DNA of 39,760 nt, taken from positions 1 through 39,760 of the forward strand of contig CALWNV010000009.1 of the NCBI GenBank assembly GCA_944382895.1, in the 5' to 3' direction. Both the position numbers and the translations under genes were made by a program. This document shows, piece by piece, positions 1 through 39,760 of the stretch (positions are counted from its first letter, which is position 1; each line of letters starts with the position of its first letter). This DNA comes from an uncultured Clostridia bacterium (GTDB lineage Bacteria > Bacillota > Clostridia > Oscillospirales > UBA644). A model generated the notes under the pieces. That model saw only the letters and a list, made by a program, of their open reading frames with translations, was not told where the DNA came from and searched no databases.

Positions 1-1
1 G

Positions 2-2824
2 GTTTTTATGAACTCAAAAGTAAAGCAGGCTCAGAAAGACGGTGCGACTGTCGCAGATATTTCCGCAGGGCTTTCTCTTTCTGTTATAAAAAACGTTTTG
101 CAGAAAGTTATAAAAATACGTGATCCTCATGAATTAGGGGAAAAAATTATTGTTCAGGGCGGAACGTTTTTCAATAACGCTGTTTTGCGAGCGTTTGAAT
201 TGCTTTCCGGTCGGGAAGCTGTTCGTCCGGATATCGCAGGATTGATGGGCGCGTTTGGCATGGCGATAATCTGCCGAGATCGTTCGGATGTGGATACTCA
301 ATCTACTCTTATTTCAAAATCGGCACTCTCGGTGTTTAAGTCATCGTCGACATTGCGCAGATGTAAAGGCTGTACAAATAATTGCCTTTTGACTGTGGTG
401 TCTTTTCCCGGAGGAAAGAAATTTATTTCCGGGAACCGTTGTGAAAAAGGCGAGGGAATAGAAAAAACTCATTCTGATCTGCCGAATCTATACGAATATA
501 AATATAATCGTCTTTTTTCGTATCAGCCACTTAAGGACGCGCCTCGCGGTAAAATAGGTATAATGCGCGTACTTAACATGTATGAGAACTATCCTATGTG
601 GTTTACATTTTTTACGAAACTTGGATTTGAAGTTGTTTTATCGGATCGCAGCAGTAAAAAAATATATGAGTCCGGGATAGAGACAATCCCCTCTGAAAGT
701 GCCTGTTATCCGGCAAAACTGACTCACGGACATATTGAAAATCTGATATCTCGCGGCATTAAAACAATTTTCTATCCTGACATAGTTTATGAAGAAAAAG
801 AGATTAAAGAAGCCGGCAATCACTATAATTGCCCGATAGTCATATCTTATCCGGAGGTTATAAAGAATAATGTTGAGAATATAAGAGAAAAAGGTGTTAA
901 TTTCATCAATCCTTTTTTTGCGTTGCACGATAAAAAGAAACTTACAAAAAGGCTTTGCGAAGAATTTGAACCTATGGGGATATCCCGAAGTGAGATTGTC
1001 TCTGCGGCTCAAGCTGCCTATGCAGAGCAGGAGGCTTTCCGTCGTGATATCAAGCGCGCAGGGGAAGAGGCTCTTCGGTATATAAAAAGTCATAAATGTC
1101 ATGGAATAGTTCTTGCCGGCAGACCGTATCATATCGATCCTGAGATAAATCACGGGATTGATAAGATGATCACATCTTTTGGCCTGGCGGTTTTGACTGA
1201 AGACAGTATTTCTCATCTTTCATCACCGCAGAGACCTTTGAGAGTGGTAGATCAATGGGCGTATCATTCACGGCTGTATGCTGCAGCTGATTTTGTCAGA
1301 AACTGTGAGTATCTTGATTTGGTTCAGCTTAATTCTTTTGGATGCGGAGTAGATGCGATAACTACTGATCAGGTGGAAGAAATCTTGGAATCATCTCAAA
1401 AAATATATACACTTTTGAAAATAGATGAAGTTAATAATCTTGGGTCGGCAAAAGTGCGTATACGTTCACTTATTTCGGCGTTATATGAACGGAAATTGTC
1501 AGGGTTTATCCCTCAGCAGTCATCATATATCCAAAAAAACATTCCGTTTACAAAAAAGATGAAGAAAGAGCATACTATTTTAGGTCCGCAGATGAGTCCT
1601 ACCCATTTTGCTTTGCTTGAAAGCGCGTTTGTAAATAGTGGTTATCGCCTCAAAGTGCTTAAAGAAACAACAAAAGAAGATATTGCCGAAGGTCTGAAAT
1701 ATGTAAATAATGATGCATGTTATCCCTCAATATGTGTTGTCGGGCAGTTTATTCACGCGTTGAAGTCCGGGGAATATGACCCGGAAAATACATCTATTAT
1801 TATTTCGCAGACAGGCGGAGGATGTCGGGCGACAAACTATATAGGGTTTTTACGTAAAGCCCTTAAAGATTCGGGGTTTGAGAATATTCCGGTTATTTCG
1901 CTTAATTTTGTCGGTATGGAGAAAAATCCTGGGTTTAAGATCACGCCCGTGTTTCTTAAGAAGTTGGTGTTGGCAATCGTTTACGGAGACCTTCTTTCTC
2001 GCCTTACACTTCGCGTAAGACCTCATGAACTGCATAAAGGAGATACTGACAGCCTTTATGATATATGGTTGTCACGCCTTTGTAAGGTCGTATGTCTCGG
2101 AAGGAAAAACGATATAGGGCATGTCGCCAGGCTGATGACGGAAGATTTTGAAAATATTCCCGTAAAGCCCGGGAGTTTACCTCGTGTGGGGATTGTCGGT
2201 GAGATTTTAGTACAGTACCATCCTGATGCAAACAACAAACTTGTACGCAATATCGAAGCGGAAGGCGGAGAAGCTGTTTTGCCTGATATGATAAATTTCT
2301 TTCTCGCGTCGATTTATCAGGCTAAAGCAAAGCATGATAAACTTTCAGCACCGGCATATACAAAATTTGCGCTTCTTGCGGTCGATTATGTTGAAACTTA
2401 TACGGATAAAGTGGATAAAGTCCTTGCCGGACATCCGAGATTCGGACGTCTTTCCGATATCAGGGTCCTTGCGGAGCAAGCGTCTCATATTCTCTCAAAT
2501 TGTAATATGACCGGGGAAGGGTGGCTTTTGACTGCGGAAATGATAGAACTTATAAAACACGGAGCGCCTAACATAGTATGCGTTCAGCCTTTTGCATGCC
2601 TTCCGAACCATGTTGTAGGTAAAGGAATGATAAAGGAAGTGCGCAGAAGATATCCGGAAGCTAATATTGTTCCTATTGATTATGATCCCGGAGCGTCTGA
2701 AGTAAACCAGATAAACAGGCTCAAACTGATGATGTCTGCTGCTATAAAAAATGAGAAAGAAAAGCATTCAGCTGTTAAAAATGAAAAATCTTCTGCGGAA
2801 GAGTTTGAGGTGTCATACAAATAA
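2..2824 (+). CDS. 2-hydroxyacyl-CoA dehydratase activase-like protein (BadF-type ATPase/DUF2229), 5' truncated
   Basis: The reading frame is open to the left edge, so the first ATG at 8 is not a real start; about 940 residues are visible. The first ~90 residues look like the end of a BadF/BadG/BcrA/BcrD ATPase domain ([20 protein letters not shown]). A Cys motif follows (CKGCTNNC, then GNRCEKG), then a DUF2229 region ([13 protein letters not shown]), a middle segment with GRPYH and NDACYPS, a [10 protein letters not shown] motif, and a C-terminal block with [15 protein letters not shown]. This order is typical of ~1400-residue fusions of ATPase modules with dehydratase-like Fe-S modules, so roughly a third is missing upstream. 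Classical activases donate an electron to 2-hydroxyacyl-CoA dehydratases at the cost of ATP. The substrate of these large fusions is not known to me, and no dehydratase subunits are visible here. The gene ends 20 nt before a strong terminator. Confidence 0.88.
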
Positions 2825-2843
2825 CTGATTTGGATATGGTTAT

Positions 2844-2887
2844 AAAAAGCCGGTAACCGATTAATTTATATCGGTTACCGGCTTTTT
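2844..2887. terminator. Bidirectional rho-independent terminator
   Basis: A perfect 17-bp inverted repeat (2844-2860 with 2871-2887) has a 10-nt loop, and A5 and T5 form the ends of the arms. It lies between the convergent activase gene and the DUF2238 gene and is symmetric, so it can stop transcription from both sides. Confidence 0.9.
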
Positions 2888-2905
2888 ATCATATAATTTC
2901 GGATA

Positions 2906-3484
2906 TTATGTTTTTTTATCAGTTGTTGTTCTGGATATTTTTTTTATTGCAATTAAGATGATTACTCCTATAACAGCCCCTGCCGTACCGGAAATAATAT
3001 CTGTCATTGTGTCATCAAGAGACCCGAGCTGTGAATCGAGCCCGAAGATTTTATCTCCGGAAAACTCCCATATTTCCCAAAGCCCTGCGCATGCCACAGA
3101 AAATAAAAGGCAGTAAGTATGATGAATTGCTTTGGGAAGAGAAGTGTTTTTGCCTTTGTTAAGGATTTTAAGAGAATATTCTCCCAAAAACGAAAGCAGT
3201 ATACCGCTGCAAAGATGCATTATGACATCATAAAAAGAAATAAGCGCATAAAACTGTAATCCGGCACCTAGACCTTCCGCAAAAAATAAAAATATTTGTG
3301 CGCCGAGATAGTATTTCGGTTCAAGCCGGTGCCCCGCAAGCCAAATTGCGATAAGCCCTCCGAAAGAAAGGATTAGCGCCTGTAATGAAAATGTAAGCTT
3401 AAAAAGAAACACTGCGGAGAATAGAATCATATACATTAAGGCAAAGATAAATGTAGCTTTTGTATTTAGAGAAAATTTTTTCAA
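2906..3484 (-). CDS. DUF2238 (YjdF-like) integral membrane protein
   Basis: A 192-residue protein with about six hydrophobic segments. The DUF2238/YjdF motifs are present: YDVIMHLCSG in the middle, then WEIWEFSGD, and further on LDDTMTDIISGTAGA near the last membrane segment. The conserved His, Glu and Asp residues lie at membrane edges, and the function of the family is unknown. I place the start at the TTG at 3484 because a perfect AGGAGG (3494-3500, complement) sits 9 nt upstream. A longer frame beginning with TTG at 3514 would carry that ribosome site inside the coding region. The gene is monocistronic, with a likely extended -10 promoter at 3575-3583 and the shared terminator downstream. 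It is not related to the small cytosolic YjdF of the yjdF riboswitch. Confidence 0.75.
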   Translation of the reverse strand: MKKFSLNTKATFIFALMYMILFSAVFLFKLTFSLQALILSFGGLIAIWLAGHRLEPKYYLGAQIFLFFAEGLGAGLQFYALISFYDVIMHLCSGILLSFLGEYSLKILNKGKNTSLPKAIHHTYCLLFSVACAGLWEIWEFSGDKIFGLDSQLGSLDDTMTDIISGTAGAVIGVIILIAIKKISRTTTDKKT

Positions 3485-3574
3485 AAAAATTAATCCTCCT
3501 GAGTTTTTTTGCAAATTACAATCCGGAAAGATACGGGCATATCCTTGTCGACATAACCGAATAGTAAATGTTTA

Positions 3575-3583
3575 ATTATATCA
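3575..3583 (-). promoter_or_regulatory. Likely extended -10 promoter of the DUF2238 gene
   Basis: On the minus strand, TGA is directly followed by TATAAT (3575-3580), an extended -10 element. No good -35 is seen. It lies about 90 nt before the TTG start, leaving an AT-rich leader in which I recognise no riboswitch. Confidence 0.4.
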
Positions 3584-3724
3584 CGGATAATATATATATG
3601 CGTTGAAAAGAAAAAAATATCCGCGGAAAGTTCGTTTCAGAACATAGTAAAATCTTTTTCAGGCAAGTATGTTGTTCCATAAACAAACCCGTAAGATTTT
3701 TATATTTTTTGCCGCGAAATCCTG

Positions 3725-5821
3725 TTATACGCTGAACAGGATTTCTCCGTATGTGGGGAAAGGCCAGTACTTTTCCCCAACAATCATTTCAAGTTCATCT
3801 GCCGCAGTACGAACCTTATCCATTGCTTTCAGAACAATATCTTTATTGTATCTCGCGCTGTCGAGCGCGTCTGAAATGTGTTTCTTGCCTTCAGCTATTG
3901 ATGTTTCAAGCTCTTCAGTACTTTTATAAAGCGATGCAGATAGTTCGGAAATTTTTTCGAGTTGCGAGATATCTGCTTCATATGATATTTTTTTCCCTAA
4001 GGATGTTTTTGACAAGATTGTCTGTGCAAGCATGCCGGAATATTCGGTTACTGCCGGTAATATATCTTTTTTGGCCATATCAAGCATTGTCAGTGCTTCG
4101 ATAGAAATGATTTTCGAGTAATTTTCCAAAAGTACTTCATAACGGGAGCGTATCTCTTTTTCGGTAAAGATCTTATGTTTTGTAAAAAGTCTAATGCTTT
4201 TTTCTTCAATAAATTTGGGTAAAGCGTCCACGGTAGTGCGTAAATTTGACAACCCTCGTTTTTGCGCTTCTTTTTCCCACTCATCGGAATAGTTATTTCC
4301 GTTGAAAATAATACGCTTATGTTTTTTTATTTCGCGTCTTATAAGATGTTTTACAGCTGTTTCAAAATCTTCCGCGTTTTCAAGTTCATCGGCAAACCGA
4401 CCGAGCTCTTCTGCTATTGCCGTGTTGAGGATGATATTAGGTCCTGCTATAGAAAACGATGAACCGAGCATCCGAAATTCAAATTTATTTCCGGTAAACG
4501 CAAAAGGCGAGGTTCTATTGCGATCTGTAGTATCACGTGCAAAAACCGGAAGAACGTGAATATCGGTTTGCATAAGTTTTTTTGTTTTTTTATCGTATAC
4601 GTTCTTGTTTGTGAATGCTTCAAGTATTTCAGTCAGCTCATCGCCGAGATATATTGACACAATCGCCGGTGGCGCTTCGTTTGCGCCGAGGCGATGGTCG
4701 TTTCCGGCAGACGCTACGCATAAACGTAGAAGATCCTGGTATTCATCAACAGCTTTAATAACCGCGGTAATAAACAATAAAAACTGCATGCTTTCGTGAG
4801 GATGTTTCCCGGGATCAAGCAGATTGTATCCTGTATCTGTGGATATTGACCAGTTATTATGTTTACCGCTGCCATTGATTCCTTCAAAAGGTTTTTCATG
4901 CAAAAGACATGCCATTCCGTAATTGTCCGCAAGCTTTTTCATCATTTCCATTGTAAGCTGGTTATGGTCGTTTGCAATATTTGTGTTGGCGTATACAGGG
5001 GCAAGTTCATGCTGTGCGGGGGCGACTTCATTATGTTCGGTCTTTGCAAAAACACCAAGTTTCCAAAGTTCCTCATCAAGTTTTTTCATGAATTCCTTGA
5101 CGCGTGGCTTAATTGATCCGAAATAATGGTCTTCAAGTTCCTGGCCTTTGGGAGGTTTCGCTCCGAAAAGTGTTCTTCCGGTAAAAACAAGGTCTTTGCG
5201 TTTTTTGAAAACTTCTTTGTCGATAAGAAAATATTCCTGCTCTGCCCCTACTGTGGTGATAACGCTTTTCGCGTCGGTTCTGCCGAATAGTTTGAGAATA
5301 CGGAGACATTCTTTGTTTATCGCTTCCATTGAACGGAGCAGGGGGGTTTTTTTATCGAGAGCCTCGCCTCCGTATGAGCAAAAAGCTGTTGGAATATATA
5401 AAGTGTTATCTTTTATAAATGCATATGATGAAGGATCCCATGATGTGTATCCACGCGCTTCAAATGTTGCCCGCAGTCCTCCGGAAGGGAACGAGGATGC
5501 GTCTGGTTCTCCTTTTATCAGTTCTTTACCTGAAAATTCAAGGATCATTTTCCCGGTTGCTTTATCCAGACCGACAAAGCTGTCGTGTTTTTCAGCCGTA
5601 ATACCTGTAAGTGGTTGGAACCAATGAGTGTAATGCGTACAACCTTTTTCTATTGCCCAGTCCTTCATTGCGTTTGCTATCGAATCTGCAACGGCTTTAT
5701 CAAGCTCCATATTTTCCGATTTCGCTTTTTGAAGAGATTTATATATATCTTTCGGCAGACGTTCTTTCATTATGTCATCATTAAAAACAAGGCTTCCAAA
5801 ATATTCGGTAATTGCAGACAT
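3725..5821 (-). CDS. glnN: Glutamine synthetase type III (GlnN)
   Basis: A 698-residue protein, the length of GSIII enzymes (about 700; GSI is about 450). It makes glutamine from glutamate, ammonia and ATP in the cytoplasm. The N-terminal GSIII-specific part carries THWFQPLTG. Catalytic-domain motifs follow: [10 protein letters not shown] (metal/glutamate), [25 protein letters not shown] and [16 protein letters not shown] (nucleotide and phosphate contacts). The C-terminal 200 residues are a helical extension typical of GSIII. The ATG has GGGAG 9 nt upstream. It starts only 15 nt after asnA, so both ammonia-fixing ligases are probably cotranscribed. No GlnR site or glutamine riboswitch was recognised in the short leader. 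I see no clear terminator downstream of 3725. Confidence 0.96.
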
Positions 5822-5836
5822 AAGTTACTCCCTTCC

Positions 5837-6844
5837 CTAAAGTAATATAACGTTGTTTTCTTTACATATATTTTTTGTGTTTTGATCCCAGACAGAGACT
5901 TGAACTTCTCCTATGTGTGCTTTCTGTTGAAAAAGCATGGAAACCCTCGATTGACCTATACCCCCTCCTATCGTGAGAGGAAGTTCGCCATTGAGAAGCA
6001 TTTTATGGAATGTCAGTTTCCTGCGACTGTCGCATCCTGATTTTGTAAGCTGACTGTCCAGAGATTCGGGGTCAACGCGAATACCCATTGATGATATTTC
6101 AATTGCGGTCTGGAGTGTGTCATGCCAGAACAGAATATCTCCGTTCAGTTTCCAGTCGTCGTAATCCGGAGCACGTCCGTCGTGTTTTTTTCCGGAGGAA
6201 AGTAAATCTCCTATTTGCATTATAAATGTTGTAGGATGATTTTTTACAAAAAGATTTTCCCTTTCTTTCGGATTTTTGTCTGGGTACATATCCTCAAGTT
6301 CCTGTGTTGTTATGTAAGTAACATCACGGCAGAGATTTGTTTTTAGTTCAGGATATTCTTTTTTGAGACAGTCGAGTGTGTCGCACAGAGCCCTGACAAT
6401 TATACTGGCCGTATTTTTCAGATAATCTATTGTTCTTTCTTCTTGTGTAATAACTTTTTCCCAGTCCCACTGATCAACATAGATGGAGTGAAGATTGTCC
6501 ATTGTCTCGTCGCGGCGTATGGCGTTCATTATTGTATAAAGACCCTCGCCGGGATTAAACCCGTATTTATGAAGCGCCATTCGTTTCCATTTTGCAAGAG
6601 AATGCACGATTTGCGCGCGCGACCCTGTTTCAGGGATTGAAAAACTTACTGCGCGTTCCACCCCGTTCAGATCATCGTTCAGCCCTGTTTTTTCTTCCAC
6701 AAACAAAGGTGCGGATACACGTTTAAGATTCAGTGCTTGTCCGAGTTTTTTTTCAAATGTTCTGTTTGTAAAGCCAATCGCGGTTTGTGTTTGATACAGA
6801 TTCAACGCTGATCTATATGTTTTGGGGATGATTACCGTACTCAT
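5837..6844 (-). CDS. asnA: Aspartate--ammonia ligase (asparagine synthetase A)
   Basis: A 335-residue protein of the AsnA family (about 330 residues), structurally a class II aminoacyl-tRNA-synthetase-like fold. It converts aspartate, ammonia and ATP to asparagine, AMP and pyrophosphate. Recognisable parts are the start (MSTVIIPKTYRSALNLYQTQ), the segment VYVDQWDWEK-like at SIYVDQWDWEKVI, and the C-terminal GGGIGQSRVSMLFQQKAHIGEVQ, which matches the family's motif 3. Start ATG at 6844 has GAGG about 10 nt upstream. It heads a two-gene unit with glnN, which points to a shared role in free-ammonia assimilation. Only about 130 nt separate it from the oppositely oriented tRNA promoter, too little for a T-box leader. 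A small imperfect hairpin lies at 6880-6904. Confidence 0.96.
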   Translation of the reverse strand: MSTVIIPKTYRSALNLYQTQTAIGFTNRTFEKKLGQALNLKRVSAPLFVEEKTGLNDDLNGVERAVSFSIPETGSRAQIVHSLAKWKRMALHKYGFNPGEGLYTIMNAIRRDETMDNLHSIYVDQWDWEKVITQEERTIDYLKNTASIIVRALCDTLDCLKKEYPELKTNLCRDVTYITTQELEDMYPDKNPKERENLFVKNHPTTFIMQIGDLLSSGKKHDGRAPDYDDWKLNGDILFWHDTLQTAIEISSMGIRVDPESLDSQLTKSGCDSRRKLTFHKMLLNGELPLTIGGGIGQSRVSMLFQQKAHIGEVQVSVWDQNTKNICKENNVILL

Positions 6845-6879
6845 GTTTTACTTACCTCTTTATTTATATTTATCAGTTT

Positions 6880-6904
6880 GATCGTCATAATTTTTGACGG
6901 ATCA
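6880..6904 (-). promoter_or_regulatory. Small inverted repeat in the asnA leader
   Basis: GATCGTCA and TGACGGATC form an imperfect inverted repeat (one bulged base) around an AT-rich loop, about 36 nt upstream of the asnA ATG. It could be an operator or a leader hairpin. I could not place a convincing asnA promoter relative to it. Confidence 0.25.
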
Positions 6905-6977
6905 TGCTTGCGGGGGGTTGTTGAATATATAACAAAATATTTTTATGTGAGGTTAAAATAAAAATCTCCTCGAAGTA

Positions 6978-7006
6978 TTGACAAACAGTTTTTTTTATGG
7001 TAAAAT
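6978..7006 (+). promoter_or_regulatory. Consensus sigma-A promoter of the tRNA gene
   Basis: TTGACA (6978-6983), a 17-nt spacer and TAAAAT (7001-7006), with TGG just before the -10 giving an extended -10. The mature tRNA begins 18 nt after the -10. Confidence 0.88.
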
Positions 7007-7024
7007 CTTTAAGTACATAAAAAC

Positions 7025-7100
7025 GGGCGATTAGCTCAGTTGGGAGAGCGCCGCGTTCGCAACGCGGAGGTCAGGAGTTCGAGCCTCCCATCGTCCACCA
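7025..7100 (+). tRNA. tRNA-Ala (anticodon CGC)
   Basis: A 76-nt cloverleaf with encoded CCA. The acceptor stem GGGCGAT/ATCGTCC contains the G3:U70 pair that marks alanine tRNAs. The anticodon stem CCGCG/CGCGG encloses the loop TTCGCAA, so the anticodon is CGC, reading GCG. The T loop is TTCGAGC. The first T-stem pair (49:65) is an A/C mismatch and the other four pair. It is a single tRNA gene with its own promoter and terminator, not part of an rRNA operon. Confidence 0.93.
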
Positions 7101-7105
7101 TATTC

Positions 7106-7140
7106 ACCGGATCCGGATATCGGATCCGGTATTATTTTTA
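7106..7140 (+). terminator. Terminator of tRNA-Ala
   Basis: A 10-bp perfect stem, ACCGGATCCG paired with CGGATCCGGT, with a 5-nt loop (7106-7130), followed by the T-rich tract ATTATTTTTA. On the other strand the stem is not followed by T residues, so it serves the tRNA rather than the convergent galactosidase gene. Confidence 0.8.
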
Positions 7141-7173
7141 TTTTACTTGTTTCTGAAGAAAATAAAAGAATTG

Positions 7174-9426
7174 TTATATTTTCCTCAAGTCAAATATCTT
7201 CGCATTGTGCGGTTCGGTAGAAGTTTCTATTTTAATGCCTTTTTGAAGTTCATCTCCGGTATATACGATCCCGGTAAGACGGTCTTTATAGTTATAGTTC
7301 TTATTTGCGGCCGAAAGTTTGAGCAGAAATATACGTGATTCTTTATCCGCTTCGGATTGCAAGAAAGTCGCGAGTAGTTGAGAGCGGTCTTTTGAAATAA
7401 AGTAATAAGCGTATATCATTGCTTTCCCCGTTTTGTCGCAAAGACGGTAATAATTTTCGGGACGGTAAGGATGGAACAAGTTTTCAATGGGATCTGAAAG
7501 CTTGTAGAAATCACCGTTTTTGATTATTTCTTCATAATACGTATGATATTCTTTAACTTGTTCTGATATTATTTTTTTGATATTATCCGGCATGTTCGGC
7601 AAATGCAATTCATAGCCGAGAACACCGTTTAACGCGGTTTTATATGCGAAATCAAGAAACTTTTCATCAGAAGTAAGGTTTTCGGCATTGGAAACATGAC
7701 AACTCATTACACACGGAGGGTAAGCGATGACTGTTCCGCTTTGAATGCCGATCCTTCCGACCGGATGTGTGCAGTCGCTTGTCCAAATCTGCCCGCTGTA
7801 TTTCATTATGCCCATGTCATAACGGCCTCCGCCTCCGCTGCAGCTTTCTATCAGAAGACCGGGGAAAGTGTTGAGAAACCATTCGAAAAGCTCATATACT
7901 CCGGTCATATATCTGAACCATGTTTCATCCTGCCGCTCCGGAGGCAAAGCGTTTGAGGCGACTTCGGACAGGTTTCTGTTCATATCCCATTTTATATAAT
8001 CTATTCCCGTGTCCTTCAGTGTATTTGAAAAAGTTTTTTTCAGATATTCCAGAACTTGAGGGTTGGACATATCAAGTACAAGCTGATTACGCGAAAGATT
8101 TGCAGTTCTGCCTTTCGCTGTGCAGCACCATTCCGGATGGGCGCGGTAGAGCTCGCTGTCCGGGTTTACCATTTCGGGTTCCACCCAGATACCGAATTTC
8201 ACGCCTTTGTTTTTTACTGATTTTATGAACTTTCCCAGACCGTCCGGAAATTTATCTTTGTTTTCAACCCAGTCGCCTAGCCCGGAAGAGTCATTATTAC
8301 GGGTTCCGAACCAACCGTCATCCATTACAAGCATGTCAATCCCTGTATTTTTTGCAGCATCGGCAAAAGAAAGAAGTTTTGTTTGATCTATATCAAAAAA
8401 CGATGCTTCCCATGTGTTGAGAACTACAGGGCGTTTTTCTGTAAGAGTGTTTTCAGGTAAAATATGTTTTCTGATAAAATCATGGAAATTCCTTGACATC
8501 TGTCCCGTGCCTTTATTTGTATATGTCATGACCGCTTCGGGACAAGAAAAACTTTCTCCTTTTTTCAGCAGCATTCCGAACGTATCCTGCCCAAGGCCCA
8601 TCTGTACACGTGTCGTACGCGTCTGGTCAAGTTCTATCTGGTCGAGAAAGCTGCCGCTGTATACAAAATTAAAGCCGTAAACCTCGCCCTTTCTTTCCGA
8701 TGCCTTTTGTTCGCATACGGCTAAAAACGGATTATGCTGTGAGCTGGAAGCTCCTCTGTTGCTGCTTATTCCCTGAATGCCGAGACCAATAGGCCTTCTT
8801 TGTGTAAAATATCTTTCATTCCCGTAGCTTCCGTTGAGAGTTATCCATTCCAGAGGTTTGCCTTCTGGGATATCGAGAGAAAGACTCATTGATTTTTCTA
8901 TTTTGACGCTGTCATTCCCGTTATAAGTTACAGTATAGTATCTGCTTATAACATCGCAATCAAAAAATGCAGTATAGTACAGATCAAGTGTACATTCGCT
9001 CACACTGTCTTCCATTGTTATGCAAAGAGTTTCGGTTTTTTCGTCAGGAACGGCGAACGGAAGTTTCCCGAAACTGTTTTCGATATTTTTTCTGCCCGAA
9101 AATATTTTATGCTTTTTGTATGTAAACAGTGTACAACGGTCGCCGTTCCTGTTCCTTATACGCAGTGCGTCTATTCTGAAATCTCCCGAACCGAAAAACG
9201 GGAGTTCCGAAGGAGCGGTATCCGGAGAATAAGATGTTCCTGTTTCTTCTGGATACGGTGAAAAAGAACGGTACTGGTAGATTAAATTAAAATTTTTGTT
9301 ATGTTTTGTCCCATAAAAATAATGAACAAGATATTTATCGTTTATAAGCCCCATTGTATAGGCGGTATTTTTTGTGAGAATGAGGAAAGTACGGGCTGTT
9401 TTATCATATTTGATATGTTTTGCCAT
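7174..9426 (-). CDS. Alpha-galactosidase, glycoside hydrolase family 36
   Basis: A 750-residue enzyme, the usual size for tetrameric bacterial GH36. It releases alpha-1,6-linked galactose from raffinose-type sugars or galactomannan. The N-terminal beta-sandwich (about 1-330) is followed by the catalytic barrel, with MDDGWFG near residue 368, a WVEPEMV segment, the nucleophile Asp481 in KWDMNRN, SCSGGGGRYD near 528, and the proposed acid/base Asp551 in TSDCTHP. There is no signal peptide, so it is cytoplasmic and would act on imported sugars. No transporter, regulator or other glycoside gene is adjacent. It has its own strong promoter. The family assignment is firm. The natural substrate is inferred. 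Confidence 0.95.
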   Translation of the reverse strand: MAKHIKYDKTARTFLILTKNTAYTMGLINDKYLVHYFYGTKHNKNFNLIYQYRSFSPYPEETGTSYSPDTAPSELPFFGSGDFRIDALRIRNRNGDRCTLFTYKKHKIFSGRKNIENSFGKLPFAVPDEKTETLCITMEDSVSECTLDLYYTAFFDCDVISRYYTVTYNGNDSVKIEKSMSLSLDIPEGKPLEWITLNGSYGNERYFTQRRPIGLGIQGISSNRGASSSQHNPFLAVCEQKASERKGEVYGFNFVYSGSFLDQIELDQTRTTRVQMGLGQDTFGMLLKKGESFSCPEAVMTYTNKGTGQMSRNFHDFIRKHILPENTLTEKRPVVLNTWEASFFDIDQTKLLSFADAAKNTGIDMLVMDDGWFGTRNNDSSGLGDWVENKDKFPDGLGKFIKSVKNKGVKFGIWVEPEMVNPDSELYRAHPEWCCTAKGRTANLSRNQLVLDMSNPQVLEYLKKTFSNTLKDTGIDYIKWDMNRNLSEVASNALPPERQDETWFRYMTGVYELFEWFLNTFPGLLIESCSGGGGRYDMGIMKYSGQIWTSDCTHPVGRIGIQSGTVIAYPPCVMSCHVSNAENLTSDEKFLDFAYKTALNGVLGYELHLPNMPDNIKKIISEQVKEYHTYYEEIIKNGDFYKLSDPIENLFHPYRPENYYRLCDKTGKAMIYAYYFISKDRSQLLATFLQSEADKESRIFLLKLSAANKNYNYKDRLTGIVYTGDELQKGIKIETSTEPHNAKIFDLRKI

Positions 9427-9458
9427 AATTCACAACACCTTTACAGTTTATATGATTT

Positions 9459-9487
9459 ATTATAACCTAAACATACTTTGTTGTCAA
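9459..9487 (-). promoter_or_regulatory. Perfect consensus promoter of the alpha-galactosidase gene
   Basis: On the minus strand, TTGACA (9482-9487), a 17-nt spacer and TATAAT (9459-9464) give all twelve consensus bases. It starts about 35 nt before the ATG. With such a strong core, any sugar control would have to act by repression, but I found no clear operator palindrome. Confidence 0.9.
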
Positions 9488-9515
9488 TGGAATAATATAA
9501 ATTTCTAACAAATAT

Positions 9516-9553
9516 AAAAACGCACCGGCGATCATGGAATATACGCCGATGCG
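9516..9553 (-). terminator. Terminator of the arginine operon
   Basis: On the minus strand CGCATCGGCG pairs with CGCCGGTGCG (one G-U pair) around a 13-nt loop, followed by TTTTTATATTT. It lies 7 nt after the argF stop. Confidence 0.85.
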
Positions 9554-9560
9554 TGATGAG

Positions 9561-10472
9561 TCAGTCCTTCATTGTCAGATATAATACCGCTTTCTGTGCG
9601 TGAAGTCTGTTTTCGGCTTCATCAAAAATTTCTCCGGCATGTTTTTCAAAAACTTCTTCGGTGATCTCTTCACCTTTATGTGCCGGAAGACAATGCTGAA
9701 CCATGCATTCGGGGTTTGCGACGTCGAGCAGCTCCTTATTTACGCAAAAACTCTTAAAAGCTTTTTTACGGAGTTCGGCTTCGTCTTCCATTCCCATGCT
9801 TGACCATACATCGGTAAATATAACATCGGCGTTTTTTGCGGCTGAAACTGTATCATGTGTCAATTCAAACATGCCATCAAAACTGTTCGCAAATTCAATG
9901 ATGTGTTTATGCGGTTCATATCCTTTGGGAGTAGCGACAGAAACGCGCATTCCTGTTTTGAGTGCTCCAACTATAATGCTGTTTGCCATATTATTGCCGT
10001 CTCCTATATAACAGACTTTTAATCCGTCAAATGAGCCTTTATGTTCGCGGATTGTCATAAGGTCTGCAAGTACCTGACAGGGATGACAATAATCAGTCAA
10101 TCCATTTATTATGGAAATCCCGGAATATTTTGCGAGGTCTTCCACATCGGATTGTTTGAAGGTCCTTATCATTATTCCGTCCAGATATCTTCCGAAAACG
10201 CGCGCGCTGTCTTTTATGCTTTCACCTCTTCCAAGCTGAGTGTCACGTGAACTGAGAAAGAGAGCGTATCCACCCAACTGATACATACCTACTTCAAACG
10301 ATACTCTTGTGCGTGATGATGATTTTTCAAAAATCATACCGAGAGTTTTTCCGTTAAGGTTTTTTTTATGCGGAATCCCTTTTTTGAGTTCTTTTTTATA
10401 TTCTGACGCAAGAGTAATTATTTCATTTATTTCGGTGGGAGAAAGTTGTTCCAATGTTAAAAGATGTTTCAT
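9561..10472 (-). CDS. argF: Ornithine carbamoyltransferase
   Basis: A 303-residue enzyme that makes citrulline from ornithine and carbamoyl phosphate. The family motifs are all present: SSRTRVSFEVG (carbamoyl phosphate site), the DYCHPCQ segment, DVWSSMGME (the SMG ornithine loop) and HCLPAHKGEEI with the catalytic Cys. Length matches the anabolic trimeric enzymes (about 300-310). Its ATG overlaps the argD TGA in an ATGA, so translation is probably coupled. It is the last gene of the arginine operon and is followed directly by a terminator. Genes for carbamoyl phosphate synthetase (carAB) are not in the window, so that substrate comes from elsewhere. Confidence 0.97.
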   Translation of the reverse strand: MKHLLTLEQLSPTEINEIITLASEYKKELKKGIPHKKNLNGKTLGMIFEKSSSRTRVSFEVGMYQLGGYALFLSSRDTQLGRGESIKDSARVFGRYLDGIMIRTFKQSDVEDLAKYSGISIINGLTDYCHPCQVLADLMTIREHKGSFDGLKVCYIGDGNNMANSIIVGALKTGMRVSVATPKGYEPHKHIIEFANSFDGMFELTHDTVSAAKNADVIFTDVWSSMGMEDEAELRKKAFKSFCVNKELLDVANPECMVQHCLPAHKGEEITEEVFEKHAGEIFDEAENRLHAQKAVLYLTMKD

Positions 10473-11641
10473 TTTAGAACCTCCGTTAATATTTCAATAC
10501 CTTTATCTATTTCTTCTTTGCTGATAACAAGCGGTGGAAGAAAGCGAAGGGATTTCTTTGCAGTAAGAATGAGCAGTCCTTTATTTACGCATTCTGAGGC
10601 AACTTCCGCTGCTGTTTTTGTTTTAAGGTCCGCACCTATCATAAGACCGAGCCCTCTTATATTTGTGATTTCAGGGATTTGCAAAAGTTTTGCTTTAAGA
10701 TATTCTCCTTTTTGTACTATATTTTCAAGAAACTTTTTATCCGCAACCTTATCGACCACGACATTTGCTCCTGCACAAACAACGGGGTTTCCCCCGAAAG
10801 TAGAACCATGATCCGAATATAAAAGTGTCTCTTTGCATTTATCCGATACAAGGAACGCTCCTATCGGCAGACCTCCGCCGAGGCCTTTGGCAAGAGTTAT
10901 TATGTCAGGATTTATTCCGAAATTTTCAATGCAAAGAAATTTACCTGTTCTTCCGACTCCTGTCTGAACTTCGTCAACGATCATCAGTATATCGTTTTCG
11001 TCACAGATTCGGCGTACGGCACGGATAAATTCCTCGCTGAGAATATTTACTCCGCCTTCACCTTGTATACATTCGATCATTACGGCACATACATGTTTAT
11101 CTATGATTTTTTTAAGATTTTTTTCATCCGGTTCGCAGTAAATAAATCCTTCTGTAAACGGAAAAAATTTATCATGGAACACATCCTGTCCGGTTGCGGA
11201 AAGTGTTGTAACCGTTCTTCCGTGAAAAGAATCTTTGATGGTAATAATAATATTTCTGTCCGAATCTTTTCCGTATTTGTCAAAGGCGTATTTTCTTGCG
11301 GTTTTGATCGCGCCCTCATTTGCTTCCGCTCCGGAATTGCAGAAAAACACTCTGCTCATACCGGTTTTTTTACATAATTTCTCGGCAAGTTGAGACATGA
11401 CAGGGTTATAATAAAGGTTTGAGCAATGCGCGTATTTTTCTGCTTGCTCGCATACCGCTCTTACCCATTCTTTGTCTCCGTAGCCGAGACTGGAGGTTCC
11501 TATCCCTGCCGCAAAATCTATAAATGTCCTACCATCTGTCCCTGTTAGCGTTGCGCCTTTCCCTTTTGTAAACGCAGCGTCAAATTTTTTGTATGTATGC
11601 ATGGTGTATGTCTTGTCCTGTGTTTTTATATCTTCAAGCAT
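10469..11641 (-). CDS. argD: Acetylornithine aminotransferase
   Basis: A class III PLP-dependent aminotransferase that converts N-acetylglutamate semialdehyde to N-acetylornithine using glutamate. From the chosen start it has 390 residues. Visible motifs are FCNSGAEANEGAIK (PLP phosphate), the DEVQTGVGRTG segment, and ITLAKGLGGGLPIG, in which Lys252 should form the Schiff base. I choose ATG 11641 (MLEDIK) because AAGGAAGG lies 7 nt upstream; a longer frame exists back to 11686 but starts well inside argB. With this start, argD and argB overlap by 8 nt (ATGCTTGA). The stop overlaps the argF start. Homologous 4-aminobutyrate aminotransferases are a less likely alternative given the operon. Confidence 0.95.
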   Translation of the reverse strand: MLEDIKTQDKTYTMHTYKKFDAAFTKGKGATLTGTDGRTFIDFAAGIGTSSLGYGDKEWVRAVCEQAEKYAHCSNLYYNPVMSQLAEKLCKKTGMSRVFFCNSGAEANEGAIKTARKYAFDKYGKDSDRNIIITIKDSFHGRTVTTLSATGQDVFHDKFFPFTEGFIYCEPDEKNLKKIIDKHVCAVMIECIQGEGGVNILSEEFIRAVRRICDENDILMIVDEVQTGVGRTGKFLCIENFGINPDIITLAKGLGGGLPIGAFLVSDKCKETLLYSDHGSTFGGNPVVCAGANVVVDKVADKKFLENIVQKGEYLKAKLLQIPEITNIRGLGLMIGADLKTKTAAEVASECVNKGLLILTAKKSLRFLPPLVISKEEIDKGIEILTEVLK

Positions 11642-12515
11642 ATTCAGGCCTTCCTTTATCGTCAAATACAAGTGTTCCGTATCCACCGTCAGAGAACAGC
11701 TCTATAAGTATCGAGTGTTCTGTTCTTCCGTCAAGGATAACGGCTGACCCTACTCCCTCAGCAACCGCGGTACGGCAACATTCTAATTTGGGGATCATTC
11801 CTCCCTGGATTATCCCTTCCGAAGTAAGACGGTCGATATCGGAAAGCTTTATCCGGGGGATAAGAGTATTTTCATCGTTTTTGTTTCTGAGAACACCGCG
11901 GATATCCGTCAGAAGAAGCAGCTTTTCCGCTCCGAGACTCGATGCTATTTTTGCTGCCGCGGAATCCGCATTTATATTATAAGAATGACCATCTTCACCA
12001 CAGGCAACAGTCGCTACTACGGGCAAGTATCCTGATGATATTGCATCGTTAAGTATTTTGCAGTTTACGGATGTTATTTTCCCGACAAAGCCGTAATCAT
12101 TTTTCCCTGTCAGTTTTTTACACATCAGAAGCCCGGCGTCAATGCCGCATAGCCCTATTGCGTGGCCGCCTTCGATATTTATTTTAGCAACCAGATCTTT
12201 GTTGACTTTTCCCGCGAGAGACATTTGGACAATATCCACAGTCTCTTCGTCAGTATATCGGAGACCGTCTATGAAACGGCTTTCTTTGCCCATTTTTTTC
12301 ATCATTTCGTTTATCTCAGGGCCTCCGCCGTGAACAAGAACGACATTTATCCCGCATAATGTAAGCAATATACAGTCCCGAAGGACACTTGTCTGCATTA
12401 TCTCGCTTATCATTGCTGCGCCGCCGTATTTCACGACAACGGTTTTTCCGTAAAATTTCTGAATATAAGGAAGAGCTTCGGAAAGTATTTGCGCTCTTTG
12501 TTCATGTGTGATCAT
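11634..12515 (-). CDS. argB: Acetylglutamate kinase
   Basis: A 293-residue amino-acid kinase family enzyme that phosphorylates N-acetylglutamate. It carries VVKYGGAAM near the N-terminus (ATP phosphate contacts), LVHGGGPEINEMMKKMG (substrate Gly loop), the NINADSAAAKIA segment and GGMIPKLECC near the C-terminus. ATG 12515 is chosen: GAGGTG lies just upstream, whereas the longer frame would need a TTG at 12527 that overlaps this ribosome site. The N-terminus has a short helix (HEQRAQILSEALPYIQKF) of the kind that mediates hexamer formation and arginine feedback inhibition in this family, so feedback control is plausible but inferred. Confidence 0.97.
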   Translation of the reverse strand: MITHEQRAQILSEALPYIQKFYGKTVVVKYGGAAMISEIMQTSVLRDCILLTLCGINVVLVHGGGPEINEMMKKMGKESRFIDGLRYTDEETVDIVQMSLAGKVNKDLVAKINIEGGHAIGLCGIDAGLLMCKKLTGKNDYGFVGKITSVNCKILNDAISSGYLPVVATVACGEDGHSYNINADSAAAKIASSLGAEKLLLLTDIRGVLRNKNDENTLIPRIKLSDIDRLTSEGIIQGGMIPKLECCRTAVAEGVGSAVILDGRTEHSILIELFSDGGYGTLVFDDKGRPEYA

Positions 12516-12557
12516 TATGCACCTCAAAACATATTTTTAAAAGCAGTGTCGAAAGAT

Positions 12558-13775
12558 TCAAGTTCTGTAATCGCCGTTGATTTTTACATAATCATATGTA
12601 AGGTCGCATCCAAAAGCCGTCGCTTTCGATGAACCGTCGTGAAGGTTTACCTCAATTGTAATTTCATCGTCCGAAAGGACTTTTTTTGCTTTTTCTTCAG
12701 AAAACGGTATTCCGGCTCCCTCACGGCATACGCTTATTGATCCTGTTTTTGATATAAACGAGACATCTATTTTTTTTATATCTATTTTTTTACCCGCGTA
12801 GCCGAGCGCACAGAGAACCCGTCCCCAATTTGCGTCTGAGCCAAACATTGCCGCTTTTACAAGAGACGATGATACAACGCTTTTAGCGGCTGTTCTTGCT
12901 GTAGACCCGTTCGGTGCGCCGCATACCCGGCATTCCACAAGTTTAGTCGCTCCTTCTCCGTCACGAGCCATTGCGCGTACGATTTTTGTATTGAGAGCGG
13001 TCAGCGCCTTTACAAATGTTTTATAATCTTTGTTTTTTTCAGTTATTTTCGGATTACCCGCGAGCCCTGATGCCATTATGGAAGCCATGTCATTTGTCGA
13101 TGTATCTCCGTCTATTGTAAGCATATTATATGTGCTTTTCACGCTTTCTTTGAGCGCGCATAAAAGCATCTCGGAAGAAATCGCCGCATCGGTCGTCAGA
13201 AAAGCGAGCATTGTAGCCATATTGGGGTTTATCATGCCTGAACCTTTTGCTATCCCTCCGATGTAGGTGTTTTTACCTCCAAGTTTAAATGTAACGGCGT
13301 ATTCTTTTTTTACGAGATCGGTGGTCATTATTGCCATGGCGGCATCTGAGGATCCTTCAACAGAGAGATTTTTGACAAGTGAAGGGATCGCCTCGGTTAT
13401 TGCGTTTATATTAAGAGGTTGGCCTATGACACCTGTTGAGGCAATAATTATGTCCGATGAATTTATTTTAAGTTCTTTTGCGAGGGCGGCGCATGTTTGT
13501 TCCGCTTTTTCCTCACCGTCGGCGTTGCATGTATTGGCGTTGCCGCTGTTACATATAGCTGCTTGAGCATATCCGTTCATAAGGTTACGTTCCGTTACAA
13601 GAATAGGAGCTCCCTTAACAAGGTTGTTTGTGTAAACGGCGGCCGCATCGCAGATTTTCTCACAATATATTAATGCAAGGTCTTTTTTTTCGGTATTGCG
13701 GCGTATTCCGCAATGTATTCCGGCAGCTTTAAAGCCTTTGGGTTCAGTGATGCCTCCAGCCGTAAAGTTTATCAT
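12558..13775 (-). CDS. argJ: Bifunctional ornithine acetyltransferase / N-acetylglutamate synthase
   Basis: A 405-residue ArgJ protein. It moves the acetyl group from N-acetylornithine to glutamate (cyclic pathway), and many homologues also use acetyl-CoA. The precursor cleaves itself before the nucleophilic Thr of the ATML motif. Here this is Thr188 within GSGMINPNMATMLAF, which fits the normal alpha/beta split. Other hallmarks are ASTGVIGQPL and TIDGDTSTNDM. Start ATG 13775 has GAGGG about 8 nt upstream and lies 26 nt after argC. Its presence and the absence of argA or argE suggest that acetyl groups are recycled. Whether it is mono- or bifunctional cannot be decided from sequence alone. 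Confidence 0.96.
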   Translation of the reverse strand: MINFTAGGITEPKGFKAAGIHCGIRRNTEKKDLALIYCEKICDAAAVYTNNLVKGAPILVTERNLMNGYAQAAICNSGNANTCNADGEEKAEQTCAALAKELKINSSDIIIASTGVIGQPLNINAITEAIPSLVKNLSVEGSSDAAMAIMTTDLVKKEYAVTFKLGGKNTYIGGIAKGSGMINPNMATMLAFLTTDAAISSEMLLCALKESVKSTYNMLTIDGDTSTNDMASIMASGLAGNPKITEKNKDYKTFVKALTALNTKIVRAMARDGEGATKLVECRVCGAPNGSTARTAAKSVVSSSLVKAAMFGSDANWGRVLCALGYAGKKIDIKKIDVSFISKTGSISVCREGAGIPFSEEKAKKVLSDDEITIEVNLHDGSSKATAFGCDLTYDYVKINGDYRT

Positions 13776-13801
13776 TTTTATCCCTCTTTCATGGTTTTAT
13801 T

Positions 13802-14830
13802 TTAAAAATTAAGCGGTATGATGTCAAGCCCCAAAGTTTCATCAATTCCGAGGGCTATATTCATATTTTGGATAGCCTGTCCGGCGGCGCCTTTGACCAT
13901 ATTGTCAATTGCCGAAACTATTATCAGTGTTTGTGTGTGTTCGTCTAAATGTATGGAGATATCACAGTAATTGGAGTTTCTTACGTTTCCGAGACAAGCC
14001 GTAATACCTTCCGGAAGAAACCTAACAAATTTTTCGTTTGAGTAAGCTTTTTCATATGCGGTACGGAGTTCGGTATAGGTTGTTTTCGTTTTAACGTATA
14101 TTGTTGAAACTATACCACGGTTAATCGGCAGAAGATGCGGTGTAAAAGTTACGGCAATAGGTTCTTTTGCGATTTTTGTCAGAGTTTGCTCTATTTCCGG
14201 AGTATGGCGGTGTTTGCCGATATTATACGGTGAAAATGTTTCATTAAGGTCTGTAAAATGTGTTGTCTGTGTCAATTTCCGTCCCGCGCCTGTCGCACCT
14301 GATTTTGAGTCTATTATGATGCCTGAAGTTTCAATGAGTCCTTCATGGAGAACAGGATAAAGACCAAGCACGGCTGATGTCGGATAACATCCGGGATTTG
14401 CTATTATTGTGGCATTTTTTATGTCTTTTCTAAAAATTTCGGGAAGCCCGTAAACAGCTTTTTTATGAAGTTCAGGAGCGATATATTCTTTACCGTACCA
14501 TTTTTTATATTCATCTGCGCTGTCAAGCCTGAAGTCTGCGCCTATGTCTATGAATAAAACACCTTTTTCATAACATTTAACCGCGATCTGTTGACTCAGG
14601 CCGTGCGGAAGCGCGGCAAAAACTACTTCGCAAGTATCAATCACTTCGTCAGCAGATACAAGCCTGTTTTCACATATTTTGCGAAAGGCCGGATATATTT
14701 CGCAAAATTTCTCGCCTTCAAATGAAACCGAGCTTATAGCATGTATTTCGGTTTGAGGATGATATGTCAGAAGTCTGACAAGTTCCGCTCCCGCATAACC
14801 GGTAGCTCCTATTATTCCCGCTTTTATCAT
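13802..14830 (-). CDS. argC: N-acetyl-gamma-glutamyl-phosphate reductase
   Basis: A 342-residue NADPH-dependent reductase that makes N-acetylglutamate 5-semialdehyde. The Rossmann motif GATGYAGAELVRL is at residues 8-20. The catalytic Cys148 lies in IIANPGCYPTSA, and LPINRGIVSTIYV follows in the catalytic domain. The conserved HTPEI/HLLP histidines are present. Length is normal for the type 1 family (about 345). The ATG overlaps the argH TGA by 4 nt, so the two are probably translationally coupled. It precedes argJ by 26 nt. Confidence 0.97.
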   Translation of the reverse strand: MIKAGIIGATGYAGAELVRLLTYHPQTEIHAISSVSFEGEKFCEIYPAFRKICENRLVSADEVIDTCEVVFAALPHGLSQQIAVKCYEKGVLFIDIGADFRLDSADEYKKWYGKEYIAPELHKKAVYGLPEIFRKDIKNATIIANPGCYPTSAVLGLYPVLHEGLIETSGIIIDSKSGATGAGRKLTQTTHFTDLNETFSPYNIGKHRHTPEIEQTLTKIAKEPIAVTFTPHLLPINRGIVSTIYVKTKTTYTELRTAYEKAYSNEKFVRFLPEGITACLGNVRNSNYCDISIHLDEHTQTLIIVSAIDNMVKGAAGQAIQNMNIALGIDETLGLDIIPLNF

Positions 14831-16215
14831 TTCTCGTGTTCCTTCCTGTTCAGTTCAGCCTCAGCTTTTTTTATTTGTTTCAGAACTGCTTCCGGCGCAG
14901 GTCCGCCGGATACTTTTCTTTCTTTTACGCAGTTTTCAAGATTTACCGCGTCATATATATCTTTTTCAAAAAGTAAAGATACGGTTTTATATTCTTCCAA
15001 TGTCAGATCTTCGAGCGTTTTTCCGGTTTCCTCACATAAGCGTACAAGACAACCTACGGATTTATATGCATCACGAAAAGGTACGCCTTTTTTTACAAGA
15101 TAATCGGCGCAGTCTGTGGCGTTTATAAATCCTTTTGCGGCTGCGGCGCGGAGAGTTTTTTTGTTGATTGTCATTGTTTTAAGCATCGGAGTAAATATTT
15201 TTAGACACATCAATAGTGTGTCGCAAATATTGAACACCGCTTCCTTGTCTTCTTGCATGTCCTTGTTGTATGCGAGAGGAAGGCCTTTCATCATTGTTAA
15301 AAGAGTGAAAAGTGATCCATACACACGCCCCGTTTTCCCTCTCACAAGTTCAGCTATGTCCGGATTTTTTTTCTGCGGCATTATGGATGACCCGGTGGAA
15401 TATGCATCGTCAAGCGTTATAAAACCAAATTCGGAGGAGCACCACAATATGATTTCTTCTGAAAACCGGGAAAGATGCATCGCGGTCAGCGATGCCGCCG
15501 CAGCAAATTCTATAAGGAAATCCCGGTCAGAAACGGCGTCAATACTGTTTTCACATATCCCGTCAAATCCGAGAAGTTGAGCAGTCTGCTCTCTGTCTAT
15601 TGAATATGTTGTTGTCGCGAGCGCTCCTGCGCCGAGCGGTGAGAAATTCATACGGGTTTTGCAGTCTTCAAATCTTGAAATATCGCGTAAAAGCATCCAC
15701 GTATATGCCATTATGTAATGTGCGAACGTAACCGGCTGCGCTCTCTGGAGATGTGTGTATGCCGGCATTACATAGTCGGTTGTTTGTTTTGCTTTATCGA
15801 TAATCTCGGAAATAAGTGAGCGTAACGCGGTTATTATCTCCTCTGTCTGTTTACGCATATACAGGCGTATGTCAAGCGCTACCTGGTCATTGCGTGAGCG
15901 TGCTGTATGCAACCTTTTTCCGCTGTCGCCTATACGTTCGGTAAGCAGGGTTTCTATATTCATGTGAATATCTTCTGCATCAACCGAGAAATTGATTTTA
16001 CCCGCATCTATGTCTTTAAGAAGATCATTCAAAGCTGATATTATCTTATCGCTTTCATTCCTATTTATGATCCCGCAGTCTCCCAGCATTTTCGCATGCG
16101 CGAGACTTCCTTCAATATCTTCTTTATATAAACGTCCGTCAAATGATATGGAAGAATTAAAGTCATTTACCTCGCTATCCACGTCTTTTGAAAAACGTCC
16201 TGACCATAGTTTCAT
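14827..16215 (-). CDS. argH: Argininosuccinate lyase
   Basis: A 462-residue member of the fumarase/aspartase superfamily that splits argininosuccinate into arginine and fumarate. The N-terminus (MKLWSGRFSKDVDSEV) is characteristic. Motifs include HTARSRNDQVALD, the HLQRAQPVTF segment with the catalytic His, and the signature GSSIMPQKKNPD with the catalytic Ser. Start ATG 16215 has AAAGGAC about 8 nt upstream. It is 25 nt after the PFL gene and overlaps argC by 4 nt. Unlike the common argGH arrangement, argG and argH are here separated by two non-pathway genes. Confidence 0.97.
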   Translation of the reverse strand: MKLWSGRFSKDVDSEVNDFNSSISFDGRLYKEDIEGSLAHAKMLGDCGIINRNESDKIISALNDLLKDIDAGKINFSVDAEDIHMNIETLLTERIGDSGKRLHTARSRNDQVALDIRLYMRKQTEEIITALRSLISEIIDKAKQTTDYVMPAYTHLQRAQPVTFAHYIMAYTWMLLRDISRFEDCKTRMNFSPLGAGALATTTYSIDREQTAQLLGFDGICENSIDAVSDRDFLIEFAAAASLTAMHLSRFSEEIILWCSSEFGFITLDDAYSTGSSIMPQKKNPDIAELVRGKTGRVYGSLFTLLTMMKGLPLAYNKDMQEDKEAVFNICDTLLMCLKIFTPMLKTMTINKKTLRAAAAKGFINATDCADYLVKKGVPFRDAYKSVGCLVRLCEETGKTLEDLTLEEYKTVSLLFEKDIYDAVNLENCVKERKVSGGPAPEAVLKQIKKAEAELNRKEHEK

Positions 16216-16240
16216 AGTTTATGTCCTTTCATATCAAGCG

Positions 16241-17596
16241 TCAGTTTTTAAGACTTTGTATAGGCGCGGGAATCCTTCCTCCGCGGGAAATAAAGCGGGC
16301 AGGGGAGAATGAATTGATTTCCATGACAGGTGCCGAACCTAAAAGTCCTCCGAAACTTATCTCGTCGCCTACGTGTTTATTATAGGCAGGAATTATACGT
16401 ACAGCTGTTGTTTTACTGTTTACCACACCTATTGCAGCTTCATCCGCTATGAGGGCGGAAATAATATTTTCATCAGTGTCTCCAGGAATTGCGATCATAT
16501 CCAACCCGACTGAACATACTGCGGTCATCGCTTCAAGCTTTTCTATCGTAAGCGCGCCTTTATTCACCGCGTCTATCATTCCGGCATCTTCAGATACCGG
16601 AATAAACGCTCCGGAAAGACCTCCGACTTGTGAAGATGCCATTACTCCGCCTTTCTTTACGGCATCGTTGAGCAGGGCGAGAGCTGCTGTCGTTCCGCAG
16701 GCTCCGCAGCTTTCCAGCCCCATTTCCTCAAGAATGTGCGCGACACTGTCTCCTATTGCCGGAGTAGGAGCAAGTGACAAATCCACAATACCGAAAGGGA
16801 CACCGAGCCTTTTTGAAGCTTCGCTTGCGACAAGTTGCCCCATTCTCGTTATTTTGAACGCGGTTTTCTTTATTGTATCGGCCACGTCGGAAAGGTCGCC
16901 GTCACATTTTTCAAGGGCGGATTTTACAACTCCGGGTCCGGAGACGCCTACGTTTATCATTGTGTCTCCTTCGCCTGCGCCGCAAAATGCCCCGGCCATA
17001 AAAGGGTTATCTTCGACGGCGTTTGCAAAAATCACAAGTTTTGCACATCCGATGGAATTATCTTCTCTTGTGTTATACGCAAGCTGTTTTATTATTTTGC
17101 CCATCATTGCCGCCGCGTCCATATTTATACCTGCTCTTGTCGAGGCAATGTTCACGGAGGAACATACATTTTTTGTTGCAGTAAGAGCTTCCGGTATAGA
17201 GTTTATTAAGGCTGTGTCGCTTGGTGTAAAACCTTTTTGCACGAGGGCGGTAAAACCACCTATAAAATTTACTCCGCATGTGTCGGCGGCGTTTTGTAAT
17301 GCAACAGCAAAAGGAGTGAGATTTTTTTCTCCGCAGGCCGCGGAGATAAGAGCTATCGGTGTTACGGATATTCTTTTATTGATTATTGGGATCCCGAATT
17401 CTTTTTCGATTTCATCTCCTGTTTTAACAAGGTGTTCCGCTTTTTTACAAATCTTATCGTAAATCTTTCTGCAGGAATCTCTCGTATCGGGAGACGCGCA
17501 ATCATAAAGAGATATCCCCATGGTTATGGTACGGATATCCAGATGCTCGTTTGTTATCATATGGATTGTTTCAAGAATATTATCTGTGTCAAACAT
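16241..17596 (-). CDS. PFL/DUF711 family protein (UPF0210)
   Basis: A 451-residue protein of the DUF711/UPF0210 family, whose fold resembles pyruvate formate-lyase. No enzymatic activity is established to my knowledge. It has the usual family length, many Gly-rich stretches ([27 protein letters not shown]) and a Cys-rich spot [10 protein letters not shown] see no glycyl-radical signature of true PFL, so radical chemistry should not be assumed. ATG 17596 ([10 protein letters not shown]) is chosen because family members begin this way; the frame is open further back. The preceding gene is an ACT-domain protein, and this pair is conserved side by side in many Firmicutes. In this genome it sits inside the arginine operon, between argG and argH. 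Confidence 0.9.
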
Positions 17597-17630
17597 TATG
17601 TTACCGTCCTGATTTTTATAATAAAATATT

Positions 17631-17657
17631 GTATGGCGCGATAATGTCGCGCCATAC
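17631..17657 (-). terminator. Intercistronic hairpin between ACT and PFL genes (possible attenuator)
   Basis: A perfect 11-bp stem (GTATGGCGCGA with its complement) has a 5-nt loop and begins 6 nt after the ACT gene stop. On the minus strand it is followed by AATATTTTATTATAAAA, an interrupted T tract. It could be a weak terminator or an RNA-processing element that lowers expression of the distal genes relative to argG. Confidence 0.5.
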
Positions 17658-17662
17658 AACCG

Positions 17663-17932
17663 TTATATTTTATGCATGGCGTTAAACAGATCTTCATGCA
17701 TAGTATGTATGACAAGACCCATTTCTTTCCCCAATAAGTCCATTTTATCGATGAAGTCAGTAAACTTTTCATTCATCGCGCTTACATCGGTAATCATTAT
17801 CATTACAAACATGTCATCCATGACTTTTTGCGTAATATCAACTATATTGACATTGACCTTTGCGCATAGCTCGCTTATTTTTGCGATAATACCTACCGTG
17901 TCTTTCCCGATCACCGTTATAACTGCTTTCAT
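17663..17932 (-). CDS. ACT domain-containing protein (UPF0237)
   Basis: An 89-residue single ACT domain. Residues 1-75 hold the beta-alpha-beta-beta-alpha-beta pattern, with [22 protein letters not shown] at the N-terminus and a hydrophobic VNIVDITQ strand. ACT domains usually bind amino acids and act as regulatory modules. Stand-alone UPF0237 proteins have no assigned ligand that I know of. The ATG overlaps the argG stop by 4 nt (ATGA), so it is translationally coupled to argG. It is followed by a hairpin and then by its usual partner, the PFL/DUF711 protein. Its place here makes an arginine- or citrulline-related sensing role possible, but that is inference. Confidence 0.9.
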
Positions 17933-19155
17933 TTATTGTTACCTCTTTTTTGGTCAAGTAGAGCCTTTACTTTTATCGGAAGTCCAAACAGGTTTATGAA
18001 TCCGGCGCTGTCTTTTTGGTTATAGACTTCGTCTTCTCCGAAGGTTGCAACTTCTTCATCATAAAGAGTAAACGGCGAGGTTATTCCCGCAGGGATTATA
18101 TTACCTTTATAAAGTTTAAGACGTACGTCTCCTGTAACGGTTTTCTGTGTTTCGTCGACAAATGCCGAAAGCGCTTCGCGAAGGGGAGTAAACCACTGCC
18201 CGTAATATACAAGATCCGCAAATTTATGCGCAAGTTCTTGCTTGCAATGAAGTGTGTCACGGTCAAGACAGATAGTTTCCAGAAGTTCATGCGCTGCGTA
18301 AAGGATTGTCCCTCCCGGAGTTTCATATACTCCGCGTGATTTCATGCCTACAAGCCGGTTCTCAACCATATCGCATATTCCTATACCGTTTTCACCGCCC
18401 AGTTTATTTAGCTTTTTCAGTAATTCTGTGCTTTCTGTTTTTTCACCGTTAAGCATTACCGGGATACCTTTATCAAAACTGAGCGTAATGTATGTCGGTT
18501 TGTCGGGTGCTTTTTCCGGAGTAACACCCATTTCAAGGATTTTATCATACATCGGCTCGTTTGCCGGATCTTCGAGATCAAGCCCCTCATGAGACAGATG
18601 CCATATGTTCTTATCCTTGGAATAATTTGTTTCTCTGCTTATTTTGAGAGGTATATTATGCGCTTCGGCATAATCTATCTCTTCGTCACGGCTTTTCAAA
18701 TCCCATATACGCCATGGAGCAATTATCTCCATGTCAGGCGCGAAAGCTTTTATAGTAAGCTCAAAGCGGACCTGGTCGTTACCCTTTCCCGTGCAGCCGT
18801 GGCATATCGCATCTGCACCTTCTTTTTTTGCAATCTCTACTATTCTTTTTGCGATTATCGGGCGTGCAAAAGATGTTCCGAGAAGGTATTTATTTTCATA
18901 GATCGCTCCGGCTTTCATGGTCGGATATATGTAATCTTCTATAAATTCTTTTGTAAGATCTTCTATATATATTTTAGAAGCTCCTGTTTTGATGGCTTTT
19001 TCTTCGAGCCCCTCAAGTTCATCAGCCTGTCCTACATTGCCGGATACGGCGATTACCTCGCAGTTGTTATAGTTTTCTTTAAGCCAAGGAATTATAATCG
19101 ATGTGTCAAGTCCTCCCGAATACGCCAAAACAACTTTTTTAATTTCTTTTTTCAT
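17929..19155 (-). CDS. argG: Argininosuccinate synthase
   Basis: A 408-residue enzyme that joins citrulline and aspartate with ATP cleavage to AMP and pyrophosphate. The PP-loop [10 protein letters not shown] lies near residue 11. Further motifs are [13 protein letters not shown] and the citrulline/aspartate-binding region around [11 protein letters not shown]. Length is normal for the type 1 bacterial enzyme. The ATG has CGGAGG 8 nt upstream. It is the first gene of the nine-gene arginine operon, with a good promoter and two ARG-box-like operators upstream, and it overlaps the ACT gene by 4 nt. Confidence 0.97.
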
Positions 19156-19179
19156 TTTGATTTCCTCCGGATTTCAATA

Positions 19180-19193
19180 TGTTTAATTATACA
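19180..19193 (-). promoter_or_regulatory. ARG-box-like operator overlapping the argG -10
   Basis: On the minus strand TGTATAATTAAACA matches 11 of 14 positions of the ArgR/AhrC core TGAATWWWWATTCA. It is a near-perfect 16-nt dyad when flanks are included (19179-19194). It covers the -10 element, so binding would block initiation. Confidence 0.45.
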
Positions 19194-19214
19194 TCAAAAC
19201 ACATAAAATTGCAA
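19186..19214 (-). promoter_or_regulatory. Promoter of the arginine operon
   Basis: TTGCAA (19209-19214, 4 of 6), a 17-nt spacer and a perfect TATAAT (19186-19191) on the minus strand. It lies about 30 nt upstream of the argG ATG. Confidence 0.75.
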
Positions 19215-19295
19215 TAGCGAAAGTTAAAAAATATATACAAATATAATATAATCGGCGTCTGTTATTTGTAACTAATTAACAAAATATACTGGTTT

Positions 19296-19313
19296 TTAGA
19301 ATTTTTATTCAGT
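19296..19313 (-). promoter_or_regulatory. ARG box (ArgR/AhrC operator) upstream of argG
   Basis: The minus-strand sequence ACTGAATAAAAATTCTAA matches 13 of 14 positions of the core TGAATWWWWATTCA and about 14 of 18 of the B. subtilis ARG box. It lies about 80 nt upstream of the -35 element, so it would cooperate with the promoter-proximal box by looping, as described for AhrC. No argR gene is in the window. Confidence 0.6.
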
Positions 19314-19320
19314 TTTAATG

Positions 19321-19356
19321 AAGAAAAAAAATGCATAAATTATTTTTTATGCATTT
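19321..19356 (-). terminator. Terminator of the DUF4177 unit, overlapping a stop codon
   Basis: On the minus strand AAATGCATAAA pairs with TTTATGCATTT (11 bp) around a 6-nt loop, followed by T-rich TTTTTCTT. The upstream arm encodes the last residues (MHKK) of the 101-residue protein, and its TAA stop lies in the loop. Confidence 0.8.
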
Positions 19357-19645
19357 CTATCAGCTCATTATACATTTTCTGAGGTAATATGCCCAGTTTA
19401 CCTTTTCCGTAGAAAAAAATATTGTTTAGAAAGAGTCCGCAACTGCGTTGTCCGTATCTGAAATCATAAACAAGATTACATCCTTCTCTGATTGCCTCAT
19501 CAGAAAGCCATTTTTTGACATCGTAAAGAGATCTTCTTTGAGAATCCCACACAAAAAAAATATCGCTTCCGCAACTTTTTCCCGTTTCACAACCGGAAGG
19601 ACAGTCTCCTTCCGTAAAAACAACGTTGTTGTAAACTGTTGTCAT
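19340..19645 (-). CDS. Hypothetical Cys-containing small protein
   Basis: A 101-residue protein that I do not recognise with certainty. It has no signal peptide or membrane segment. The N-terminal part has a Cys cluster (CPSGCETGKSC, residues about 15-25). The middle segment REGCNLVYDFRYGQRS weakly recalls the GANAVV-type motif of YbjQ-like small domains. The C-terminus is basic. Its ATG overlaps the stop of the upstream DUF4177 gene by 4 nt, so the two proteins are probably made together. The gene is real by this coupling and by the terminator that overlaps its stop. A metal-binding role for the Cys cluster is only a guess. Confidence 0.6.
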   Translation of the reverse strand: MTTVYNNVVFTEGDCPSGCETGKSCGSDIFFVWDSQRRSLYDVKKWLSDEAIREGCNLVYDFRYGQRSCGLFLNNIFFYGKGKLGILPQKMYNELIEMHKK

Positions 19646-19863
19646 ATGTTTCTTTCAAGCACGGCAATGAATTCTTGCCTGCTGTCTCCTATGGCACGGA
19701 TATTTGCTGCGGCGCAGCCTACAAATCTCCATCCTTGTTCGGCATATGAATTCAGGGCTATTTCAAGAGACTCAGGATTGAATTTTCCGGATATCCATTT
19801 ATCTTTTTGTGTTAAAATCTTATATTCAACTGTGCGTTTTTTATCTGTTTTGATAAAATCCAT
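19642..19863 (-). CDS. DUF4177 domain protein
   Basis: A 73-residue protein that fits DUF4177: an N-terminal EYKIL strand, a central ESLEIALNSYAEQGWRFVG block (the family's LNxxGxEGWELV element), and a C-terminal EFIAVLER strand. The family is small, cytosolic and of unknown function. The start ATG at 19863 has CGGAGG 9 nt upstream. It overlaps the downstream gene by 4 nt. A weak promoter may lie upstream in AT-rich DNA. Confidence 0.75.
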   Translation of the reverse strand: MDFIKTDKKRTVEYKILTQKDKWISGKFNPESLEIALNSYAEQGWRFVGCAAANIRAIGDSRQEFIAVLERNI

Positions 19864-20228
19864 AATTAAGCCTCCGTTTATTTATTATATTGAGCATGAT
19901 GTTATGTTATTATTCACATAATGACTAAAGGCAGATTTTTATTTATGATGTAACAAATATTGTTTAAGAAGATTGTATTTATATGGCTCTTTAATTATTT
20001 TCGCTGCTTTTACGATAAAAAATTCTTACTGTTAAAGAATTATACATTTATTATAGGTGTTGAAAAATAATTTTAATCAAATGCTATCGTCAGATATATC
20101 GAAAAAACAAAAAGCCGCCTGTTTTTGGCGGCTCTGATGTCTATTTTTGTACTGATATAAAATAATTTAAGGAAATTTATCCATTTTTATCTGAGTAATT
20201 AATTGCTGCTTATTAATATATAAATAAA
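19864..20228. other. 365-nt intergenic region
   Basis: AT-rich DNA between the DUF4177 unit and the dockerin gene. It holds the terminator of the dockerin gene (20101-20133) and, on the minus strand, TATAAT-like boxes around 20030-20060 with a poorly spaced TTGATT that may drive the DUF4177 unit. I see no gene, RNA motif or repeat in the rest. Confidence 0.5.
20101..20133 (-). terminator. Terminator of the dockerin protein gene
   Basis: On the minus strand AGCCGCC pairs with GGCGGCT around a 7-nt A-rich loop, followed by TTTTGTTTTTTC. It lies about 95 nt after the stop codon. Confidence 0.8.
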
Positions 20229-21713
20229 TCAGTTTCTGCCTGCAATATTCATAATGAGAAGCATTGCGTCCGTGATATCGGCAATATCGTTTCCGTCTAT
20301 ATCTGCCGCATATTTTTCATAATAATCAAGATTTATTTTCCCAGCTGCGGCTCGGAATGAAAGTATTGCATCTGTAATGGATGTTTTTCCGTCGGAGTTT
20401 AAATCTCCTTTTATTATATTACAGGGCTTTATTTCTATAAATACTCCGTCGCCTATTCCTAAATCTATCGTAAACATCCCATTTTCGTCCGGAAGTAGTT
20501 CTTTTTTTGTTCCGTCTGGATAAGCTGTGACTTTATGCGGCGAATTAAACGAAAATGTTGCCTGAGAGGTTTGATTGTTGTTTATTTCTGCCGCGTTTAC
20601 AATCGTAAACGCCTTGTTTTTGTTTTCATCCTTTGATTCAAAGCATCCTACTATGGATGCTCTGTATGAATTAAAAGTTTTGAATAATTCGTCAAATCCT
20701 GTAAATTGTTTTCTGGTTTGTTCATATTCCAATATATATCCGGGAGTTTTACCAAAATCCGGTTCAATGATAAAGGTTCCGAGATTGCTGTATTTTTTTA
20801 CCGTATCGGAAATAAGTTTCAATTCGTCGTTCATTGCCTTTGTATAATCCCATACTTCAGTTTTTTCGCCTTCATATGTTACGCTTGCTCCGTAAAATTC
20901 AGTTGCTTCATAAAGTCCGGGATGTGGGATCGCATAGCAAAAATGCATGAATTTTGTAACTCCGAAAGAAAGGCCTATATACATTTGAGATATCATGTCT
21001 TCAGCGGAAGGACTTCTGTTGGCTCCGAATCCGAGGGACTGTATATGAAGCCAGTGATCTTTGTCTTTTTGTATACATTGATTGTTTACGATATCGATGC
21101 TTGTAAGATATGTTTTTTCTGTCGTTGCGGCTGTGTAATACGGATATACATCTGTCGATATATAATCGACATTTATTTTTTCCGTAAATAGTCTTATGTA
21201 TTCTTCATAATCAGGAGTTCCTAACTGCTCGGGGGAAGCATACTGTGGAAAAAGATTTATATAAGGAATAAGATCTGGTTGTTCTTCTTTTGCAATACGG
21301 ACAGCGTTTGCCAGAAAGTCAAATTTATCTGCTGATGGTTCGTCTGAGATCGAATAGCCTATGACTACAGGGCTGTCCCAGTATTCTTTTTGCATATTAC
21401 TACGGATATCTTTTTCACTTGAAGTATATCGTATATTAGCATCAAGAATACACTTTATATCATATTTTTCACATAGATCTATGGCTTTTTCATAATTATC
21501 ATACCACCATATGAAGATAAAATCAAGGCCGTTTTCTTTCATTGTAGCCGCGCCTTCGTCGGTCAGGATATAAGGGATCCATGTTCCTATTTGTATATTG
21601 TTTTTGAATTCCGACACAATTTCTGCTTTTGTTTTTTCGTCCTGTGCTTTTGCATATACCGGCAAAGATATAAACATCGCGAGTATGATTATAAATAAAA
21701 GTATTTTTTTCAT
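20229..21713 (-). CDS. Secreted dockerin protein with glycosidase-like TIM barrel
   Basis: A 494-residue protein. Residues 1-21 form a signal peptide (Lys-Lys, hydrophobic core, VYA before the likely cut). Residues about 35-330 look like a clan GH-A type barrel: a Trp-rich strand (FIFIWWYDNY), GYSISDEPS with Glu125 as a candidate acid/base, and ISTDVYPYY. I cannot assign a GH family or a nucleophile. Residues about 370-430 are beta-rich (a possible small sandwich). The tail from residue 436 is a type I dockerin with two calcium-binding repeats, GDLNSDGKTSITDA and ADIDGNDIADITDA. Dockerins bind cohesins of a scaffoldin, so the protein should sit on a cell-surface or free complex. No scaffoldin is visible here. 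RBS AAGGAG precedes the ATG. Confidence 0.8.
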   Translation of the reverse strand: MKKILLFIIILAMFISLPVYAKAQDEKTKAEIVSEFKNNIQIGTWIPYILTDEGAATMKENGLDFIFIWWYDNYEKAIDLCEKYDIKCILDANIRYTSSEKDIRSNMQKEYWDSPVVIGYSISDEPSADKFDFLANAVRIAKEEQPDLIPYINLFPQYASPEQLGTPDYEEYIRLFTEKINVDYISTDVYPYYTAATTEKTYLTSIDIVNNQCIQKDKDHWLHIQSLGFGANRSPSAEDMISQMYIGLSFGVTKFMHFCYAIPHPGLYEATEFYGASVTYEGEKTEVWDYTKAMNDELKLISDTVKKYSNLGTFIIEPDFGKTPGYILEYEQTRKQFTGFDELFKTFNSYRASIVGCFESKDENKNKAFTIVNAAEINNNQTSQATFSFNSPHKVTAYPDGTKKELLPDENGMFTIDLGIGDGVFIEIKPCNIIKGDLNSDGKTSITDAILSFRAAAGKINLDYYEKYAADIDGNDIADITDAMLLIMNIAGRN

Positions 21714-21956
21714 TTTGGTGTCTCCTTGCTTTTTTGGTATATAAAATATATGAGCGCCCGTATCGTGTTGTTTGAAGCTGTTGATTTATGATTTTCAACA
21801 TCGGGAATTGTTGGTGAAGTATCAGACGAACAGCTTTTGATACCAGAAGCACATGTAAAGGTTTTTGTTTTGTTGTTTGTAATAAAACTTTTCTATGAAA
21901 TTCGGCAGACAAAAAAGTTTATTATGAAAAGTCAGTTGTCAGATTTCGTATATCAG

Positions 21957-23093
21957 TTATTTAACCGGTTTTCTCCACACCATTTTATTTACTATTCCGG
22001 TGTAACTTTGTATCAGTTTGACAACCTTGGTGCTTACGTTTTCATCTGTATAATTGGGTACAGGCAATGCCGTGTCTCCATTTTTCTGCATTTCTACTGC
22101 GGTATCTACTGCGGAAAGAACCTGCTCTGTTGTTATGCTTCCGAGTATAAAGACCCCTTTGTCAAGAGCTTCGGGGCGTTCTGTAGATGTCCGGATACAT
22201 ACTGCGGGAAATGAACGGAAATAAGCGCTTTCTTCAGGCAGTGTACCACTGTCGGAGACAACGCAGAAGGAATTGAGCTGTAAATGGTTATAGTCGGAAA
22301 ACCCAAAAGGTTTAAGATTCTTTACAAGCGGATGAAACTTAAAACCACGTTTATTTATAATATTTGCGGAACGAGGGTGAGTACTGTAAATTATTGGTAT
22401 TTTGTATGTTTCAGCCATTGCGTTGACGGCGTTCATAAGCGCCATGAAGTTTTGTTCATCATCTATATTTTCTTCTCTGTGCGCGGACAAAAGAATATAT
22501 TTTCCTTTTTCAAGACCGAGAGTGTCAAGTATTTTGCTGTTTTTTATTTTTTCAAGATTAGCGCTTAAAACTTCCGCCATGGGGGAACCTGTCACGAACG
22601 TGCGTTCTTTTGCAGTTCCTTCCGCATTGAGATACCGGCGTGCATGTTCGCTGTAACACATATTAACATCCGCAATATGGTCGACGATACGCCGGTTGGT
22701 TTCTTCCGGAAGATTTTCGTCAAAACAACGGTTTCCCGCCTCCATGTGGAAGATAGGAACTTTGAGGCGCTTGGCGCAGATTGCGGAAAGGGTGGAGTTT
22801 GTGTCTCCTAATACAAGAAGCGCATCAGGTTTCTTTTCTGATATTATTTTGTAGCTCTGAGAGATAATATTTCCTATGGTTTCGCCCAGATCGTCTCCGA
22901 CACTGTTAAGATATATATCAGGACTGCGCAAATCAAGATCTTCAAAAAATATCTTGTTTAATGTATAATCCCAGTTCTGTCCGGTATGTACCAGTGTCTG
23001 GTCAAAATATTTGTCACATTTTTTTATGACTTCCGAAAGACGAATTATTTCCGGACGTGTACCTACTATGGTCATAAGTTTAAGTTTACTCAT
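21957..23093 (-). CDS. UDP-HexNAc 2-epimerase, FnlC/WbjD/Cap5G-like
   Basis: A 378-residue non-hydrolysing UDP-GlcNAc 2-epimerase superfamily enzyme (GT-B fold). The start has MTIVGTRPEIIRLSEV. HTGQNWDYTLNKIFFEDL, MEAGNRCFDENLPEETNRR and VTGSPMAEVL resemble the FnlC/WbjD/Cap5G branch (UDP-L-FucNAc pathway) more than MnaA/WecB, which has HVEAGLRTG. I choose ATG 23093 because the sequence upstream is unrelated to the family and AGAGG is 5 nt away. The dehydratase and reductase partners of the FucNAc pathway are not in the window, so simple UDP-GlcNAc/ManNAc interconversion remains possible. It has its own strong promoter, divergent from the phosphatase gene. Confidence 0.85.
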   Translation of the reverse strand: MSKLKLMTIVGTRPEIIRLSEVIKKCDKYFDQTLVHTGQNWDYTLNKIFFEDLDLRSPDIYLNSVGDDLGETIGNIISQSYKIISEKKPDALLVLGDTNSTLSAICAKRLKVPIFHMEAGNRCFDENLPEETNRRIVDHIADVNMCYSEHARRYLNAEGTAKERTFVTGSPMAEVLSANLEKIKNSKILDTLGLEKGKYILLSAHREENIDDEQNFMALMNAVNAMAETYKIPIIYSTHPRSANIINKRGFKFHPLVKNLKPFGFSDYNHLQLNSFCVVSDSGTLPEESAYFRSFPAVCIRTSTERPEALDKGVFILGSITTEQVLSAVDTAVEMQKNGDTALPVPNYTDENVSTKVVKLIQSYTGIVNKMVWRKPVK

Positions 23094-23126
23094 AGTGCCT
23101 CTCCCGCTTAATACTTTATTATCATA

Positions 23127-23155
23127 ATAATAGCATATTTTTCGCTGTTTGTCAA
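23127..23155 (-). promoter_or_regulatory. Promoter of the epimerase gene
   Basis: On the minus strand, TTGACA (23150-23155), a 17-nt spacer and TATTAT (23127-23132). Its -35 lies 15 nt from the -35 of the divergent promoter. Confidence 0.85.
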
Positions 23156-23170
23156 CAAAAAGCGCAGGTA

Positions 23171-23199
23171 TTGACAAAAGTCGAAAAAATATATATAAT
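23171..23199 (+). promoter_or_regulatory. Promoter of the phosphatase/FlaA1-like unit
   Basis: TTGACA (23171-23176), a 17-nt spacer and TATAAT (23194-23199). The match is perfect, and transcription would start only about 15-20 nt before the GTG start codon. Confidence 0.88.
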
Positions 23200-23222
23200 G
23201 TTGGAATGAAAGGGTGGTGCGC

Positions 23223-23930
23223 GTGGTAAAAACAGATTTTCATACGCATTGTCTGCCCGGAATGGATGATGGGGCTTCTTGCCCGGAAGAATCTTTAAGT
23301 ATGCTCGAATTACTTAAAAATCAGGGTATAGAACGGGTTGCTTTAACTTCTCATTTTTTTATTGGCAAAGAAACTCCGGAACATTTTGCAGAGCGAAGAA
23401 AGAAAGCTCTCGAAAAACTTGAGCCTTTTTTTTTAGAGAGAAATCTGCCTATGCTTTATCCGGGTGCGGAAGTAAATATAATAAAGGGTGTATCCGAAAA
23501 AGACTTATCCGGGTTATGTATCGGTGATACAAATTTGATTTTACTTGAAATGCCGTACGGTCAGTTTGAGAATTGGTCTGTCAGAGAGATTGAAAATATC
23601 ATGTTCGGACAAAAACTGTGTCCCGTTATAGCGCATCTGGACAGATATCTTGCCTGGTTTAGTATTTCAGATTTTGAGGAAATCCTTTCTTTGGGTAATA
23701 TAATTATACAGATAAATGTAAGTGCGTTTTCTTCGTATAGATCACGTAAATTTGTACTGAACCTTGCTCGTGCGGGATATCCGTTGGTTATTGGTTCCGA
23801 TGCCCATAATCTTAGTTCTCGGTCTCCTGATTTTTCTGTATTTAATAAATTTTTTGCAAAAAAGAACGTAAGGGAATCGCTTGAAAAGGCTTTTTCCAGA
23901 AGCAATAAAATATTGCCTTTTGAATGCTGA
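23223..23930 (+). CDS. PHP-type protein-tyrosine phosphatase (CpsB/YwqE family)
   Basis: A 235-residue PHP-superfamily phosphatase with a metal-binding HxH at residues 7-9 (TDFHTHCLPGMDDGA, the typical CpsB start). Further sites are TSHFF, the GAEVNI Glu, AHLDRY and a C-terminal GSDAHN. These supply the His/Asp/Glu ligands of the trinuclear manganese-like centre known for CpsB/YwqE. The family dephosphorylates BY-kinases that control capsule or exopolysaccharide synthesis, but no BY-kinase or chain-length regulator gene is in the window. GTG 23223 is preferred over the GTG codons at 23214 and 23217 because AAAGGGTGG ends about 6 nt upstream. It is followed after 12 nt by the FlaA1-like gene. 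Confidence 0.88.
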   Translation: MVKTDFHTHCLPGMDDGASCPEESLSMLELLKNQGIERVALTSHFFIGKETPEHFAERRKKALEKLEPFFLERNLPMLYPGAEVNIIKGVSEKDLSGLCIGDTNLILLEMPYGQFENWSVREIENIMFGQKLCPVIAHLDRYLAWFSISDFEEILSLGNIIIQINVSAFSSYRSRKFVLNLARAGYPLVIGSDAHNLSSRSPDFSVFNKFFAKKNVRESLEKAFSRSNKILPFEC

Positions 23931-23942
23931 AGGGAAACTGTT

Positions 23943-25832
23943 ATGTTGCAGAATAATAAAGAAAACGGTGTAGCTGTCGCGTCGAAATGGGGTCGTACCA
24001 TCCTTATGGTGGTACTTGACATTATATTTATCAACCTCGCTATGATACTTTCGCTTTATATCCGTTTTGATATAAGTTTTTTTGAAGATCCGTCATTTAA
24101 TCTTGAGTTTATGAGGTATTTCAATAATTATCTCATAACTGCGCCGATCAATACAGTTTTGTCGGTAGGCGTTTTTGCGGTTTTCAGGCTTTACAGTAAT
24201 ATTTTAAAATATATCAGTTTCAGGGAAATATGTTTTGAGCTTTCTTCCTGTGTGGTTTCATCCGTGCTGTATTTTGCGGTGGGGGCATTTCTTGAGATGC
24301 AACTTCCAAGAAGTTGTTATATAATTTCCGCGATGATACTGATGGCGTTCCTTATGGTTTCCCGGTACATGATACGTTTTATTCAGACTGTAAGAAAGAT
24401 ATTTACACCGAGATCCAAAAAAATCAATGTCAGGCGCGTTATGATAATAGGCGCCGGAAATACTGCCGGCATGCTTATCAGAGAACTTAAGTCAAATGAA
24501 TATATACGTCAGAGACGAGTAGTATGTGTTATTGATGACGACAAAGCTAAAATCGGAAGATATATATATGGTGTCAAGGTTGTGGGAGATCGAAATGATA
24601 TTGTCGACGCGGCTTTAAGATATAGAATAAATGAGATAATATATGCAATCGCCTCTGCCGAGGAAAAGGATAAAGCGGAAATATTAAACATCTGCAAAAA
24701 AACAAAATGTGTGATGCGTATTCTTCCCGGTATAGATAAAATTCTTGAAAATACGGAGACTGCCGAGGATCTCAGAAAAGTTCAGGTAGAGGACCTTCTT
24801 GGTAAACCGAGGGTAATAAAGATTGGTAAAAATCCTGAGGAATATATAAAAGATAAGACTGTTTTGATTACCGGAGGCGCGGGTTCAATAGGTGTAGGGT
24901 TATGCAAACATATTGTTTTGCATAAGCCGAGAACTGTTATTGTTGTGGACATGTTTGAGAATAATGTAGTTGAATTGCAGAATCTATTCCGCACAAAATA
25001 CAGAGATATTAATTTTATATCATATGTCACTACGGTTCGTGATGAATTGAGCGTGAATGAGATTTTTGCGAGGCATAAACCGGACGCAGTTTTTCATTGC
25101 GCTGCGTATAAGCATGTCCCCGTTATGCAGAATAATCCTGTAGATGCTGTTAAAAACAATGTTTTCGGTGCGCTTAACGTTATGCATGCGGCTGACAGAA
25201 ACGGTGTGAAAAAGTTTATATATGTGTCAACAAATAAAGCGTATGCGCCCACTAACGTTATGGCCGCTACAAAGCATATATGCGAGATGTTTCTGCAATG
25301 TTTTCAGAAAACATCGAGGACCGTTTTCTGCGCGGTCAGATTCGGTAATGTGCTCGGGACATCGGGCGGCGTTGTCCAGATATTTGAAGAGCAAATTAAA
25401 AACGGAGGACCGCTTCTTGTAACTGATCCTGATATTACACGTAATTTTATAACTCTTGGCGAAGTTTCAGCTCTGATTGTGAAGGCGGGAGGCCTTTCGA
25501 CCGGAGGGGAGATTTACGCTTTAGGGGACGGATCCCCCCTGAAAATCGCGGATTTGGCTGAAAATATGATAAGACTTTCGGGATATACGCCTTATGTAGA
25601 TATTGATATTAAATTTATGGGTTTGCGTGAAGGAGAGGTTTTGACCGAAAAACCTCCTATCCCGAAAGAAGCTATGAGCCCGACTTCTTTTTCTAATATT
25701 TTTTTGTGTAAAAGCGATGAGATCGAAGAAGATATATTTATAAAAAGTATTGATAAATTAGGGAAAACTATTGTTGATGAGCCGTCTAAAGTGAGGGAGG
25801 TTCTTTCAGAAATTGTAGGTGCTGAGGTTTAA
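23943..25832 (+). CDS. Membrane-anchored nucleotide-sugar 4,6-dehydratase (FlaA1/CapD/PglF-like)
   Basis: A 629-residue protein of the WbpM/PglF/CapD class. Four membrane helices fill residues about 18-145. A CoA-binding-like Rossmann domain follows (MIIGAGNTAGML near 167), then the catalytic SDR domain with ITGGAGSIGVGL (about 309-320), HCAAYKHVPVMQ and SVCAVRFGNVLGT-like FCAVRFGNVLGTSGGV. Such enzymes make UDP-4-keto-6-deoxy-GlcNAc for diNAcBac or FucNAc type sugars. The usual STDK motif reads STNK (residues 429-432), so the conserved Asp is Asn431. Met440 and Lys444 are kept. The change may alter activity. RBS AAGGGAAA precedes the ATG, and a strong terminator follows. Confidence 0.9.
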   Translation: MLQNNKENGVAVASKWGRTILMVVLDIIFINLAMILSLYIRFDISFFEDPSFNLEFMRYFNNYLITAPINTVLSVGVFAVFRLYSNILKYISFREICFELSSCVVSSVLYFAVGAFLEMQLPRSCYIISAMILMAFLMVSRYMIRFIQTVRKIFTPRSKKINVRRVMIIGAGNTAGMLIRELKSNEYIRQRRVVCVIDDDKAKIGRYIYGVKVVGDRNDIVDAALRYRINEIIYAIASAEEKDKAEILNICKKTKCVMRILPGIDKILENTETAEDLRKVQVEDLLGKPRVIKIGKNPEEYIKDKTVLITGGAGSIGVGLCKHIVLHKPRTVIVVDMFENNVVELQNLFRTKYRDINFISYVTTVRDELSVNEIFARHKPDAVFHCAAYKHVPVMQNNPVDAVKNNVFGALNVMHAADRNGVKKFIYVSTNKAYAPTNVMAATKHICEMFLQCFQKTSRTVFCAVRFGNVLGTSGGVVQIFEEQIKNGGPLLVTDPDITRNFITLGEVSALIVKAGGLSTGGEIYALGDGSPLKIADLAENMIRLSGYTPYVDIDIKFMGLREGEVLTEKPPIPKEAMSPTSFSNIFLCKSDEIEEDIFIKSIDKLGKTIVDEPSKVREVLSEIVGAEV

Positions 25833-25945
25833 CGGTGAATTTTTGTTTGGATATTTTTGATAATTTTTATTACTATGTGTGTGATAAAACTTTTTTATGT
25901 TTTTGAAAATTGTCACAGTCTGGAATTGTCAAATATGACAATAGT

Positions 25946-25986
25946 AAGCGACCCGAAAACAGATTTTCGTTTTCGGGTCGCTTTTT
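25946..25986 (+). terminator. Terminator of the FlaA1-like gene
   Basis: A 15-bp perfect stem, AAGCGACCCGAAAAC with its complement, around an 8-nt loop (25946-25983), ending in CTTTTTGC. On the minus strand the T tract is interrupted (CTTACTATT), so stopping of the facing sugar transferase gene is less certain. Confidence 0.85.
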
Positions 25987-26046
25987 GCTTAAAAATATTA
26001 TATTCTGGCTGAAATATTTTATAAAAACGTTAAAGCAGACAATATA

Positions 26047-26748
26047 TTATCTTGCTCCTTTGTGAGTTATCATGACCGGAACCGTCATTAATATGCATTT
26101 GATATCTACCGCAAAGCTTCGTTCTTTTATGTAGTCTACATCGTATTTCAGTCTTTCTTCCGGTGTCAGTTCATATTGTCCGTTTATTTGAGAAAGACCT
26201 GTTAATCCGGGTTTTACAAGAAGCCTTTGGCGAAATGTAGGTATGTATTTTTCTATCTCAAGTATAAAAACTTCTCTTTCCGGTCTCGGCCCGACAAGCG
26301 ACATCTGTCCTAAAAACACATTTATAAACTGTGGAAGTTCGTCAAGCCTGGTTTTTCGCAGGAAGTTTCCTACTTTTGTAATACGTGGATCGTCTTTTTG
26401 AGCCCATTGTGCTCCGTCTTTTTCAGCATCTACGCACATTGAGCGGAATTTAAATATTTTAAATGGTTTGTTGTTTCTGCCTACACGTTCTTGAGTATAA
26501 AACATAGGCCCTTTCGATGTCAGGACTACCGCAAGACCGATGATAAGCATGGGAATAAAAAGAACTACAAGCGCAATAAGGCTGCAAAAAAGATCAAAAG
26601 CTCTTTTGAAAAACTGATATACAGGTTTCTTGTCGAAATTTTCGACCGTGAGCTCTTCCTGAGTATATTCGTGGACTTCTGATAATTCTTTTATCTGGGT
26701 CGCTGCAAGGGTTTCGGATTGTTCAATAACTGTTGTTTCCGTTGCCAT
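26047..26748 (-). CDS. Undecaprenyl-phosphate sugar-1-phosphate transferase (priming enzyme)
   Basis: A 233-residue bacterial sugar transferase of the short EpsL/PglC-like type, which moves a sugar-1-phosphate from a UDP-sugar to undecaprenyl phosphate to start a glycan. About 45 polar, Glu/Thr-rich residues precede one membrane segment (about residues 50-75). The catalytic region carries [22 protein letters not shown], the acidic [20 protein letters not shown] and [13 protein letters not shown] 26748 is chosen because AAAAGGAG lies 8 nt upstream. The substrate is unknown. The nearby dehydratase and 2-epimerase suggest an amino-sugar, but this is inference. It has a separate promoter and a leader of about 150 nt. 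Confidence 0.92.
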
Positions 26749-26906
26749 GTAAGCCACTCCTTTTATGTATAATGTAATAGTTTGTTCTTAGTTTGTAAAT
26801 CGCAGTTTATATATGGTTAGGAATGTATGGCCTAAGCCGAAACAGCGATGATTTGTCTGAAATATTCCAAAATACCATAAAAGTAAAATATATTTTCATT
26901 TTGTAT

Positions 26907-26935
26907 ATTATAGCATAAAACGTCAAAAAAATCAA
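26907..26935 (-). promoter_or_regulatory. Promoter of the sugar transferase gene
   Basis: On the minus strand, TTGATT (26930-26935, 4 of 6), a 17-nt spacer and TATAAT (26907-26912) with TGC just before it (extended -10). It predicts a leader of about 150 nt, in which I recognise no known RNA motif. Confidence 0.65.
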
Positions 26936-27203
26936 TATCTGTTTTTTTCCATATAAATTCGTTATTGAATGGGCGCGCTGAAAAATTTTTATCATTTTTT
27001 AGAGTTGCAGTTCTTGATAGGATGTACTAAATCAAACAATAACTTTTTTCTTTATTATTTTTTATATTTGAATAGGTTCGTTTTGTTTCGAGGATAATAC
27101 TGATAATTATGTTTATAATATACAAGAATGGTATATTATGGTTTTGCTTTCTACAAAAAATTTGTAAAGCATGGCGTTGTATGCATGAATGTATGAAAAC
27201 GGT

Positions 27204-27243
27204 TTTACACGGATTTTACAAAACATTCCTTTTTTATTTTACA
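27204..27243 (+). promoter_or_regulatory. Pho-box-like TTTACA direct repeats upstream of pstS
   Basis: TTTACA occurs at 27204-27209, 27215-27220 and 27238-27243. The first two are exactly 11 nt apart and the third is 23 nt after the second, with a weak TTCCTT between. This is the spacing of PhoP/PhoB direct repeats. TATCAT at 27253-27258 could be the -10. The response regulator is encoded at the end of the same operon. Confidence 0.5.
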
Positions 27244-27303
27244 CTGGAGGAATATCATATGTTATATACAAAAGAAAACAAAAATAAAAAGGAGATTTTC
27301 TGT

Positions 27304-28107
27304 ATGAAAAAATTTATCAGTCTTACACTTGTCGCGCTTATTGCATTGGTTGCTTTTTCCGGTTGCGGAAGTAAAGGAGGAACTGTTTCGACCGATGGCT
27401 CAACGTCAATGGAGAATGTCATAGGCGCGCTTAAGGAGGCGTTTGAAAAAGAAAATTCCGGTGTTACGGTTACTTACAACCCGACAGGTTCAGGAACCGG
27501 TATTACAGCCGTTTTGGAGGGACGTTGTGATATTGGCCTTTCCAGCCGCAGTCTTAAAGAAGAGGAAAAGGCTGAAGGTTTGACTGAAACAACACTTGCG
27601 TTGGATGGTATAGCTATAATAGTTAATCCTTCTAACCCTGTCAGTGATCTCAGTTTGGAAAATATCGCAAAGATTTATAAAGGCGAGATAACTAACTGGA
27701 AAGATGTGGGCGGAAATGACGGCGAAATCGTTTTGATAGGGCGTGAGGCAGGAAGCGGAACACGCGATGGGTTTGAATCCATAACAGATACTGAAGACGA
27801 GTGTAAATATCGTCAGGAGTTGACATCTACCGGGGATGTTATTACTACTGTATCAGGAAATCCCAACGCTATCGGCTATGCATCTCTCGCTTCTGTAAAA
27901 GATACTGTAAAGGTTCTTTCGGTAGACGGGGTTTCCCCCAGTGAGGCGACAGTACAAGACGGTTCATATAAAGTACAACGCCCGTTCGTTCTTGTAACAA
28001 AAACAGGGGCTGAACTTTCTGAAACAGCACAGAGTTTTATGGATTATATAACATCTTCTGAAGTAAGCGATATAATATCCGCCGCAGGCGCAGTTCCTGT
28101 AAAATGA
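27304..28107 (+). CDS. pstS: Phosphate ABC transporter, substrate-binding lipoprotein
   Basis: A 267-residue periplasmic-type binding protein. The N-terminus is a lipoprotein signal: MKKFIS, a hydrophobic stretch, then the lipobox FSGC with the Cys at residue 20, so it is anchored outside the membrane. Phosphate-binding loops are seen at STDGSTSMENVIGAL, PTGSGTGITAV and GREAGSGTRDGFE. ATG 27304 has AAGGAG about 9 nt upstream. A second in-frame ATG at 27259 also has a good GGAGG 8 nt upstream and would add 15 polar residues before the signal. If the Pho box and TATCAT form the promoter, the upstream ATG would not be transcribed, which favours 27304. It is the first gene of the pst-pho operon. 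Confidence 0.93.
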   Translation: MKKFISLTLVALIALVAFSGCGSKGGTVSTDGSTSMENVIGALKEAFEKENSGVTVTYNPTGSGTGITAVLEGRCDIGLSSRSLKEEEKAEGLTETTLALDGIAIIVNPSNPVSDLSLENIAKIYKGEITNWKDVGGNDGEIVLIGREAGSGTRDGFESITDTEDECKYRQELTSTGDVITTVSGNPNAIGYASLASVKDTVKVLSVDGVSPSEATVQDGSYKVQRPFVLVTKTGAELSETAQSFMDYITSSEVSDIISAAGAVPVK

Positions 28108-28123
28108 ACGATCTTGGCAAAAT

Positions 28124-28160
28124 GAGACAGCAAACCGGTTATATTCCGGTTTGCTGTCTC
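28124..28160 (+). other. Strong intercistronic hairpin between pstS and pstC
   Basis: A perfect 15-bp stem, GAGACAGCAAACCGG with its complement, around a 7-nt loop, 16 nt after the pstS stop and 22 nt before the pstC ATG. No T tract follows (GGTGATTG), so it is not a simple terminator. It probably protects the pstS mRNA 3' end or lowers expression of the distal genes, giving excess binding protein. Confidence 0.7.
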
Positions 28161-28182
28161 GGTGATTGAAAGGCGGAAAAAA

Positions 28183-29052
28183 ATGAAAAATAAGAAAAAA
28201 GTTCTTGAAACGGTCATACATGGCATATTCTTGATTCTTGGCCTTATAACAGTCGGCTGTGTGTTGCTGATAAGTGTGTATCTTGTAGTTTCAGGTATTC
28301 CGGCAATTCGTGAAATAGGGATTATTGATTTTTTATTCGGAAAAGAGTGGTCTTCAACTTCTTCAGATCCGGAATACGGTATATTGCCTTTTATTCTTAC
28401 AAGTATATACGGGACGGCGGGAGCGATTCTTTTAGGGGTGCCTATCGGTTTTCTCAGCGCGGTATATCTTGCTAAAATAGCTCCGCCCAAACTTAAAGCT
28501 GTTATCGGCGCCGCGGTCAGCCTTCTTGCCGGTATCCCTTCTGTTGTTTACGGGCTTGTAGGTATGCTCGTTCTTGTTCCCGGTATACGTATGTTGTTCG
28601 GTATCCCGGACGGCGCAAGCCTTTTGGCGGCTATCGTTGTTCTCGCAGTAATGATTCTTCCTTCGGTAATAAAAGTTTCAATGACCGCGCTTGAGGCTGT
28701 GCCCAAAGAATATGAAGATGCTTCTTTGGCTCTCGGTGCTACTCCGGTTGAAACATATTTTCGAGTTTCTGTTCCCGCTGCCAAAAGCGGTATCGCCGCG
28801 GCTGTGGTCCTCGGAATCGGACGCGCGATAGGTGAAGCTATGGCTGTTATGATGGTGTCCGGAAATGTTGCAAATATGCCGTCTATTTTTCAGAGTGTGC
28901 GTTTTTTAACGACAGCGGTCGCAAGTGAGATGTCATATTCGTCGGGGCTTCAGAGACAAGCTCTTTTTTCTATAGCTTTGGTATTGTTTTTATTTATTTT
29001 ACTTATAAACGCTACACTTAATTTCTTTTTAAAACGCAGTAAGGAGAAATGA
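28183..29052 (+). CDS. pstC: Phosphate ABC transporter permease PstC
   Basis: A 289-residue permease with about six membrane helices. The region from 70 to 280 is a MetI-like transport domain, with PIGFLSAVYLAK, GIPSVVYGLVG and EYEDASLALGATPVETYFRVSVP (the EAA loop that docks on PstB) and GIGRAIGEAMAV. The start chosen is ATG 28183 (MKNKKKVLE) with AAAGGCGG 6 nt upstream. A GTG at 28162 in the same frame lacks such a site and lies next to the hairpin. It is followed by pstA after 3 nt. Confidence 0.95.
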   Translation: MKNKKKVLETVIHGIFLILGLITVGCVLLISVYLVVSGIPAIREIGIIDFLFGKEWSSTSSDPEYGILPFILTSIYGTAGAILLGVPIGFLSAVYLAKIAPPKLKAVIGAAVSLLAGIPSVVYGLVGMLVLVPGIRMLFGIPDGASLLAAIVVLAVMILPSVIKVSMTALEAVPKEYEDASLALGATPVETYFRVSVPAAKSGIAAAVVLGIGRAIGEAMAVMMVSGNVANMPSIFQSVRFLTTAVASEMSYSSGLQRQALFSIALVLFLFILLINATLNFFLKRSKEK

Positions 29053-29055
29053 TTT

Positions 29056-29919
29056 ATGCAAAAAAAGACAATTTCCGGAAAAAGAAAGGCATATGTCGCT
29101 TTGATGCGAGTATTGATGTTCACTTCGGTTTTCTTTACATGCGCTTTGGTCTTGTTTTTAATAGTGTTTGTAATGGTTAAAGGAATACCAAATGTTTCAT
29201 GGGAGCTGTTAAGTACTGCGCCGAGCTACCTTTCAGGCAGAATCGGTATTCTTCCCGATATACTTAATACTGTTTATATTGTGATCGCTACTCTTTTAGT
29301 CGTATTGCCTCTTGGTGTCGGGGCAGCCGTTTATTTGACCGAATATGCGAAAAATAAACGTGTGGTCAGTATTATTGAATACGCCGCGGAGACTCTTTCT
29401 GGTATTCCCTCTATAATATACGGGCTTGTTGGAATGTTGTTTTTTTGTCAGTTTCTTAATCTTCAAACCTCACTTTTCGCAGGAGCGTTAACTCTTGTGA
29501 TTATGAATCTTCCGACTGTAATGCGGACTACTCAGGAAAGCCTTAAAACTGTCCCGCAAAGCTATCGTGAAGGGGCATTCGGATTAGGCGCGGGCAGATG
29601 GAGGATGATTCGTACGGTGGTTTTACCGGGATGCGTTGATGGAATCATTACCGGATGTATTCTTTCTGTAGGCCGGATTTTAGGTGAGTCTGCCGCACTT
29701 TTATTTACAGCGGGGTTTGCACATGCGCTTAACGGTATATTTGAAGGTCTTGCGAGTTCCGGTGCGACATTGACTGTTGCTTTATATGTTTATGCTAAAG
29801 AGCAGGGTGAATTCGGTGTTGCGTTTGCCATCGCCGCTATACTTATGGTTTTAACTATGCTGGTGAATCTGACGGCAGCTTTTGTTGGTTGGTATTTCAA
29901 AAAAAGGAGAAGCATATGA
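29056..29919 (+). CDS. pstA: Phosphate ABC transporter permease PstA
   Basis: A 287-residue permease paralogous to PstC, with six predicted helices. Motifs include [33 protein letters not shown], the coupling-loop sequence [26 protein letters not shown] and [15 protein letters not shown]. Together with PstC it forms the membrane channel. AAGGAG sits 9 nt upstream of ATG 29056, inside the end of pstC. The stop overlaps the pstB start by 4 nt. Confidence 0.95.
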
Positions 29920-30671
29920 GCAGTATAATAAGTGTGAAAGATTTGTACTTGTGGTATGGTAACTCGCAGGCGCTTAAAAATATAAGTATGAATATCGATG
30001 AGCATTGTATAACAGCTTTGATAGGTCCTTCAGGTTGCGGAAAGTCTACTTTCCTTAAGACTCTTAACAGAATGAACGATCTTGTTCCAGAAGTCAGGAT
30101 ATCAGGAGAAGTAAAATATTGCGGTGATGATATATTTGATTCCGGGATTGATGTGAATGAGCTTAGAAAAGACATAGGGATGGTGTTCCAGAAACCTAAT
30201 CCGTTTCCGATGAGTGTTTACGATAATGTCGCATATGGACCCAGAACACACGGAATAAAGAACAAGGCGAAGCTTGATATGATTGTTGAAAAATCTCTTC
30301 GTGATGCGGCTATTTTTGATGAGGTCAAAGATCGTCTTAAAAAATCCGCGCTGGGACTTTCGGGAGGTCAGCAGCAGCGTCTTTGTATCGCGCGAGCTTT
30401 GGCGGTTGAGCCGAAAGTTCTTTTAATGGATGAGCCGACAAGCGCGTTGGATCCTATTTCAACATCTAAAATAGAAGATCTTGCAATTGAATTAAAAAAG
30501 AGTTATACTATTATTATAGTGACCCATAATATGCAGCAGGCCGTACGTATATCCGATAATACAGCTTTCTTCCTTCTTGGTGATTTGGTGGAATACGGAA
30601 ATACTCAAAAAATGTTTGAACAGCCTGAGGATAAACGTACGGAAGATTATATTACCGGGAGGTTCGGATAA
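29916..30671 (+). CDS. pstB: Phosphate ABC transporter ATP-binding protein PstB
   Basis: A 251-residue ABC ATPase that powers phosphate import. Walker A is GPSGCGKST (about residues 35-43), the Q-loop [20 protein letters not shown] is typical of PstB, the signature is LSGGQQQR, Walker B is [12 protein letters not shown], and the switch His is in VTHNMQQA. The start is ATG 29916, within an ATGA overlap with pstA and with AAAAGGAG 6 nt upstream. The stop TAA overlaps the phoU ATG (TAATG). Confidence 0.96.
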
Positions 30672-31321
30672 TGAGAAACCGTTTTGATGAACAGTTGGCT
30701 GCTCTTAACAGAGAGCTGATCAGAATGGGTGCTTTATGTGAAGAAGCTATTGCTATGGCATCAAAGGCTCTTGTCGATGGGGACATAAAGCTTTCGAATC
30801 GGGTCGTTGCTGTTGATTCGGAGATTGATGAGATGGAACGTGAAATTGAATCACTTTGTCTTAAACTCCTTTTGCAACAGCAGCCGGTTGCCAGAGATTT
30901 ACGTCAGATATCAGCGGCTCTTAAAATGATTACAGATATGGAGAGGATAGGGGATCAGGCGGCTGATATAGCAGAGATAATCGGGTTTCTCGGCGGAAGG
31001 ACCGGAGAAGACTGCGAATATATCCGCTTAATGGCTCAGTCCGCGATAAAAATGGTGACAGAAAGCGTTGAGGCATATGTGAAGAAAGATGTTGCCGCCG
31101 CTGAGACGGCGATAAAACATGATGATATAGTTGATGATTATTTTTATAAAGTCAAAACCTCTCTTATACAAATGGTTGCGAAACAACCTGATGACGGTGA
31201 GTATGCGCTTGACTTGCTGATGATTGCAAAATATTTTGAACGTATTGCCGATCACGCGGTAAATATTGCCGAATGGGTTATATTTTCCGTAACGGGAGTT
31301 CATAAAGGAGAAGACATATGA
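30671..31321 (+). CDS. phoU: Phosphate transport regulator PhoU
   Basis: A 216-residue all-helical protein with two PhoU repeats, each a three-helix bundle. Metal-binding E/DxxxD patterns are seen (for example LKMITDMERIGDQAADIAE in the first repeat and IAKYFERIADHAVNIAEWV in the second). PhoU links the transporter to the PhoR kinase and keeps it in check when phosphate is plentiful. Overlaps with pstB (1 nt) and phoB (4 nt) suggest coupled synthesis. Confidence 0.95.
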   Translation: MRNRFDEQLAALNRELIRMGALCEEAIAMASKALVDGDIKLSNRVVAVDSEIDEMEREIESLCLKLLLQQQPVARDLRQISAALKMITDMERIGDQAADIAEIIGFLGGRTGEDCEYIRLMAQSAIKMVTESVEAYVKKDVAAAETAIKHDDIVDDYFYKVKTSLIQMVAKQPDDGEYALDLLMIAKYFERIADHAVNIAEWVIFSVTGVHKGEDI

Positions 31322-31998
31322 TCTGGTGTGTAGAAGACGATGCCTCTATACGTGACATGGAAGTATATACGTTAAGATCAACTGGTTATGATGCCGAGGG
31401 GTTTTCAGACGGAGAGGCTTTTTTTAATGCGCTGAAAGTCCAAATCCCGGATCTGATCATACTTGATGTTCTTTTGCCCGGAGAAGATGGGATACAGATT
31501 TTGAAGCGTCTCAGGGAACTCCCTGAGACAGCCGACATCCCCGTGATTATGGCAACTGCAAAAGGAATGGAGTACGACAAAGTACAAAGCCTTGATATGG
31601 GAGCAGATGATTATCTGGTAAAGCCGTTTGGAATGATGGAAATGATATCACGTGTAAAGGCTGTTCTCCGGCGTTGCAGGAAAGAAGAGAAATATCAGCA
31701 TGTTCTTAAAAACGGGGATCTGCTGGTAAATTTGGATGAACATACTGTTGTCGCGGACGGGATGCGTATACAATTGACATTTAAGGAGTTTGAGATACTC
31801 AAGCTGTTTCTTTCGCATCCCGGTATAGTATATACACGGGATCAGTTGTTCAATATTGTATGGGGTTCTGATTATATCGGCGAAACAAGGACCGTTGATA
31901 TGCATATAAGAACTTTGCGGCAAAAGCTCGGACATTACGGTGACTTGATTGAAACCGTGCGAAATGTAGGATACCGGATGGAGGCGTCTGAAAAATGA
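31318..31998 (+). CDS. phoB: Phosphate response regulator PhoB/PhoP (OmpR family)
   Basis: A 226-residue response regulator. The receiver domain spans residues 1-115, with acidic EDD at 6-8, phospho-acceptor Asp50 in LIILDVLLPG, the switch Thr in MATAKG and Lys in LVKPFGM. The C-terminal winged helix (about 130-224) has the typical LTFKEFEILKLFLSHPG and TVDMHIRTLRQKLG of OmpR-type DNA readers. Overlaps of 4 nt with phoU and phoR place it in the same operon as the transporter it probably controls through the TTTACA repeats upstream. Confidence 0.93.
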   Translation: MIWCVEDDASIRDMEVYTLRSTGYDAEGFSDGEAFFNALKVQIPDLIILDVLLPGEDGIQILKRLRELPETADIPVIMATAKGMEYDKVQSLDMGADDYLVKPFGMMEMISRVKAVLRRCRKEEKYQHVLKNGDLLVNLDEHTVVADGMRIQLTFKEFEILKLFLSHPGIVYTRDQLFNIVWGSDYIGETRTVDMHIRTLRQKLGHYGDLIETVRNVGYRMEASEK

Positions 31999-33665
31999 CT
32001 AAAAAAATATTTCGGTCGGTTTTCTTTGTCGCCGTGCTTATGCTGTTAATATGTTTCGCTTTAGTGATGTGGGCTTTTTATGCGTATTTTAATTCGGTTC
32101 AGAAAGAGCAGCTGAAAACAGAGATTGAACTTGTAGCCCGCGCTGTTGAGAAAGACGGTATGTCCTATTTGGTTTCTCTTGATACCGGGGAAAGTCGTAT
32201 TACCTGGATAGCGGCAGACGGAAGCGTTTTGTATGATTCCGAGAATGATCCCCAGTCTATGGAAAATCATTCGCAAAGAGAAGAAATTCGTGAAGCCTTT
32301 GAAACAGGAAACGGCGAAAGTTCCCGTTATTCTTCTACTCTTACTGAAAAAACCGTCTATTATGCGCAACTTTTGTCAGACGGGACAGTCATTCGTGTTT
32401 CCGTAAGCAACGCAAGTATATTATTTTTGGTTTTAGGGATGCTCAGGTATATAATAATTATTTTTGCACTTGCGCTTATAATATCAGTCATTATTGCCGA
32501 CAGGGTTTCTAAAAAAATAGTAGCACCTCTTAATTCAATAAATTTAGATATGCCACTCGAAGTCAATTCATATGATGAGATATCACCGCTTCTTACTCGT
32601 ATAGAGGAACAGCGCAGACAGATCGAATTGCAGGTTTCCGAATTGGAAGAACGAAAAAAAGAGTTTTATGCTATTATAAAAAACATGAATGAAGGACTTG
32701 TACTTGTTGGTAAAGACGGGAAAATATTGAGTATTAACTATGCTGCAGCCGCGTTTTTCTCAACAAATACGGAATGTGTCGGCAGTGATTTCCTCACAGT
32801 CGAAAGAAATCCGGCAATAGAAAAAACGTTAAAAACTGCGCAGGAATCAGGACATGGTGAAATGCAGATCAGCAGAAACGGGAAAGAATACCAGCTTAAC
32901 GCAAGCCGGATCGAAGTTGACGCTCAGAGTTCGGATATAGTCATATTGATCTTTGATATTTCTGACAGGGTATTCGCCGAGCGAAACAGGAGAGAATTTA
33001 CCGCAAATGTTTCTCATGAACTTAAAACGCCGCTGCATTCAATTATGGGTAGCGCCGAATTGTTGGAAAATAATATGGTGAAACCTGAGGATATCCCCCG
33101 GTTCGTATCAAATATCCGTGTTGAGGCGTCGAGGCTTTTAACTTTAATAGAGGATATAATACGTTTGTCTTTTCTCGATGAAAATACGGAAATCCCCATG
33201 GAAGATGTGGATTTATATGAGTTGGTCATCAGTGAAACGAAAGTGTTATCTCCTCTTGCTAAAGAAAAAAATATTACATTGACTTCTGAAGGAGAAAAAA
33301 CCGTTATAAACGGAAACAAACGCCTGCTGCATGAAATCATATATAATCTTTGTGATAATGCAATAAAGTATAATATAGACGGCGGTAGCGTAAAAATAAA
33401 AGTATATAAGGAAGAGAATAACGCGGTGCTAATAGTTTCCGATACCGGTATCGGGATCCCTCCGGAAGACCATCAAAGAGTTTTTGACAGATTTTATTGT
33501 GTGGATAAAAGTCATTCCAAAAAGACAGGAGGGACAGGGCTCGGTCTTTCTATAGTAAAACATGCCGTACAATGTATGGGCGGGAAAATTTCTCTCGACA
33601 GTTATCCCGGTAAGGGAACGACGATAACCGTGATTTTCAAACTTGTAAAAGACGCTGCAGAATGA
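31995..33665 (+). CDS. phoR: Phosphate sensor histidine kinase PhoR
   Basis: A 556-residue membrane kinase. TM1 is at about 7-30, an extracytoplasmic loop of about 110 residues follows, and TM2 is at about 142-167. Then come HAMP (to about 215), a coiled segment, a PAS domain (about 222-325), the HisKA dimerisation helix with phospho-acceptor His341 in ANVSHELKTPLHS, and the ATPase domain with LCDNAIKYN, VSDTGIGIP and GGTGLGLSIVKH. The TM-HAMP-PAS-HisKA order is that of PhoR. The ATG overlaps the phoB stop by 4 nt. A terminator follows 45 nt after the stop. Confidence 0.93.
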   Translation: MTKKIFRSVFFVAVLMLLICFALVMWAFYAYFNSVQKEQLKTEIELVARAVEKDGMSYLVSLDTGESRITWIAADGSVLYDSENDPQSMENHSQREEIREAFETGNGESSRYSSTLTEKTVYYAQLLSDGTVIRVSVSNASILFLVLGMLRYIIIIFALALIISVIIADRVSKKIVAPLNSINLDMPLEVNSYDEISPLLTRIEEQRRQIELQVSELEERKKEFYAIIKNMNEGLVLVGKDGKILSINYAAAAFFSTNTECVGSDFLTVERNPAIEKTLKTAQESGHGEMQISRNGKEYQLNASRIEVDAQSSDIVILIFDISDRVFAERNRREFTANVSHELKTPLHSIMGSAELLENNMVKPEDIPRFVSNIRVEASRLLTLIEDIIRLSFLDENTEIPMEDVDLYELVISETKVLSPLAKEKNITLTSEGEKTVINGNKRLLHEIIYNLCDNAIKYNIDGGSVKIKVYKEENNAVLIVSDTGIGIPPEDHQRVFDRFYCVDKSHSKKTGGTGLGLSIVKHAVQCMGGKISLDSYPGKGTTITVIFKLVKDAAE

Positions 33666-33709
33666 TTTTATATTTCTTAATACGTTTAATGAAAATTTTT
33701 TATAATATT

Positions 33710-33752
33710 AAAACCGCTTATTCACCTGCAGGTGTTTAATAAGCGGTTTTTT
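33710..33752 (+). terminator. Terminator of the pst-pho operon
   Basis: The outer stem AAACCGCTTAT pairs with ATAAGCGGTTT (33711-33749), and the tract continues with TTTTT. The inner part is the perfect palindrome CACCTGCAGGTG (33723-33734), giving an extended two-part hairpin. Confidence 0.85.
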
Positions 33753-33852
33753 GTGCCTACATGAATATTTATTGTTTCATAAGAGAATTTTCATAAATTT
33801 CATATCCGAGAGCAAATAGCATTCGGGGTGTAAAAAACAGATATTTTCTTCA

Positions 33853-33890
33853 AAAAAACACCGGGTTTCGGCATAGCCCGTAAACCCGGT
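33853..33890 (-). terminator. Terminator of secG
   Basis: On the minus strand ACCGGGTTT pairs with AAACCCGGT, enclosing a second small stem (CGGG/CCG), followed by GTTTTTTTG. It begins 19 nt after the secG stop. Confidence 0.85.
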
Positions 33891-33909
33891 CATTTTACGC
33901 TTTTATATT

Positions 33910-34158
33910 TTATTGTGAGATAAAGCCGAATATGTTAAGCAAAACTACAAGTACAAGGCAAATTAATGAGATAACAATCGTGGCTTTTTTCAGAAATACG
34001 TCTTTGCCGCTTTTTTTCTGATTGTTGTAAAAATTGCTCTGCCCCGTTACTGCTCCGCCCAGGCCTTCGCCCCTCTTTGTCTGAAGCATTATGATTATAA
34101 CAAGCAGAACAGAGAAAACCAGAAGGATTATGGTCAATATGATTTGCAGCAGATCCAT
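33910..34158 (-). CDS. secG: Preprotein translocase subunit SecG
   Basis: An 82-residue protein with two membrane helices (about 4-24 and 55-78), the normal SecG layout. The linker carries MLQTKRGEGLGGAVTGQSNFY, matching the conserved cytosolic loop. SecG assists the SecYE channel. ATG 34158 has AAGGAGG 8 nt upstream. It has its own promoter and terminator, so it is monocistronic. rnr/smpB genes, which often follow secG in Firmicutes, are absent here. Confidence 0.93.
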   Translation of the reverse strand: MDLLQIILTIILLVFSVLLVIIIMLQTKRGEGLGGAVTGQSNFYNNQKKSGKDVFLKKATIVISLICLVLVVLLNIFGFISQ

Positions 34159-34192
34159 TGTTTATACCTCCTTACAGAATTACATCTATGAT

Positions 34193-34221
34193 AGTATATC
34201 ATACTTTTTGAAATTTTGCAA
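34193..34221 (-). promoter_or_regulatory. Promoter of secG
   Basis: On the minus strand, TTGCAA (34216-34221), a 17-nt spacer and TATACT (34193-34198). It lies between the metallophosphoesterase stop and secG. Confidence 0.7.
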
Positions 34222-34236
34222 TACCTTGTTAAAATT

Positions 34237-35088
34237 TTATTTTTTTGTCAAAGTAACGCAGACCACCTCTGGACACATGAATCTAAAGCTTACGCCTGAA
34301 GAACCGAGTCCGCGTGAGACAACAAGTTTATCCTGTTCGCTTTCATAAACTCCTTTTGCGTATTTTGGGAAAAACGCGTTTTTCCCTATTTTTTGTATAA
34401 ACGGTGTGCCGCCTGCCGGTGATATCAGCGGTCCTATAAAAGGTAAATCGATAAATCCGCCGTGTACATGCCCGGAAAGCATAAGATCGGGATGTTTTTC
34501 CATGTTATCGTATACAAGAGGGTCATGATAAAGAAAAATATTGAATTCATCGTCTTCAAATTCGGGTTTATATGGGCCGTATTCATGCCAACTGTATCCG
34601 AAAAGCGCGATTTTATCGCCGTTTTCCGCAGTCAGATATATTTTTTCGTGTCGAAGGTTGATAACTCCGGCTTTTTCAAGACTTGCTGAGAACGTTTCAA
34701 ATGATTCCGGTGTTTTCCGGTAAGGAGAGGGGTCATGATTACCTTCCACATAATATACTGGATATTTATCCGCTATCGCTTCCGCGAAATAATAAAACGA
34801 TGGATTCAGGTTTTCCGCATTATGCATATCTCCGGAGATCATTACGACATCGGGGTTTTCTTCTTCTATTATCTTCAGAATACGACTGTTGTTTTTCCCG
34901 TATTGCTTGTCATGCAGGTCCGAAAGAAGAATTATTTTATATCCGTCAAACCCTTCAGGAAGATTTTCGTACCGCAGCGTGTGCTGTATTACGTTTATAT
35001 GTGTGTTTACATATATCATGAATATGATAAACGCAAGTAACAGCGCGCCGAGGATTGTATATATTATCATCTTTTTTTTCCTTTTCAT
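34237..35088 (-). CDS. Membrane-anchored metallophosphoesterase (YkuE/YaeI-like)
   Basis: A 283-residue calcineurin-like phosphoesterase. One N-terminal membrane helix (about residues 8-28) is preceded by Lys/Arg-rich MKRKKK, so the catalytic domain should face outside. All metal motifs are present: LLSDLHDKQYG, MISGDMHN, VEGNHDPS, LYHDP and SGHVHGG. Close families include YaeI/YkuE phosphodiesterases with lipid-like or cell-wall substrates. The substrate here cannot be told. ATG 35088 has AGGAG 8 nt upstream. It is upstream of secG on the same strand but secG has a separate promoter. Confidence 0.9.
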   Translation of the reverse strand: MKRKKKMIIYTILGALLLAFIIFMIYVNTHINVIQHTLRYENLPEGFDGYKIILLSDLHDKQYGKNNSRILKIIEEENPDVVMISGDMHNAENLNPSFYYFAEAIADKYPVYYVEGNHDPSPYRKTPESFETFSASLEKAGVINLRHEKIYLTAENGDKIALFGYSWHEYGPYKPEFEDDEFNIFLYHDPLVYDNMEKHPDLMLSGHVHGGFIDLPFIGPLISPAGGTPFIQKIGKNAFFPKYAKGVYESEQDKLVVSRGLGSSGVSFRFMCPEVVCVTLTKK

Positions 35089-35156
35089 ATACTGCTCCTA
35101 TCAATCCTTATAATTATACCATTAAAATATTTTTGTGTCAATATATATCCAGCCTC

Positions 35157-35185
35157 TTTACAATGAAGAAAATTTGTAGTATAAT
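35157..35185 (+). promoter_or_regulatory. Promoter of the M50-scpAB-gerW operon
   Basis: TTTACA (35157-35162, 5 of 6), a 17-nt spacer and TATAAT (35180-35185), followed by GGAGG at 35203 and ATG at 35214. Confidence 0.85.
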
Positions 35186-35213
35186 ATATAAGTATATAGT
35201 ACGGAGGAATTGT

Positions 35214-35879
35214 ATGATTTTTCAACTGTTTGATGGGTTTGGCGACAGATACGGGGATATCCGGTATATAGTTGTCGGCGTTATTTGTATGGCGGCACTG
35301 TTTGTTTTCTTTTATCTTCATAATCTTTTCAGTGTTGGATTTTGCAGGTTGTTCAGAAACAGATGTGAGAAAGGTGCTGCTTCTCCGAGGTCGGTTTTTT
35401 GTTTGAGCAACACGGCGTCTGCGCTCCTGTTTTTTTTGTTCGGCTGTTGCTGGAAAGAGCAGCAGGGCATTCCATCTCGTAAAAAAGCGGCGACTGTTTT
35501 TGTATCTGTTTTTACGCTTATATGCTGTGCGGCCGTGTCTGTTTTATTTCTTCTTGCCGGCGCGTTTCTTAATCTTTTTTCCGAAAAGTCATTTTTTGCT
35601 TTTGCTGTTTTACCGTTTGTGATTTTTTTCAGAGCACTTTTTATGATTGGTGTTTGTATCGTCATTTTTTCGTTTATTCCTCTTCCGCGTTTTATGCTCG
35701 GTAATATAATATGTGCGTTATTGCCCGTGTCTGTCGCGGAAAAATTTGAGAAAGCTGCCCCGTACTCTTTTTTCTTTGTAATGATAATCGCGGTGTTCGC
35801 CGGAAGAGGCGGTATGATCGAATCTCTTTATTCTATTGCGGGTACCTGGTCGGCGGATCTGCTTTCTCTGATAATATAG
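35214..35879 (+). CDS. Degenerate M50 (site-2 protease)-like membrane protein, likely inactive
   Basis: A 221-residue protein with about five to six membrane segments. I find no clear family by itself, but it is collinear with the next gene, an M50 protease. His36 aligns with its catalytic His37, a GxxW at 77-80 with 79-82, an SR at 88-89 with 90-91, and FSFIPLP at 152-158 with FNLVPFP. The HExxH motif reads HNLFS and the downstream LDG region reads FMLG, so both zinc-binding motifs are lost. A pseudoprotease is therefore likely. GGAGG lies 6 nt before ATG 35214. It ends 13 nt before the active homologue. Hydrophobic and Cys/Phe-rich. A chance resemblance is possible but unlikely given the order of matches. 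Confidence 0.6.
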   Translation: MIFQLFDGFGDRYGDIRYIVVGVICMAALFVFFYLHNLFSVGFCRLFRNRCEKGAASPRSVFCLSNTASALLFFLFGCCWKEQQGIPSRKKAATVFVSVFTLICCAAVSVLFLLAGAFLNLFSEKSFFAFAVLPFVIFFRALFMIGVCIVIFSFIPLPRFMLGNIICALLPVSVAEKFEKAAPYSFFFVMIIAVFAGRGGMIESLYSIAGTWSADLLSLII

Positions 35880-35892
35880 CGGAGGGTAATTT

Positions 35893-36582
35893 ATGATAAT
35901 CAGTAATCTTTTTATGTTGATTGATGGGGAAATAAGCATCATTAAGTTTATTCAAGTTACTTTGTTTGTTTCGGTTGCGGTAATAATAGCGTTATCGGTG
36001 CATGAATGTTGCCATGCTGTCGTTGCGTATTGGTTTGGGGATAAAACGGCGAAGTCTCAGGGGAGGATAACTCTGAATCCTTTCAGGCATATGAATCTTA
36101 TAGGAACGCTTATGCTTTTGATAGTCGGTTTCGGTTGGGCAAATCCTGTCATCGTGGACAGCCGTAATTTTAAGAAGCCCCGTTTGGGTATGGCTTTAAC
36201 CGCTGCCGCCGGTCCTGTTTCAAACCTTCTGATGAGCTTTATTTTTTCTTTCTTGTATGTTTTTTTGTATATAAAAATTGAGCCACTTTTTTCAAATGTA
36301 TTAATCGAAAATCTTTTTGAGCTGTTTAGATATATTATTATTATAAATATGTCTTTTGCGATTTTCAATCTTGTTCCTTTCCCCCCCTTGGACGGCTCAA
36401 AAATAATCGGTGAGATGCTTCCGCTTAAATACCGCTATAAGTATTATTCACTCGAGAGGTTCTCGCTTATCTTTTTTTTAGTTTTAATAGCGCTATTGAG
36501 GTTTTTTGATTTTTTGTCGATAGTAAATACTAACTTAAGTAATTTGTTTATATATATATCCGTACTTATTTTGGGGATATGA
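35893..36582 (+). CDS. M50 family site-2 protease
   Basis: A 229-residue membrane metalloprotease of the small soluble-domain-free M50B (Rv2869/YdiL-like minimal) kind. The zinc motif HECCH is at residues 37-41, and the second zinc ligand is Asp167 in FPPLDGSK. A GPVSN motif (107-111) is also conserved. It has about five to six helices and no PDZ or CBS domain. Such enzymes cut membrane-bound factors within the membrane; the target is unknown. GGAGGG is 8 nt upstream of the ATG. It follows the degenerate homologue by 13 nt and overlaps scpA by 4 nt. The neighbourhood with scpAB and gerW hints at links to cell-cycle or sporulation but does not prove it. Confidence 0.92.
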   Translation: MIISNLFMLIDGEISIIKFIQVTLFVSVAVIIALSVHECCHAVVAYWFGDKTAKSQGRITLNPFRHMNLIGTLMLLIVGFGWANPVIVDSRNFKKPRLGMALTAAAGPVSNLLMSFIFSFLYVFLYIKIEPLFSNVLIENLFELFRYIIIINMSFAIFNLVPFPPLDGSKIIGEMLPLKYRYKYYSLERFSLIFFLVLIALLRFFDFLSIVNTNLSNLFIYISVLILGI

Positions 36583-37313
36583 ACGTGACCGGACTGACAT
36601 ATAAACTCGAGGTCTTTGAGGGGCCTCTTGATCTTTTGCTTGATCTGATTGAAAAACACAAGCTTGATATATACGACATAAAAATATCTCTTCTTACTGA
36701 GCAGTATATGCTTTATATTGCTAAAGCCAGGGAGCGTGACTGGGATCTGACAGCGGATTTTATTGAAATGGCTGCGAGGCTGCTTTATATAAAATCGTGT
36801 TCACTGCTTCCATCGCAGAATGATGAGGAAGAAGATCCGAAAGCTGATTTGGAACGGCTTTTAAGGGAATATTCTGTATATAAGGCTTTATCAGGGGAGA
36901 TGAAAGACAGATATATAGGTTCGGATATTTTTTTTCGCGAGGTTATACCATCAGACTTGCCTAAAGCAGCGGCGGATTATAGTTATTCATCGGACAGGCT
37001 TGAACTTGCATACCGACGGGTGATTGCCGCATATGAGGCAAAAAGAATTACCCCGAAGGCTTTTGACAGGCTGATAGGAACAAAGATAGTGTCGGTGAAT
37101 TCGAGGATACTCTATGTCCTTAAAACAATAAGAAGACGTTCAAAAGTACGGTTTATAAACCTTTTTGACGAATGCCGCAGCCGTTCGGAGATAGTCGCGA
37201 CATTCCTTGCTGTTTTGGAGCTTTTACGTGCCGGACGTTTGGATACGGAGGAATCGGGCGATGATATAATTATAACTCTAAGTACTGTCTCGGATAAAAA
37301 ATCGGTACGGTGA
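36579..37313 (+). CDS. scpA: Segregation and condensation protein A
   Basis: A 244-residue kleisin. The N-terminal SMC-binding part has YKLEVFEGPLDLLLDLIEKHKLDIYDI, the family hallmark, and then FIEMAARLLYIKSCSLLP. An acidic linker follows, and the C-terminal winged helix (about 165-240) has VRFINLFDECRSRSEIVATFLAVLELLR. ScpA bridges the SMC heads with ScpB in chromosome condensation. ATG 36579 overlaps the M50 gene by 4 nt. scpB begins 40 nt downstream after a small GC-rich hairpin region. Confidence 0.95.
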   Translation: MNVTGLTYKLEVFEGPLDLLLDLIEKHKLDIYDIKISLLTEQYMLYIAKARERDWDLTADFIEMAARLLYIKSCSLLPSQNDEEEDPKADLERLLREYSVYKALSGEMKDRYIGSDIFFREVIPSDLPKAAADYSYSSDRLELAYRRVIAAYEAKRITPKAFDRLIGTKIVSVNSRILYVLKTIRRRSKVRFINLFDECRSRSEIVATFLAVLELLRAGRLDTEESGDDIIITLSTVSDKKSVR

Positions 37314-37353
37314 AAAAGAAAGGGGCCCGGCTTTTCAGGCCGGCGGACAGGTT

Positions 37354-37929
37354 ATGGATATACAATTTCTTACAGCGGCCGTTGAGGCTGTTTTATATGC
37401 TTCGCCGACGCCGGTGGATCCTGACAGACTGGCAGCGGTTATTGGAGTTGATAAGGAAGAGCTTCTTGCTGTTTTTGATAAAATATTCGGTGATTGTATG
37501 AACGAAAATCGGGGAATAGAGCTTTTATGCAAGAACGGAATGTTTATGTTTGCGACTAAAAAAGAGTTTGGACAGATTGTTTCAGGTTATCTTGCGTCGC
37601 GCCGCCCCGGTCTTTCGAGCGCGGCTATGGAGGTTCTTGCGATCGCGGCGTACAATCAGCCGGTAACAAAGACATATATCAGCCAGATCAGGGGTGTTTC
37701 GTCTTCTGAGATAGTGGAATCTTTGGTTGAAAAAGGGCTTTTGGCGGAAGACGGAAAAATTGATGTTCCAGGAAAACCTATGGGGTATGTTACTACTGAG
37801 AAGTTCTTGGCGGTTTTTAATCTTGACAGTCTTGATGATCTTCCTGAGAATGACCTGATGCGCGATGCCGCAGGCGATTTTTATATGTCTGGGGCGCGGG
37901 GACAGACAATCCTTGCCGAAAGTGAGTAG
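37354..37929 (+). CDS. scpB: Segregation and condensation protein B
   Basis: A 191-residue ScpB with two winged-helix domains (about 1-80 and 85-160). The second has MEVLAIAAYNQPVTKTYISQIRGV, the hallmark of the family, and GRPMGY-like PGKPMGYVTTEKFL. It binds ScpA as a dimer. ATG 37354 is preceded by GGACAGG, a weak site only 2 nt away from the start if that is the SD. The 40-nt gap from scpA contains a small CCGGC/GCCGG stem, so translation could be tuned here. Other in-frame starts are not better. The next gene begins 3 nt downstream. Confidence 0.94.
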   Translation: MDIQFLTAAVEAVLYASPTPVDPDRLAAVIGVDKEELLAVFDKIFGDCMNENRGIELLCKNGMFMFATKKEFGQIVSGYLASRRPGLSSAAMEVLAIAAYNQPVTKTYISQIRGVSSSEIVESLVEKGLLAEDGKIDVPGKPMGYVTTEKFLAVFNLDSLDDLPENDLMRDAAGDFYMSGARGQTILAESE

Positions 37930-37932
37930 AAA

Positions 37933-38574
37933 ATGGAAATTCTGCGTATAATACTTATAACATTCGGTTCAATCGCAGGCTTTTTTGTCTTTGCCGTGAT
38001 GCTTTTTTTGTTTTGTCCGATAAAAACAGAGATCGTTTATGGCGAAAGTAAATTTGTCAGAATACGTTTTTTGTTTTTTAGGTATACTTTTACGTCCGAT
38101 AAAGTGAAAACACTGGTCAGAAAGAAAAAGCGGGCAGGGCATAAGGCTACTGAAAAATCTGAGGAAGACGGTGCGTCGGCTGAGCCGGAAAAGGATATTG
38201 AGAAAAAAGCCGCGTCAGAGTCTGAGAAAACCGATAAAAAGGAAAAAATTTCTTTGGATGATATTTTTACTATTGCTGATGCGATTATAAATAAATTTGT
38301 AAAAAAGCTTTATTTTAATCTGGTTTCACTTGATATAACCGCTGCTTCCTCTCAGGCGGATAAAACCGCGATATTATACGGGAGATTGAATGCGGGAATA
38401 TACCCTCTCTTAGGAATGATAGATTCTGCCGGACGGCTTGGTAAGTCTCATGTCAATATAGTTCCTGATTTTACGTCGGAAAAGTTTTCGGCAAAGGTTC
38501 ATATAATGATATCTACGCGATTGGTTTATATTTTGAATTGCTTTTTATATCTTAAAAAAGAAAAAATAATATAG
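37933..38574 (+). CDS. DUF2953 domain protein
   Basis: A 213-residue protein with one N-terminal membrane helix (about 5-29), a polar middle of Lys/Glu-rich low-complexity sequence (about 64-105), and a C-terminal part with FNLVSLDITAASSQADKTAILYGRL that fits DUF2953. The family occurs in sporulating Clostridia and Bacilli, commonly next to GerW/YtfJ, as here. Its exact role is unknown. ATG 37933 follows scpB by 3 nt, with AGTGAG as a weak ribosome site within scpB. Confidence 0.78.
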   Translation: MEILRIILITFGSIAGFFVFAVMLFLFCPIKTEIVYGESKFVRIRFLFFRYTFTSDKVKTLVRKKKRAGHKATEKSEEDGASAEPEKDIEKKAASESEKTDKKEKISLDDIFTIADAIINKFVKKLYFNLVSLDITAASSQADKTAILYGRLNAGIYPLLGMIDSAGRLGKSHVNIVPDFTSEKFSAKVHIMISTRLVYILNCFLYLKKEKII

Positions 38575-38596
38575 CCGAAAGGAAGGTTATACACAT

Positions 38597-39007
38597 ATGG
38601 AAAACAGAGAACATCCCATCCAGGGAGTAATGGAAACTGCGATGAAGAGTATAAGGGAAATGGTTGATGTAAACACTATTGTAGGCAATCCTATAACTAC
38701 TGCGGACGGTTCGACTATAATCCCCGTATCAAAAGTAGGCTTTGGTTTTGCGTCAGGAGGTTCGGATTTTAAGCAGAAAAATCATACTGAAGGTGAAACC
38801 CCTTGTTTTGGCGGAGGAAGTGGCGCAGGTGTGACAATAACCCCGATAGCGTTTTTGATTGTTTCCTCAAACGGCGGAGTATCTCTTCTTCCTGTCGACA
38901 ATCCGCAGTTTTCCGCAGTGGATAAAGCGATCGATATGCTTCCCTCTATGGTGGACAAGCTTAAAGAAGCGTTTTCAAAAAAGAAGTGCGACCGTGAAAA
39001 CGACTGA
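38597..39007 (+). CDS. GerW/YtfJ family sporulation protein
   Basis: A 136-residue protein of the GerW (YtfJ) family. The family start HPIQGVMETAMKSIREMVDVNTIVG is intact, as are GNPITTADGSTIIPVSKVGFGFASGGSDF and the Gly-rich GGGSGAGVTITPIAFLIV. In Bacillus, GerW is needed for normal spore germination. This is good evidence that the organism, or its ancestor, forms spores. GAAAGGAAGG lies about 8 nt before the ATG. It ends the scp operon. Only a hairpin without a T run (39120-39150) follows. Confidence 0.92.
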   Translation: MENREHPIQGVMETAMKSIREMVDVNTIVGNPITTADGSTIIPVSKVGFGFASGGSDFKQKNHTEGETPCFGGGSGAGVTITPIAFLIVSSNGGVSLLPVDNPQFSAVDKAIDMLPSMVDKLKEAFSKKKCDREND

Positions 39008-39119
39008 TATGTAAAAATATCGGTTATTGACGGCGGTTCTGTGTTTACTTATTTTATCTGGAACAGCAGCTTCAACAAAACATGTATTTGTTGTTTTAGT
39101 TATATTTATGATAAATTTA

Positions 39120-39150
39120 TCCCCGGTCCGGCAGAAAACCGAACCGGGGA
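39120..39150. terminator. Stem-loop between convergent gerW and sugar kinase genes
   Basis: TCCCCGGT..CGG pairs with CCG..ACCGGGGA (11 pairs, one mismatch) around CAGAAAA. Neither flank has a clear T tract, so termination strength is doubtful. Confidence 0.45.
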
Positions 39151-39230
39151 TATGCTATGTACAAAAGTAAAGAAATATTTTTATCTGTTTTTTGTTCAGA
39201 TATTATTACATGTACTTTTCTGTGCGGAGT

Positions 39231-39760
39231 TTATTTTCTTGTATTAAGAAGGTGGATAATATCGTGTTTTTTCGGCATGGATTCGGCAGCTCCTTTTTTT
39301 GTAACCGAAAGAGAGGCGCTTGCAGTAGCGAATCTGACAGCTTCCTGTATATCACATCCTTCGGCAATAGCTGCTGCAAAAGCCCCGTTATAGGCATCTC
39401 CGGCGCCGGTCGTATCTATCGCTTTTTGCGGTATTGCGGGAATATGCCCGGTAAATACAGAGTTTTTGATATATGAGCCTTTGCTGCCTAATGTAATTAT
39501 TACTGTTTTTACTCCCATTGATATAAGTGCGTCGGCTGATTTTTCATATTCTTCTTCGGTAAATCCGGAAAAATATGCTGCCTCAGTTTCGTTCGGTGTC
39601 AGAAAATCAACTCCGTCAAACATTCTTTCAGGGATTGTTCTTATTGCTGCAGGATTGAGAATAAACGGTTTTTTGTATTTCCTGGCAAGTTCTTTTGCTG
39701 CAAGAGGTAAAAATTCTTTTGCAACAGCCTCATGCACTAGGAGGCTTTCAGCCGCATTAC
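39231..39760 (-). CDS. PfkB-family (ribokinase-like) carbohydrate kinase, 5' end outside the window
   Basis: The C-terminal 176 residues are visible and the frame stays open to the right edge, so about 40 percent of a ~300-residue kinase is missing. Ribokinase-family signatures are present: FILNPAA, DFLTPNETEAAY, and DTTGAGDAYNGAFAAAIAEG, where the Asp of GAGD is the catalytic base, and VIITLGSKGSYI for ATP binding. It resembles ribokinase most closely, but the substrate-binding lid is not in view, so the substrate is uncertain. It is convergent with the gerW gene. Confidence 0.9.
   Translation of the reverse strand, partial: NAAESLLVHEAVAKEFLPLAAKELARKYKKPFILNPAAIRTIPERMFDGVDFLTPNETEAAYFSGFTEEEYEKSADALISMGVKTVIITLGSKGSYIKNSVFTGHIPAIPQKAIDTTGAGDAYNGAFAAAIAEGCDIQEAVRFATASASLSVTKKGAAESMPKKHDIIHLLNTRK

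Follow-up and report, generated by a model that had tools for sequence, protein, structure and literature searches.

A predicted dead site-2 protease homologue encoded beside its active paralogue upstream of scpAB in a family of gut Clostridia

What does a site-2 protease (S2P) homologue do once its catalytic motifs have gone, when an intact copy is encoded immediately downstream? The question is posed by a 39,760-nucleotide stretch of DNA from an uncultured Clostridia bacterium (order Oscillospirales, UBA644), referred to here as the window, where two adjacent forward-strand genes precede scpA and scpB. The first, P (35214..35879, that is, 35214-35876 plus the stop codon; 221 aa), begins with an ATG preceded by the ribosome-binding sequence CGGAGG and was classified from its profile match, AlphaFold model and dN/dS as a putative pseudo-M50, a dead S2P homologue. 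The second, A (35893..36582, that is, 35893-36579 plus the stop codon; 229 aa), is an active-type M50 protease; the coordinates of both genes had been given correctly in a first-pass annotation of the window. The HECCH and PPLDG motifs of A are intact, PF02163 is matched at 6e-14, and the AlphaFold model (pLDDT 91) aligns with S2P targets in VIA-align at Z scores of up to 11.5, so that A can be classed by sequence as an ordinary compact M50 protease of the scpA-linked type. On the same strand follow scpA (36579..37313; PF02616, 6.9e-20), whose start overlaps the stop of A by four bases, scpB (37354..37929; PF04079, 4e-46), a gene for a ytfI-like DUF2953 protein (37933..38574; PF11167, 7.8e-6) and ytfJ/gerW (38597..39007; PF09579, 9.6e-30).

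Searched alone against Pfam and NCBIfam, the window P hit none of their M50 models, and a BLASTP comparison with the window A aligned only 57 residues, in the stretch around IPLP, with an E-value of 8e-5. When a profile of 18 P proteins was aligned by hhalign with a profile of the A proteins of the same genomes, the match extended over the full length (224 columns) with an E-value of 7e-30 and a probability of 99.8%, which rules out chance similarity and places the likeness of P and A far beyond it. Against the A profile of other families the same profile gave E 1.4e-24. PF02163 was matched by 11 of the 18 P proteins at E-values up to 1 (best 1.3e-7), the window P not being among them, and a search of PDB sequences with the P profile recovered RseP chains weakly (E 0.004). 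A Pfam match of P to Tweety at E 0.015 was below the cut-off and was taken as chance. Annotation can mislead in this group, some P proteins scoring as M50 and others, including that of the window, passing without any M50 match.

The AlphaFold model of P is of moderate confidence (pLDDT 78.5, pTM 0.72), and its helix order is that of A. Foldseek found no significant match to this model in the PDB. With VIA-align the top five PDB entries were all S2Ps, at Z scores from 10.1 to 7.8 (RseP 10.1, MjS2P 9.6, RasP 9.2, SpoIVFB 7.8), the next unrelated entry scoring 6.5; helical bundles can reach such Z scores by chance, and the fold match is therefore taken as support for the profile result and not as stand-alone proof. 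P is homologous to M50 proteases over the protease domain and the S2P transmembrane core, and we regard it as a full-length M50 homologue that has lost the catalytic site and, by its model, kept the fold. P has the same fold and length as the compact scpA-linked M50 S2Ps, with helices in the same order and the same IPLP loop, but has no HExxH, and many members have lost the LDG aspartate as well.

In the family alignment the former HExxH of the window P reads HNLFS (residues 36-40; 35319..35333, forward strand), with His36 on His37 of A. GCCW of P is aligned with GFGW of A, and the IPLP block of P (IPLPRFML, residues 155-162; 35676..35699, forward strand) with VPFP of A, the position of the LDG aspartate being occupied by Met161. 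The first-pass annotation had anticipated the HNLFS and the loss of LDG, and had described P and A as matching position by position; this holds for His36/His37, for GxxW and for IPLP, and is slightly overstated for an SR pair, since S88-R89 of P does not lie on S91-R92 of A but on a PR/PK of A a few residues later (R97). The window P thus has neither the HExxH nor the LDG/DG aspartate of an active M50 protease, and is predicted to be a catalytically dead homologue of A.

None of the 18 family members has an HExxH in P. The position is occupied by HNLFS in the window, HDWAE in genome G004, REYVR, REYIR or REYVK in most of genus g2, RRWGQ-like sequences in genus g7, and RGIGR, STLIQ or FAAVQ in other members. 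The LDG aspartate is lost in the window, G002 and G005, replaced by Asn in G007, G009, G011 and G013, and kept in the rest. G015 and G019 have HAVGH together with LDG, so that both His residues and the Asp are kept and the catalytic Glu alone is replaced, by Ala. This form amounts to a natural catalytic-Glu-to-Ala substitution; it may still bind zinc and is a useful intermediate. Pro156 is the sole invariant residue of P. Near the last helix, residues 197-200 (35802-35813) form a C-terminal motif that is [AS]RSG in many members, GRGG in the window and replaced in g7; A has NRF-like residues at this site, and the motif may mark a function of P's own.

Losses of the zinc site were placed on a species tree built from A, ScpA and ScpB. 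The second His of P is kept in G015 and G019 alone, which lie inside genus g2, and must therefore have disappeared in four or more lineages; for the first His and for the Asp the minimum is three lineages each. Because the zinc ligands were lost in parallel lineages, the ancestor of P in the family most likely still had them, and from the homology to A we infer an ancestral duplicate with HExxH.

P lies directly upstream of A, at a distance of 3-28 bases, in 18 of the 18 family genomes that hold the locus, a count that spans seven genera and leaves out G017, where the contig ends just before A, and G018, which is 61% complete and has no scpA match. Among the P-bearing genomes are that of Candidatus Geddesella stercoravicola and those of uncultured Clostridia sampled from animal guts (rumen, cecum, colon and rectum type). 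At an E-value of 1e-27 the 18-member profile found no P outside the family in 374 other genomes of the order (394 searched) or in 397 other genomes of the phylum (398 searched). P proteins score 138-266 bits against this profile, whereas the closest active proteases do not exceed about 104; the best matches in 290 further genomes of the class were ordinary HExxH proteases. In other families of the order A adjoins scpA without P, and 18 genomes at the order level have an HExxH M50 gene before scpA, with no second M50-like gene found upstream of it. Conservation of a pseudo-M50 across the family is thus close to certain. The first-pass annotation had proposed that an enzyme/pseudoenzyme pair shares an operon with scpAB, and had named a predicted structure unlike M50 and a random absence of the gene among relatives as findings that would speak against it. 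Neither was found, as the P model is M50-like with S2Ps leading its VIA-align matches and P is present at every testable family locus; homology, HExxH loss and gene order agree with the proposed pair. The P profile scores 73-104 bits on the A proteins of its own family and 54-79 bits on those of other families, the pattern that an origin of P by tandem duplication in that family would predict. AU tests on a tree with long branches rejected neither a single clade of P nor a single clade of P with the family's A (p 0.4).

These data suggest that the dead copy has a function other than proteolysis, probably that of a partner to A: P is encoded with A, is never found without it, and has kept the protease core, which makes a partnership the most likely reading. 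We put the probability that P is a non-catalytic functional partner of A, whether it gates the enzyme, holds its substrate or inhibits it, at about 0.5. In the proposed mechanism, a lineage-specific duplicate of an M50 S2P would have lost its catalytic site and kept its fold. The product would be made together with A and act as its non-catalytic membrane subunit, which may hold or present the substrate helix or block the lateral entrance to the active site of A, making cleavage by A conditional. More tentatively, P and A could form a tandem-encoded enzyme/pseudoenzyme S2P heteromer, in which the dead subunit, released from catalysis, would have lost its zinc site independently in four or more lineages and yet retained its structural role.

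The adjacency and co-occurrence of P and A would show the same pattern if P acted alone. An independent membrane-protein function, for example the binding of lipid, metal or a client, with P beside A merely because of its origin by tandem duplication, is an explanation that we consider unlikely but worth weighing seriously. P diverges 2-3 times as fast as A, the window P is only 12-24% identical to other P members, the zinc site is lost, and adjacency can persist by descent. Since P is fast-evolving and has a single invariant residue, a conserved interface could not be named. Against independence, the pair is together in all seven genera and has never been separated, although the other flank on the contigs differs. 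Still less probable is that P serves as a substrate adaptor or decoy, binding transmembrane segments and either handing them to another protease or protecting them. Retention of the S2P fold and the IPLP loop region after loss of catalysis would suit such a role, for which YqgP (PMC7231995) and iRhoms (PMC6451368) are precedents, but the locus has no link to FtsH or any other protease, and A is the obvious neighbour. That P is still a protease, using other residues, is very improbable, since G015 and G019, which retain HxxxH and LDG, have Ala in place of the general-base Glu, and elsewhere the ligands vary by lineage with no conserved replacement set.

A decaying duplicate heading for loss, as the weak sequence conservation and missing catalytic residues might suggest, was rejected as highly implausible on dN/dS, the conserved promoter and ribosome-binding sequence, and retention across the family. 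Only one close pair had an unsaturated dS (0.50); there dN/dS was 0.163 in P against 0.046 in A, and more distant pairs, in which dS is high or saturated, point in the same direction. P is under purifying selection; with its catalytic residues gone and the protein retained by selection, it has the features of a pseudoenzyme. Its reading frame is open in 18 of 18 genomes, with a Shine-Dalgarno-like sequence before most starts. A promoter-like site, TTTACA-17-TATAAT (35157..35185, forward strand; 11/12 consensus match), is located 28 nt before the start codon of the window P, and 13 of 16 relatives have a match of at least 10/12 no further than 100 nt from P, where 0.38 would be expected. The gene order P-A-scpA-scpB, with short gaps, lies behind this conserved housekeeping-type promoter, and P probably heads an operon of these four genes that is transcribed vegetatively.

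A part for the pair in sporulation or chromosome segregation had also been proposed in the first-pass annotation. Spo0A and SpoIVA are both absent from G007, G009, G011 and G013 (genus g2, at least 90% complete) and from G017, absence in draft genomes being somewhat doubtful; these genomes form one clade and therefore represent one event, a single natural experiment. The four g2 genomes keep P and A, and all five, including G017, keep ytfJ. P is thus not restricted to spore formers, and its retention together with A and gerW without Spo0A and SpoIVA, along with the housekeeping-type promoter, makes a sporulation role unlikely. The presence of gerW next door was considered as a sign of sporulation and set aside, since ytfJ is kept in this clade as well and is no sporulation marker there. 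Relatives of the g2 clade have both Spo0A and SpoIVA, which suggests that sporulation was lost and ytfJ retained. For a link of P and A to chromosome segregation, the one piece of evidence is adjacency to scpAB, a neighbourhood shared by the A of many families that have no P.

Control of intramembrane metalloproteases is known in few cases. BofA and SpoIVFA are membrane proteins that control SpoIVFB by blocking the S2P cleft (PMC9042235), and P may act on A in an analogous way. The BofA/SpoIVFA mechanism is bound to sporulation, whereas P is an M50 homologue that persists in genomes lacking Spo0A and SpoIVA. BofA itself is not known to be an M50 homologue. EGY3, an Arabidopsis chloroplast S2P relative without HExxH that is classed as a pseudoprotease, is retained like P alongside active paralogues (PMC12389704), but is a nuclear-encoded plant protein, whereas P is bacterial and probably shares an operon with the active paralogue beside it. 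The iRhoms and derlins (PMC3149277, PMC6451368) are likewise dead intramembrane proteases, which work by way of other proteins or clients; they differ from P in being eukaryotic and in having the rhomboid (serine protease) fold. YqgP acts as an adaptor for FtsH (PMC7231995). In a literature search covering few subscription journals, we found no bacterial pseudo-S2P paired with an active paralogue and no paper on an M50-scpAB link. A dead paralogue beside the live enzyme throughout a family would offer a natural system for studying whether S2Ps are subject to control by their own pseudoenzymes, comparable to that by iRhoms in rhomboid-linked pathways.

If P is a partner of A, A itself carries no marked signature of adaptation to it: the differences specific to the family come to four conservative positions. 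Positions just after GWA.PV (L141-L158), together with window residues 88 and 100, differ conservatively between the family and the rest of the order. Upstream of P, the reverse strand carries a perfect 12/12 sigma-70-type promoter (35113-35141; TTGACA-17-TATAAT, with TG before the second hexamer), which reads away from P towards a divergent gene at 34237-35088 encoding a 283-aa protein that we take, by the look of its sequence, to be a metallophosphatase.
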